Assembly (NCBI RefSeq): GCF_001652265.1
Contig: NZ_LWBS01000419.1
Location: forward strand, 1-51,898
Reading direction: 5' to 3'
Source of the DNA: Rhizobium leguminosarum
GTDB lineage: Bacteria > Pseudomonadota > Alphaproteobacteria > Rhizobiales > Rhizobiaceae
Length of the DNA: 51,898 nucleotides
The notes under the pieces were generated by a model. It worked only from the letters and a program-made list of their open reading frames with translations, was not told the origin of the DNA and did not search any database. The translations under genes were made by a program, and so were the position numbers. Below, in pieces: positions 1 through 51,898 of this stretch (positions are counted from its first letter, which is position 1; every line of letters begins with the position of its first letter).

Positions 1-326
1 CGCTTCGGCGTCAGCCGCTCCGACAGCAGCGCAAGCACCGGGTCGTGGCGCAGCGTGTCGTGATCATCGACATCCTCGTAGCCCAGCGCGATCGCCGCAA
101 TGCGCTGCCCGACCAGCGTGCGGGTGCTGTGGACCGTGCACTTGCGATCGCGGCCATCAACGAAGCAGGCGGCCACCCGGTCGAACAGCCCGATGGCCGC
201 ATCGACGTGACGAAGCAGCAGCGCACCGGCATCCGAGGTGATCGCGCCGCCGTCGAAACCAGCGACGACTTTGTGGCCGTCGAAGCCTTTAAATTCCAAC
301 TGCGCGGAGATACAGTCTGTTTGCAT
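1..326 (-). CDS. IS1380-family transposase, N-terminal part (cut by window edge)
   Basis: The reading frame begins at ATG 326 and runs off the left edge after 108 codons without a stop, so only the N-terminal quarter or so of a transposase is visible. It contains the FDGGAITSDAGALLLR stretch followed by D-x3-GLFDRVAACFVDGRD and LVGQRIAAIALGYEDVDDHD, an arrangement I recognise as the start of IS1380-type DDE transposases. A GGAGG-like ribosome site lies just upstream. The enzyme would cut and rejoin the ends of the element. Whether the rest of the gene is intact cannot be seen here. Confidence 0.88.
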   Translation of the reverse strand, partial: MQTDCISAQLEFKGFDGHKVVAGFDGGAITSDAGALLLRHVDAAIGLFDRVAACFVDGRDRKCTVHSTRTLVGQRIAAIALGYEDVDDHDTLRHDPVLALLSERLTPK

Positions 327-420
327 CGGGGCCTCCTTAGCGAATCTGGTAAGCCTTTGTAGCAAAAGCAGTTTCTCAGATTCGCAGCCCCGATGCACCC
401 CTTACTTTGAGAGATTCGGG
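327..420 (-). mobile_element. Non-coding end of the IS1380-type element next to ilvC
   Basis: These 94 bases separate the transposase start from the ilvC stop codon. On the minus strand they begin CCCGAATCTCTCAAAG and repeat a similar GAATCTGAGAAAC block further in, which is typical of an IS end carrying the terminal inverted repeat. The outer boundary at about 420 is inferred from where ilvC ends. The other end of the element is outside the window, so neither the inverted repeat nor the target duplication can be confirmed. Confidence 0.6.
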
Positions 421-2146
<1,726 letters not shown>

Positions 2147-2158
2147 GGCTCCCATATA

Positions 2159-2174
2159 CGTACCGTACGGTACG
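2159..2174. promoter_or_regulatory. Perfect 16-bp palindrome, probable TetR operator
   Basis: CGTACCGTACGGTACG reads the same on both strands and sits 13 bases from the TetR start codon, between that gene and the divergent gene at 2329. Its position and symmetry are typical of an autoregulatory TetR operator. Binding is inferred. Confidence 0.6.
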
Positions 2175-2328
2175 GTTCGTGAGGTTTATGCGATAAACCG
2201 ATCAGGTCGTCAAGAAGTCCAGATAGATTTTTTAATACGGGAAACCGCGATGAAACACCAGAAATGGATAGGCTCGAATCCTCGGCGATCGGATAATGTC
2301 GCGCTACGCCATTTGCCCGGAGGCTTCG

Positions 2329-2775
2329 ATGTCACGCCTGTCTGCAGCTCTTCTCCTGCTTGGAGCAATTCTCCTTGGCGGCTCAAGCGCTCTCGCGCAG
2401 TCCGACAGCGACGTCTATAACCGCATCGAGGAACTGCACGGCGATGCCGCAAGCTTCGACCGGCCGCTGCGCCAACTTGTTCGGGCGATGCGCTCAGCCG
2501 ACGCCGAGACCATCGCCGGCCTTGCCGAATACCCGCTGACGGTCAAGGCCAACGGCGAGACCTACGACGTCGAGAACGCCGAGGATTTCATCGACAATTT
2601 CGACGATCTCGTGACGTCGGAAACGCGCAGCGCCGTCGGGCGCCAGCAATACGAGGATCTCTTCGTCAATAGCGACGGCGTCATGCTCGCCGGCGGCGCC
2701 GTCTGGATGGGCGCGATCTGCGAGGACAACGCCTGCGAGGCGAGCCACTGGGCGATCATCGCGATCAACAATTAA
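2329..2775 (+). CDS. Exported protein of unknown function
   Basis: A 148-residue protein. It begins with a clear signal peptide: a positive start, the run LSAALLLLGAILLGG, and a likely cut after SSALAQ near residue 23. The mature part is acidic and has a YNRIEELHGDA start, a central stretch on sugar- or ester-like NGETYDVENAEDFIDNFDDLV, and the late motif GAICEDNACEASHW with two cysteines that could form a disulfide in the periplasm. I do not recognise the family. ATG 2329 is chosen over an upstream ATG at 2296 because GGAGG lies 5 bases before it and the signal peptide then starts at residue 1. It is followed after 23 bases by another exported protein, so the two are likely co-transcribed. 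Confidence 0.8.
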   Translation: MSRLSAALLLLGAILLGGSSALAQSDSDVYNRIEELHGDAASFDRPLRQLVRAMRSADAETIAGLAEYPLTVKANGETYDVENAEDFIDNFDDLVTSETRSAVGRQQYEDLFVNSDGVMLAGGAVWMGAICEDNACEASHWAIIAINN

Positions 2776-2798
2776 AATCTGGCGACGAGGAAAAGCCG

Positions 2799-3164
2799 AT
2801 GAAATACCAGATAGCCGCCGCAGTCATCACCGCAGCTCTCGCCATCGCCGCAAACGCACAGGCCGCCGAAACGCGCTGCGGCTGGATCGAGAATCCGACG
2901 CCCGCCAACTGGTGGCTGGAGGACGCGGAGAACACCTGGACGATCATGACCCAGGGCGACGATGCCGGCGAGGTGGAAGGCATGGAGTTGATCTCCGACA
3001 TCTCCGAACATGATTATGTCAGGACCAACGGCAATTACGGCTATGCCTGCGCATGCATTAGTGTGGAAACTGATGGCAAGGACCGCATCACCCGCATCCT
3101 CTCCTTCCGCCAGCTAAAGCTCGCCAAATGCCGTGCCGACAAGGCGCTGAAATTCCCCGGCTGA
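2799..3164 (+). CDS. Exported DUF4087 family protein
   Basis: A 121-residue protein with a signal peptide (about residues 1-22, ending AQAAE). The mature part carries the RCGWIENPTPANWWLEDAENTW block and the late NGNYGYACACISV block with paired cysteines. I recognise this pattern as DUF4087, periplasmic proteins without an assigned role. GAGGAA stands 6 bases before ATG 2799. It lies 23 bases downstream of another exported protein, so a small two-gene periplasmic operon is likely. No function can be assigned from the sequence. Confidence 0.82.
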   Translation: MKYQIAAAVITAALAIAANAQAAETRCGWIENPTPANWWLEDAENTWTIMTQGDDAGEVEGMELISDISEHDYVRTNGNYGYACACISVETDGKDRITRILSFRQLKLAKCRADKALKFPG

Positions 3165-3244
3165 CCAGCGCCTCACCCGAAAACCGGATAGCGGCCGCGA
3201 TCATGACCCGATTCAAGGGCAATCGGTCCACGAAGAGCCGCGGC

Positions 3245-4927
3245 CTATGACGCCGTAGCGCAACCGGCGGGGATCGAGAGAGGCTCTGCCGGCATCGCCT
3301 TGTCGATCGCGTAAAGCTTTGCGAAACCGGCATCTTCGACCAGCGTCAGGCCCGCCGGCATGAAGGTGCCGACATAGCGGTCAGGGAGATCGGCATTGGC
3401 GACGAGGATGAAATCGAAACGTCTGCGCCAATCCGACAGATAGGGCGTAAAACCCTTATATTCCTGCATCATTGCCGGGCATGAAAGCACGCCGATCGAT
3501 AGCAGATTACCCTCTGGAACCGCGATCTCAGACCATGGTGTCAGAACCGATAGCGGCTGCTTGCCTTTTGCCGTGAAGAGCGTCGGCACAAAAGCATGCG
3601 AGAAGGGCACGGCAAGCGTTGGTAGGTGGCGGAAAGTATCCAACCCCCAGGCAAAATGCCGGTTGGAGTGGGCAAGACCGTTCACCGTCTCGGGTTCGTG
3701 CCCCAAAGGCAGCACGGCCGCGCCGGCCGGTACCTTTTTGAGCACAGCTTCGACGGCAGCAACATCCTTTTGTGCCAGCCACCAGTTCCAGCCGACCCAG
3801 CCGGTGCGGCCGAAGACCGCGAGATTGATGGTGAGCGCCAGCAATAGCGCCTGCCGGCGCGTGAGATTGGCGAAGGGGCACACCATCGCCATGGCGACGA
3901 GCGCCGTCATGATCGGAAAGCGCCAACTGATCCATCCGGTGCCGAGCATGTGGCGAGGCGAAACACAGGACAGAAGCAACAGGCCGCAGGCGGCGACGGC
4001 AAGCCCCGCATGCATGCGGATGTCGCCCGCGCGGACGGCACGCGTGCAGATGAGGATCAGTGGCAGAACCAGCACGACATCCACCACCGGAACATAGGTC
4101 GTGATGGCGGAGAGCAGATTCAGGACGATCAGGACGATGCCGTCGTTCCAGGCAAGGCCAAGGCCGTTGCCACCGGCGTTGGGCAAAGCCGCCGTATGGA
4201 GATAGAGCGCGAGCGGCGGCAGAACGCAGGCGCCAAGCGCCAGCGCCAACCGGCCGGCGAGCCGCATCAGACCCGCCTTCGATCGCACTATATCGATGCG
4301 CCAGGAAAATTCGAGGCCGCAGACGATCGCCATATAGAAGCCAAGCGCGAAAAGATGCATCACCGTCAGCAGCAGCGCGGCGGCGAGCCGCCAGGCAAAA
4401 ACCAGGGCGGGATTTCTACCCTGCAGCCGGAGATCGATGCAGGCAAAGCCGAGCGCCATGCCGAGGCCGATCTGGAAGTTGATGAAGCCGCCGATCATGG
4501 TGGCGCACCAGCTAAGCGACAGCATGGCGGTCTGCCAGTGGTGCCGGCCACCGAAAAGCGCGCGGTGCAGGCCGATCGCGCCCAGTGGCGGCAGCACGAT
4601 CGCCAGGAAAAGCAAAGCCCGCGCAAGCCTGTCGGCACCGACAAGCGGCCCCAGCCACGTGGCTAGAACGTCGATCCCGACATTGGTGAAGGTGCGGTTC
4701 CAATCGACGGCATAGATCTCAGGAAACGGCTGCTCGCCGATCCCGCCCGAAAGGAGCCAGATACGGGCGTAATGATTGGCGTAATCGAGAATTGGCGGAA
4801 AGGGAAACAGGAGAACCAAAGCCGCGGCAAGTCCGACGAAAGCGACGATCGCAACGGTGGAGTCCTGTCTGGCAATCAATTTCTCAGGCCCGGCTGCGGC
4901 CAAGGCAGGAGCGGCAATCCGGTCCAT
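3245..4927 (-). CDS. Polytopic inner-membrane protein, possibly a GT-C type glycosyltransferase
   Basis: A 560-residue protein with ten or more hydrophobic segments in the first 400 residues, for example near residues 25-45, 105-125, 140-165, 180-205 and 225-245, and then a soluble C-terminal part of about 150 residues. The early acidic motif PPILDYANHYAR follows the first membrane helix, where GT-C enzymes carry catalytic acidic residues. That resemblance is suggestive only. Its start codon overlaps the stop of the upstream glycosyltransferase gene by one base (TAATG), which implies translational coupling. The pair would fit transfer of a polyprenyl-phosphate sugar to a periplasmic acceptor: the neighbour makes the lipid-linked sugar and this protein uses it. 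The acceptor is unknown. Confidence 0.75.
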   Translation of the reverse strand: MDRIAAPALAAAGPEKLIARQDSTVAIVAFVGLAAALVLLFPFPPILDYANHYARIWLLSGGIGEQPFPEIYAVDWNRTFTNVGIDVLATWLGPLVGADRLARALLFLAIVLPPLGAIGLHRALFGGRHHWQTAMLSLSWCATMIGGFINFQIGLGMALGFACIDLRLQGRNPALVFAWRLAAALLLTVMHLFALGFYMAIVCGLEFSWRIDIVRSKAGLMRLAGRLALALGACVLPPLALYLHTAALPNAGGNGLGLAWNDGIVLIVLNLLSAITTYVPVVDVVLVLPLILICTRAVRAGDIRMHAGLAVAACGLLLLSCVSPRHMLGTGWISWRFPIMTALVAMAMVCPFANLTRRQALLLALTINLAVFGRTGWVGWNWWLAQKDVAAVEAVLKKVPAGAAVLPLGHEPETVNGLAHSNRHFAWGLDTFRHLPTLAVPFSHAFVPTLFTAKGKQPLSVLTPWSEIAVPEGNLLSIGVLSCPAMMQEYKGFTPYLSDWRRRFDFILVANADLPDRYVGTFMPAGLTLVEDAGFAKLYAIDKAMPAEPLSIPAGCATAS

Positions 4928-5985
4928 TATCCGATCCGGCTGTTCTTTTGCGAGCGCGGCGGCTCTTCGGATGCGAAGGCCGCATCCAGCGCCGTGCGCC
5001 TGTCGCTGGCGCTCATCTCCGAGAAAGCGATCGACAGTTCCGCGTGTTCACTGCCGCGCACGATCGTCTCGACCATGAACATCGGCCGCCTCTTACTCTC
5101 CTGCACCAGACGGCCGAGATACTCGCCGATGATGCCGATGCAGATCAGCTGGATGGCGCTGAAGGCGCTGACCGCGGCCATGATCGACGACCAGCCGGTC
5201 ACCGTCTCGCCCTGCAGCCAGCGAACAAAGGTGTAGACGAGCAACGCGATCGCGACGCCCGCACTCATCATGCCAAGCCAAGTGCTGATGCGCAGCGGCG
5301 TCGTCGAAAAGCTGGTGATCGCATCGAGAGCGAAATTGATCATCTTGCGCAACGGATATTTCGTCGTGCCGGCAAAACGGGCGTCACGCTCGTAGGGGAG
5401 AGCCACCTGCCTGCCGCCGATCCAGCTGACCATCCCGCGGATGAAGCGATCGCGCTCCGGCATCGCCAGCAGGATATCGACGACGCGCCGGCGCATCAGC
5501 CGGAAATCACCGGTATCGCGCGGAATGGTCACGGAAGCGAGCTTGGACAAGGCGCGATAGAAAAGCGAAGCGGAGGCCAGCTTGAACCAGCTTTCGCCCT
5601 GACGGCGCGTGCGCTGGCCGTAAACGACGTCGGCGCCGCGCTCCATGATCGGCATCATCATCAAAAGCAGTTCGGGCGGATCCTGAAGATCGGCATCGAT
5701 CAAAAGCACGCGCTCGCCCCGCGACGCGGAAAGACCCGCCGTCGCTGCCAGCTGGTGGCCGTGATTGCGCAGAAGACGAACACCAAGCACCTGCGGCACA
5801 TCTGCCGCCAGATCCGAAATGATCTCCCAGGTGCGGTCGGACGAGCCGTCATCGACGAGAATGAGCTCGAAGGCATCGCCGGCGACGCTATGAGCGGCAG
5901 CGGCAGCGCGGCGGCAGAACTCGCGCAGCCCTTCTTCCTCGTTGTGACAAGGCGCGACGATGGAAAGAAATGGGACTTGCGCCAT
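4927..5985 (-). CDS. Glycosyltransferase family 2, polyprenol-phosphate sugar synthase type
   Basis: A 352-residue protein with a GT-A domain at residues 1-230: SIVAPCHNEEEGL at the start, LVDDGSSDRTW for the nucleotide, DADLQDPPE as the metal-binding DxD, and DTGDFRLMRRRVVD for the acceptor side. Two C-terminal membrane helices follow (about 235-260 and 270-295). This layout matches the DPM1/GtrB/ArnC group, which links a sugar to undecaprenyl phosphate on the cytoplasmic face. It is the first gene of a two-gene unit with the membrane protein downstream. The sugar transferred cannot be read from the sequence. Confidence 0.9.
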   Translation of the reverse strand: MAQVPFLSIVAPCHNEEEGLREFCRRAAAAAHSVAGDAFELILVDDGSSDRTWEIISDLAADVPQVLGVRLLRNHGHQLAATAGLSASRGERVLLIDADLQDPPELLLMMMPIMERGADVVYGQRTRRQGESWFKLASASLFYRALSKLASVTIPRDTGDFRLMRRRVVDILLAMPERDRFIRGMVSWIGGRQVALPYERDARFAGTTKYPLRKMINFALDAITSFSTTPLRISTWLGMMSAGVAIALLVYTFVRWLQGETVTGWSSIMAAVSAFSAIQLICIGIIGEYLGRLVQESKRRPMFMVETIVRGSEHAELSIAFSEMSASDRRTALDAAFASEEPPRSQKNSRIG

Positions 5986-6076
5986 GCTGACGTCGGTGCC
6001 TGCTTGATGTTTGGCGCCAGACTAGCGATGAAACGTCAAACATCCTTTAACGATTGGCTACCGGTCGCAGGGCCAA

Positions 6077-6985
6077 CTATTCCGCCGCCATGATCTCGCG
6101 GGCGCCGTCAATATCGCGGGCCGGCGAGGCGCCGTAGAGGCGGCTGTATTCGCGGCTGAACTGCGACGGGCTTTGATAACCGACGCGGTGACCGGCCGTG
6201 CCCGCATCGAGCCGCTCCACGAGCATCAGCCGGCGCGCCTCGTGCAGGCGAAGCTGCTTCTGATACTGCACCGGCGTCATCGCCGTGACCGACTTGAAGT
6301 GATGATGGAAGGACGACACGCTCATGCTGACGCGGTCGGCAAGATCTTCGATGCGCAGTGGGCGCGCGAAATTCTCCTTCAGCCATGCGACGGCGCGCGC
6401 GACCCTGTTGCTGTGGCTGTCTGCAGTGGCGATGTTGATCAGCCGCGCGCCATCCGGCCCGGTCAGCACCCGATAGAGGATTTCCTGCTCAATCAGCGGC
6501 GCCATGGCAGGAATGTCGCCTGGACGATCGAGCAAGCGCAGCAGGCGGACGGCAGCATCCAGGAGCTCCGGCGGAGCGACGTTCACCGCCATCCCGCGCT
6601 GTCCGTCGGTATCGGCGGCTGGGCGCGGAATATCGATCCGGCTGAGCAACTCCAGCAGCTTTTCCGAATCGATTGCAAGCCCCAGGCAGAGATGCGGAAC
6701 CTCAGGGCTTGCCTCCGTGACGCGCCAGGCGACCGGCAGGTCGAGCGAGGTCAGCAGATAGTCGCCAGTCCCGTAGCTGATAAGTTCCGTGCCGAGGCGC
6801 AAGCTCTTGGCGCCCTGCAGGACAAAGGCAAAACAGGGCCGGTAGCTGCTGTGCAGCGGATCGCTGGGCTTGGACCGACGGCTGATGTGAAGATTGCCGA
6901 TATCAGTCGCAAACTCGCCGTCACCAGCCGCGAAGCGCATCGCGATATCGACAATTTCCTGATAGGGGCTGAAGGGCAAAGTCAT
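6077..6985 (-). CDS. AraC family regulator with AraC_N domain (YqhC-like)
   Basis: A 302-residue protein. Residues about 20-175 match the AraC N-terminal arm domain, with HSSYRPCFAFVLQGAKSL and YGTGDYLLTSLDLPV. Residues about 195-290 hold the double helix-turn-helix with FARPLRIEDLADRVSMS and GYQSPSQFSREYSRLYG. It is divergently placed from an alcohol dehydrogenase gene. This matches the E. coli arrangement in which YqhC activates the aldehyde reductase gene yqhD in response to reactive aldehydes. By analogy it probably senses aldehydes and activates the neighbour. That is inference from context and domain type. Confidence 0.9.
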   Translation of the reverse strand: MTLPFSPYQEIVDIAMRFAAGDGEFATDIGNLHISRRSKPSDPLHSSYRPCFAFVLQGAKSLRLGTELISYGTGDYLLTSLDLPVAWRVTEASPEVPHLCLGLAIDSEKLLELLSRIDIPRPAADTDGQRGMAVNVAPPELLDAAVRLLRLLDRPGDIPAMAPLIEQEILYRVLTGPDGARLINIATADSHSNRVARAVAWLKENFARPLRIEDLADRVSMSVSSFHHHFKSVTAMTPVQYQKQLRLHEARRLMLVERLDAGTAGHRVGYQSPSQFSREYSRLYGASPARDIDGAREIMAAE

Positions 6986-7076
6986 GCGGCAACTCTTTCT
7001 GTCAACTGTCTGACGCCGGCGATACCGCTCTTATCTAGAGTGCCTTGGCCATTTCACAAACAGGCCGGCGCCTCAC

Positions 7077-7096
7077 TTTTGCAGGATCGTGCAAAA
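7077..7096. promoter_or_regulatory. Inverted repeat between araC-type gene and adh, candidate activator site
   Basis: TTTTGCA and TGCAAAA flank the 6-base spacer GGATCG. The site lies between the divergent regulator (start 6985) and dehydrogenase (start 7190), about 95 bases from each. A seven-base perfect inverted repeat in this position is a good candidate for the AraC-type protein's binding site. Confidence 0.45.
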
Positions 7097-7189
7097 AGCT
7101 GAGAGGATCGCTCTAACCCTCTGCCGCAGTTCCGGGCAATAGTCCACCATCTCTTTCAACCCCCACCACAATCGAAAAGGATGGTTCCC

Positions 7190-8236
7190 ATGCCTATTGC
7201 AAGAGGCTACGCCGCGACCGACGCTTCCCAGCCGCTGACCCCTTTCACCTTCGAACGCCGCAACCCGAACCCCGACGACGTTGTTATCGACATCAAGTTT
7301 GCCGGCATCTGCCATTCGGACATCCACACTGTCCGCAACGAATGGAAGAACGCCGTCTATCCGATCGTGCCGGGCCATGAGATTGCCGGGATCGTCTCGG
7401 CCGTCGGTTCTGATGTGACCAAATTCAAGGTCGGCGATCGCGTCGGCGTCGGCTGCTTCGTCGATTCCTGCATCGGCTGCGCCGAGCGCGACCTCGATCG
7501 GGAACAGTATATGCCGGGGCTCGCCGGCACCTACAATGACTTCGAAGCCGACCGCAAGACACGGACCCAGGGCGGCTATTCCGACTCGATCGTCGTCAGG
7601 GAAGGCTATGTCATGTCCATTCCGGACAATCTGCCGCTCGACGCCTCCGCGCCGCTGCTCTGCGCCGGCATCACGCTCTACTCGCCGCTGCGCCACTGGA
7701 ATGCCGGCCCCGGCAAGAAGGTCGCGATCGTCGGCATGGGCGGCCTCGGCCACATGGGCGTCAAGCTCGGCGCCGCCATGGGCGCTGATATCACCGTTCT
7801 CTCCCAGAGCCTTTCCAAGAAGGAAGATGGGCTGAAGCTCGGCGCCAAGGAATATTACGCCACCAACGACCCGGAAACCTTCACGAAGCTCGCCGGCACT
7901 TTCGACCTGATCATCTGCACCGTCAGCGCAGAGATCGACTGGAATGCCTATCTCGGCCTCCTGAAGGTGGATGGCTCCTTCGTGGTGGTCGGCGCGCCAG
8001 AAAACCCGATCCCCGTGCATGCGTTCTCGATTATTCCCGGCCGCAAGAGCATATCAGGCTCGATGATCGGCTCGATCAAGGAAACCCAGGAAATGCTCGA
8101 CTTCTGCGGTGAGCACAACATCGTCTCCGAGATCGAGAAGATCAACATCCAGCAGGTCAACGAAGCCTATGAACGCGTCCTGAAAAGCGACGTCCGCTAC
8201 CGCTTCGTCATCGACATCGCCTCGCTGGCGGCTTGA
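7190..8236 (+). CDS. NAD(P)-dependent alcohol dehydrogenase, zinc-type medium-chain
   Basis: A 348-residue protein of the cinnamyl-alcohol/YahK-like branch of zinc medium-chain dehydrogenases, interconverting alcohols and aldehydes with NAD(P)H. The catalytic zinc ligands are visible in GICHSDIH and GHE, and the Rossmann motif is [12 protein letters not shown] near residues 178-189. An oddity is that the structural-zinc loop reads [16 protein letters not shown], so only two of the usual four cysteines are present. ATG 7190 is preferred over ATG 7181 because AAAGGA then stands at a normal distance. A rho-independent terminator follows directly. The divergent AraC-type regulator probably controls it, and aldehyde detoxification is the likely role. 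Confidence 0.92.
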
Positions 8237-8245
8237 GAAAATGAG

Positions 8246-8273
8246 AGGCGGCTCCTTTGGGAGCCGCCTTTTT
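8246..8273 (+). terminator. Rho-independent terminator after the alcohol dehydrogenase
   Basis: A perfect 10-bp stem (AGGCGGCTCC with its complement) and a TTTG loop, followed by five T. It begins ten bases after the stop codon at 8236. Confidence 0.92.
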
Positions 8274-8296
8274 GGATAACGGCATCCTCAATCCGT

Positions 8297-8405
8297 CCTC
8301 ATGCTGAGGCGCGTAGCCCTTAGGGCGAAGCCTCGAAGCATCACCCGGAGCGCCCGCCCCCTGCTTCGAGGCTTCGACCTTCGGCCTCCGCACCTCAGCA
8401 TGAGG
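8297..8405. repeat. Nested palindromic intergenic element (Rhizobium mosaic-element type)
   Basis: The outer arms CCTCATGCTGAGG (8297-8309) and CCTCAGCATGAGG (8393-8405) are inverted copies. Inner arms GCCTCGAAGCA (8330-8340) and TGCTTCGAGGC (8362-8372) are also inverted. The whole would fold into a long two-step hairpin. The style resembles dispersed rhizobial intergenic elements, but copy number could not be checked. Its right edge overlaps the 3' end of the convergent GTPase gene and supplies that gene's stop codon. Confidence 0.8.
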
Positions 8406-10347
8406 CTCTCGTGGACTGCAGCCGCAGCAGATATTCGACTGGTTTGAACGGATCGGGGCCTGAACGCTGGCGCGAACGTGGCGGGCCGGCCATCGGGGCA
8501 TAATGGTCGAAAGAGGCTTCCATTATCCCCGTCCCGCTGGTCAGGCCCGGCAATTGCTGCTGGACGCTCTGGATCATCGCGGACGCTATGGTGCCTTCCA
8601 GCCGGGCCATGCCGTCGGCAATCACGGAATCCGTCATCGTCGCAGCAGATTTCGCAAGCAGGGTCAGCAAGCCGCTCAAGCTCTCCGCGGGCGCTTCAAG
8701 ATGAAAGCGGTCGATCGGCTCGCATATCACGGTCTGGGCGGCCGATAACGCCATTGCCAGCACCCATGGCGTTAGTTGCCGGAAATCGGCGGCGGTGCTT
8801 GCGGGCGAGCTGTGCCGGGCTGCCGTCATCGCCACGTGGCAATCGATGACCTGCCAGCCGAAAACGCCCTGCTTGAACGTTTCGAACACGGTTTCTTCGA
8901 CTGCCCTGTAAAAGCTGGCGGGCATCTGGCCGACATCCACTTCGAGCGCAAAGCTGTTGCCCGCCCCGGGAGGGCGCGGCTCGACGCGCAGGCCGACGGT
9001 TGCCAGGAAGGGATTGGGCTCCTTGAAAAGGATCTGCAGGCCTGCCCCGGTCCCGACGGGCCTCTCGACCAGGATGACAGTGCTTTTCTCGAACCTTGCC
9101 TCAAGGTTGAAATCCGTCAGCAGGGTCGATTGGATAACCTCCTTCTGCACCTCGCCGTAGAGCGACACGAAGACTTCGTCCGCCTCCTCGTTCCGGCGCA
9201 GATTGATCAAGGGATCCTGTTCGGCCATCTGGTTCAGCGCCAGCCAGAGCGCCTCCTTGCCGGAAGGCCGCCGGGCAAGAACCCGGGTTTCGAGCGTAGG
9301 CGGCGCGAAATGAGCCCGCCCGCCCGCGGGATCGCCGCCCACCGCATCCCCGATGCGGGCACCGGCAAGGCCGCTGATGCGCGCGATCTGCCCGGCGCGG
9401 AGGCTCTCGGCGCCATGAACCCGGCCGGCCTCGAACACATGGATCGCGGTCACCCGTTCCGGGCCTCTGGGCAGGTCCAGATATTGCCGGAGCCGCACCG
9501 TGCCTGAGGCCAGGTAGATGTAGGAGAGCTTTTCCCCGCCCCAGCCGCGTTCGATCTTGAAGATCTTGCCCGCAACCGGACCATCCGGATTGGGGCGCCG
9601 CTCGGGCAGGATCGTCGCAATGGCCGATGCCAGGGCGGGGATGCCGACGCCGGTCATCGCGGCTCCTGCGAAGACGGGATGCACGAGGCCGCTCGCCACC
9701 TGATCGGCTAGGCAGCGCCCGAGCCTTTCCTCCGTCAGCCAATCGGGAGCAAGTACATAGTCATCGAGCAGCGCCTCATCGTTTTCCCCGAGGGTCTCGC
9801 AGAGCGCCGAAAAGAGTGGCTCGTCTCCCAGAGCAAGCGTCTCCACGCGGACAAGCTTGGCTCCCGCATCGATGACCGAAGACATGGCGATGGGGCGGAC
9901 CGCCAGCTGCGCGGCAAGGGCCTCGACAACCTCTTGATATCGCGCGCCGAGACGATCGACCTTGTTGACAAAGAAGACGAAGGGAACGCCAAGCCGCCGC
10001 AACGCCCGCACCAGCACCCGCGTCTGGGCCTGCACGCCTTCAACCGCCGAAACGACGACGACCGCGGCATCCAGCAATCCGAGCACCCGCTCGACCTCGG
10101 CGATGAAATCCGGGTGACCGGGCGTGTCGATGAGATTGACGATCCTGTCGCCGATCATGAACGACACCACCGCGGCTCTGATCGTGATGCCGCGTTGCCG
10201 TTCGAGTTCGAGAGTGTCCGTCTGTGTATTGCCGGTATCGACGCTGCCGAGCTTGTCGATGACGCCGGCGTCAAAAAGCAGTCTTTCGGTAAGGCTAGTC
10301 TTGCCTGCATCCACATGGGCGAGGATGCCCAGATTCAAAGTGCGCAT
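8395..10347 (-). CDS. Elongation-factor-like GTPase of the tetracycline ribosomal-protection (TetM/TetO) family
   Basis: A 650-residue translation GTPase. The G motifs are clear: HVDAGKTS at 11-18, DTPGH at 74-78 and NKVD at 128-131, with RGITI in switch I. They are followed by EF-G-like domains II-V. The length and architecture fit the TetM/TetO/OtrA group, which removes tetracycline from ribosomes by GTP hydrolysis. Chromosomal members in soil bacteria are not proven to give resistance, so the substrate is uncertain. The last residues, about RASC, and the TGA stop come from a palindromic repeat that overlaps the gene end. A good promoter lies about 120 bases upstream, leaving a long untranslated leader. 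Confidence 0.88.
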   Translation of the reverse strand: MRTLNLGILAHVDAGKTSLTERLLFDAGVIDKLGSVDTGNTQTDTLELERQRGITIRAAVVSFMIGDRIVNLIDTPGHPDFIAEVERVLGLLDAAVVVVSAVEGVQAQTRVLVRALRRLGVPFVFFVNKVDRLGARYQEVVEALAAQLAVRPIAMSSVIDAGAKLVRVETLALGDEPLFSALCETLGENDEALLDDYVLAPDWLTEERLGRCLADQVASGLVHPVFAGAAMTGVGIPALASAIATILPERRPNPDGPVAGKIFKIERGWGGEKLSYIYLASGTVRLRQYLDLPRGPERVTAIHVFEAGRVHGAESLRAGQIARISGLAGARIGDAVGGDPAGGRAHFAPPTLETRVLARRPSGKEALWLALNQMAEQDPLINLRRNEEADEVFVSLYGEVQKEVIQSTLLTDFNLEARFEKSTVILVERPVGTGAGLQILFKEPNPFLATVGLRVEPRPPGAGNSFALEVDVGQMPASFYRAVEETVFETFKQGVFGWQVIDCHVAMTAARHSSPASTAADFRQLTPWVLAMALSAAQTVICEPIDRFHLEAPAESLSGLLTLLAKSAATMTDSVIADGMARLEGTIASAMIQSVQQQLPGLTSGTGIMEASFDHYAPMAGPPRSRQRSGPDPFKPVEYLLRLQSTRASC

Positions 10348-10475
10348 GAACCACCAACTTCTCAGAATTTCGAATGTGATTTTCGTGAGAAGTGAATCGG
10401 CGCATTGGAACCTCTACCTGGTGATGGCGACGGCTGGATGCAGAACCCCCGTGGTCTTCGGAGGACGCGGGCGGA

Positions 10476-10505
10476 ATGGTAGAGGCGTGTCGGGAGATAT
10501 GTCAA
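10476..10505 (-). promoter_or_regulatory. Sigma-70 type promoter for the TetM-like gene
   Basis: On the minus strand, TTGACA (10500-10505) is followed by an 18-base spacer and TACCAT (10476-10481). Transcription should begin near 10469, giving a leader of about 122 bases before ATG 10347. Confidence 0.6.
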
Positions 10506-10528
10506 GATTGGGCGGCGTGCTTGGCGTC

Positions 10529-10676
10529 CCCCTCTGCCCTGCCGGGCATCTCCCCCACAGGTGGGGAGATCGGCTGGACGCACCGATTTCCCCAAATAAT
10601 CGGCGTCGCAGCTCGATGAACCGCAACAGGTGGCATCTCGCCACCTGTGAGGGAGATGGCCGGCAGGCCAGAGGGG
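10529..10676. repeat. Palindromic intergenic element of about 150 bp
   Basis: The outer arms, CCCCTCTGCCCTGCCGGGCA (from 10529) and its near-complement ending at 10676, pair over about 26 bases with few mismatches. Inside are two smaller hairpins: ATCTCCCC near 10549 with its complement, and CAGGTGGC/GCCACCTG at 10627-10647. The modular, nested structure is like the RIME-type elements of Rhizobium. The 388-base gap between the two neighbouring genes holds only this element and the promoter region of the TetM-like gene. Confidence 0.8.
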
Positions 10677-10734
10677 ACTCACAGGGTATGCCCCTTCCTC
10701 ATGTCGGTCCTCGAGCTTGACCCAAAGAAGCGCT

Positions 10735-12000
10735 TTACCCCTCCTCCCGCATCGTCTCTCGCTGGGTGATCAGCCGGGCGCTGTGCTGGCCGCTGAGATA
10801 AATCCACAGCCAGCTCCAGGCGACGGAGAAGCGCGAGCGGGTGCCAATCAGGAAGTAGATATGGGCAAGGCCCCAGATCCACCAGGCGAGCCAACCCTTT
10901 AGCTTGATCCGGCCGAAATCGATGATCGCAGCACTCTTGCCGATTGTCGCCAAGCTGCCCTGATGCCAGTAGCGGAAGGGCGCCGGCGCCGGTTTGCCGG
11001 ATATGCGGGCGCGGATCACCTTGGCGACGTATCCGCCCTGTTGCTTGGCGGCGGGCGCAATGCCTGGCACCGGCCTGCCGTCCTCGCGCATGACGGAGGC
11101 GGTATCGCCGACGACGAAGACGTCGGGCAAACCAGGCGCGCTCAGATCCTTCTCGACCACGACGCGGCCCGCCCGGTCGGCCGCAACGCCGAGCCACCTT
11201 GCCGCCGGCGAGGCGGTGACGCCGGCTGCCCAGACGATCGTCCGGCTGGCAACGAAGGTCTCGCCGATCTTCACGCCGTCGGCGTTGCATTCGGTCACCG
11301 GCTTGCCGAGATGGATCTCGACCCCGAGCTTCTCCAGCGCCTTCTGCGCATAGGCCGAAAGCTCCTCGGCGAAGGTCGGCAGCACCCGCGGGCCGGACTC
11401 GACCAGCACGACGCGCGTCTTGCGCGTGTCGATGTTGCGGAACTCCTTGGGCAGCGTGAAATGCGCGAGCTCGGCAATGATGCCGGCCAGCTCGACGCCG
11501 GTCGGCCCGGCCCCGACGATGGTGAAGGTCAGCAGCGCGTCGCGCACGGCAGGATCGCTCTCCATCTCCGCCTTCTCGAAGGCGAGCAGCACGCGCCGGC
11601 GGATCGTCGTCGCATCCTCAAGGGTCTTCAAGCCGGGCGCCACCGGCTCCCATTCGTCGTGGCCGAAATAGGCATGCGTCGCCCCGGTCGCCAGCACCAG
11701 CGTATCGTAACCAAGAGTCATGCCGTTGCTTAAGGAAACCGTCTTCGCACCGCTGTCGACGCCGGTGATCTCTCCGAGCAGCACCGTTACGTCAGGCCGG
11801 TCGGCATAGAGGCGGCGGATCGGCCAGGCGATCTCCGAGGTGGAGAGAATGGTGGTCGCCACCTGATAGAGCAGCGGCTGGAAGAGATGGTGATTGCGGC
11901 GGTCGACCAGCGTGATCCTGACACCGGCATCCTTCAACCCGTTGACGAGCTGCAAACCGCCGAAACCGCCGCCGACAACGACGACATGATGATCGCTCAT
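10735..12000 (-). CDS. Type II NADH:quinone oxidoreductase (NAD(P)/FAD-dependent)
   Basis: A 421-residue single-subunit flavoprotein that passes electrons from NADH to quinone without proton pumping. The FAD motif is VVVVGGGFGGLQLV at the N-terminus, and LYQVATTILSTSEIAWPIR, typical of NDH-2, follows. The NADH motif FTIVGAGPTGVELAG is near residues 162-176, and VFVVGDTAS closes the FAD site near 297. The C-terminus has an amphipathic or membrane-attaching segment rich in tryptophan (LAWWIWGLAHIYFLIG). It stands alone, with a palindromic element downstream and an Lrp-type regulator upstream on the same strand. The symbol ndh would be reasonable by homology. Confidence 0.92.
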   Translation of the reverse strand: MSDHHVVVVGGGFGGLQLVNGLKDAGVRITLVDRRNHHLFQPLLYQVATTILSTSEIAWPIRRLYADRPDVTVLLGEITGVDSGAKTVSLSNGMTLGYDTLVLATGATHAYFGHDEWEPVAPGLKTLEDATTIRRRVLLAFEKAEMESDPAVRDALLTFTIVGAGPTGVELAGIIAELAHFTLPKEFRNIDTRKTRVVLVESGPRVLPTFAEELSAYAQKALEKLGVEIHLGKPVTECNADGVKIGETFVASRTIVWAAGVTASPAARWLGVAADRAGRVVVEKDLSAPGLPDVFVVGDTASVMREDGRPVPGIAPAAKQQGGYVAKVIRARISGKPAPAPFRYWHQGSLATIGKSAAIIDFGRIKLKGWLAWWIWGLAHIYFLIGTRSRFSVAWSWLWIYLSGQHSARLITQRETMREEG

Positions 12001-12109
12001 GACCTACCCCTTTTGCGCCATTTCGCTCAAAGCCAATGTGGCCTTCGCCGCGTTAGTTGCAACTGCCGTTTCAGCATACCTCCCCTGCATCCCGGTCGGT
12101 GGAGCCGGC

Positions 12110-12574
12110 TCAATCGGCATACCCCACGGGGATCGCCGTGCCGCCCTTCAGAAGCTCCATCGAGATCGAGGCCGAGACGTCGAAGAGCTCGATCTTGCGC
12201 ACGATCTGCTTGTAGATCACGTCGTAATGCTCGACGCGCGGCAGCACGATCTTCAGGATGTAGTCGTGATTGCCAGTCAGCCGGTGCGCTTCGACGATCT
12301 CGGGAATGTCGCTGATGATCCGGCGGAAGGTCTCGGTCCATTCGTCGGAATGATGCGCCGTCTTGACCAGGGCGAAGACCGTTGTCGGCACGCCCATCTT
12401 TTCCCGGTCGAGCACGACGATGCGCCGGGCGATATGGCCGCTCTCCTCCAGCCGCTGGATGCGCCGCGAGCAGGCCGATATCGAAAGCGCCACTCGCTCG
12501 GCAAGATCGGTCACGGATATGCCGGCATCCTTCTGCAATATATCGAGAATGCGCCTGTCGCGATCATCCAGCAT
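12110..12574 (-). CDS. Lrp/AsnC family transcriptional regulator
   Basis: A 154-residue protein with the full two-domain Lrp layout. The N-terminal helix-turn-helix covers residues 1-60 (LDDRDRRILDILQKDAG, then VALSISACSRRIQRLEE). The C-terminal RAM/ligand domain has GNHDYILKIVLPRVEHYD near residues 98-115. It is divergent from an Asp/Glu racemase gene with 157 bases between the start codons, and that gap contains a perfect inverted repeat. The likely role is amino-acid-responsive control of the racemase and of itself. The effector is not known. Confidence 0.92.
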   Translation of the reverse strand: MLDDRDRRILDILQKDAGISVTDLAERVALSISACSRRIQRLEESGHIARRIVVLDREKMGVPTTVFALVKTAHHSDEWTETFRRIISDIPEIVEAHRLTGNHDYILKIVLPRVEHYDVIYKQIVRKIELFDVSASISMELLKGGTAIPVGYAD

Positions 12575-12607
12575 GTGTCAAACGCAAGCCTTTCGCCTTA
12601 TTTTTGC

Positions 12608-12635
12608 ATGGTTTTGCCAATCAGCGCAAAACCAT
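12608..12635. promoter_or_regulatory. 10-bp perfect inverted repeat, candidate Lrp-type operator
   Basis: ATGGTTTTGC and GCAAAACCAT flank the 8-base spacer CAATCAGC. The site is 34 bases upstream of the lrp-type start codon and about 97 bases from the racemase start, so one dimer could govern both genes. Confidence 0.6.
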
Positions 12636-12731
12636 ACCACATATCTTACGCAAGAGACAAACAACGCAAACACACCGCACCGAGATTGCGGCATCATTTT
12701 CGAAGGTTCAGAAGCATGGGAGCTTGAAGAA

Positions 12732-13451
12732 ATGGAAATGATCGGACTGATCGGCGGCATGAGTTTCGAAAGTTCGGCGGTCTATTACCGCCTCGTCAAC
12801 GAGATGGTGCGCGACCGCAAGGGTGGCCTCGCCTCGGCTGAACTCATCCTGCATTCGGTCAATTTCGAAGAGATCGTCGCGCTCCAGAAGGCCGGAGACT
12901 GGGATATGGCCGCCTCGCGCCTCGGCGACGTGGCGCTGCGCCTGCAGATCGCCGGCGCCCGCTGCATCCTCATCTGCACCAACACCATGCACCTGATCGC
13001 CGACAAGGTCGCAGACAAAATCTCCGTGCCGCTGATCCACATCATCGACGAGACGGCAAAATCGCTGCATGCGAGCGGCCGCAAGCGCCCGCTGCTGCTT
13101 GCCACCCGCTACACGATGGAGCACGGCTTCTACGGCGACCGCATGAAGGGCCTCGGCCTCGACATCATGGTGCCCAATGCCGGCGACCGGACCACCGTGC
13201 ACGACATCATCTTCAACGAACTCTGCGCCGGCAAGGTCCTCGACAGCTCGCGCGAGAAGCTGATGGCGGTGATATCACGCGCCATCGACAACGGCGCTGA
13301 CAGCATCATCCTCGGCTGCACCGAGATCTGCCTGATCCTCGATCCCGACCACCTGCCGCTGCCGGGCTTCGACACCACCGCGATCCATGCGCGGGCGGCA
13401 GTCGATTTCGCGCTCGGCGCGGACGAAGCGGCAGAAGAAGAAGCCGCCTGA
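12732..13451 (+). CDS. Aspartate/glutamate racemase family protein
   Basis: A 239-residue cofactor-independent racemase of the Asp/Glu family. It begins IGLIGGMSFESSAVYYR. The two catalytic cysteine regions are visible as ILICTNTMHL (about residue 81) and IILGCTEICLIL (about 196). The usual length is 230-250, so it is complete. ATG 12732 has GGGAG nine bases upstream. ATG 12738 is a possible alternative start. The product may make D-aspartate, D-glutamate or another D-amino acid. The divergent Lrp-type regulator suggests control by an amino acid. The exact substrate is not shown by the sequence. Confidence 0.9.
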   Translation: MEMIGLIGGMSFESSAVYYRLVNEMVRDRKGGLASAELILHSVNFEEIVALQKAGDWDMAASRLGDVALRLQIAGARCILICTNTMHLIADKVADKISVPLIHIIDETAKSLHASGRKRPLLLATRYTMEHGFYGDRMKGLGLDIMVPNAGDRTTVHDIIFNELCAGKVLDSSREKLMAVISRAIDNGADSIILGCTEICLILDPDHLPLPGFDTTAIHARAAVDFALGADEAAEEEAA

Positions 13452-13461
13452 TATTGCCATG

Positions 13462-13482
13462 TTAGTTGACTCAGTCCACTAA
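13462..13482. promoter_or_regulatory. 21-bp imperfect palindrome, candidate MarR-type operator
   Basis: TTAGTTGACT and AGTCCACTAA face each other around a central C with two mismatched positions. The site lies between the racemase stop and the MarR-GNAT gene, upstream of the first of two GATCTCC palindromes. Confidence 0.4.
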
Positions 13483-13493
13483 ATACAGGACAA

Positions 13494-13511
13494 GATCTCC
13501 ATCTGGAGATC
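13494..13511. promoter_or_regulatory. GATCTCC...GGAGATC palindrome, copy 1
   Basis: GATCTCCATCTGGAGATC is palindromic except at its centre. A second copy, differing by one base, lies at 13659-13676 just before the MarR-GNAT start codon. A palindromic repeat element lies between the two. Confidence 0.55.
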
Positions 13512-13518
13512 TTTGCCG

Positions 13519-13651
13519 GACTGCTGACAAAGTCGGCCAACTCCTCTTTCGTCATGCTCGGGCTTGTCCCGAGCATCTGCAACCGGTGCAGCAGATCCTC
13601 GGCACAAGGCCGAGGATGACGCCGAGTGAAGAGCACGGTTCGTCAGCAGTC
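13519..13651. repeat. Palindromic intergenic element between two operator-like copies
   Basis: The element is bounded by the perfect inverted arms GACTGCTGAC (13519-13528) and GTCAGCAGTC (13642-13651). Inside are GTCATGCTCGGGCTTGTCCC and GATCCTCGGCACAAGGCCGAGG hairpin-forming parts, which look like commonly dispersed rhizobial intergenic palindromes. Genome copy number was not checked. Confidence 0.75.
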
Positions 13652-13658
13652 TGACCAG

Positions 13659-13676
13659 GATCTCCATTTGGAGATC
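13659..13676. promoter_or_regulatory. GATCTCC...GGAGATC palindrome, copy 2, overlapping the ribosome site
   Basis: GATCTCCATTTGGAGATC ends three bases before the start codon at 13680 and contains the GGAG ribosome site of the MarR-GNAT gene. A protein bound here would block expression, so autoregulation is plausible. Confidence 0.55.
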
Positions 13677-13679
13677 ATC

Positions 13680-14597
13680 ATGTCTAACCTATCGCTCATC
13701 GAAACCGCTCGCGATTTCAACCGGTTCTATACGAACTTCCTCGGCCTCTTGAACAAGGCCTATCTCGACACCCCCTTCACGCTGACGGATGCCCGCATCC
13801 TCTTCGAGGTCGGCTCGCGCGATGGCGTCAGCGCCGCCGCACTTGTCCGCGACCTGCAGCTCGACCCGGCCTATCTCAGCCGCATCCTCAAGCGTTTCCG
13901 CGCCGAGGGGTTGATCGAGACCAGCCCTGATCCGGCCGATCTTCGCAGCCAGGTCATCATTGTCACTAACCAGGGACGAGAGACGTTCGAGGAGCTCGGC
14001 CGGCGCTCCAATGCGCAGATCGCCGCCCGTTTCGACCGCCTGGCGAGCGGCGAGCCGGAGGCGGCCGTCTCCGCCATGTGCACGATCCGCGCCCTGCTCG
14101 ACCCGGCGGCAAAACCTGCGCCGGCCATCATCCGCGCCCACCGCGCCGGCGATATTGGCTGGATCGTCCAGAGCCAGGGCCGCTTCTATGCCGAGGAATA
14201 TGGCTGGGATCTGCGCTTCGAGGCGCTGGTCGCCGAGGTCGCCGGAAAATTCCTCGCCAATTTCGATCCGGCCAAGGAATATTGCTGGATCGCCGAGCGC
14301 GGCGGCGTCAATGTCGGTTCCGTCCTCGTCACCAATGGCGGCGACGGCATCGCCAAGCTCCGCCTGCTCTATGTCGACAAATCAGCCCGCGGCCTCGGGC
14401 TCGGCAAATTGCTGGTCGACGAATGCGTCCGCTTCTCAAAACAGAAGGGCTACCGCGAGCTTTCGCTCTGGACCAACGATATGCTGGAGGCCGCCCGCGC
14501 CATCTACGTCAAGGCAGGATTCCGCCTTGTCTCCGAGGAGAGACATCGCATGTTCGGCCCCGAAGCGAACGGCCAGAACTGGGTGCTCGATCTCTGA
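13680..14597 (+). CDS. MarR regulator fused to a GNAT acetyltransferase
   Basis: A 305-residue two-domain protein. Residues about 1-145 form a MarR winged helix (ARDFNRFYTNFLGLLN, LDPAYLSRILKRFRAEGLIE and the wing SPDPADLRSQ). Residues about 150-305 form a GNAT N-acetyltransferase with the acetyl-CoA loop SARGLGLGKLLVDE near residues 238-252 and ARAIYVKAGFRLVSEE near the end. The fusion suggests that one protein both senses a compound and acetylates it or a target. ATG 13680 is chosen because GGAG precedes it and the MarR fold starts there. Two palindromes upstream are candidate operators. Substrate and targets are unknown. Confidence 0.9.
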   Translation: MSNLSLIETARDFNRFYTNFLGLLNKAYLDTPFTLTDARILFEVGSRDGVSAAALVRDLQLDPAYLSRILKRFRAEGLIETSPDPADLRSQVIIVTNQGRETFEELGRRSNAQIAARFDRLASGEPEAAVSAMCTIRALLDPAAKPAPAIIRAHRAGDIGWIVQSQGRFYAEEYGWDLRFEALVAEVAGKFLANFDPAKEYCWIAERGGVNVGSVLVTNGGDGIAKLRLLYVDKSARGLGLGKLLVDECVRFSKQKGYRELSLWTNDMLEAARAIYVKAGFRLVSEERHRMFGPEANGQNWVLDL

Positions 14598-14629
14598 GTT
14601 TGCTGCGTCGCAGAAATTTCACTTGATTT

Positions 14630-14645
14630 GGAAACGTTCGTTCCC
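14630..14645. promoter_or_regulatory. Candidate TetR operator
   Basis: GGAAACG and CGTTCCC surround the spacer TT, an inverted repeat with one mismatch. It ends 12 bases before the TetR start at 14658, which suits self-repression. Confidence 0.45.
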
Positions 14646-14657
14646 TAATTAGGCGCC

Positions 14658-15281
14658 ATGACCGTTGCCAATCTCACACCAGAAGCAAAAACCCGCAGCC
14701 GTGGCCGTCCGCGCGAGTTCGATATGGACGCAGCGCTGGATGCGGCGCTCCGCGTCTTTTCCGAACGCGGCTATCACGCCGCCTCCATCAGCGAGTTGGC
14801 CGAAGCAATGGGTCTTGCTTCGGGGAGCATCTACAAGGCATTCAAGGATAAGCGCGGCATCTTTCTCGCTGCTTTCGCCCATTATCGAAAACTCGGCCGA
14901 CGGCGTCTGGAAGCGATGATCGCGTCTGCGAAGACTGGTCGCGAGAAGGTCTTCCAGATGGTGATGTATTATACCGAGCTCTCCTATGGCGAGGCCGGCC
15001 GCAAAGGCTGTCTCGTCGTCGGCGGCGCCAACGACTTCGCCCTGCTTGACGAGGAAGCCGCGGTCCACGTTGTGGCTGCCTTTGGCGCGGACGAAAAGCT
15101 GATGGCCGATCTCATCCGCATCGGCCAGGCAGACGGCACCATTCCGAAGACGGTGGATCCGGATGCCGCCGCCCTCGCCTTCCTCTGCTTTACCAAGGGC
15201 CTGCGCGTCATCGGCAAAACAGGGCGCAGCAGGGAAGAGATGCTGTTTGCGGCCGAGGCCGCGATGAAGCTCGTGACCTGA
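14658..15281 (+). CDS. TetR/AcrR family transcriptional regulator
   Basis: A 207-residue regulator with a basic lead-in (RSRGRPREFDMDAAL), the helix-turn-helix YHAASISELAEAMGLASGSIYKAFKDKRG at about residues 37-65, and a C-terminal ligand domain with KGCLVVGGANDFALLD. The likely target is the MFS transporter gene that starts 82 bases downstream on the same strand. Such regulator-pump pairs usually respond to the compound exported. The start codon has only a weak ribosome site (AGGCG), and the operator-like repeat stands just before it. Confidence 0.9.
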   Translation: MTVANLTPEAKTRSRGRPREFDMDAALDAALRVFSERGYHAASISELAEAMGLASGSIYKAFKDKRGIFLAAFAHYRKLGRRRLEAMIASAKTGREKVFQMVMYYTELSYGEAGRKGCLVVGGANDFALLDEEAAVHVVAAFGADEKLMADLIRIGQADGTIPKTVDPDAAALAFLCFTKGLRVIGKTGRSREEMLFAAEAAMKLVT

Positions 15282-15363
15282 ACAGTCCACAGTCAAGGAT
15301 CGGGTGGCCGCAGCCAGCATTTTTGCATTCAATCCTTTCAATCTTTGAATACCGGAGTTTCTG

Positions 15364-16572
15364 ATGAGCATTTCAGCCACCACGCCGGATAAGGCCATTT
15401 CCAGAGCGCTATCCCCCTGGCTAACTTTCCTTTTCGCCGCCGCCTGCGGGCTGGTGGCCGCCAATCTCTATTACGGCCAGCCGCTGGCCGGCCCGATCAG
15501 TGCCGATCTCGGCTTCACGCCTGCCGCCACCGGCCTGATCGTCACGCTAACGCAGATCGGCTACGGCCTCGGCCTGCTGCTGATCGTGCCGCTCGGCGAT
15601 CTCACCGAAAACCGCCGTCTGGTGTTGATGCTGATCGCCGTCTCCGCCGTTGCGCTCATCGGCGCGGCGCTGTCTTCGACGCCCACGGCCTTCCTCGTCG
15701 CTTCGCTCTCTATCGGTCTTTCATCGGTCGCAGTTCAGGTCCTGGTTCCTTTCGCTGCCAACATGGCGCCGGATGCAACGCGCGGCCAGGTCGTCGGCAA
15801 CGTCATGAGTGGCCTGCTCTGCGGCATCATGCTCGCCCGCCCCTTCGCAAGCTTCGTCGCCGAGGCCTCCTCCTGGCATGTGGTCTATTACATCACCGCA
15901 GCGCTCATGCTCGTGCTCGCCGTCGTCTTGCGCATCAACCTGCCGGTTCGCGTGCCGAAGACGAAGCTGCGCTATGGCGAACTCCTCGCCTCGATGGGCC
16001 ATCTGGCACTGACCTCGCGCGTGCTGCAGCGCCGGGCGCTCTATCAGGCGGGCATGTTCGGCGCCTTCAGCCTGTTCTGGACGACGACGCCGCTGCTGCT
16101 CGCAAGCCCGGCCTTCGGCCTGACGCAGAACGGCATCGCCCTCTTCGCCCTCGCAGGTGCTGCCGGCGCCGTTGCCTCACCGATTGCCGGCCGGCTTGCC
16201 GACCGCGGCATGACGAAGATCGCCTCGACGCTTGCCATGCTGCTCGGCATGGCCGCCTTCCTGATCAGCCATTTCGCCGCAGACGGCTCGCTTACCGCCC
16301 TGCTGCTTTTGACGGCAGCGGCGATCCTCCTCGATTTCGGCGTGACCACCAATCTCGTGTGCGGCCAGCGCGCCATCTATGCGCTGAACCCGGAACACCG
16401 CAGCCGGCTCAACGGCCTGTTCATGGCGACCTTCTTTGCCGGCGGCGCGCTCGGCTCGGCGCTCGGCGGCTGGGCCTATGCGACCGGCGGCTGGACGATG
16501 ACCGCCTGGATCGGCTTCTGCTTCCCGGCGCTGGCCTTCCTGCTGTTCCTGACGGAAGGACGCGGCAAGTAA
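15364..16572 (+). CDS. MFS transporter, drug/metabolite efflux type
   Basis: A 402-residue 12-helix major facilitator. The first helix ends in AANLYYGQPLAGPISADLGF, a stretch shared by a branch of putative multidrug or metabolite exporters. GDLTENRRLVL is the loop 2-3 motif A region, and a long cytoplasmic loop lies between helices 6 and 7 around residues 195-220. It probably uses the proton gradient to export a small molecule. The TetR gene directly upstream is the likely regulator. The substrate is not predictable. Confidence 0.9.
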   Translation: MSISATTPDKAISRALSPWLTFLFAAACGLVAANLYYGQPLAGPISADLGFTPAATGLIVTLTQIGYGLGLLLIVPLGDLTENRRLVLMLIAVSAVALIGAALSSTPTAFLVASLSIGLSSVAVQVLVPFAANMAPDATRGQVVGNVMSGLLCGIMLARPFASFVAEASSWHVVYYITAALMLVLAVVLRINLPVRVPKTKLRYGELLASMGHLALTSRVLQRRALYQAGMFGAFSLFWTTTPLLLASPAFGLTQNGIALFALAGAAGAVASPIAGRLADRGMTKIASTLAMLLGMAAFLISHFAADGSLTALLLLTAAAILLDFGVTTNLVCGQRAIYALNPEHRSRLNGLFMATFFAGGALGSALGGWAYATGGWTMTAWIGFCFPALAFLLFLTEGRGK

Positions 16573-16619
16573 GGCGCCATCAGAATCCAGGATCGAACAC
16601 CTGAAACCTTGACAGAGCC

Positions 16620-16647
16620 GCCTTATGGATGCCCACATCCATAAGGC
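16620..16647. repeat. Perfect 12-bp hairpin downstream of the MFS gene
   Basis: GCCTTATGGATG and CATCCATAAGGC form a perfect stem around the loop CCCA. No T-run follows on the plus strand, so it is not a standard rho-independent terminator. It may protect the 3' end of the transporter mRNA or bind a protein. Confidence 0.6.
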
Positions 16648-16705
16648 AGCGTATTCATCTGTTTGAGAGCTGCGGAATTTTCGCCTTTTTGCATGGGATT
16701 CCGGC

Positions 16706-16936
16706 ATGGAGATAGACGAAGAGAAAATCGACGATGCCGTTCTCGCATTGTTATGGCTGACGCTGCATGACGGAGACCGTGCCTGGAAGGGTTTTGACTG
16801 GGGCGTGATGGACCGTTTGCATCAGAAGGGTCTGATTGCAAATCCCGCGGGCAAGGCCAAGTCTGTGGTTCTGAGTGACGAAGGTTTGCGACGATCGGAG
16901 GAACTGTTCCGCGCTCTGTTTATGCGATCGACCTGA
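16706..16936 (+). CDS. DUF6429 family small protein
   Basis: A 76-residue protein with the DUF6429 pattern: MEIDEEKIDDAVLALLWLTL, then AWKGFDWGVMDRLHQKGLI, then KSVVLSDEGLRRSEELFRALF. The family looks like a small winged-helix-type fold without a known role. It starts at an ATG after GGCATGGAG context with a modest ribosome site. It is convergent with the HxlR regulator, with 21 bases between the stops. No function is assigned. Confidence 0.82.
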   Translation: MEIDEEKIDDAVLALLWLTLHDGDRAWKGFDWGVMDRLHQKGLIANPAGKAKSVVLSDEGLRRSEELFRALFMRST

Positions 16937-16957
16937 TAGTCCAATTTATCAGTGGCA

Positions 16958-17374
16958 CTAGCTGTTGGCGGAATCGAATTGCGAACGCGCGGCGCGAACC
17001 GCACCATGGTTTGCTTCCGCCCAGTTCAACAGTTGCGCCAGCGTCTGGTAAAGCGAGCGGCCGAGTTCGGTCATCGAATATTCCACGCTCGGCGGCTTGG
17101 TCGGGAATACTTCGCGGTGGATGTAACCGTCCCTCTGCAGGTCGCGCAGCGTCTGCGTCAGCATGCGCTGCGAAATATCGGGGATCATCCGCCGCAGCTC
17201 GCCGAACCGATAGGGCCGATCCGCCAGCACATCGAGGAGCAGCGTCGACCATTTGCCGCCGATCTGCTGCATCATGTCCCTGACCGGGCAATTGCCGAAA
17301 TCGAGGCCGGCAAGATCGATCTCGCGCCGCGTCCCCGGCATCCTGTTCTTCAAGCTGAGGACTGCACCGCTCAT
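16958..17374 (-). CDS. HxlR family transcriptional regulator
   Basis: A 138-residue winged-helix regulator of the HxlR family. The pattern is the conserved cysteine [20 protein letters not shown] near residues 28-48, then [21 protein letters not shown] and the wing [21 protein letters not shown]. The conserved cysteine allows thiol-based redox or quinone sensing, as in QorR. It is divergent from a QorB-like quinone reductase gene with 123 bases between the starts, the same pairing as E. coli ytfH/ytfG. The most likely role is repression of that neighbour until an electrophile modifies the cysteine. Confidence 0.92.
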
Positions 17375-17497
17375 CTGCTGGTTCCCTTTTGGTAACGTAC
17401 AGCCGAAAAACTGCCTCCTTTACACCGCCAAGTCAATTCCTATTCTAGCGTTACTCTCTTTTTGAGACCACCGCTGAAACATAGAAGGAAACGACTT

Positions 17498-18385
17498 ATG
17501 AGCGAAACCATCCTGGTCACCGGCACTGCCGGGCAGCTCGGCCAGCGAGTCATCCATCACCTCATCGAGACCGACAAGGTCGCTCCCGGTAATATCGTCG
17601 CGGCCACGCGCAGCCCGGAAAAGCTCTCCGAGCTCGAAAAGAAGGGTGTGGTCACCCGCAAGGCCGATTTCGATGACGCGGCTGGTCTGGAGAAGGCTTT
17701 CGCTGGCATCGACCGTCTGCTGATCATCAGCACGGACGCACTGGACACTCCCGGCAAGCGCCTCGCCCAGCACAAGGGCGCCGTCGCGGCGGCCGTGAAG
17801 GCTGGCGTCAAGCACATCGCCTACACCTCGATGCCAGCGCCGGACAATTCGCTCGTCACTTTCGCGCCCGATCATCTCGGCAGCGAAAACGCCATCAAGG
17901 CAAGCGGAATTGCCCATACGATCATCCGCGATGCCTGGTACCACGACAACTATCTGCACGGCATGCCGCACAACCTGCAGGGCGGCAAATGGTACAGCGC
18001 CACGGGCGACGGCAAGATCTCGACCATCTCGCGTGACGACTGCGCCCTGGCGATCGCCGCAGCCCTTGCCTCCGGCACATCCGAGAGCGCCACCTATACG
18101 GTAACCGGCACCCAGTCGCTGAACAGCCGGCAGATTGCCTCCATCGTTTCCGACGTCGCCGGCAAGCCGCTCGAAGTGATCGACGTCACCGACGAACAGC
18201 TCGGCCAGGGCATGCGCGGCGCCGGCCTTCCCGGTTTCGTCGCCGACATGCTGGTTTCTGCCGACGCCAACACCCGCGCCGGCAATTTCGACATCGTCAC
18301 CGAAGACTTCACCAAGCTGACCGGCAAACAGCCGCAGCCGCTGAAGGATTTCTTCGTCGAACACAAGGCGGCCCTGACCGCCTGA
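17498..18385 (+). CDS. NAD(P)H:quinone oxidoreductase, NmrA-like SDR (QorB/YtfG type)
   Basis: A 295-residue atypical short-chain dehydrogenase that would reduce quinones with NADPH. The Rossmann motif TGTAGQLGQRV covers residues 8-18. The KADFDDAAGLEKAFAGIDRLLIIST block and the segment AYTSMPAPDNS are typical of the QOR2 group. ATG 17498 is preferred over an upstream in-frame ATG because AAGGAA lies 8 bases before it and the fold begins immediately. A stable hairpin follows the stop. The divergent HxlR gene is the probable regulator, and together they form a quinone or electrophile defence unit. Confidence 0.92.
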   Translation: MSETILVTGTAGQLGQRVIHHLIETDKVAPGNIVAATRSPEKLSELEKKGVVTRKADFDDAAGLEKAFAGIDRLLIISTDALDTPGKRLAQHKGAVAAAVKAGVKHIAYTSMPAPDNSLVTFAPDHLGSENAIKASGIAHTIIRDAWYHDNYLHGMPHNLQGGKWYSATGDGKISTISRDDCALAIAAALASGTSESATYTVTGTQSLNSRQIASIVSDVAGKPLEVIDVTDEQLGQGMRGAGLPGFVADMLVSADANTRAGNFDIVTEDFTKLTGKQPQPLKDFFVEHKAALTA

Positions 18386-18399
18386 GCCAACGCTTGTCG

Positions 18400-18432
18400 C
18401 CCCTGTCCTTTGGTTTAACCTAAGGACAGGGG
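18400..18432. terminator. Stable hairpin after the quinone reductase gene
   Basis: CCCCTGTCCTT pairs perfectly with AAGGACAGGGG, and the loop carries GGTT/AACC, which extends the stem. It begins 15 bases after the stop. There is no T-run, so termination is plausible rather than certain. The 226-base gap to the next gene (a convergent one) holds nothing else I recognise. Confidence 0.5.
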
Positions 18433-18611
18433 TGCAGTAGACACCGATCTTGACTGCAAAAAGCTTCATTCCAGCTGCGCCATTCACGACGAAGACGCCC
18501 CGCGGCTGGATTCTGCAACAAGAACGTGACCGAGGGACCGCTGGAGAATACCGCGCTGATTCTCGAAACGAGATCGCCAGACGGCTTCATGACACAGGAA
18601 ATAGCCGCTCC

Positions 18612-20441
18612 TCAGAATTGGGAGACGAAGCGAGGCGGTTTTTCCCTAAGGTCGAGCCCGTATTCAAGCTCGGCCCGCATCCAGAGAACACCGCTTTCAT
18701 AGGGATCGTCAGACATTGTCTCAGCTCGAGCGTCTGCGACATTGCTGTCAGCCCAGTTCTTGACGCACGCGCCGTTCTCGCGTTTCCGCTCATTCCGATC
18801 GATTGCACACCATTCTCGTCGTTCGTCAAACGGAACCCATGCTAGACCATCCCGGAAACAGGTGATGGCCCGATATTTCGGCTCGACGACAATGTTCCCG
18901 GCGGCGTCCGCAATGCCCCAAAGCAAGGTTCCGTTCGAATTCCTGGAGACGCGCTGTCCGCCATCTGCTCCGCATCGCAACCTTGATCGCCGATCCTCCG
19001 GGCGGCGCGGCTCGGAAACTTCACGTCCTGATGTGTCGATCCAAAACTTCCGCCCATCCTTCGATACAGCATAGGCGCCGGCGTCAGACCCCAGCTCATC
19101 AAACTGTGGAGCGACGGCTAGCATGCCGTTGCTGTACAGTATTCCCCATTTGCCCTGAACCTTGACGCCGGCATAACCATTGATGAAATTAAATTGGTCC
19201 TGAAATGACGGCGGATCGACAAGCAGTTTGCCGTCCTTGTTCAGAAACCCCCATTTTCCATTGTACCGAACCGACATGGGAAATTTGCAAGTCATGTACG
19301 TGTCGTCAAAGAGATACGAAACCGTCGGCTTTTCGTCCGCTCCGACGACCTGAATACGGCTGCCGTTGCGCCTGAATTTGATGCCCGACGGACATACCGC
19401 AAGCACCTTCCCATCCTCTGGGTCGGGTACCACGTTTCCGGCCCGGTTGAGCCCAACCCACCGGCCATCGACCAATATTCTGGCCACATCACCGGAATCC
19501 GGCAGTATCGCATCGTCGAACAGACGCCCGCCGAGCAACCGTCCCGCCTCATCAAGGACGCCGGCTTTCTTGTCTTCGGCCACACGGTAAAAACCGTTTC
19601 GATAGCCCTGGATCCTAAACCGCTGTGGTGTGAGAATAGTTTGACCGTCCCGGTCGATCACGCCGCATTGGGTGGCGTCGGCCAGGCCATGTTGGGCGGA
19701 CTGATCTTTGTGTCCGGCCGGCCGGCCATAACAGACAATTGCTCTTCCTCCATGGAGTTTACCGACTGTTTCGAAGCGAGGCTCGATCTTCCAGGTTCCG
19801 TCGGGAGCAAGCAATCCGTATCGTTTATCTCCCGGTTGAGCGGCCCAGACGAAAGTACCGAAGTCGAATTCTTTAATGGCCAGCTCGTCCTTCAGGATGT
19901 TTCCCGAGAGCAGATCGACGAGCAGATAGCGTGGATCGTCCCTCTCGAAGAGCAGTTCCCCGATCATGAAACGCGGGAAGCCAAAAGATTCCGGCACGAT
20001 CGCTTTGCCGGGACGAACGAGTGCCGCGTCGGCGGCGAATGGGATGGCACGCGCGTAATTCGGCGGCAGTACAAGCTTTCCCGTCCTGTCGATGATTCCT
20101 GCCTTGTCACCGGCCACCACCTCGGCATGGCCTTTGCGAAATGCGCGGGCAAGATCGAACATGGGCGCGATCACCATATCGTCACTCGAATTGATATAGC
20201 CGAATTTGCCCTCGGAACGCACGGCGGCCAGCCCCTCCGAGAAGGGAAGTCCAACTTCGAACTTGCGATCGATCCGCGGTTCTGACGTCGCTCTGTCGAC
20301 ATAGCCGCAAAGAGCGTAGACGCCGCCGCACCTTTCCACCCATCTTTCCGGCCGGGGATCGGCGACCCCGGCTCCAGCGGAGCAGAGCAAACACGCCCAT
20401 GCCGTCGTGACAAACATAAGTTGACGAGTAACTACTCTCAT
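18612..20441 (-). CDS. Secreted WG-repeat protein
   Basis: A 609-residue protein with a signal peptide (residues 1-28, cut after GAGVAD). The rest is a chain of WG-type repeats of about 45 residues. Examples are SEGKFGYINSSDDMVIAP, GDKAGIIDRTGKLVLPP, NGKWGFLNKDGKLLVDPP, QGKWGILYSNGMLAVAPQ and LLWGIADAAGNIVVEPK. WG repeats fold as beta structures of unknown role, often on the cell surface. The mature protein carries several cysteines. Translation from an in-frame ATG at 20561 is possible, but ATG 20441 places the signal peptide at residue 1. It stands alone between convergent qorB and co-directional pdxJ. Confidence 0.85.
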   Translation of the reverse strand: MRVVTRQLMFVTTAWACLLCSAGAGVADPRPERWVERCGGVYALCGYVDRATSEPRIDRKFEVGLPFSEGLAAVRSEGKFGYINSSDDMVIAPMFDLARAFRKGHAEVVAGDKAGIIDRTGKLVLPPNYARAIPFAADAALVRPGKAIVPESFGFPRFMIGELLFERDDPRYLLVDLLSGNILKDELAIKEFDFGTFVWAAQPGDKRYGLLAPDGTWKIEPRFETVGKLHGGRAIVCYGRPAGHKDQSAQHGLADATQCGVIDRDGQTILTPQRFRIQGYRNGFYRVAEDKKAGVLDEAGRLLGGRLFDDAILPDSGDVARILVDGRWVGLNRAGNVVPDPEDGKVLAVCPSGIKFRRNGSRIQVVGADEKPTVSYLFDDTYMTCKFPMSVRYNGKWGFLNKDGKLLVDPPSFQDQFNFINGYAGVKVQGKWGILYSNGMLAVAPQFDELGSDAGAYAVSKDGRKFWIDTSGREVSEPRRPEDRRSRLRCGADGGQRVSRNSNGTLLWGIADAAGNIVVEPKYRAITCFRDGLAWVPFDERREWCAIDRNERKRENGACVKNWADSNVADARAETMSDDPYESGVLWMRAELEYGLDLREKPPRFVSQF

Positions 20442-20608
20442 CCTAGCGCCCCCCGGTTGAACGAACCAGGAGATGCTCGTGTGTTGGAAATATGGCCAAT
20501 CTGCGGGTCGGATGTCACGAGCACAGGAATCCCTGCACTCGAGCACGGGAGATCCTCGCAATGCATCAAGTTAGTCGCCACCAATACGCGAGAAGAAAAC
20601 GCCCTTCT

Positions 20609-21361
20609 TCAAACCACCTGCCCGCAGGCCCGGCAGAAGCGCCGCACCGTTTCCGCCATGCCATATTCCAACGCATCGGCGGTCAGCCCATGGCCGATCG
20701 AGACCTCGGCGAGAGCGGGAATGCGCTTCACCAGATCAGGCAGGTTTTCGACCGTCAGATCGTGACCGGCATTGACGGCAAGGCCGATCGCAAGGGCTAC
20801 ATCCGCCGTTCGCCCGAGTGCTTCGAGGATCGGGGCCGCCCGCTCCGGCGCGTCGAAGCAGCCACCATAGGGGCCGGTATAGAGTTCGATCCGGTCGGCG
20901 CCGACCGCCTTGGCGATCTCAACCGCCTGCGCGTCCCCGTCACCATCGGCAAACAAGGACACCCGGCATCCCATCGTCTTCAGCCGCGCGACGGCATCGG
21001 TCAGGAACGCCTGGTGCTTGCGGAAATTCCAGCCGTGATCGGAGGTCGCCTGGGCGGGATCGTCGGGCACCAGCGTCACTTGCTCCGGTGCTGCCCCAGC
21101 GCAGAGCTCGAAAAATTCCTCTGTGGGATAACCCTCTATATTGAACTCGGCCTTGGGGAATTCGTCGTCGATCAGGTTGCGGATGACAGGCAGGTCGGAG
21201 AAGCGAATGTGCCGCTGGTCGGGGCGCGGATGCACCGTCAGACCGCTAGCGCCGGAGGCAAGTGCTAATCGCCCGAGCGCTTCGACGCTCGGCCACGGCA
21301 GATCGCGTCGGTTGCGCAGCATGGCGATGGCATTGAGGTTCACGGAGAGCTTGGCGGGCAT
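20609..21361 (-). CDS. pdxJ: Pyridoxine 5'-phosphate synthase
   Basis: PdxJ condenses 1-deoxyxylulose 5-phosphate with 3-amino-2-oxopropyl phosphate to form pyridoxine phosphate, the last ring-forming step of the DXP-dependent vitamin B6 route. The 250-residue TIM barrel begins [16 protein letters not shown]. It shows [16 protein letters not shown] near residue 40, [11 protein letters not shown] near 73, and the phosphate site ELYTGPYGG and [11 protein letters not shown] later. The length is normal. ATG 21361 is chosen because longer starts add only arginine-rich sequence outside the fold. No pathway partner is adjacent. Confidence 0.95.
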
Positions 21362-21812
21362 GGCTGATATCCATCGGTCACGGAAACGGGAGGCCCTGCT
21401 TTTAAGCCAAGGGCCGTGCAATGGCCAACGAGATTCGCAGATGGATGTGATGCCGATCGCTGATGGGCACCGAAATTACGCTGAGCATTTGCCGCACGCG
21501 TACCGCAGACAGTAAATCCCGTCACCTCTGAAGAGGACCGCGAGATCCCGCAGGGCAGCACATGTTTTTGTGCAGCACACCCAAGAACCCGGCAAAATAT
21601 GCCGGTAAAGTTGCTATCCCATTTAAAAGAGATTATTTTTAGCACTTATAAAAAGGATCGTTCACGCATAACGTGGACATCGTATCGCGTAGAGTACGCC
21701 GCGTACTGCTTCTTTCCCACTGAAAGAACGCCTAGAGGAAACCCCACTCGCCGCGCATGGGAAGCAACTGGCAAAGCCGCATGAGGTGCAACAACATGCC
21801 CCAGGAGGGTTC
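21362..21812. other. Gene-free stretch of 451 bases with a candidate promoter
   Basis: No credible gene is visible. The region is AT-rich near 21596-21665, unlike its surroundings. CCGGCA/TGCCGG (21589-21605) is an inverted repeat. Just after it, TTGCTA and TATTTT with a 17-base spacer (21611-21639) form a plausible promoter for the MerR-type gene, which would leave a leader of about 170 bases. The remainder shows nothing I recognise. Confidence 0.45.
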
Positions 21813-22505
21813 ATGCCAGACGGTTCCAAACGCCTGTTTGCCACCGCCGGTATCGCTTCGGAGGCCCGGTCGAAATACCGGTTTCTGCCTTCGGCCGCGC
21901 TACCGCCGGATCTACCGGACGGTCCGGTGCCCATTGCCGACATGGCAAACGCATTCGGCGTCACGCACAGGACACTGCATTTCTATGAAGAGAAAGGGTT
22001 GATTTCAGCCAACCGCATCGGCCTGATGCGGGTCTACGGACAGGACGACGTGATGCGCATGGCCGTCATCACGGTCTGCCGTGAGACAGGCATGCCAATC
22101 GCCGTCATCCAGGAACTGATGGACGAACTCCGCAATGCCGATTCGCAGGAAACGGCCGAGGCGATGTTCCGCGAGGCCTTGCAGGTGCGCAAGCGCGAAC
22201 TGACGGCCGAAATGTCGACGCTGCACCGCCAACTCCAGCAGGTCGGCGACCTCCTGGATTTCGACGGCAGCGTCGAGGCGCCGTCGCTAAACGACAATCA
22301 GGACAGTGCAAGCCTGACCGCACAGGAGCGGCGTTGCCTGGAACTGATGGCGGAGGGGTATTCCACCCAACGTATCGCTCGGGCGCTCGACCTGAAGCAT
22401 GACGAAACCCGTGATCTGGAGGCCGGAATCATCCTGAAGTTCCGCGCCAACAACCGCTTCCAGGCCATCGCCAAGGCAGTTCTGCTCGGCATCGTGCAGG
22501 CCTGA
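21813..22505 (+). CDS. MerR-type regulator with a C-terminal LuxR-like helix-turn-helix
   Basis: A 230-residue protein. After a 45-residue leader, residues about 45-115 form a MerR DNA-binding domain (IADMANAFGVTHRTLHFYEEKGLI and YGQDDVMRMAVITVCRETGMPIAVIQELM). A coiled-coil-like helix follows (about 118-155). The last 60 residues, SLTAQERRCLELMAEGYST through QRIARALDL, read as a LuxR/GerE-type helix-turn-helix. The combination is unusual, because MerR proteins normally end in a ligand pocket. AGGAGGG 5 bases upstream supports ATG 21813. No neighbour points to a regulon. Confidence 0.85.
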   Translation: MPDGSKRLFATAGIASEARSKYRFLPSAALPPDLPDGPVPIADMANAFGVTHRTLHFYEEKGLISANRIGLMRVYGQDDVMRMAVITVCRETGMPIAVIQELMDELRNADSQETAEAMFREALQVRKRELTAEMSTLHRQLQQVGDLLDFDGSVEAPSLNDNQDSASLTAQERRCLELMAEGYSTQRIARALDLKHDETRDLEAGIILKFRANNRFQAIAKAVLLGIVQA

Positions 22506-22575
22506 ATTACGCCCAGACGGCCGCCACCGTCTCCTCTTTCTTCTGTCCGATCAGAAGATGCGATCTAGTCGCGGG

Positions 22576-22629
22576 TGCGACCGGGATCACGAGTGTGATC
22601 GGGATCATGGATGTGATCGGGATCAGCGG
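22576..22629. repeat. Three tandem copies of an 18-bp unit
   Basis: Units begin at 22576, 22594 and 22612. The last two share TGTGATCGGGATCA, and the first differs at a few bases. The third copy covers the stop codon of the helicase gene (22623-22625). Confidence 0.8.
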
Positions 22630-23750
22630 ACGATCGTCAGCGTCTCCGCCGCGCGCGTGATCGCAGTGTAAAGCCAGCGTTCCCGAGTATCGCGAAACGC
22701 CCAGCTCTCGTCGAAGAGCACGACATCATTCCATTGCGAACCCTGCGCCTTGTGAACGGTAAGCGCATAGCCGTAGTCGAACTCGTCATAGCGCTTTCGG
22801 GTGTTCCAGGGGATCTCACCCTCGACATCCTCGAAGGCCTGTTTCAGCAGCTTGATCTTGGCAGCCCCCCGGTCCATGTCGTCGTCCTCGGGGCGGACGA
22901 GCAGATTGATGCCGGGCTTCGTCGTTTCCTTGGATGAGGTCATGACCTGCCAGAGCGAACCGTTGAGCAGGCCCTTGGCTGGATCATTCCGCAGGCAGAC
23001 GAGCTTGTCGCCGGTCTGTGGATAATCGGCATTGAAGCCTTTCAGCTCGCGCAGGCGCTGATTGTAGCGCCGCCGCGTGCGGTTGGTGCCGACGAGCACC
23101 TGGTCGGCATCGAGCACCAACTGCTGCGTCACGTCATTCTTCGAGATCACCTTGGCCGTGCCGTAGTCACCGTACATCACCTCATTGCCTTCGCGCACCT
23201 GCATGGCGAGCTTGATGATCGGATTGTCGCGCGCCTGCCGGTGGATATCGGTGAGCAAGTAGTCCGGGTCCTGATTGGTGAAGTAGCCGCCACCTGTCAC
23301 CGGCGGCAGCTGGCCGGGGTCGCCGAGCACCAGGATCGGCGTGCCGAAGCTCATCAGATCCTTGCCGAGTGCTTCGTCCACCATCGAGCATTCGTCGACG
23401 ATGATCAGCGCCGCCTTCGCGACCGGGCTTTGCCGGTTGATCGAAAACATCGGCGCGATCGAGGTCTTGCCTGTTTCCTCGTCTTCCACCGCCTCCTCGC
23501 CGCGCGGCCGGTAGATCAGCGAATGGATCGTCCGGGCGTTGGAGGCGCCCCGCGAGCGCAGCACCTGCGCCGCCTTGCCGGTGAAGGCGGCAAACAACAC
23601 GTCGCCATCGACATTTTCGGCGAAATGCTTGGCAAGCGTCGTCTTCCCCGTTCCGGCATAACCGAACAGGCGAAAGAGCGGAGAGCGCCCTTCCTTCAGC
23701 CATTTCGAAACAGCCTTCAGGGCTTCATCTTGTTGCGGCGCAAATTGCAT
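22623..23750 (-). CDS. ATP-dependent RecD-like DNA helicase (Dda-type, superfamily 1)
   Basis: A 375-residue compact helicase. The Walker A motif FGYAGTGKTTLAK lies near residues 29-41, and Walker B with DECSMVDE near 118-125. GDPGQLPPV (motif III) follows, then a tract ending YGYALTVHKAQGSQW (motif V) and LYTAITRAAETLTIV (motif VI). The layout matches RecD2/T4 Dda-like 5'-3' helicases without the long N-terminal domain, so it probably unwinds forked or displaced DNA in repair. It stands alone, with a LysR-type gene upstream on the same strand. An 18-bp tandem repeat overlaps its 3' end. Confidence 0.9.
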   Translation of the reverse strand: MQFAPQQDEALKAVSKWLKEGRSPLFRLFGYAGTGKTTLAKHFAENVDGDVLFAAFTGKAAQVLRSRGASNARTIHSLIYRPRGEEAVEDEETGKTSIAPMFSINRQSPVAKAALIIVDECSMVDEALGKDLMSFGTPILVLGDPGQLPPVTGGGYFTNQDPDYLLTDIHRQARDNPIIKLAMQVREGNEVMYGDYGTAKVISKNDVTQQLVLDADQVLVGTNRTRRRYNQRLRELKGFNADYPQTGDKLVCLRNDPAKGLLNGSLWQVMTSSKETTKPGINLLVRPEDDDMDRGAAKIKLLKQAFEDVEGEIPWNTRKRYDEFDYGYALTVHKAQGSQWNDVVLFDESWAFRDTRERWLYTAITRAAETLTIVR

Positions 23751-23823
23751 GATCGCAGGACTTGGCAGGATTCGCGAGCTTTAGGCAAGGCGGAAAACGG
23801 CAAATCGCCCGGCCGGACGATCA

Positions 23824-24747
23824 TCAGTTCCACTGCCGGTTCGCGCCGCTCGCGCACATTGACGGGTCCTGGCCCATAGCCTCGGTGAGAAAATCCAGAA
23901 CCGTCTTGACGCGCGCCGGCATGTTGCGCCGCGAGGGATAGACGACGGTAACCGGCAGCCGGCTCGGTTGGAAATCCTTCATCACGGGGACCAGCCGGCC
24001 GGCGGCGATATCGGGCATCGCGATGATGTGCGAAAGCACCGCAAGACCCGCTCCAGCAAGGGCTGCCCGGTGAATGGCGAAGGCATTGCAGGCGGTCAGT
24101 CGCGGTGAGATCCGGACCGATATGTCTTCCGAGCCGTTCGAGAAGGACCAGGTATTGGCCTCACCTGCCCTGTTGTAGCACAGGCATTCATGGTCCTTGA
24201 TCTCCTTCGGTGCGCGGGGAGCCGCCCTGCGCGCGAGATAGGCGGGAGATGCAACGAGGAAGGCGGTCGTCCAGCCGATCCGCCGGCAGACGAGGCTACT
24301 GTCGGCGACCTGGCCCAAGCGCACTTCGAGATCCAGGCGCTCCTCGATCATATCCGAGCCCTGCTCCCTGAAGATGAGTTCGACGGAGAGCTTTGGATGG
24401 GCGGCGAGAAGATCGCCGAGCCGCTCGCTGAGATAGAGGCCGAGTGGTGCTGGAACGCTGAGCCTGACCTTTCCCGAGGCCATGGCTCCGTCCGATCCGG
24501 CCGCATCGCCGAGCTCCTCAACCGCTTCGAGAATCCGCAGCGCCATCGGCAGCATCCGCTCCCCCTCCGCCGTCAGCGACAGGCCGCTCGTCGTGCGATG
24601 CAGGAGGCGGGTGTTGAAATGGCCTTCGAGGGCGGCGACCTGTCGCGAGACCGCCGGCTGCGTCACGTCGAGATCGTGCGCTGCCGCCGAGAACGAACCC
24701 GTCTCCACAACGCGCCGAAACGTCCGCAATGCCGATACGATATCCAT
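23824..24747 (-). CDS. LysR family transcriptional regulator
   Basis: A 307-residue LysR regulator. The N-terminal winged helix spans residues 1-65 (LRTFRRVVETGSFSAAAHDLDVTQPAVSRQVAALE), followed by the linker helix and a periplasmic-binding-like effector domain (about 90-295). It is divergent from the AhpD-like operon, 132 bases apart, so it could regulate that operon in addition to the Rrf2-type motif found there. The effector is unknown. The GCATA...TATGC repeat just upstream of its start may be its own site. Confidence 0.92.
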   Translation of the reverse strand: MDIVSALRTFRRVVETGSFSAAAHDLDVTQPAVSRQVAALEGHFNTRLLHRTTSGLSLTAEGERMLPMALRILEAVEELGDAAGSDGAMASGKVRLSVPAPLGLYLSERLGDLLAAHPKLSVELIFREQGSDMIEERLDLEVRLGQVADSSLVCRRIGWTTAFLVASPAYLARRAAPRAPKEIKDHECLCYNRAGEANTWSFSNGSEDISVRISPRLTACNAFAIHRAALAGAGLAVLSHIIAMPDIAAGRLVPVMKDFQPSRLPVTVVYPSRRNMPARVKTVLDFLTEAMGQDPSMCASGANRQWN

Positions 24748-24769
24748 CCCCGCCCCCTCATACTTTTGC

Positions 24770-24784
24770 GCATAGGCCTTATGC
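24770..24784. promoter_or_regulatory. Short inverted repeat upstream of the LysR gene
   Basis: GCATA and TATGC flank GGCCT, 23 bases upstream of the LysR start codon. The size and position are compatible with a LysR box, but the arms are only five bases. Confidence 0.3.
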
Positions 24785-24821
24785 AGCCAGACTAAGCGAG
24801 AATGGCTTTACAGTCCAGCAA

Positions 24822-24864
24822 TTAAGGATATCTTTTATCCATAAGGATATCTAATGTCCTTAAT
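24822..24864. promoter_or_regulatory. Two abutting AAGGATAT palindromes upstream of the AhpD-like gene
   Basis: TTAAGGATAT is followed by TTTTATCC, and AAGGATAT then recurs and is closed by TGTCCTTAA, giving two overlapping inverted repeats within 43 bases. The second ends 15 bases before the AhpD-like start codon, so a bound protein would block transcription or translation. The same core recurs at the Rrf2 regulator's own promoter (28982). Confidence 0.65.
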
Positions 24865-24879
24865 TAGAGGAGAAGTTAC

Positions 24880-25359
24880 ATGACCCAGCGACTGAACTAC
24901 GCCCAGCAGTCCCCCGAGCTTTTCAAGAAATTCATGGAATTCAGCATGGCGCTGAAGAGCAGCGTGATAGACGAGAAGCTGCAGGCCCTCGTCGAGATCC
25001 GCGCTTCGCAGATCAATGGATGCGGCTTTTGCCTCGACATGCATGTGAAGCAGGCCAAGATCCTCGGCGAGACCGAACTCAGGCTTTATCACATCGCCAT
25101 CTGGCGGGAATCGACCCTGTTCATCCCCCGCGAGCGCGCAGCGCTTGCCTGGACGGAAGCCCTGACGAAGCTGCCCGAAGGCGGCGTTCCCGACGAAATT
25201 TACGAACGGGTTCGCGGCCAGCTTTCCGAGAAAGAAATCTCGGACCTGACCTTTGTCGTCATGGCCATCAACGCCTGGAACCGCGTCAATGTCGGCTTCA
25301 AGACCGTACCCGGCGCGGCCGACAAGGCTTACGGCCTCGATAAGGCCGGGCTGAACTAA
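24880..25359 (+). CDS. Carboxymuconolactone decarboxylase family protein, AhpD-like
   Basis: A 159-residue all-helical protein with the catalytic pair in GCGFCLDMHVKQAK (C-x-x-C near residues 48-51 with a nearby histidine), as in AhpD peroxidase-type alkylhydroperoxidases. It would reduce peroxides, or pass electrons to a peroxiredoxin, in the cytoplasm. AGAGGAGAAG precedes ATG 24880. It is the first of three co-directional genes (AhpD-like, NmrA-like, cupin) with gaps of about 67-70 bases, so they may form one transcript. Control by the Rrf2-type palindromes at its promoter and by the divergent LysR gene is likely. Confidence 0.92.
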   Translation: MTQRLNYAQQSPELFKKFMEFSMALKSSVIDEKLQALVEIRASQINGCGFCLDMHVKQAKILGETELRLYHIAIWRESTLFIPRERAALAWTEALTKLPEGGVPDEIYERVRGQLSEKEISDLTFVVMAINAWNRVNVGFKTVPGAADKAYGLDKAGLN

Positions 25360-25426
25360 ACCTTCGAATTCACCGCATAATTCAACTTTAACGCTGCCGC
25401 ATCGCGGCAGCGAAGGGAGATCTGTT

Positions 25427-26182
25427 ATGAAGATCGTTGTCATCGGCGGAACCGGCCTCATCGGTTCAAAGACTGTCGAACGCCTGCGCAAGCGCGGACA
25501 TGACGTGATTGCCGCATCACCGAACTCCGGCGTCAACACGATCACCGGAGAAGGATTGGCGGAGGCGCTCTCAGGCGCCGAAGTCGTGCTCGACCTTGCC
25601 AATTCGCCGTCCTTCGAGGACAAGGCCGTGCTCGAATTCTTCGAGACATCGGGGCGCAAACTTCTCGCGGCCGAAAAACTCGCCGGCGTCAAGCACCATA
25701 TCGCCCTCTCCGTCGTCGGCACCGAGCGTCTGCAGGAAAGCGGCTATTTCCGCGGCAAACTCGCCCAGGAAAAACTGATCAAGGCATCAGGAATTCCCTA
25801 CACCATCGTTCACTCTACGCAGTTCATGGAATTCCTTGCCGGCATCGTACAATCGGGCACGGTCGGCCAGACTGTCCGCCTGTCGCCTGCCTACATTCAG
25901 CCGATCGTTTCCGACGACGTCGCCGATGTCATGGCGGATGTGGCTCTGGCACCGCCCGCTAATGCGACGATCGAGATATCAGGTCCGGAACGGGCGCGCC
26001 TCAGCGAACTCGTCGCCCGGTATTTGAAGGCCATGAAAGATCCGCGCACCGTCGAGGCCGATACCGAGGCGAAATATTTCGGCGCGAGACTCAACGACCA
26101 GTCGCTCATTTCCGACAACAACCCGCGGCTCGGCTCGATCACCTTCGAGCAGTGGTTTGCGGAGTCCGCCCAGCCGAAGTGA
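25427..26182 (+). CDS. NAD(P)-binding NmrA/SDR family oxidoreductase
   Basis: A 251-residue atypical short-chain dehydrogenase. IGGTGLIGSKTVERL at the N-terminus is the Rossmann motif. SPNSGVNTITGEGLAEAL follows, the loop that usually discriminates NADP, and YTIVHSTQFMEF near residue 125 is typical of NmrA-like proteins. It lacks a clear YxxxK catalytic pair, so it may be a reductase of unknown substrate or a redox sensor. It lies in the AhpD-like gene set. GAAGGGAG precedes the start codon. Confidence 0.85.
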   Translation: MKIVVIGGTGLIGSKTVERLRKRGHDVIAASPNSGVNTITGEGLAEALSGAEVVLDLANSPSFEDKAVLEFFETSGRKLLAAEKLAGVKHHIALSVVGTERLQESGYFRGKLAQEKLIKASGIPYTIVHSTQFMEFLAGIVQSGTVGQTVRLSPAYIQPIVSDDVADVMADVALAPPANATIEISGPERARLSELVARYLKAMKDPRTVEADTEAKYFGARLNDQSLISDNNPRLGSITFEQWFAESAQPK

Positions 26183-26252
26183 TGCGACTTGCCCTGAGGA
26201 CGCGGCCACTCGGGCACGTCCTGCCCAAACCCTATCAACCGTGGAGATTCCA

Positions 26253-26669
26253 ATGATCAGAACACATTTCCTCGCCGCCGCTCTTGCTTGCCTGGCGTTC
26301 ACCGGCGCTGCCGCCGCGGACGGTAACAATGCTGCCAAGGTCACGCTCGTCTATGAGCACGAACTTCCGAACGTACCGGGTAAGAGCATCAAGGGTGTCT
26401 TGGTCGAATATGGCCCGGGTGGCTTCTCCGAAGGCCACACCCATCCCGATACGGCCTTCATCTACGCCACCGTGCTCGAAGGGTTGATCCGCAGCCAGGT
26501 CAATGATGGGCCGGTCAAGGTCTATCAGGCCGGAGAGAGCTTCTCCGAAATGCCGGGCGACCGCCATGGTGTCAGCGCCAACGACAGCAAGACGAAGCCA
26601 GCCCGCCTGCTTGCCGTCTTCGTCGTCGACACCAAGCAGAAAGAGCTGACCTATCCGCTCAAGAAGTGA
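26253..26669 (+). CDS. Exported cupin-domain protein
   Basis: A 138-residue protein with a signal peptide (residues 1-23, ending GAAAAD) and one cupin barrel. The first cupin motif is GPGGFSEGHTHPDTAFIYATVLEG, which supplies metal-binding histidines, and the second is near GDRHGVSAND. It would sit in the periplasm and bind a metal or small ligand, and an enzymatic role is possible. ATG 26253 is chosen because the signal peptide begins there and GGAG lies upstream. It is the third gene of the AhpD-like set. Confidence 0.85.
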   Translation: MIRTHFLAAALACLAFTGAAAADGNNAAKVTLVYEHELPNVPGKSIKGVLVEYGPGGFSEGHTHPDTAFIYATVLEGLIRSQVNDGPVKVYQAGESFSEMPGDRHGVSANDSKTKPARLLAVFVVDTKQKELTYPLKK

Positions 26670-26689
26670 CGATCCGCATTACAGCGCCG

Positions 26690-26800
26690 CGCGTCTTTCA
26701 GACGTGCAAAGGACGCTGTAACACTTTGAATCTACGCATCGTGCTTTCCGAAAATCGGTTCCGATTTTCGGGCCGATGCGATACCGCCCGCGCGGGCCAC
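26690..26800. repeat. Intergenic element with a perfect hairpin
   Basis: CCGAAAATCGG and its exact complement CCGATTTTCGG form an 11-bp stem with loop TT (26748-26771). CGCATCG (26735-26741) pairs with CGATGCG (26774-26780) outside it. The preceding CAGACGTGCAAAGGACGCTG resembles a sequence repeated in rhizobial intergenic regions. The same core hairpin recurs at 35415-35460 inside the ilvI-ilvH gap. Confidence 0.7.
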
Positions 26801-26861
26801 GCGCTTGCGCGGGAGGCCGAGATGCTGAATCATACGCGGCCCGCACCCCGGAGACAGAGAG

Positions 26862-28343
26862 ATGATTGACGACGCCCTATTCGGCAAGCCTCTGATATCC
26901 CTGACAACAGTCGGATTCGCCGGGATCGTCGTCTGGCATCTTCTCTCCCGCCATCGGCCGACGACGCGGCTGGTGGTGCAGATCCTCTTCTTTGCGGTGA
27001 TGACGCTGATCCTCGTCGTCAGCGGCATCGAACCCCACCGGTTTCAAGGATATGAGTCCGAGGATCCGCAGGCTTTGCTCGTCATCGTCGCAAAATCGCT
27101 CTGGTGGATCCACCTGGCATGGGCCGTCATCGGTTTCATCAGGCTGTATCTGGTGCTGGAGGGCAGCCCGCGGGAGGCCCGCCTGCTCCAGGATCTCGTC
27201 ATCAGCGTCGTCTATATCGGCATGGCCCTGTCGATCCTGGCCTTCGTCTTCGGCGTGCCGATCGGAACCCTCGTCGCGACCTCAGGCGTGGTCGCCATCA
27301 TTCTCGGACTGGCGCTCCAGAATACGCTGGCCGACGTCTTCTCCGGTATCGCGCTGACCCTCGGCCGGCCCTACGTCATCGGTGACTGGATCCTTTTGAG
27401 CGACGGCACCGAAGGGCGCGTCATCGAAAGCAACTGGCGCGCGACGCACATCCTGACGGGCGCAAACAATGTCGTCGTCCTGCCGAACAGCTTCCTGGCG
27501 AAGCTCGGCCTGACGAATGTCAGCCGGCCTGACGAGACCCATCTCCTGGTCCTCACCATTCGCGTCGCCCCGACGCGCATGCCGGCATCGATCCGCCATG
27601 TCATGGCGTCGGCCTTGTCGAGCTGCAATTCGATCGTGCGCGAGCCGCCGCCGGTCGTGGCACTCAAGGGGCTGGATGCCACGGCGCTTGAGGTCGAGCT
27701 GCAGTTCCGGGTGACGAGCCCCAGCCAGCGGGCGACGGCACGAAACGAGGTGCTCGATCTCGTCTATCGTCACTGCAAATCCGCCGGCCTGATTTTGGCC
27801 GTTCCAGCGACGGCCTCGGTCCTGACAAGCGATCTGCCGATCGAAGAAAGCGCGCGGCGGCCCCGTGTGACGCCGCTCGAACTGATCGAGGCCATTCCGA
27901 TCTTTGCGACGCTGACATCAGATGAAAAGCAGAAACTCGCCGAAACCACGGCCGTGCGGGAGTTCCGCAAGGGCGATGTCATCGTGCGGGAGGGCGAAAT
28001 GCTCCCATCGCTGATGATGGTGCGGGCAGGTATCATCGCGGCGCGGCACGGAGATGAGGAGCGCGGGCGGCTTGCGCCGGGTGATGTCTTCGGAGAGACC
28101 GGCCTCCTCGCAGGCATGCAGGAAGTCTGCACCCTGGAAGCTCTTACCCCGGTGACAACCTATGAAATCGATCAGGAGGCCTTCGCGCCGCTGCTGAGTG
28201 AACGTCCCGCGCTGGCGGAAGAAATCGCCGAAGACCTCGCCAGCCGCGCCGAGCGCTTTCGCGACAACGCCGCCCTGCCCCCGGAACACGCCCGTAGCGC
28301 GCACGCCATTCTGAAAACCATCAGGACCATCTTCAGGGCATAG
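26862..28343 (+). CDS. Small-conductance mechanosensitive channel with cyclic-nucleotide-binding domain
   Basis: A 493-residue inner-membrane protein. Residues 1-160 contain about five hydrophobic segments. The last, around VVAIILGLALQNTLADVFSGIAL, is the MscS pore helix, followed by the beta-rich MscS domain (about 165-310). Residues about 340-470 form a cAMP/cGMP-binding barrel (FRKGDVIVREGEMLPSLMMVRAGII, GDVFGETGLLAGMQE). The combination suggests gating by a cyclic nucleotide as well as by membrane tension. The start at 26862 has AGAGAG before it. It lies 192 bases after the AhpD-like set, behind an intergenic element. Confidence 0.92.
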   Translation: MIDDALFGKPLISLTTVGFAGIVVWHLLSRHRPTTRLVVQILFFAVMTLILVVSGIEPHRFQGYESEDPQALLVIVAKSLWWIHLAWAVIGFIRLYLVLEGSPREARLLQDLVISVVYIGMALSILAFVFGVPIGTLVATSGVVAIILGLALQNTLADVFSGIALTLGRPYVIGDWILLSDGTEGRVIESNWRATHILTGANNVVVLPNSFLAKLGLTNVSRPDETHLLVLTIRVAPTRMPASIRHVMASALSSCNSIVREPPPVVALKGLDATALEVELQFRVTSPSQRATARNEVLDLVYRHCKSAGLILAVPATASVLTSDLPIEESARRPRVTPLELIEAIPIFATLTSDEKQKLAETTAVREFRKGDVIVREGEMLPSLMMVRAGIIAARHGDEERGRLAPGDVFGETGLLAGMQEVCTLEALTPVTTYEIDQEAFAPLLSERPALAEEIAEDLASRAERFRDNAALPPEHARSAHAILKTIRTIFRA

Positions 28344-28440
28344 AGCAATTCCAGCAAAAGTGCGCAGCGGTTTGGCGTCCGGAATTGCGAAAAACAAATA
28401 CAGGGCATTTCCTCCGCTCGGAGAAAAGCGGAAATGCATG
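28344..28440. repeat. Repetitive intergenic element after the MscS gene
   Basis: It begins GAGCAATTCCAGCAAAAGTG and continues to CCGGAATTGCGAAAAACAAA, a sequence that I recognise as recurring in Rhizobium intergenic regions. The inverted arms GCATTTCC (from 28407) and GGAAATGC (to 28438) form a hairpin. Copy number could not be tested. Confidence 0.6.
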
Positions 28441-28456
28441 AAGGGCGGCTATTCGC

Positions 28457-28945
28457 TCAGCCGGCGCGCTTAAGCACCCATGCGAAGGTGCTCTGCCAAA
28501 TGTCGGCCGGCACTTCCTCGGACAAGGTGCCGACCAGGTCGGAAAGCCGGACGCGCCTCAGCGTGTCCCGCCAGGCCTCGTCGGCCTCCCACATGATGCG
28601 CGCGACCGCGCATGGCTGGCTGTCGCAATATCCTTCCGGCCGGCAGGGATTGTTCGCCCGGATGTTCGTACAGGTGAAGCTGCGGGCTTTCCCCTCGACC
28701 GCCTCCACGATCTCGAGAAAATTGATATTCGAGGGAGGCTTGGCAAGCCTGTAGCCGCCACTCGGACCGAGCGTGGTCTTGACCAGCGATGCCTGCGAAA
28801 GGCTCTGCAGTGCTTTGGAGAGATATTCCTTCGGCAGACCATGAAGCTCGGCGAGCGCCTTGGTAGAAAGGTACCTGCCTTCTGGCAGGCCCGCGAGAAT
28901 GGCGCAGCAATGAAGCGCCCATTCGACCTGGCTTTTCAGGATCAT
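28457..28945 (-). CDS. Rrf2 family transcriptional regulator with cysteine cluster
   Basis: A 162-residue Rrf2-type regulator. The winged helix is at residues 1-80 (ALHCCAILAGLPEGRYLSTKALAELHGLPKEYLSKALQSL, then GPSGGYRLAKPP). The cysteine cluster TCTNIRANNPCRPEGYCDSQPC spans about residues 91-112 and would bind an Fe-S cluster or serve as a thiol switch. Its operator-like site lies at 28982, and a very similar pair lies at the AhpD-like operon 4 kb away. The probable role is redox, iron or electrophile sensing. The signal is not known. Confidence 0.93.
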   Translation of the reverse strand: MILKSQVEWALHCCAILAGLPEGRYLSTKALAELHGLPKEYLSKALQSLSQASLVKTTLGPSGGYRLAKPPSNINFLEIVEAVEGKARSFTCTNIRANNPCRPEGYCDSQPCAVARIMWEADEAWRDTLRRVRLSDLVGTLSEEVPADIWQSTFAWVLKRAG

Positions 28946-28981
28946 TCAGCAACTCGCGTGATGGCTGGCTCTGCCAATGGA

Positions 28982-29001
28982 ATTAAGGATATATCATATC
29001 C
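28982..29001. promoter_or_regulatory. Rrf2-type operator at the Rrf2 gene's own promoter
   Basis: ATTAAGGATATATCATATCC is 20 bases and contains GGATAT and ATATCC as inverted arms. It lies 37 bases upstream of the Rrf2 start codon and shares the AAGGATAT core with the pair at 24822-24864. Confidence 0.6.
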
Positions 29002-29076
29002 GAAAACAGACTCGATGTAAATGAGCTGCAAAAGCAGGGTGTTGCTGCCTGAACGGCGATGCGGCTCCGATCTCCC

Positions 29077-29652
29077 TCAGCCTCCGTTCTCGTCCTCTCC
29101 CCGCGCCTGCTCATTTTCAATTCCGCCGATCAGCTTGCGCAGCAGCGCAGCGAGCGCCTCGCGCTCCTTTCCGTCAAGAGCCTGCAGAAACGAAGATTCG
29201 CTCGCCATATCGGTGCGGAAGGCCTTTTCGGCGAGTGCCGCACCCGCCTCGCTCAATGCCACCAGCACGCTCCGCCCATCGCGTGGTGATTTCTCCCGGC
29301 GGATCAGTCCCGCCTTCTCCAGCCGGTCAAGCCTGTGGGTCAGGCCTCCCGAGGAAATCATCAGCGCCGAATATATCTCCGTCGGGGTCAGCCGGTAAGG
29401 CGCTCTGGAACGGCGAAGCGTTGCGATCACGTCGAATTCGCCGCGGTCGAGGCCAAAATCGGCAAATGTCGCCTCGATGCTGGGGCGCACCAGATTCGAC
29501 AGCCGAAAGGCCCGCCCCAGGATCGCCATCGGCTCGGTATCGAGGTCGGGCAATTCCACTGCCCATTGCCGTCGCAGCCGGTCGACATGATCATCGGCGG
29601 AGCGGTCCTCGCCCCGGGGGCGGTCGCGATCCCCTTCAGTTCCATTCATCAT
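29077..29652 (-). CDS. MarR family transcriptional regulator
   Basis: A 191-residue regulator. A polar leader (about residues 1-35) is followed by the MarR winged helix: FADFGLDRGEFDVIATLRRS, then LTPTEIYSALMISSGGLTHRLDRLEKAGLIRREKSPRDGRSVLV. ATG 29652 is preferred because GAGG lies 6 bases before it, although ATG 29664 and 29649 are in frame. It is divergent from the cupin and VOC genes. Two copies of TATCTT-N6-AAGATA stand in the 143-base gap. The protein probably represses itself and those genes until it binds its ligand. Confidence 0.92.
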   Translation of the reverse strand: MMNGTEGDRDRPRGEDRSADDHVDRLRRQWAVELPDLDTEPMAILGRAFRLSNLVRPSIEATFADFGLDRGEFDVIATLRRSRAPYRLTPTEIYSALMISSGGLTHRLDRLEKAGLIRREKSPRDGRSVLVALSEAGAALAEKAFRTDMASESSFLQALDGKEREALAALLRKLIGGIENEQARGEDENGG

Positions 29653-29708
29653 TCTCTGCCTCATATCACTACAAACGAGACATACACCTTCCACCCGAGT
29701 CACGGAAG

Positions 29709-29762
29709 ATATCTTGACAGGAAGATAGTTTTAAGAATATATCTTCTCACGAAGATAGTTTT
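29709..29762. promoter_or_regulatory. Two phased MarR-type operators
   Basis: ATATCTT-N6-AAGATAGTTTT occurs at 29709-29732 and again at 29739-29762, exactly 30 bases apart, or about three helical turns. The arms TATCTT and AAGATA are inverted. Both copies are between the divergent MarR gene and cupin gene and so could serve either promoter. Confidence 0.75.
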
Positions 29763-29795
29763 GTGTTCGTAGACAGGACGAGCGGGAGGCACGTG

Positions 29796-30131
29796 ATGTT
29801 CAGGATTCTTCGCCACCAGGAAGTGCGACCCGATCAGAGCCGCACTGTCCGCTTCGAAGGCCGCGACCATGGCGGCGAGATATCGCTCTTCCTGGTCGAC
29901 AACGAGCCCGGCCAGGGGCCCGATCTGCATGTCCATCCCTATTCCGAAACATGGGCGGTCAGAAAGGGCGAAGCCGAATTCACCGTGGGCGACGCCAAAA
30001 CCCGGGCCTTTCCCGGCGATATCGTCGTTGTCGCCGCCAATATTCCCCACCGTTTCGAGAATGTCGGCACGGGACGGCTCGAAATCGTCTGCATTCATGC
30101 CAGCGATACGATCGTGCAGGAGTTTGTGTGA
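29796..30131 (+). CDS. Cupin-domain protein
   Basis: A 111-residue single-cupin protein without a signal peptide. The metal-binding motif GPDLHVHPYSETWAVRKGEAEF (about residues 37-58) and the second motif FPGDIVVVAANIPHRFEN are both complete. The length is typical of small cytosolic cupins. ATG 29796 has GGGAGG 6 bases upstream, while a longer in-frame start at 29763 lies inside an operator copy. It is the first gene after the MarR operators, followed 57 bases later by a VOC protein. The substrate is unknown. Confidence 0.88.
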   Translation: MFRILRHQEVRPDQSRTVRFEGRDHGGEISLFLVDNEPGQGPDLHVHPYSETWAVRKGEAEFTVGDAKTRAFPGDIVVVAANIPHRFENVGTGRLEIVCIHASDTIVQEFV

Positions 30132-30188
30132 GGCGAAGCCCCCCTGGACGACAAAGCCCGGAAGACAGAGGAAGAGGAGTGAATTGCA

Positions 30189-30605
30189 ATGCCCAAGATG
30201 ATCTTCTTGAACCTGCCGGTGAAAGATATTGCTGCTGCGACCCGCTTCTATGAAGCAATCGGCTGCAGCAAGAACGAACAGTTCAGCGACCATCAGGCGT
30301 CGAACATGATCTGGTCCGAAGCCATTATCTTCCACCTGCTGACACGCGATTTCTTCGCCACCTTCACGCCGAAACCCGTTGCCGAAGCGCAGAAGACGAG
30401 CGAAATGCTGATCGCGCTGACGATGGACAGCCGTGAAGAGGTGGACGCCATCGTCGAGATGGCCGGAGCCGGCGGCGGCAGGGTCGATCCGCGCCCACCG
30501 ACGGACATGGGCTGGCTCTACAACCGTGCCTTCGAAGATCCCGATGGCCATATATTCGAAGCGGTGTGGGTCGACATGGCGGCGGCGACCGCCACCGGAG
30601 AATAG
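30189..30605 (+). CDS. VOC (glyoxalase/bleomycin-resistance) superfamily protein
   Basis: A 138-residue protein of the vicinal oxygen chelate fold. It starts MIFLNLPVKDIAAATRFYEAIGC, and it ends with YNRAFEDPDGHIFEAVWVD, where the metal-ligand glutamate sits. Residues near SNMIWSEAIIFHLL make the other half. The family includes lyases, dioxygenases and resistance proteins, so the reaction cannot be named. AGAGGAGTG precedes the start. It belongs to the MarR-controlled cupin gene set. Confidence 0.88.
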   Translation: MPKMIFLNLPVKDIAAATRFYEAIGCSKNEQFSDHQASNMIWSEAIIFHLLTRDFFATFTPKPVAEAQKTSEMLIALTMDSREEVDAIVEMAGAGGGRVDPRPPTDMGWLYNRAFEDPDGHIFEAVWVDMAAATATGE

Positions 30606-30687
30606 TCGGCAAGGCGCCCGACGCGACATGCGCGGGTGAAACGGGCTTCGGCCCACCTCGCCCGCCGTGAAAACTTTTGCTGCGTCT

Positions 30688-30715
30688 GGAATAAAACCAC
30701 CGCGCCTCGTGTCTC
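30688..30715 (+). promoter_or_regulatory. Candidate ECF-sigma promoter
   Basis: GGAATAA (30688-30694) is followed after 16 bases by GTCTC (30711-30715), the shape of an ECF -35/-10 pair. It lies about 47 bases upstream of the COG4315 gene that begins the sigma-factor operon, so the sigma factor may activate its own genes. Confidence 0.5.
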
Positions 30716-30761
30716 ATCTCAGGTATCGCAAGATTGCGTGCCCAATCTGAGGAGAGACATC

Positions 30762-31142
30762 ATGAAATCCGTGAAATTCCTGTCCGTCGTGGCCGCCGCC
30801 GCCTTTGCCGCGACCGCTGCTTTCGCCGCCCCTCCTGTCAAGACCGTCGAATCCGAAAAGGGCAAGGTGCTTGCCGGCGAAAACGGTATGACGCTCTACA
30901 CCTTCAAGAAGGACGTGAAGGGCGTTTCCAATTGCAACGGCGATTGCGCCAAGAACTGGCCTCCGCTGATGGCCGCTGGCGATGCCAAGGCCGATGGTGC
31001 ATATTCGATCATCGAGCGCAAGGATGGCATGAAGCAATGGGCCAAGGACGGCATGCCGCTCTATTTCTGGGTCAAGGACAAGAAGGCCGGCGACATCACC
31101 GGCGATGGCGTCGGCGGCAACTGGGATCTCGCCAAGCCTTGA
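30762..31142 (+). CDS. Exported COG4315 (PF03640) repeat protein
   Basis: A 126-residue protein with a signal peptide (residues 1-22, ending AAFAA). The mature part carries two copies of the short secreted repeat of this family, around MTLYTFKKDVKGVSNCNGDCAKNWPPL and MPLYFWVKDKKAGDITGDGVGGNWDL. The first copy contains the cysteine pair CNGDC. The family is periplasmic with no established reaction. It lies 34 bases before an ECF sigma gene and probably belongs to the same operon, behind an ECF-type promoter. GAGGAGAG precedes ATG 30762. Confidence 0.9.
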   Translation: MKSVKFLSVVAAAAFAATAAFAAPPVKTVESEKGKVLAGENGMTLYTFKKDVKGVSNCNGDCAKNWPPLMAAGDAKADGAYSIIERKDGMKQWAKDGMPLYFWVKDKKAGDITGDGVGGNWDLAKP

Positions 31143-31176
31143 TCGCCGAGATCCCGATCACAAGCGAGTTGCCGGC

Positions 31177-31692
31177 GTGAAAACACCCGCACCCGAAACC
31201 TTCGAGGGCCAGATCCTGGCCCTCCTGCCCTCACTCAGACGCTATTCGCGCAGCCTGACGCGCTCGGATGCCGATGGCGAGGATCTGCTCCAGGATTGTG
31301 TCGAGAAGGTTCTCACGCGCCGCGGCCAGTGGCGCGGCCTCAACCTGCGCGGCTGGGTCCTGACCATCATGACCAATCTCTATCGCAACGGCCGGCGCGG
31401 CAAGGCGCGCGACAGCCTCGTCGAACTCGACGCCGCAGTTGATCTGGCCGCGCCTGAAGTGCCGGCCGATCCGCAGGAGCGCGCGCGGCTGGACGATGCG
31501 CTGAACAGCCTTTCGGAGGAATACCGCGCCGTGCTGATGCTTGTCGTTATTGAGGGATACACCTACAGCGAGGTCGCAGCCGCGCTCGATATCCCCATCG
31601 GCACCGTCATGTCCCGCCTGTCGCGCGCCCGCCAGCGTGTCGCCGAGCGGCTGAAAGCCGACAATATCATTACGCTCCGGAGACCGAAATGA
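31177..31692 (+). CDS. ECF-type RNA polymerase sigma factor
   Basis: A 171-residue sigma-70 family protein. Region 2 covers about residues 15-80 (LLPSLRRYSRSLTRSDADGEDLLQDCVEKVL). Region 4 covers about 105-155 (LSEEYRAVLMLVVIEGYTYSEVAAALDIPIGTVMSRLSRAR). No region 3 is present, as expected of ECF factors. The start is taken as GTG 31177, because an upstream ATG at 31105 lies inside the preceding gene. The stop overlaps the anti-sigma start by four bases. The group assigned to it is not known. Confidence 0.9.
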   Translation: MKTPAPETFEGQILALLPSLRRYSRSLTRSDADGEDLLQDCVEKVLTRRGQWRGLNLRGWVLTIMTNLYRNGRRGKARDSLVELDAAVDLAAPEVPADPQERARLDDALNSLSEEYRAVLMLVVIEGYTYSEVAAALDIPIGTVMSRLSRARQRVAERLKADNIITLRRPK

Positions 31693-32471
31693 ATGACACC
31701 AACCCGAGCGTAACCGAAGCCGACCTCCACGCCTATGCCGACGGCCAGCTGCCGGAAACGGCACGCGCCCGCATCGATGCCTTCCTGGCAGACAATCCCG
31801 ACGAGGCGGCGATGGTCGCCGAATGGCAGGCGCAGAATACAGGCATCCGATCGCTGTTTGCAGGCTATGAAAAAACAAAGGAAACCGACGCTCTCCTGGT
31901 TTCGCCGCCGCGCGGCATCTCTTCCGGGCGGAAACGCGCCGCGATCGCCGCAGCCGCCCTCCTCGTCTTCGCGCTCGGCGCCGTCAGCGGTCATTATGGT
32001 CCGGCCCTTCTGGAAAAACCGGAGTTGCAGCTTGCCGCCTCCGAAACCCTGCCGAAACAGGCTGAGACCGCCTTCATGGTCTATGCCGCCGAGGTTCGCC
32101 ACCCCGTCGAAGTCTTCGCCAACGAGGAGGCCCATCTCGCCACTTGGCTCGGCAAACGCCTGGCGATAGAGAATCTCAAGATCCCGAATTTGCAGTCGCT
32201 CGGCTTCAAGCTGGTCGGCGGCCGCTTGCTGCCGGTCGATGGCAGGCCGGGCGCCATGTTCATGTATGAAAACCAGGCCGGCGAGCGACTGACCGTCCTG
32301 GTCGGCCGCAACACGGAAAACCGCACGACGAGTTTCCGCTTCGCCTCATCCGACAATCTCGAGACCTTCTACTGGATCGACGGCGAACTTGGCTACGCCG
32401 TCACCGGCGAAATCTCCCGCGAGACGCTGCGGGAGGTAGCTGAGGAGTGCTACCGACAATTCCCGTCGTGA
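31689..32471 (+). CDS. Anti-sigma factor, transmembrane
   Basis: A 260-residue protein. The N-terminal part (about 1-60, VTEADLHAYADGQLPE and an ALQ-like helix) is the sigma-binding anti-sigma domain. One membrane helix (about residues 83-105, [21 protein letters not shown]) separates it from a periplasmic domain of about 150 residues. Its ATG overlaps the stop of the sigma gene (ATGA), so the two are translationally coupled and made in similar amounts. It would hold the sigma factor at the membrane until an envelope signal releases it. The periplasmic domain is unlike any sensor that I recognise. Confidence 0.88.
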   Translation: MNDTNPSVTEADLHAYADGQLPETARARIDAFLADNPDEAAMVAEWQAQNTGIRSLFAGYEKTKETDALLVSPPRGISSGRKRAAIAAAALLVFALGAVSGHYGPALLEKPELQLAASETLPKQAETAFMVYAAEVRHPVEVFANEEAHLATWLGKRLAIENLKIPNLQSLGFKLVGGRLLPVDGRPGAMFMYENQAGERLTVLVGRNTENRTTSFRFASSDNLETFYWIDGELGYAVTGEISRETLREVAEECYRQFPS

Positions 32472-32474
32472 GGA

Positions 32475-32861
32475 TCAGCGCGAGGGATCGTTGCTAAGCT
32501 CGATCGGCCGTCCGTGCGGCGTCGCTTCTGCCGCCCGCTGCCAGCTCTGCTGCAGCGCCAGGATCGTTTCCGCATCGGCGATGCCGTTGTCGACGATGAG
32601 GTTGGAGAGTGCCGCCACCCAGCAGTCAAAATAGTCGCTGCCATCTTCGGCCCGGCCAGGCTTGTGCAATTGCGCGGAAAGCGTTTCAGCCCATTCGCTC
32701 CAGCTGAACAGGCCGTTTGCGTGCAGATGCACGGTCATGGCAAAAGCTTCGGCCGCCCAAGGCTCGGGAAAAACCGGCTCGCCCTCCGGCGATCTCGGCA
32801 GCCCGGACGATTGCGTCAGCGGCGATATCTCATGCCGGCGCAAGATAGCTCTCCCAGGCAT
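32475..32861 (-). CDS. Nitrile hydratase accessory protein
   Basis: A 128-residue protein of the nitrile hydratase activator family, which carries cobalt or iron into the alpha subunit. LPRSPEGEPVFPEPWAAEAF followed by LHANGLFSWSEWAETL is characteristic of the family, which is related to the beta subunit's N-terminus. ATG 32861 lies inside the 3' end of the beta gene, overlapping it by 32 bases, the compact layout of a nitrile hydratase operon. The usual client, the alpha subunit, is missing from the window, so the protein is probably without function. The reading frame itself is intact. Confidence 0.85.
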   Translation of the reverse strand: MPGRAILRRHEISPLTQSSGLPRSPEGEPVFPEPWAAEAFAMTVHLHANGLFSWSEWAETLSAQLHKPGRAEDGSDYFDCWVAALSNLIVDNGIADAETILALQQSWQRAAEATPHGRPIELSNDPSR

Positions 32862-33414
32862 CGATCGACACGGTCAGCGTGGGATCGGCATCTCCGCCCC
32901 AAATCTCCGCGCCGTCGAAAACGACCGTATAGAGCCATTGCGGGTTCTCGCCCTTGCCATGGGCATTATCGTCGGGAAAGACGAAAGAGCCCTGCACCGC
33001 CTCGACCATTCCGGTCCTGGCGCGGGCATAACGCGGCAGGCGCGTATGTGTGACCGGATTGAAATTCTTGGTCTTCACTGTCTCACCGACCACGAAGAGC
33101 GGCGCGGTCTCGACAGGACGATCGCAAGGGCCGCCTTTCGCCAGAACGCCGGGCACCATGTCCGCCTTCAGCACGCGTTTTGGAACCGCTCCCGCCTGCT
33201 GCGCATGGCCGGACAGTAATTCCGCGCGCGTCGCAAAGCCGTGCCGTTCAAGCAGCATGTCGATGCCGCGGATCCAGATTTCGTAGTAGCTGGCAGCGAG
33301 ATAATCGGCCGGCGGAATATTCTCGCGCGCATGCCGGCTTTCGTCGATCGTCCATGCGCCGAAAGCGCCGCAGGAAAGTGTGATGCCGAGCGCCCGCTTT
33401 TCCCATTCGGCATC
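32830..33414 (-). pseudogene. Nitrile hydratase beta subunit, 5' end deleted
   Basis: The frame encodes about 194 residues beginning DAEWEKRALGITLSCGAFG, then DYLAASYYEIWIRGIDMLLERHG, and ending DAWESYLAPA. Family members are about 220-230 residues and begin with a conserved segment that precedes the AEWE motif. That segment and any start codon are gone. Upstream sequence is a LysE-type gene in a different frame, cut at the same place. The natural partner, the alpha subunit with CxxCSC metal ligands, is not in the window. I read this as the residue of a deletion between lysE and the beta gene. The beta and accessory frames remain overlapped at their junction. Confidence 0.82.
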
Positions 33415-33760
33415 ACTGGAAGGCGGCCGCCGCGAAGAAGGACATCGGCTCGACGCCGCTCCTGCCTTCGCTGAGCGAGCGCGAGGAGGCGATCTTCCAG
33501 GCGATCCAGACGAGATAGGCGCCGCCCGCAAATTTCAGCGCGGTATAGACCATAGGCACCGTGTGCAGCAGCGCGCCGAGCCCAAGGCCGACGCCGATGA
33601 GCAGCGAGAAGAACCCGACGCCGATGCCGAACATATGCGGGATCGTCCTGCGGAAACCGAAATTCACGCCCGATGCGAAGAGCATCATATTGTTCGGCCC
33701 CGGCGTGATCGAGGTCGTGAAGGCGAAGAGAACGAGGGCGAGAAATGTATCCAGCGGCAT
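33413..33760 (-). pseudogene. LysE family exporter, C-terminal half deleted
   Basis: A 115-residue frame with a good start (GGGAGG ribosome site, ATG 33760). It begins MPLDTFLALVLFAFTTSITP and goes on with GPNNMMLFASGVNFGFRRTIPH, as LysE proteins do. It stops at FQ, just where family members continue with a tryptophan, and full-length members have about 200 residues. Roughly half of the membrane helices are lost. The lost end is joined to a nitrile hydratase beta fragment in another frame. Transcription from its promoter might still run into the remnant. Confidence 0.85.
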
Positions 33761-33797
33761 GCGACCTCCCGAAGCCAGCTTTTCTGCGGCCTGTTTA

Positions 33798-33822
33798 TTT
33801 AGGTCAGCATAACTGTCCTAAA
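33798..33822. promoter_or_regulatory. 25-bp inverted repeat between lysE remnant and aldo/keto reductase
   Basis: TTTAGGTCAG and CTGTCCTAAA pair with one mismatch around CATAA. The site lies 38 bases upstream of the lysE start and 90 bases upstream of the reductase gene. It may be the old operator of the exporter gene. The regulator is not evident. Confidence 0.5.
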
Positions 33823-33912
33823 CCATCGATGCCATTACATCATTGTCATGGTGACAGGATTACTTGAAAGATGGCGACCCGGCCCAATCTCCTGTCAAAG
33901 GGACAGAAAACC

Positions 33913-34761
33913 ATGCAGGACGACCCGATTCCAGCGATCACATTCCCGAACGGTACTGAGGTGCCGGCGCTCGGCCAGGGAACCTGGGCCATGGGCGAGG
34001 ATGCCGGCGATGCCAGGGCCGAGATCGAAAGCCTCAAGGCCGGCATCGGTCTCGGCATGACGCTGATCGACACCGCCGAAATGTACGGCGACGGTGGCGC
34101 CGAGGAGATCGTCGGCCAGGCGATCAGGGGCCGGCGCGACGAGGTCTTCATCGTCAGCAAGGTCTATCCCTGGAATGCCAGCATGAAAGGCACGATCGAG
34201 GCCTGCGAGCGCAGTCTCGAACGCCTCGGCACCGATCGCATCGATCTCTATCTGCTGCACTGGCGCGGAAATTATCCGCTCACAGAGACCGTCGCGGCCT
34301 TCGAAACGTTGAAGGCATCGGGCAAGATCGGCGCCTGGGGCGTCTCCAATTTCGACACCGACGACATGGAGGAACTGCTTGGAGTGCCCGACGGCGCCAA
34401 CGTCGCCGCCAACCAAGTGCTCTATAACCTTTCCCGCCGCGGCATCGAATTCGATCTGCTGCCCTGGTGCCAGAGCCGCGGCATTCCCATCATGGCCTAT
34501 TCGCCGATCGACCAGGGAAGCATCCTGCACCATCCCGAGCTGATCCGCATCGCCAAGGCCTATCAGGCAACGCCCGCCCAGCTGGCACTCGCCTTCCTGC
34601 TGGAACGCGACGGCGTCATCGTCATTCCGAAGACGGCAAATGCCGAACGCGCAGCGGAAAACCGCGACTGCGTCTCGCTCGACATCACCGACGATGACTG
34701 GGATGCCCTCGACGCCGCCTTTCCGCCGCCCACAAAGAAAAAACCGCTGGAGATGCTCTGA
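33913..34761 (+). CDS. Aldo/keto reductase
   Basis: A 282-residue NADPH-dependent reductase with a TIM barrel. The N-terminus has [16 protein letters not shown]. The catalytic tetrad is visible as D in LIDTAEMYG with Y of MYG, K in IVSKVYPWN and H in LLHWRGNYP. The NADPH segment [13 protein letters not shown] closes the domain. Length and motifs match the YakC/AKR-type group. ATG 33913 is supported by AAAGGGA. It stands alone after the lysE/nitrile hydratase scar. The physiological substrate is not known. Confidence 0.92.
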
Positions 34762-34817
34762 CCTTCAGCGGCTTTCCCAATTATCAGCATCGGGCTTACA
34801 TGCCCGGGCTGTAATCT

Positions 34818-35390
34818 TTACATGCCCTGCACGCCGCGGTTCATCGCCGCAATCCCGGTACGGCACACCTCGATGAGGCCAAGCGGCTTCATGATCGCCA
34901 CGAACTGATCGATCTTCGACGATTTGCCTGTGATCTCCAGAATGAAGTGACCGACCGTCGCATCCACTACCTTGGCATGGAAGGCATCGGCAAGGCGCAG
35001 CGTCTCGGCACGCATCTCGCCCTCGCCGATCACCTTGACCAGCGCCACTTCGCGCTCGATCGGTCGGTCCTGGCCGAGCTCGCGGGCACGCACCGTCAGG
35101 TCGACGACGCGATGCACCGGCACGATTCGCTCGAGCTGCGCCTTGATCTGCTCCAGCACCTGCGGCGTGCCGCGTGTGACGACCGTGATGCGGGAAAGAT
35201 GCGCCTGATGCTCGGTCTCGGAGACGGTCAGGCTCTCGATATTGTAGCCGCGGCCGGAGAACAGGCCGATGACACGGGCAAGAACGCCCGGTTCGTTGTC
35301 GACGAGAACCGAAAGCGTGTGGCTTTCGACGGCCGCCGTTTCCGGCGAGATGAAATAGGCGGAGCCCGTGGGCTGTAGGTGTGCGTTCAT
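34818..35390 (-). CDS. ilvH: Acetolactate synthase, small (regulatory) subunit
   Basis: A 190-residue subunit that activates the large subunit and gives valine feedback inhibition. The N-terminal ACT domain (residues 24-100) begins HTLSVLVDNEPGVLARVIGLFSGRGYNIESLTV, with the classic DNEPGVLARV ligand loop. The second half (FHAKVVDATVGHFILEITGKSSKID) is the small-subunit C-terminal domain. It lies 84 bases downstream of ilvI, and a hairpin lies in the gap. It forms an operon with ilvI under the leader attenuator. Confidence 0.96.
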   Translation of the reverse strand: MNAHLQPTGSAYFISPETAAVESHTLSVLVDNEPGVLARVIGLFSGRGYNIESLTVSETEHQAHLSRITVVTRGTPQVLEQIKAQLERIVPVHRVVDLTVRARELGQDRPIEREVALVKVIGEGEMRAETLRLADAFHAKVVDATVGHFILEITGKSSKIDQFVAIMKPLGLIEVCRTGIAAMNRGVQGM

Positions 35391-35414
35391 GGTCTTGTGT
35401 TTCCTCTTCCCTGT

Positions 35415-35460
35415 CGCATAACTCCGAAAATCGGAAACGATTTTCGGAAAGGATTATGCG
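35415..35460. repeat. Hairpin element between ilvI and ilvH
   Basis: The inner arms CCGAAAATCG and CGATTTTCGG surround a GAAA loop, and the outer arms CGCATAA and TTATGCG close it. The same inner hairpin occurs at 26748-26771. Within an operon it could protect the mRNA or shift the balance between the two subunits. Confidence 0.7.
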
Positions 35461-35474
35461 CAAAATTAAAAATG

Positions 35475-37265
<1,791 letters not shown>

Positions 37266-37325
37266 CTGTCTGTTCCGTTTGATGCTGGGATTGCGTTTGT
37301 GGCCGGAAGCCCGAATTTCGGGCAT

Positions 37326-37348
37326 AAAAAAAGGCCCCTGAGGAGCCT
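37326..37348 (-). terminator. Attenuator terminator in the ilvIH leader
   Basis: On the minus strand AGGCTCC pairs with GGGGCCT around TCA and is followed by seven T. It lies 60 bases upstream of ilvI and after the leader peptide, so it can stop transcription before the operon. Confidence 0.88.
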
Positions 37349-37356
37349 GTCATCTA

Positions 37357-37404
37357 GCGCATGGGTGGCTATCGCCGGATGGTTACACCATCCTGCCCAT
37401 GCGC
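37357..37404 (-). promoter_or_regulatory. Competing leader hairpin of the ilvIH attenuator
   Basis: GCGCATGGG and its exact complement CCCATGCGC span 37357-37404, and GGATGGT/ACCATCC makes a shorter inner stem. The long stem overlaps the 3' end of the leader peptide gene, so a ribosome stalled on the peptide would prevent its folding and alter terminator formation, as in classical attenuation. Confidence 0.75.
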
Positions 37405-37439
37405 TTTCCCACCACGATAAGAGCCGTTGCGATTTTCAT
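37383..37439 (-). CDS. ilvIH leader peptide
   Basis: An 18-residue peptide, MKIATALIVVGKRMGRMV, ends at TAA 37383-37385. Seven of its residues are Ile, Leu or Val, including the run LIVV. It precedes hairpins and a terminator in front of ilvI, the design of branched-chain amino acid attenuators. Scarcity of charged Ile, Leu or Val tRNA would stall the ribosome and permit read-through. The predicted transcription start falls at or within a base or so of the ATG, so the peptide is probably translated from a leaderless mRNA, as the Sinorhizobium trpL peptide is. Confidence 0.85.
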   Translation of the reverse strand: MKIATALIVVGKRMGRMV

Positions 37440-37446
37440 GGTCGGA

Positions 37447-37475
37447 GTGATAGACAGAAAATTTCGCAGCGTCAA
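37447..37475 (-). promoter_or_regulatory. Promoter of the ilvIH leader
   Basis: On the minus strand TTGACG (37470-37475) is followed by a 17-base spacer and TATCAC (37447-37452). Seven bases later the leader ATG begins at 37439, so transcription probably starts at or next to the start codon. Confidence 0.75.
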
Positions 37476-37586
37476 CGCGTGCCGCAATAAAAAACTGCTC
37501 CACGCCTGCATCCCGAAAATCGATAGGATGAAGGATTTGTTAAAGGATCGACTTTATTCTTCTACGCTACCGCATGGAGTAGCCCT

Positions 37587-39626
37587 TTGCTCAACAACGA
37601 CTTGCGCACGTCTGGCAAGGCAGGCGAGCATGATCGCCGCGATGGCCATGCGCCGGGAAATCGCTTTCTCGGCCGCGTCGTTGCATGCAGCGGTTCGCGG
37701 GCGACGGTTGCCGCCGTCGCCGAACAGGGCGGTACCGATCTTACCGAACTCTGGTCCGTGGGGCGGCTGATTTCGATCAGCGTCGGCCGCAACCGCGTCG
37801 TCGCACTCGTCTATCAGATGAACACCGGCAGCCATGCCTGGGGCGAAGGCGAAGACAATATTTTCAAGATCGAGACCGAGCTGCTCGGCGAAGTCCGTGT
37901 CGACGAGGACGGGCGCGAGGAATTCTCGACCGGCATCTCGCGTTATCCCTATCTCGGCGCCATCGCCCACCGCATCCGATCCGCCGACCTGATGCGCATC
38001 TACGATGCCGGCGAAGGTACGACCGCCGTCATCGGCAAGCTGACGCAGGACGAAAGCATCGATGCGGCGATCCACATCCCCACGATGCTCTCCAAGCATT
38101 TCGCCGTCGTCGGCTCGACCGGCGTCGGCAAGTCGACGGCCGTGTCGCTGCTCCTGCACAAGGCGATCGCGGCGGATCCGAAGCTGCGCGTCCTGATCCT
38201 CGATCCGCATAACGAATTCGCCGCCGCCTTTCCCGAGCACGCCGTCACCATCGATACCGATACGCTCGACCTGCCCTTCTGGCTGATGCGGCTGGAGGAA
38301 TTTGCCGAGGTCGTGTTTCGCGGCCGCCCGCCGGTGCCCGAAGAGCTCGACATGCTGCGCGATATCCTGCCGGAGGCCAAGCGCGCCTTCCGCGGCAGCG
38401 ACAACTCACTGGTGCGCCGCACGACGGAAAAGAGTTCGATCACCGCCGATACGCCGGTTCCCTACCGCATGGCCGATCTACTGGCGCTGATCGACGAGCG
38501 CATCGGCCGCCTGGAAGGTCGCTCGGAAAAGCCCTTCCTGCGGTCGCTGAAGATGCGCCTCATCGCTGCGATCAACGATCCGCGCTATCACTTCATGTTC
38601 TCCAACAACACGATCAGCGACACGATCACCGAAACCATCGCACAGATCTTCCGCATCCCCGGCGAGAACCGGCCGATCTGCACTTTCCAGCTTGCCGGCA
38701 TCCCCTCCGAGGTCGTCAATTCTGTCGCCTCCGTGCTTTGCCGCATGGCATTCGAGGTGGCGCTGTGGAGCGACGGCGCCATCCACATGCTCGTCGTCTG
38801 CGAGGAAGCTCACCGTTATATCCCCTCCGATCCGAGCCTCGGCTTCGTGCCGACGCGCCAGGCGATCGCCCGCATCGCCAAGGAAGGCCGCAAATACGGC
38901 GTCTCGCTCGGCATCATCACCCAGCGGCCGGGCGAGCTCGACCAGACGATCCTGTCGCAATGTTCGACACTCTTTGCCATGCGCCTCGCCAACGACCGAG
39001 ACCAGGAAATCATCCGCTCGGCCATTCCGAATTCTTCGATCTCGACGACGAGCTTCATCTCCTCGATCGGCAATGGCGAAGCGATCGCCTTCGGCGAGGC
39101 GATCAGCGTGCCGATGCGCATGCGCTTTTCCCGCGTCGACGAAAAGCTCCTGCCGAAGGCGAGCAGCGCCAACAGCAAGAACAGCGAAGAAGATCCGGAT
39201 ACGGTCGATCTGCGCAAGATCGTCACCCGCATGCGGGCGGTGACCGTCGGACCCGACATTTCGAATTTCCAGCAGAGCTATGCCGCATCCGCGGCAGACT
39301 TCGACGAGGCCGATCCAGCCGACGAGGATCTTGACGCGAAGCCATACACGCCGCCCGCCTCTTCCGCCGCGCCGCCCGCCTCCGCGCCGCTCGAATCCTA
39401 CCGCCGCGAACTGCTGCCGCAGACGCCGCGGCTGGACCCGGCCACGTCACCCGCGATCGATCCGCGGCTGGACGCGCTTCGCCGCGAGATGCGCCGCGAC
39501 GAGCCAGTCTTTCCCCGGCCGGCACCACCGGCGGATCAGCCAGCGATCTCCCGCCGGGAGCCCGGCACGTCGCTGCGCGAAAGCATTCTGAAAAAACCGC
39601 TGAGCAGCCTTTACAACAAAGAATAA
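37587..39626 (+). CDS. HerA-like ATP-binding protein (DUF87 type)
   Basis: A 679-residue P-loop ATPase of the HerA/FtsK group. It has an N-terminal beta-barrel (about residues 28-150), Walker A in GSTGVGKS at 176-183, Walker B in LVVCEEAHRYIP near 398-410, and SLGIITQRPGELDQTILSQCSTLFAMRLAND as the sensor region. Residues from about 590 onward are rich in Pro, Ala and Arg and likely disordered. Archaeal HerA works with NurA nuclease in DNA end resection, but no nuclease is adjacent here. The start is TTG 37587, with GGAG 8 bases upstream and no in-frame ATG nearby. Confidence 0.9.
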   Translation: MLNNDLRTSGKAGEHDRRDGHAPGNRFLGRVVACSGSRATVAAVAEQGGTDLTELWSVGRLISISVGRNRVVALVYQMNTGSHAWGEGEDNIFKIETELLGEVRVDEDGREEFSTGISRYPYLGAIAHRIRSADLMRIYDAGEGTTAVIGKLTQDESIDAAIHIPTMLSKHFAVVGSTGVGKSTAVSLLLHKAIAADPKLRVLILDPHNEFAAAFPEHAVTIDTDTLDLPFWLMRLEEFAEVVFRGRPPVPEELDMLRDILPEAKRAFRGSDNSLVRRTTEKSSITADTPVPYRMADLLALIDERIGRLEGRSEKPFLRSLKMRLIAAINDPRYHFMFSNNTISDTITETIAQIFRIPGENRPICTFQLAGIPSEVVNSVASVLCRMAFEVALWSDGAIHMLVVCEEAHRYIPSDPSLGFVPTRQAIARIAKEGRKYGVSLGIITQRPGELDQTILSQCSTLFAMRLANDRDQEIIRSAIPNSSISTTSFISSIGNGEAIAFGEAISVPMRMRFSRVDEKLLPKASSANSKNSEEDPDTVDLRKIVTRMRAVTVGPDISNFQQSYAASAADFDEADPADEDLDAKPYTPPASSAAPPASAPLESYRRELLPQTPRLDPATSPAIDPRLDALRREMRRDEPVFPRPAPPADQPAISRREPGTSLRESILKKPLSSLYNKE

Positions 39627-40537
39627 GCCTTCCACTCGTTCTCCAGTGCGATCAGAGGCTCGACGGCCTCGAGCACCCTTTGCCGGTCCATCGGTCCGAG
39701 CGGCAAGAGAGGGCGTGGGAGCTCTGCCCTGGCGAGTGAGAGAAGGTCGATGAGCGTATAGATCACACGAAGGCTTCCGAACGCCTTGAACGTTTGCCAG
39801 AGCGGCTCGAGAAGACCATCGAGCCGACGCACTTCCCCATCCTCGCCTGCAGTCGCGGCCTTGGTCAGGGCAAAGGCGACGCGCGGAAGCAAGCCGCCGA
39901 TGACGCTGTACCAGGCGTCGGCACCTGAAAGCAGCGCTTCGGCAGCGCCCCAGTCGCCGCTGTAGCCGATCGCAAGCTTGGTCTTCTCACGCAATGTCGC
40001 CAGTTCGCCTGCGAAATCGCCGTCAACTGGCAGAGGCATCTTCACCGCCCTGATCGTCTCGATGTCAGACAGGCGCTGCAGAAGGTCCCGGCTGAAGGTG
40101 AAGTGGGTCGTGCCGGGATTGTTGTAGATGCAAAGCGGCAGCTTCGCCGCATCCGTGACGGCAAGGAAATGCTGATAGGCCTCTTCCTGAGTAAGCGGCG
40201 TGTAGGACACCGGCGCAAGCAGAAGCGCATCCGCACCAGCCGCATCCGCATCCCTCGCCAGGGTCCGGGCGTGGTCTGTCCTCAGAGCACCGACACCGAC
40301 GACGATCGGAACACGACCGCGAACGCACTCGACCGCGGCCTCAACGGCTCGCCGTCGCTCCTCGCGTGCGAGAAAGGCGTAGATCCCGGTGCTGCCAAGA
40401 AGGCCTATCGAAGCGACGCCTGCATCGCACAGGGGTTCCAGCAGGCGGCAGAGAGCTTCGGTGTCGACCCGGCCATCGCTATCGGCGGGCGTTGGCGGAA
40501 AAGCCGAAAGGCCATGAAACGGAGAGGCAACAGACAT
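39611..40537 (-). CDS. Dihydrodipicolinate synthase family (DapA-like) aldolase
   Basis: A 308-residue TIM-barrel class I aldolase. LLGSTGIYAFLAREERRR corresponds to the GTTGE-type substrate loop but differs from DapA itself. YNNPGTTHF carries the catalytic tyrosine, and AVKMPLP the Schiff-base lysine near residue 165. It cleaves or forms a keto acid. Other members act on N-acetylneuraminate, keto-deoxy-glucarate or similar compounds, so the substrate is open. Its 3' end overlaps that of the convergent HerA-like gene by 16 bases. A LysE exporter gene precedes it and may be co-transcribed, and the divergent MocR regulator probably controls both. Confidence 0.88.
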   Translation of the reverse strand: MSVASPFHGLSAFPPTPADSDGRVDTEALCRLLEPLCDAGVASIGLLGSTGIYAFLAREERRRAVEAAVECVRGRVPIVVGVGALRTDHARTLARDADAAGADALLLAPVSYTPLTQEEAYQHFLAVTDAAKLPLCIYNNPGTTHFTFSRDLLQRLSDIETIRAVKMPLPVDGDFAGELATLREKTKLAIGYSGDWGAAEALLSGADAWYSVIGGLLPRVAFALTKAATAGEDGEVRRLDGLLEPLWQTFKAFGSLRVIYTLIDLLSLARAELPRPLLPLGPMDRQRVLEAVEPLIALENEWKAYSLL

Positions 40538-40558
40538 GATACGATCCTGAAAATCCGG

Positions 40559-41173
40559 TCAATGTGAGAACAGCAGGCGCGATCCGGCGCCCGCGAAGAA
40601 GACGGCGAGACTGCCTTCGATCCACCGCCGCGCACGGGCGTAGCCGCGCACCATCGGCGCCGTCGAGAAGAGCACGGCATAGCCGGTAAATATCGAGATT
40701 CCGAGCAGCACGCACCCACCGAAAGCCGTGACGGCCATCTCCGGCGAAGCGCCGGGCTTCAGGCCGAGCGACATGATCGCCACCCAGGCCAGAACCGCCT
40801 TCGGATTGCTGAGATGCATCAGAACACCGCGACGATAGAGTGTGCCGACTTGCGCGGCGGGTCGAACGACCTCGCTTGCCGGCATATCCAACGTGGCTGC
40901 CGAGCGGGCCGCCCTCCAGGCGAGCCAGAGGAGGTATAGCCCGCCTCCGATCTTGAGAAGCAACAGGGCATGAGCATAGCGGACCAGAAGTGTCGAGATG
41001 CCGGTGACCGCGACCAACCCCCAGCATGTCGACATCGTTATAACCCCGGCGGCAAGAACCAGCGCCGGTCGACGCCCTTGCCGCATCGCCACATTCATGA
41101 TGGCCATGTTGCTAGGTCCGGGACTGCCTGCAGCGATTGCGTAGGCGATGTAGACAACGAGAAGATCCTGCAT
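40559..41173 (-). CDS. LysE family amino-acid/metabolite exporter
   Basis: A 204-residue membrane protein with six hydrophobic segments. It begins LLVVYIAYAIAAGSPGPSNMAIMNVAMRQGRRPAL, which has the SPGP motif typical of LysE/RhtB. MHLSNPKAVLAWVAI near residue 140 is the second conserved motif. It would export an amino acid or related compound. ATG 41173 is preferred, because the upstream extension to 41251 is not membrane-like. It lies 21 bases upstream of the DapA-like gene and is divergent from a MocR-type regulator. Confidence 0.9.
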   Translation of the reverse strand: MQDLLVVYIAYAIAAGSPGPSNMAIMNVAMRQGRRPALVLAAGVITMSTCWGLVAVTGISTLLVRYAHALLLLKIGGGLYLLWLAWRAARSAATLDMPASEVVRPAAQVGTLYRRGVLMHLSNPKAVLAWVAIMSLGLKPGASPEMAVTAFGGCVLLGISIFTGYAVLFSTAPMVRGYARARRWIEGSLAVFFAGAGSRLLFSH

Positions 41174-41290
41174 TTGCGTGTTTCCAGAAGTTTGTGCCGG
41201 CGCACGGCACGACTCTCGAAGACGATCAATGCGCCATCGGGGAACGGCCAATCCGCTTCCTTTTCTTTGAAAACTGGTTCATCATGAAGC

Positions 41291-41324
41291 ACCATTTTGA
41301 AGAATCTTTATAGACCATTTTGAA
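41291..41324. promoter_or_regulatory. Direct repeats of ACCATTTTGAA, candidate MocR-type operator
   Basis: ACCATTTTGAA occurs at 41291-41301 and 41314-41324, 23 bases apart in the same direction, immediately before the MocR start at 41325. MocR/GabR/PdxR proteins typically bind direct repeats. The position overlaps the start region of the gene and faces the LysE promoter. Confidence 0.65.
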
Positions 41325-42833
41325 ATGTCCAAACGGCGCAGCACCATCGAAATCCCATCGCTCAACGCGATCGATCGAACGGTCAATGTCAGCCGTCAGC
41401 TTGCCCAGGCCCTGCGGAATGCAATCGCCTGCGGTGAGCTGAGGCCAGGCGAACGCCTTCCTTCGACGCGGAGCCTTGCGGCTTCGCTGAAGATCGCGCG
41501 CGGCACTGTCGTCGAGGTGTTCGATCAGCTGACCGCCGAAGGTTATCTCGAAGCGCGGGTCGGAGCCGGAACTCGTGTTGCCGCCGATCTGATCGACGCG
41601 ACGCCAGCGCCCCAGCCTGCTCCGGCAGGGCCGCCAAGCGCGCAGTCTGTCGATCTGCCTCCCCAGGCTGCCCGGCTGATCGCCATCGCTCGTGCGCTCA
41701 CCCCGCACCCAGCCGTTCCCTTTGCCATCGCCGTCCCGGCTTGCGGTATTGCGCCCGACGACAACTGGCGCCGTCTCGGCAACCGCGTGCGCGCGTCGCG
41801 ACAGGCCGCACCCTCGGGTTATCACGACCCTATGGGCTTGCTCGAACTCAGGCTTGCCATTGCCGGCCACGTCCGGCGCGCGCGGGCCGTTCATTGCGAG
41901 CCGGAACAGGTCATCGTCACGTCAGGCACCCAGCAAGGCCTCTATATGGCGGGCCGGGTCCTTCTCTCGCGTGACGATCCGGTATGGGCCGAGGACCCGG
42001 CCTATCCCGGCTTGACGGCAGTGCTCGACGATCTCGGCGTACGGATGCACCGCCTGCCGGTCGATGCACATGGAATGAACGTGGAACGCGGCCTCGAGCT
42101 ATGCCCGCAGGCCCGCGCCGCATTCGTCACCCCTTCGCACCAATATCCGATCGGGATGCCGCTCAGCATGGCGCGGCGCAATGCCTTGATCGCCTGGGCC
42201 GATCAAAATCGCGCCTGGATCGTCGAGGACGACTACGACAGTGAGCTGCGTTATGCCGGACACCCATTTCCCTCGATGCAGGGATTGCGTCCGTCACGCG
42301 TCATCTATCTCGGCACCTTCAGCAAGGTGCTCTTTCCTTCCCTGCGCCTCGGCTACGTCATCGCCCCTTCTCCGCTCGCAGAAGCCTTTGCCGGCGCCCG
42401 AGCTATTCTCGACCGGCATTCGCCGACCGCCGAACAGCACGTTCTGGCAGCTTATATGCGGGAAGGCTATTTCGAAGCGCATATCCGGCGCATCCGCGGC
42501 CTCTATGCCGAACGCCGCGCTGTTCTGCTCTCGGCGCTCGATCGGGCCTTGCCTGAGGGGTGCCGCGTCCAGGAGAGCGACCAGGGCATGCATATTCTTC
42601 TGTGGCTGCCCGAGGAGGTCGACGACGTGCAACTCGCAGCCCGCGCCCTCTCGGCCGGCATCGCCGTGCGTGCGATCTCCCCGATGTATGCCGCGCGGCC
42701 GGCGCGCCCCGGCCTGATGCTGGGCTTCGGCGGATTTCTGCCGGAACAGCTGCAGGCGGTGGTTGGCGGACTCGCCAAACTGCTGAGCCAGCAGATGTCT
42801 CAAGCAGGAGGCCCGCAACAAACTGAAACCTAA
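41325..42833 (+). CDS. MocR/PdxR-type regulator (GntR winged helix plus PLP aminotransferase-like domain)
   Basis: A 502-residue two-domain regulator. The N-terminal GntR winged helix (about 18-85: QALRNAIACGELRPGERLPSTRSLAASLKIARGTVVEVFDQLTAEGYLE) is joined by a proline-rich linker to a fold type I aminotransferase domain (about 125-490). The PLP lysine is in YLGTFSKVLFPSLRLGYV. Such proteins sense PLP or an amino acid bound as an imine. It is divergent from the LysE-DapA-like pair, and direct repeats in the gap may be its site. Its 3' end overlaps miaA by four bases. The ligand is not known. Confidence 0.94.
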   Translation: MSKRRSTIEIPSLNAIDRTVNVSRQLAQALRNAIACGELRPGERLPSTRSLAASLKIARGTVVEVFDQLTAEGYLEARVGAGTRVAADLIDATPAPQPAPAGPPSAQSVDLPPQAARLIAIARALTPHPAVPFAIAVPACGIAPDDNWRRLGNRVRASRQAAPSGYHDPMGLLELRLAIAGHVRRARAVHCEPEQVIVTSGTQQGLYMAGRVLLSRDDPVWAEDPAYPGLTAVLDDLGVRMHRLPVDAHGMNVERGLELCPQARAAFVTPSHQYPIGMPLSMARRNALIAWADQNRAWIVEDDYDSELRYAGHPFPSMQGLRPSRVIYLGTFSKVLFPSLRLGYVIAPSPLAEAFAGARAILDRHSPTAEQHVLAAYMREGYFEAHIRRIRGLYAERRAVLLSALDRALPEGCRVQESDQGMHILLWLPEEVDDVQLAARALSAGIAVRAISPMYAARPARPGLMLGFGGFLPEQLQAVVGGLAKLLSQQMSQAGGPQQTET

Positions 42834-43723
42834 ACCGTCAGCCGTTCCCAGCTATCGTCCATCTGGTTGCGAAACCATGTCATTTGCCGCTTGGCATATT
42901 GCCGCGTCGCCGCAGTCCCCTTCTCCAGCACCTCCTCGCGCGTCATCTCGCCCCTCAGCATCGCCATAATCTGCGACACGCCGATTGCCTTCATCACAGG
43001 CGCCGCGGCCGGCAGATCGAGCGCGAACAGAGCCCGCACCTCGTCTTCCGCGCCTTGCTGCAGCATTTTTTCGAAACGGCCGTTGATGCGTTGATGCAGC
43101 ACCACCCGGTCCGGCAGCACGACGATCTTGCGGGCCTCAGCCGCGTCGATGACCTCCGGCCCTGACCGGCCCTGGAAATCGGCGATCGACCGTCCCGTCG
43201 CCTTCATCACTTCGAGCGCCCGGACGATGCGCTGCCCGTCCTGTCGGTTGAGGCTTGCCGCCATGGCGGGATCGGCCTCGGCGAGCTCCGCATGCAGCCC
43301 GTCCGGCCCCTCCTGCAACAGCCGCGTCCTGAGTTCGTCCCGCAGCGCCTCGGGTATCTCGGGCATATCGGAGAGGCCGCCGGTCAGTGCCTTGAAATAA
43401 AGCCCGGTGCCGCCGACGAAGACCGGCAGCTGCCCCGCGGCCCTCAGTGCCGGCAGCAGTGCTGCGACATCGCGCAGCCAGGCGCCTGTGGAATAGGTCG
43501 CACCCGCCGGCACGTGGCCGTAGAGATGATGCGGCACACCCTGCATCTCCTCCTCCGACGGCCGCGCGGTCAGCACCTGCAGCGTGTCATAGACCTGCAT
43601 GCTGTCGGCGTTGACAACTGCGCCGTCATGGCGCCTGGCCAATTCGACGGCGAGCGCGGACTTGCCGCTGGCGGTCGGCCCGGTTATCAGGATCGCGTTC
43701 ACTGTGCTCAGAAGGTTTTCCAT
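42830..43723 (-). CDS. miaA: tRNA dimethylallyltransferase
   Basis: MiaA adds a dimethylallyl group to A37 of tRNAs reading UNN codons. The 297-residue protein has GPTASGKS at residues 15-22, DSMQVYDTLQVLTARPS at 40-56 and the segment YSTGAWLRDVAA. RQYAKRQMTWFRNQ lies near the C-terminus. ATG 43723 is chosen over 43726 because the ribosome site GAGGG is then 5 bases away. The gene is head-to-head with serB, whose start is two bases off, so each promoter must lie inside the other gene. The stop overlaps the MocR stop by four bases. Confidence 0.95.
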   Translation of the reverse strand: MENLLSTVNAILITGPTASGKSALAVELARRHDGAVVNADSMQVYDTLQVLTARPSEEEMQGVPHHLYGHVPAGATYSTGAWLRDVAALLPALRAAGQLPVFVGGTGLYFKALTGGLSDMPEIPEALRDELRTRLLQEGPDGLHAELAEADPAMAASLNRQDGQRIVRALEVMKATGRSIADFQGRSGPEVIDAAEARKIVVLPDRVVLHQRINGRFEKMLQQGAEDEVRALFALDLPAAAPVMKAIGVSQIMAMLRGEMTREEVLEKGTAATRQYAKRQMTWFRNQMDDSWERLTV

Positions 43724-43724
43724 C

Positions 43725-44615
43725 ATGGCCCTCGTTGCCACGCTTGTTGCCAATCCGTCAAATCCCGTGCTGACACCCGAAATCGCCGAGCAGGCGGCCA
43801 AGGCCGTGAACGCTTGCGGTCTCTACTGGCTGGCCGACGGCATCGCCTGCGATATCGCGCTGCGTGACGGCACGGACGTGCAAATGGCCGAGGCCAATAT
43901 CCTTGCCGTCATATCGAGCGCGCCGATCGACCTCGTTATCCAGGAGCAGGAGACCCGCCGCAAGAAGCTGCTGATCGCCGACATGGATTCGACGATGATC
44001 GGCCAGGAATGCATCGACGAACTCGCCGCCGAAGTCGGTCTGAAGGAGAAGGTCGCCACCATCACTGCCCGCGCCATGAACGGCGAGATCGCCTTCGAGC
44101 CTGCCCTGCGTGAGCGTGTCGCTCTGCTGAAGGGCTTGCCGATATCCGTCGTCGACGAGGTGATCGCCAAGCGCATCACACTCACCCCGGGCGGCCCGGA
44201 ACTGATCGCCACCATGAAGTCGAAAGGCCATTACACCGCGCTTGTCTCCGGCGGTTTCACCGATTTCACCAGCCGCATCGCCGCCACCCTCGGTTTCGAC
44301 GAGAACCGCGCCAACACGCTGCTCGAAGACGGCGGCATTCTCTCCGGCTTCGTCGCCGAACCGATCCTCGGTAAGCAGGCGAAAGTCGATGCGCTGACCG
44401 AGATTTCGGCCCGCCTCGGCATTTCGCCGGAAGAAGCGATCGCCGTCGGCGACGGCGCCAACGATCTCGGCATGCTACACCTCGCCGGCGCCGGCGTCGC
44501 CCTTCACGCCAAGCCGGCCGTCGCCGCCGAGGCGCAGATGCGCATCAATCACGGCGACCTGACCGCCCTGCTCTACATCCAGGGCTACCGGAAGACGGAT
44601 TTCGTGAGGGCTTGA
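43725..44615 (+). CDS. serB: Phosphoserine phosphatase
   Basis: SerB removes the phosphate of phosphoserine, the final step of serine synthesis. The 296-residue HAD-type enzyme has the nucleophile motif DMDST at residues 86-90, EIAFEPALRERVALLKGL after it, LVSGGFTDFTSRIA (motif II) and VGDGANDLGMLHLAG (motif IV). The N-terminal 75 residues are a small ACT-like domain, giving the longer SerB form. ATG 43725 has GAAGG 9 bases upstream. It is head-to-head with miaA. No other serine gene is in the window. Confidence 0.96.
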   Translation: MALVATLVANPSNPVLTPEIAEQAAKAVNACGLYWLADGIACDIALRDGTDVQMAEANILAVISSAPIDLVIQEQETRRKKLLIADMDSTMIGQECIDELAAEVGLKEKVATITARAMNGEIAFEPALRERVALLKGLPISVVDEVIAKRITLTPGGPELIATMKSKGHYTALVSGGFTDFTSRIAATLGFDENRANTLLEDGGILSGFVAEPILGKQAKVDALTEISARLGISPEEAIAVGDGANDLGMLHLAGAGVALHAKPAVAAEAQMRINHGDLTALLYIQGYRKTDFVRA

Positions 44616-44764
44616 AGGCGATACCAGCGACATTCCCGAAATCGGGGCTGATCACTGGCCGCTCGCACGGAAGGGCAACCTCCGTAAACCCGCCAAATAG
44701 CCTGTCACCTTCGGACCGCTACGCCAAAGATCTCGTTTCGAAAGGCCGCCCGGCACACCCTCTC

Positions 44765-44905
44765 CTCCCTCATTCCTGTGCTCGTCACAGGAATCCAGCC
44801 ACCGCGCGTCTGCGCGGTGAATGACTTACGCCAAGAGAGAAGAGTCTTCTTCGCCCAAGGACTTGGGCGCACTGGATTCCTGTGACAAGCACAGGAATGA
44901 GGGAG
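44765..44905. repeat. Nested 141-bp inverted repeat between serB and degP
   Basis: Two 34-base arms (44765-44798 and 44872-44905) are inverted copies with one mismatch. Each arm is itself a near-palindrome around ATTCCTGTG/CACAGGAAT. Inside are ACCGCGC/GCGCGGT and CGCCCAAG/CTTGGGCG hairpins. The 332-base gap between the two convergent genes holds this element, with nothing recognised on its left side (44616-44764). The form is that of a dispersed intergenic palindrome. Confidence 0.85.
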
Positions 44906-44947
44906 AGTTGGAGACCACGGCGGCTAATCACTACCGCCATAGCTCCC

Positions 44948-46654
44948 TTATTCCATCGGCACCGCAACGAACCGCAGATCGCCATTCGCCGACGCGATCA
45001 TCAGTTGGGCGTTGCGGCGGCCTTCCTGTTTCAGCGCCTGCACCTTGGCGGCGACCGCATCCGGTGACTTCATGAACTCCTGCGCCACCTCGACGATCAC
45101 ATCACCGGGCTTCAGCCCCTTCTCGGCGGAAGCGGAGCCGGGCGTCACCTCTGTCACGACGACGCCGTCGACGCTCTCGGCGATGCCGAAGGCCTTGCGC
45201 GTCTCGGCGCTCAACAGCGACAGCGACAGCCCGAGCACGTTCTTCGGCGTTGCCGCATCCGGCGACACCTGGCCCTTATGCTGGTCGGGCGTACCCGGCG
45301 CTGGTTGGGCCTGATCGCCGGTGTCAGGCTGGTCCATGTCGTTGTTCTCGCCGGGATCCGGGGTGATCACGCCGTCATCCTGCGAGCCATCGGGCGCCGC
45401 ATCGTCGGATGTCGCCGCCTGATCGCTGTCCTCGAGCCGGCCGAGCTTCACCTTGACGGTCTGCTCCTTGCCGTCGCGCAGCACCACCACGTCGACTTCC
45501 TTGCCGACCGTGCTCTCCGCCACGACACGCGGCAGATCGCGCATTTCGCTGACGGTCTTGCCGTCGAATTTCAAAATGACGTCACCCGCCTTGATCGAGC
45601 CGTCGTCGACGGGGCCACCCTTGATGACGCCGGCGACCAGCGCGCCCTTTGCGGTGTCGAGCCCCAGGCTGTCGGCGATATCGTCGGTCACCGGCTGGAT
45701 GCGCACGCCGAGCCAGCCGCGCCGCGTCTCGCCATATTCGCGCAGCTGGTCGACGACGCCGGAAGCAAGCTCCGACGGCACCGAGAAGCCGATGCCGATC
45801 GAGCCGCCGCTCGGCGAAATGATCGCCGTATTGATGCCGATCACTTCACCCTTCATGTTGAAGAGCGGCCCGCCGGAATTGCCCTTGTTGATCGCCGCAT
45901 CCGTCTGGATGAAGTTGTCGTAGGGACCGGCATTGATGTTGCGGCCGCGCCCGGAAATGATGCCAACCGTCACCGAACCGCCGAAGCCGAACGGATTGCC
46001 GATCGCCATCACCCAGTCCCCGATACGCATCGTGCTGGAATCGCCGAATTTCACCGATTTCAGCGGCGTCTTCGGCTCGACCTTCAGCACCGAAAGATCG
46101 GTCTTCGTATCGGTGCCGATCAGCTTCGCCTTGAGCTTCGAACCATTGGCGAAATTGATCTCGATATCGTCGGCACCCTCGATCACGTGGTTGTTGGTGA
46201 CGATATAGCCGGCCGGATCGATGACAAAGCCTGAACCGAGCGAGCTGACATTGTGGTTGCCGCCCTTGTTGCCCTGCTGCTTGTTGAAGAAATCGTTGAA
46301 GAATTCCTGGAACGGCGAGCCGTCGGGCGCGCGCGGCGCCGGGCCTGCACCCTCGTCGTCCTTCACATTTTGCGAGGTCGAGATGTTGACCACGGCGTCG
46401 AGCAGCCCCTCGGCGAGATCGGCGACCGAAGCCGGACCGCTGTTGGGCACGACGGCCTGGATCGGGGCGGCCTGCTGCGGTGCGGGAGCAGTCGTTTCCG
46501 GAGTAGCCGGAGTGGGTGTCGTAACCCCGGGTGTGGTCGTCTGAGGCGCGGTTTGGGCGTACGCGACCCCGTTCATGCCGGCATGCGCAAGAATTGCAGC
46601 GCTGGCCATAAGCGCGAGCGTTCGTCTGAAGGGCGAGCGATTCGTGGGGGCCAT
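44948..46654 (-). CDS. Do-family periplasmic serine protease (DegP/HtrA-like)
   Basis: A 568-residue envelope protease and chaperone. The signal peptide (residues 1-33, ending VAYAQ) is followed by a Pro/Thr-rich linker. The trypsin-like domain has the catalytic triad His156 (TNNHVIEGADD), Asp186 (TKTDLSVLKV) and Ser260 (INKGNSGGPL). Two PDZ domains follow, separated by an acidic Asp/Pro/Gln-rich stretch at about residues 415-465. ATG 46654 is preferred over TTG 46657 because GAGGAA is 5 bases upstream. It follows hflC on the same strand but behind a terminator, so it probably has its own promoter. The symbol degP would be reasonable by homology. Confidence 0.93.
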   Translation of the reverse strand: MAPTNRSPFRRTLALMASAAILAHAGMNGVAYAQTAPQTTTPGVTTPTPATPETTAPAPQQAAPIQAVVPNSGPASVADLAEGLLDAVVNISTSQNVKDDEGAGPAPRAPDGSPFQEFFNDFFNKQQGNKGGNHNVSSLGSGFVIDPAGYIVTNNHVIEGADDIEINFANGSKLKAKLIGTDTKTDLSVLKVEPKTPLKSVKFGDSSTMRIGDWVMAIGNPFGFGGSVTVGIISGRGRNINAGPYDNFIQTDAAINKGNSGGPLFNMKGEVIGINTAIISPSGGSIGIGFSVPSELASGVVDQLREYGETRRGWLGVRIQPVTDDIADSLGLDTAKGALVAGVIKGGPVDDGSIKAGDVILKFDGKTVSEMRDLPRVVAESTVGKEVDVVVLRDGKEQTVKVKLGRLEDSDQAATSDDAAPDGSQDDGVITPDPGENNDMDQPDTGDQAQPAPGTPDQHKGQVSPDAATPKNVLGLSLSLLSAETRKAFGIAESVDGVVVTEVTPGSASAEKGLKPGDVIVEVAQEFMKSPDAVAAKVQALKQEGRRNAQLMIASANGDLRFVAVPME

Positions 46655-46794
46655 CAAGCTTCCTCATAGGGGGTACATGCGCACATTGAGCACCAGCATA
46701 AGGCGGAATGATGGAGGGCGAAATCACCTTTTCGCGAAATCCCCGTGCAATGTGACGTGGCCTCGCAAAAGCCAAATTATCTCGACCATTCCAC

Positions 46795-46825
46795 GAAAAA
46801 AGGGCCGGCACTCGGGCCAGCCCTT
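46795..46825 (-). terminator. Rho-independent terminator after hflC
   Basis: On the minus strand AAGGGCTGGC pairs with GCCGGCCCTT across the loop CCGAGT, with one wobble, and T residues follow. It ends the hflK-hflC transcript before degP. Confidence 0.85.
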
Positions 46826-46860
46826 CCATGATTGTCGGGATGCGAATGGCATCCTTTGCC

Positions 46861-47829
46861 TTAGTTCGCCGGCTGGGTGGGAGCGGTGGGAGCAGCCGCG
46901 CCGGGAACTGCCGCAGCCGGTGCGGCAGGATTTGCCGGCGGCTGCAAGGTGCCGGCGGCATTGTCGAAATAGCGGAAGAATTCCGAATTCGGCGACAGCA
47001 CCAGCGTCGTGTCCTGCGACGAGAGAGCAGAGGAATAGGCCGCCATCGAGCGATAGAACTCGAAGAAGGCTGGATCCTTGCTGAAGACTTCGGCGAAGAC
47101 ACGGTTGCGGTCCGCATCGCCCTGGCCTCGAAGGATTTCCGCATCGCGCTGGGCGCCTGCGGTGAGCTCGACGACCTGACGGTCGGCGATGGCCCGGCGC
47201 CGCTGGCCTTCCTCATTACCCTCGGCACGGATACGCTCGGCCTCGGCGAGGCGTTCCGAACGCATGGCATTATAGGTGTTCGGCGCAACCTCCGGCGAAA
47301 GGTCCGTGCGGCGGATGCGAACGTCGTCTATATGCAGGCCGAGATTTTCGGCATCTGTGCGCAGGTCGTCGCGAATCTCCAGCATCATCGCGACACGCTC
47401 TTCCGAGAGCGCCGCATTGTAGTCACGCAGACCGTAAACGCGGCGAAGCGATGAATCGAGCTGCGCTCTCAACCGCGCTTCCGCGGCTTCGCGATCGCCC
47501 GATACCGTTTCGCGGAAACGGCGAACATCCGAGATGTTATAGATCACGAAGGCATCGACATCGAAGGTCTGGCCGTCCTGGACCTGAACGCGGATATTGT
47601 CGAGATCGAGCCGCAGCGCCTGCTTTTCAACCAGCTGAACCCGGTCGGCATCCATGAAGCCGAAGGGCAGCTTGAAGTAAATGCCAGGTTCGGTCTTGAC
47701 CGTCTGGATCTGGCCGAAACGGACGACGATGGCCTGCTCGCGCGCATTCACCACGAAGATGGACGAATAGAGCCCGACCAGCACGATGGCAAGGATGAGG
47801 AAAATGATGGGAAGTCTGTTCGATGTCAT
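46861..47829 (-). CDS. hflC: HflC, SPFH-type modulator of FtsH protease
   Basis: HflC forms with HflK a large membrane complex around the FtsH protease and modulates which proteins it degrades. The 322-residue protein has one N-terminal membrane helix (about residues 7-26), then the prohibitin/SPFH domain (NAREQAIVVRFGQIQTVKTEPGIYFKLPFGFMD) and a long helical stretch rich in Ala, Arg and Glu. The last 30 residues are Ala/Pro-rich. It starts 3 bases after the hflK stop, so the two are coupled. A terminator follows. Confidence 0.95.
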   Translation of the reverse strand: MTSNRLPIIFLILAIVLVGLYSSIFVVNAREQAIVVRFGQIQTVKTEPGIYFKLPFGFMDADRVQLVEKQALRLDLDNIRVQVQDGQTFDVDAFVIYNISDVRRFRETVSGDREAAEARLRAQLDSSLRRVYGLRDYNAALSEERVAMMLEIRDDLRTDAENLGLHIDDVRIRRTDLSPEVAPNTYNAMRSERLAEAERIRAEGNEEGQRRRAIADRQVVELTAGAQRDAEILRGQGDADRNRVFAEVFSKDPAFFEFYRSMAAYSSALSSQDTTLVLSPNSEFFRYFDNAAGTLQPPANPAAPAAAVPGAAAPTAPTQPAN

Positions 47830-47832
47830 GAC

Positions 47833-48915
47833 TCAACCTCCCTGCTGCGCCGGCTTGCCGAGCTCATTGAGCGGCAGATAGGGCAGGACACCCTGCTTCT
47901 CGTCGATGATGACCTTCCTGGAATTCTTCAGCACCTGCTCCATCGTTTCGAGGTACAACCGCTTGCGGGTCACGTCAGGCGCCTTGGAATATTCGTCGTT
48001 GATCGCAGTGAAACGCTGCGCTTCACCTTCCGCCTCCTTCACGACACGGTCCTTGTAGGCGGCGGCATCTTCACGGATTCGCGCTGCATCGCCTCGCGCC
48101 TGGCCGAGCTTCTGGTTCGTGTAGCGATTGGCCTCTTCGATCGTGCTGTCACGGTCACGGCCGGCACGCTGCACTTCTTCGAAGGCATCGGCGACTTCGC
48201 GCGGCGGCGCCACGTTCTGGATCGTCACTCCGGTCACGGTCACGCCTGCGCCATAGCGGTTCATCGTGTCCTGCAGGATATTGAGCACATCCACTTCGAT
48301 CGGCTGGCGATTGCTGCGGAAGGCGTCCTGCGCCGGACGCCGGCCGACGATTTCACGCATGGCACTGTCGGAAACCTGCTGCAGAGTCTCTGCCGGATTT
48401 TCGACATTGAAGAGATAGGCCTTCGGGTCACTCACCGTGTAAAAGACGGCGAACTGCACGTTAATGACGCTCTTGTCGCTGGACAGCATCAGGCCGTTCG
48501 AAGACGATGCGGAAGTCGCCCCGATGTTCAGCTGCTGCACGGTCACCTTGACCGTCTCCACGGTTTCCATCGGCCATAGGTGGAAATGCAGGCCCGGCAT
48601 CGAAATCTCTTCCTTCGGCTTGCCGAACCGCAGCTCGACGCCGCGTTCGTCCGGCTGCACGACGTAGATGCACTGGATCAGCCAGAAGACGGCGACGATC
48701 GCAGCGACGATCACCGCCACGCCGCCGTTGAAGCCTCCGGGAATGATGTTGCGCAGCTGGTCCTGGCCGCGCCGGATGATATCTTCCAGATCGGGCGGTC
48801 CGCCCTTGCCGCCGCCACCGCGCGGCCGGTTCGGCCCCTGTCCCCATGGTCCCTGATTATTACCGCCGCCGCCGCCCCAAGGGCCGCCGCCGCCATTCTG
48901 ATTGCTCCAGGGCAT
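47833..48915 (-). CDS. hflK: HflK, SPFH-type modulator of FtsH protease
   Basis: A 360-residue partner of HflC. A Gly/Asn-rich cytoplasmic tail (PWSNQNGGGGPWGGGGG and on to residue 60) precedes one membrane helix (about residues 65-87). It is followed by VVQPDERGVELRFGKPKEEI and the SPFH domain, then the coiled-coil region EEVQRAGRDRDSTIEEANRYTNQK. ATG 48915 has GAGG 6 bases before it, whereas a start at 49017 would add sequence outside the family. It heads the hflK-hflC pair. Confidence 0.95.
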   Translation of the reverse strand: MPWSNQNGGGGPWGGGGGNNQGPWGQGPNRPRGGGGKGGPPDLEDIIRRGQDQLRNIIPGGFNGGVAVIVAAIVAVFWLIQCIYVVQPDERGVELRFGKPKEEISMPGLHFHLWPMETVETVKVTVQQLNIGATSASSSNGLMLSSDKSVINVQFAVFYTVSDPKAYLFNVENPAETLQQVSDSAMREIVGRRPAQDAFRSNRQPIEVDVLNILQDTMNRYGAGVTVTGVTIQNVAPPREVADAFEEVQRAGRDRDSTIEEANRYTNQKLGQARGDAARIREDAAAYKDRVVKEAEGEAQRFTAINDEYSKAPDVTRKRLYLETMEQVLKNSRKVIIDEKQGVLPYLPLNELGKPAQQGG

Positions 48916-49063
48916 CAAAACCTCGTTGTTCGTTAAGTCTCCACGCATCCGAAACCGTGGGGGCTGACCGGCGGACGCGTTGGTGACCGTTATAGGTATC
49001 GCCGCATCGGCTTTCAACGCAGCGCGAGAAACTTGGTCAATTTAATTGGAAAATAGTTCATTT

Positions 49064-49582
49064 TCAGGCGTGTCGGCGTTCGTAGACGATGAAACGCGTG
49101 GGATAGCTGTCCTTCTCGCCGGCTGGAACCGCGATCGCCTCCCCTGCCTGCCAGATATCGGGATCGATCGCGGGAAACGACGCGTCGCCGTCAAGATCGG
49201 CCTCGACATGCGTGATGCACATCCGGTCGGCAAGACCGATCGCCTGGGCATAGACCTGCCCACCGCCGAGAATGCAGATCTCGTCGACGCCGGTTTCGAG
49301 CGCCAGCCTTTCGGCCGCCTTTATCGCCTCGGGCAGCGAATGTGTCATGCTCACATCAGCATGGTCTATCGCCGCCTGCCGCGAGATGACGACGTTCGGC
49401 CGTCCCGGCAGCGGTTTGCCGATCGAATCATAGGTCTTGCGGCCCATCACCACAGGCTTTCCCAATGTCAGCGCCTTGAAGCGTTTGAGATCGCTCGAAA
49501 GCCGCCACGGCATGTCGCCATCGCGGCCGATAATGCCGTTGCGGGCTACGGCGGCGATAATGGTCCTGCGGATGTCAGCCAT
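49064..49582 (-). CDS. folA: Dihydrofolate reductase
   Basis: DHFR reduces dihydrofolate to tetrahydrofolate with NADPH, needed after each thymidylate synthase turnover. The 172-residue protein shows IAAVARNGIIGRDGDMPWRLSSDLKRFK, with the catalytic acid in the DMPWRL loop. VVMGRKTYDSIGKPLPGR and CILGGGQVYAQAIGLADR are the NADPH segments. ATG 49582 lies 13 bases after the thyA stop, so the two form a thyA-folA unit. The symbol dfrA is an alternative. The hflKC genes follow after 148 bases. Confidence 0.95.
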   Translation of the reverse strand: MADIRRTIIAAVARNGIIGRDGDMPWRLSSDLKRFKALTLGKPVVMGRKTYDSIGKPLPGRPNVVISRQAAIDHADVSMTHSLPEAIKAAERLALETGVDEICILGGGQVYAQAIGLADRMCITHVEADLDGDASFPAIDPDIWQAGEAIAVPAGEKDSYPTRFIVYERRHA

Positions 49583-49595
49583 GAAATATCCCGGA

Positions 49596-50390
49596 TCAGA
49601 CGGCGATCGGCGCCTTGATGCTGGCATCGGCCTCGTAGCCGATCAGCTCGAAATCGTCGAAGGTGAAGCCGAAAATATCCTTCACATCAGCATTGATGCG
49701 CATGAACGGCAGCGGTTTCGGCCGGCGCGCCAGCTGCAGCTTCGCCTGGTCGAAATGGTTGTGATAGAGATGGGCGTCGCCGAGCGTGTGGACGAAATCG
49801 CCGGGCTTCAGCCCGGTCACCTGAGCCACCATCATCGTCAGCAGCGCATAGGAGGCGATGTTGAACGGCACGCCGAGGAAGATATCGGCCGAGCGCTGGT
49901 AGAGCTGGCAGGAAAGCTTGCCGTCAGCCACATAGAACTGGAACAGGCAATGGCAGGGCGGCAGCGCCATTTCGTCCACCTCGGCCGGATTCCAGGCCGA
50001 GACGATGTGGCGGCGCGAATTCGGATTGTTGACGATGCCTTCGACCAGATTGGCGATCTGGTCGATATGGCCGCCGTCCGGCGCTGGCCAGGAGCGCCAC
50101 TGGGCGCCGTAGACGGGCCCGAGATCGCCGTTTTCGTCGGCCCATTCGTCCCAGATCGAAACGCCGTTCTCCTTGAGATAGCGGATGTTCGTCTCGCCCT
50201 TCAGGAACCAGAGAAGCTCGTGGATGATCGAGCGCAGATGCAGCTTCTTCGTGGTGAGGACGGGGAAGCCCTCTTCGAGGTCGAAGCGCATCTGATAGCC
50301 GAAGACCGAACGCGTGCCGGTGCCGGTACGGTCGCCCCGGTCGGAGCCCTTTTCCAACACATGATTCAAGAGATCGAGATATTGCTTCAT
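49596..50390 (-). CDS. thyA: Thymidylate synthase
   Basis: ThyA methylates dUMP to dTMP with methylenetetrahydrofolate. The 264-residue protein has the same length as E. coli Thy[17 protein letters not shown] is near the start. The catalytic Cys146 is in [10 protein letters not shown], and [21 protein letters not shown] binds d[15 protein letters not shown] and the C-terminal APIAV are also intact. ATG 50390 is chosen, since a longer frame from 50708 runs through the tmRNA gene. Its partner folA follows. The 150-base gap to the tmRNA promoter holds divergent start signals. Confidence 0.97.
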
Positions 50391-50528
50391 GTCGCGCTGA
50401 TTCCGTTTCGGCCAATTTAAGCCTTTGGAACCGGGAAACCAATCACCGGCGGGCATTTTCCCAATGTTTTTGATGCGTCGCATAACGCTTTTATGACGTT
50501 TGCCCTTTCCTTGGGCTGAGGAAACCAC

Positions 50529-50534
50529 TATATC
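50529..50534 (+). promoter_or_regulatory. Probable -10 element of the tmRNA gene
   Basis: TATATC stands seven bases before the proposed 5' end of the tmRNA precursor. No standard -35 sequence is convincing at the correct distance. Confidence 0.4.
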
Positions 50535-50540
50535 AGCCCT

Positions 50541-50875
50541 GCCGGCTTTCGGGCCGGCTATGGCGATAAATGAGCGGTGTAATAAACCTATTGGACCCGG
50601 GGGCGGTACCCGGCGCCTCCACCAAAAACCGGCGGTCTTAAAGGCCGGCTTTTGATGGGGGCGAAACAGGATCGACAAGGGTGTAAAGATCGTCTTTTTG
50701 CTCGGCATTGTACCGCCGTTATCGGGCTAAAATTGTAGTTGCAAACGACAACTATGCGGAAGCTCGTCTCGCTGCTTAATCGCGGTGTGACACTTCAATC
50801 AAAGTCCTAGTGGTTCGCACCTCTAGGCGGGGTCCGAAGGCACCTGGCAACAGAAGCCTTCACCTTCTCCCTGCC
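50541..50875 (+). ncRNA. ssrA: Transfer-messenger RNA, circularly permuted (two-piece alphaproteobacterial form)
   Basis: tmRNA rescues stalled ribosomes and tags the nascent protein. The acceptor piece comes first and ends CGCCTCCACCA (mature CCA near 50624). The coding piece begins at about 50655, GGGGGCGAAACAGGATCGAC. GGGGGCG pairs with CGCCTCC and contains the G3:U70 wobble that alanyl-tRNA synthetase recognises. The tag frame in the coding piece gives A-NDNYAEARLAA and then a stop. Between the pieces is a hairpin linker that is removed during maturation. Ends are approximate. Neighbouring sspB encodes the adaptor for tagged proteins. Confidence 0.92.
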
Positions 50876-50991
50876 GCCGAAATCATGTATGTTGCTTAAA
50901 AACGTGACTCGGCTCCGGTCTTTCCCAAGGCGCCCGGACGTGGCATACAACCTTGTGAAAAGACTCCGAACCGACGAAAGACAGGATAAGC

Positions 50992-51507
50992 ATGGGGCAG
51001 GATCATATCCGCTACGACATTCTGGCACAGGATGCACTTCGCGGCGTCATCCGCAAGGTTTTGGCGGAAGTCGCAGCTACGGGTCGCCTGCCCGGTGATC
51101 ATCACTTCTTCATCACCTTCCTCACCGGCGCGACCGGCGTGCGGATCTCCCAGCACCTGAAGTCGAAATACCCCGAGCAGATGACCATCGTCATCCAGCA
51201 CCAGTTCTGGGATATGAAGATCACTGAAACGCATTTCGAGATCGGCCTTTCCTTCTCGGACGTTCCGGAAAAGCTGGTCATCCCATTCAATGCGATCCGC
51301 GGTTTCTACGATCCCTCCGTCAACTTCGAGCTCGAATTCGATGTGCCTCTCGCCGATGGCGAGGAATTGCCGTCCGGCGAAATCACCGCCTATCCGGTCG
51401 ATGCGGCCGGAAAGCCCGATGACGCCGCGGGCGCAAAACCCGCCGACGGCGAAGAGAAAAAACCGGGCTCCGTCGTCTCACTCGACTCCTTCCGCAAGAA
51501 GCAGTGA
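50992..51507 (+). CDS. SspB-type ClpXP adaptor protein
   Basis: A 171-residue protein of the alphaproteobacterial SspB family, which delivers ssrA-tagged proteins to the ClpXP protease. The fold covers about residues 1-125: YDILAQDALRGVIRKVLAEVA, then HHFFITFLTGATGVRIS, and QHQFWDMKITETHFEIGLSFSDVPEKLVIPFNAIRGFYDPS. A variable linker and a short C-terminal tail ending VVSLDSFRKKQ, the likely ClpX-binding peptide, follow. It lies 116 bases downstream of the tmRNA gene on the same strand, an apt neighbour. A terminator ends it. The symbol sspB is the name of the family. Confidence 0.93.
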   Translation: MGQDHIRYDILAQDALRGVIRKVLAEVAATGRLPGDHHFFITFLTGATGVRISQHLKSKYPEQMTIVIQHQFWDMKITETHFEIGLSFSDVPEKLVIPFNAIRGFYDPSVNFELEFDVPLADGEELPSGEITAYPVDAAGKPDDAAGAKPADGEEKKPGSVVSLDSFRKKQ

Positions 51508-51511
51508 TTTG

Positions 51512-51536
51512 AAAGGGAGGCTTTGCCTCCCTTTTT
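51512..51536 (+). terminator. Rho-independent terminator after sspB
   Basis: A 10-bp perfect stem, AAAGGGAGGC with GCCTCCCTTT, with a TTT loop and following T run. It lies between sspB and the small gene at 51554. Confidence 0.93.
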
Positions 51537-51553
51537 CATAGGAATCGAGGACC

Positions 51554-51748
51554 ATGAGCGCCGAAATCGTCAACCTGCGCCAGTTCCGCAAGAAGCAGGC
51601 CCGCTCCGAAAAGGAGAGGCAGGCCGAGCAGAACCGCATCTCCTTCGGCCGCACCAAGGCCGAGAAACAACTGACCCGCAGCTTGAATGACAAGGCAGAC
51701 AAGGCCCATCGCGACGGCCGGATCGAAACCGATGACGACGGCGCATGA
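51554..51748 (+). CDS. DUF4169 family small protein
   Basis: A 64-residue basic protein with the DUF4169 pattern: VNLRQFRKKQARSEKERQAEQNR, then FGRTKAEKQLTRSLND. It is mostly helical and highly charged. The function is unknown. It lies 46 bases after the sspB stop, but a terminator separates them, so it has its own transcription or read-through. ATG 51554 is supported by GAGGACC just upstream. The remaining 150 bases to the window edge show only a GCGCGATCGCGC palindrome (51801-51812). Confidence 0.82.
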   Translation: MSAEIVNLRQFRKKQARSEKERQAEQNRISFGRTKAEKQLTRSLNDKADKAHRDGRIETDDDGA

Positions 51749-51898
51749 CGGCTTCACGCAAAGCTTTAAGAGCCGGAATGGATTCTGCGATCAGCCACTT
51801 GCGCGATCGCGCGAGCCATCGAATGAAAGTGCAAGCTATACGCTAACAAATTGCGAATGCCCTTTGCGGGACGTGGAGCGCGTGGTTTTTATTACACT

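Follow-up and report, generated by a model that had tools for sequence, protein, structure and literature searches.

A probable single deletion of 2.8 kb joins lysE to a truncated nitrile hydratase beta gene in a Rhizobium leguminosarum genome

How did the first half of a lysE gene come to lie directly against a nitrile hydratase beta-subunit gene that has lost its beginning, and what does this mean for the enzyme? The window considered here, meaning the whole stretch of DNA that was analysed (51,898 nucleotides, Rhizobium leguminosarum contig NZ_LWBS01000419.1, C419 in our numbering), is an entire contig without any N, in which 33 kb and 18 kb flank the junction between the two genes. A preliminary description, based on the letters alone, had read this junction as the scar of a deletion. 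The features at issue are the following.

33413..33760, minus strand: what remains of lysE, namely codons 1-115 of 197, then a TGA formed across the junction
32830..33411, minus strand: what remains of nthB (nitrile hydratase beta), namely codons 27-219, with the start and the first 26 codons gone
32475..32861, minus strand: intact accessory/activator gene of the nitrile hydratase, with an overlap at the end of nthB
33413..33414, no strand: proposed deletion junction, the last nthB-side base followed by the first lysE-side base
32830..33531, minus strand: chimeric open frame, accidental in our reading, with a TTG start, 39 codons of an alternative lysE frame, one junction codon and nthB codons 27-219

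The lysE remnant starts with the ATG at 33760 and reads to ...AAAFQ before meeting the TGA at 33415-33413, giving a product of 115 residues, compared with 197 in Rhizobium johnstonii 3841. This product matches PF01810 only at profile positions 2-82 of 193, which confirms the truncation originally noticed where the frame stops at FQ. Similarly, the beta frame was said to begin at AEWEKR in another frame and without a start codon of its own at that place, and this is indeed how it reads: it picks up at 33411 and runs to a stop that ends at 32830, and its 193 residues correspond to residues 27-219 of 219 and to positions 27-226 of the 226 in TIGR03888 (195.9 bits, cut-off 152.2), again confirming a truncation. 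The first in-frame start available to it is a TTG at 33531, within lysE sequence, and the next ATG, GTG or TTG is the ATG at 33258. The accessory protein obtained 103 bits against TIGR03889 (cut-off 46), in agreement with the earlier view that this gene was left intact. The TIGR03889 and TIGR03888 matches assign the accessory gene and the greater part of nthB to a nitrile hydratase operon (alpha, beta, activator), whose layout is described in an excerpt of PMC7321127 as three frames, nhA, nhB and activator, that often overlap. Compared with such an operon, the window locus has a headless beta and is without the alpha subunit, whose absence beside beta had also been remarked upon: a PF02979 search of the genome gave matches on contigs C402, C231 and C5 only, and none on the contig of the window.

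The source genome falls within the Rhizobium leguminosarum complex. Its locus was compared at the base level with that of Rhizobium johnstonii 3841 (NC_008380.1) and of five other complex members. The intact region of 3841 (about 3,386,000-3,390,400) has the order lysE - DUF2269 - SDR/DoxX_3 - nthA - nthB - accessory gene, and the window keeps this order outside the gap: the nthB-side alignment spans 1,014 bases at 98.7% DNA identity, and its lysE-side counterpart 515 bases at 96.3%. What the window lacks with respect to 3841 is the DNA between nthB codon 27 and lysE codon 115: according to both the BLASTN break points and the base-level comparison, the sequences flanking window positions 33413/33414 lie 2,812 bp apart in 3841, and the corresponding interval measures 2,812 (two genomes), 2,815, 3,037 and 4,230 bp in the five other relatives. 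In 3841, it contains nthB codons 1-26, nthA, an SDR/DoxX_3 gene (424 aa) and a DUF2269 gene (158 aa), the latter two on the opposite strand, and lysE codons 116-197. The nthA product matches TIGR01323 with 302 bits and carries the metal-binding motif CxLCSC as CTLCSC, which we take to indicate a nitrile hydratase of the cobalt type.

The preliminary description had looked to intact relatives for a verdict on its reading. In all six relatives compared at the base level, lysE and nthB are both whole, and the alignments break at exactly the junction base. In a genus search with window positions 32400-33900 (148 genomes, the source genome G000 plus 147 others), the sole unbroken match among those listed was the source genome itself; in the relatives among the matches listed, the first half ended at query positions 1009-1014 and the second half, where listed, started at 1015 (window position 33414), kilobases off. 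Chance is not a sensible explanation of this pattern, because the relatives compared at the base level have unbroken genes on both sides and cease to align with the window at this very base. The comparison with relatives thus bears out a single deletion running from within lysE to within nthB and taking nthA with it. The extent of the loss had been foreseen in part: portions of lysE and nthB together with nthA are gone as proposed, and, judged by 3841, two opposite-strand genes and the region upstream of nthA, which had not been predicted, went as well. These two genes are less constant neighbours than lysE and the nitrile hydratase genes, because only 45/80 (SDR) and 43/80 (DUF2269) of the named loci carry them within the fetched stretch; nthB and the accessory gene were present at at least 85% of their length in 80/80 and lysE in 71/80, and nthA was in all 80 by selection, the loci having been fetched through it.

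The TGA that closes the lysE remnant is made by the join, with TG contributed by lysE and A by nthB. Short microhomology, which had been suggested for positions 33410-33420, is absent and the join is blunt: 0 bp are shared at the break in the comparisons with 3841 and the five other relatives, and no direct repeat of at least 7 bp lies within 60 bp of the two 3841 break points. A deletion mediated by repeats or microhomology was considered and rejected in view of this 0-bp overlap and the lack of a nearby direct repeat of that length. Four matches over cut-off to the Ku domain (PF02735) are found on two contigs of the source genome. In an excerpt of PMC10932983, deletions made by non-homologous end joining (NHEJ) on a small plasmid of R. 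etli show no microhomology and remove at most 136 bases, usually between one and six; deletions of 214-343 bp in S. meliloti and others reaching 1,399 bp in M. smegmatis are also quoted there. The present junction is like the deletions of R. etli and Sinorhizobium meliloti in being a join without microhomology in a Ku-bearing rhizobium; in contrast, its 2,812 bp exceed the rhizobial examples quoted in that excerpt (up to 136 and 343 bp). A blunt join does not single out NHEJ, because by our estimate about one unguided join in two would show zero homology.

The reading that we hold to be very probable is a single illegitimate deletion of 2.8 kb, most likely by NHEJ, that killed the nitrile hydratase of this locus; divergent paralogues elsewhere in the genome could still act. 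In this event, lysE codon 115 would have been fused to nthB codon 27 on the chromosome with no guiding homology. End joining of a broken chromosome was perhaps the route, and is the likeliest one. Lost would be nthA, the SDR/DoxX_3 gene, the gene for the DUF2269 membrane protein and parts of lysE and nthB; left behind would be a truncated LysE, an nthB without a start and an intact but orphaned accessory gene.

If the segment was deleted, it should not be present on other contigs. A search of the assembly (completeness 93.4%) with 2,427 of the 2,812 bp, the other 385 holding most of the lysE tail, recovered only nthA paralogues at 69-70% identity. DUF2269 gave no match in the source genome; as a positive control, 3/3 relatives each gave a clear match, and G032 gave an additional weak one. 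Likewise, the SDR/DoxX gene is 90-100% identical in 3/3 relatives, and its best match in the source genome reaches 28%. The LysE family, for its part, retains 15 other matches in the source genome.

The presence of an nthA elsewhere with a matching beta had been named as a finding that would speak against the deletion. Other alphas do exist, and two of the three have a beta of their own, but they are divergent paralogues and not a moved copy. The cluster on C402 (L036) has the order beta, alpha, accessory gene, with an upstream GTPase that looks CobW-like, and that on C231 has the order alpha, beta, accessory gene; identity to the subunits of the damaged locus is 55-56% for the alphas of these two clusters and 28-33% for their betas. 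The alpha on C5 is 43% identical to the lost alpha over 146 residues and has neither a beta nor an accessory match on its 13.3-kb contig by tblastn. A relocated alpha was accordingly rejected. A 20-kb stretch of C402 aligns from end to end with a plasmid of R. leguminosarum at 99.1% identity, and the nitrile hydratase genes of C231 are 94.4% identical to genes on another R. leguminosarum plasmid; the two clusters are therefore not foreign to the group.

The lone alpha of contig C5 lies inside a gene cluster (L037, about 4350-12700). By Pfam, its members include GTP cyclohydrolase I, adenylosuccinate synthetase- and lyase-like genes, a radical SAM gene (QueE-like), IMPDH/GMP reductase, a phosphoribosyltransferase and a PTPS gene (QueD-like), to which QueC and HAD genes can be added by the names given to the annotated plasmid copies. 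The cluster resembles that for the deazapurine nucleosides toyocamycin and sangivamycin, in which toyJ-L encode a three-subunit nitrile hydratase according to an excerpt of PMC12648386. Literature searches for toyocamycin with Rhizobium returned articles on actinomycetes, judged by title, and those for 7-deazapurine with Rhizobium leguminosarum returned none, so that no report of a cluster of the C5 type was found by these two queries. Copies 97-100% identical to the C5 cluster are present on 8 R. leguminosarum plasmid records.

An alternative to a deletion in the cell is that the locus is intact in the strain and that the join was made by the assembler, by a chimeric read or by mixed strains. 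The assembly is fragmented and slightly contaminated (472 contigs, completeness 93.4%, contamination 5.4%), and the junction occurs in no other genome searched. Moreover, the best-matching relative switches at the junction. We divided the window into tiles of 250 bp, dropping matches of less than 150 bases and computing margins from the 192 of 206 tiles that had six or more relatives. Across the two tiles that flank the junction, identity to 3841 drops from 99.2% to 95.6%, and in the adjoining tile 3841 leads the next-best relative by 5.2 points, one of the five largest margins among the 192. This margin leaves some probability for a chimera or an imported tract. On the other hand, an assembler had no repeated word to be misled by, because nothing of at least 7 bp is shared within 60 bp of the break points; the whole contig is free of N; the aligned segments of its 33-kb and 18-kb flanks follow the order of 3841, several further insertions and deletions aside; and neither the lost SDR gene nor the lost DUF2269 gene was found on another contig. 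Weighing these points, we consider an assembly artefact unlikely and infer that the event was physical.

The same tiles bear on a second alternative, in which the deletion is real and was made during the uptake of R. johnstonii-like DNA, with homologous recombination on the nthB side and an illegitimate join at the junction. Homology-facilitated illegitimate recombination is a mechanism of this kind, in which one side is homologous and the other join illegitimate. The four tiles covering 32414-33413 are 97.6-99.2% identical to 3841, which is their unique best match out of 12 relatives, and this tract ends at the junction, although G065 and G032 are closer than 3841 over the whole window (mean identity 94.9%, 94.6% and 93.4%, respectively). 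However, mosaic tracts are common here: a step at least as large as the 3.6-point one at the junction occurs at 58/186 tile boundaries, 12 different relatives are best somewhere in the window, and other margins reach 10.4 points. In addition, the 3841-like tract may have continued into the deleted DNA before the deletion. Uptake as the occasion of the event therefore appears improbable, and it would still be a real deletion.

A third alternative, namely that the chimeric frame started by the TTG is a working beta, or that the accessory gene is now transcribed from the lysE promoter in a re-wired operon, we regard as very remote: lysE, the nthB remnant and the accessory gene do stand on one strand with little between them and the chimeric frame is open, but a chance frame of lysE takes the place of the 26 N-terminal residues of beta, the contig retains no alpha, and none of the best 120 of 7,583 homologues covers more than 86% of the frame (118 of these 120 are 219 aa long), in a protein collection clustered at 90% that could hide a copy of the chimera. 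We do not think that the chimeric frame is expressed. A scan of 32400-34000 gave no sigma-70-like site (0 found, 0.5 expected), a result that says little for rhizobia.

Returning to the deletion, its junction appears to be private to this genome. A pattern of 33 bases spanning it, with up to 3 mismatches allowed, was found in 1/148 genomes of the genus, taken as one genome per species, and in 1/394 genomes of the family, 8 of which belong to the genus; in both cases the hit was the source genome itself. The exact pattern was not found in a contig collection that may leave out the window's own record, and no record of the plasmid collection covers at least 80% of the window's stretch. Synonymous and nonsynonymous codon differences from 3841 number 9 and 0 in the nthB remnant, 2 and 1 in the accessory gene, and 10 and 2 in the lysE remnant, and the remnants carry no further stop codons. 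With no nonsynonymous change in the nthB remnant and no new stop in the remnants, the deletion looks recent.

Across the genus, a search with the alpha of 3841 found some nitrile hydratase alpha in 144/147 relatives, 143 of them at E 1e-88 or better, and gave no match in the other three (G063, G064 and G145). The orthologue of nthA is near full length and without internal stop in 141/147 relatives. The exceptions with a match are G040, where it is split, and G047 and G020, where it is shortened; in these three genomes (L162, L163 and L164, respectively), nthA contains a small frame-shifting indel next to a complete or nearly complete nthB and accessory gene, and in G020 the indel adjoins short single-base runs, which makes a sequencing error possible. 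Damage to this gene may thus have occurred repeatedly within the genus. That the chromosomal nthA of Rhizobium is repeatedly lost, perhaps under selection, with paralogous nitrile hydratase clusters that have plasmid-borne close relatives replacing it, is conceivable and in our view doubtful.

As for function, the N-terminal part of beta is presumably needed for the enzyme. From the genes that remain, no active nitrile hydratase is expected from the window locus, whose activity would have been lost. The total nitrile hydratase activity of the strain need not be, because two complete, divergent clusters remain, and these could hydrate nitriles. For comparison, a nitrile hydratase of R. leguminosarum bv. 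trifolii was obtained soluble in minor amounts upon cobalt addition, as stated in an excerpt of PMC7321127. Taken as a single event, the deletion amounts to an ordinary loss of genes for an accessory catabolic function. The strain, if obtainable, would be a natural mutant without one nitrile hydratase, the DUF2269 membrane protein, the SDR/DoxX protein and one LysE-family exporter. The locus also illustrates how a truncated gene could be mistaken for one that encodes a working enzyme, since the 193 residues that remain of beta score above the family cut-off.

Three further observations concern the rest of the window. About 2.2 kb at 18387-20608 are absent from the 3841 locus and include an open frame of 649 codons on the minus strand (18612-20561) that looks by eye like a WG-repeat protein. 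A dispersed repeat of ~65 bp, absent from the corresponding place in R. johnstonii 3841, lies at 35415-35479 and has 30 partial copies among the 39 source-genome matches listed (40 of 260 candidates were scored). Finally, positions 5916-7769 of contig C445 are 71% identical to window positions 35586-37444, which hold most of an acetolactate-synthase-like gene, and are either paralogous to this stretch or among the contaminating 5% of the assembly.
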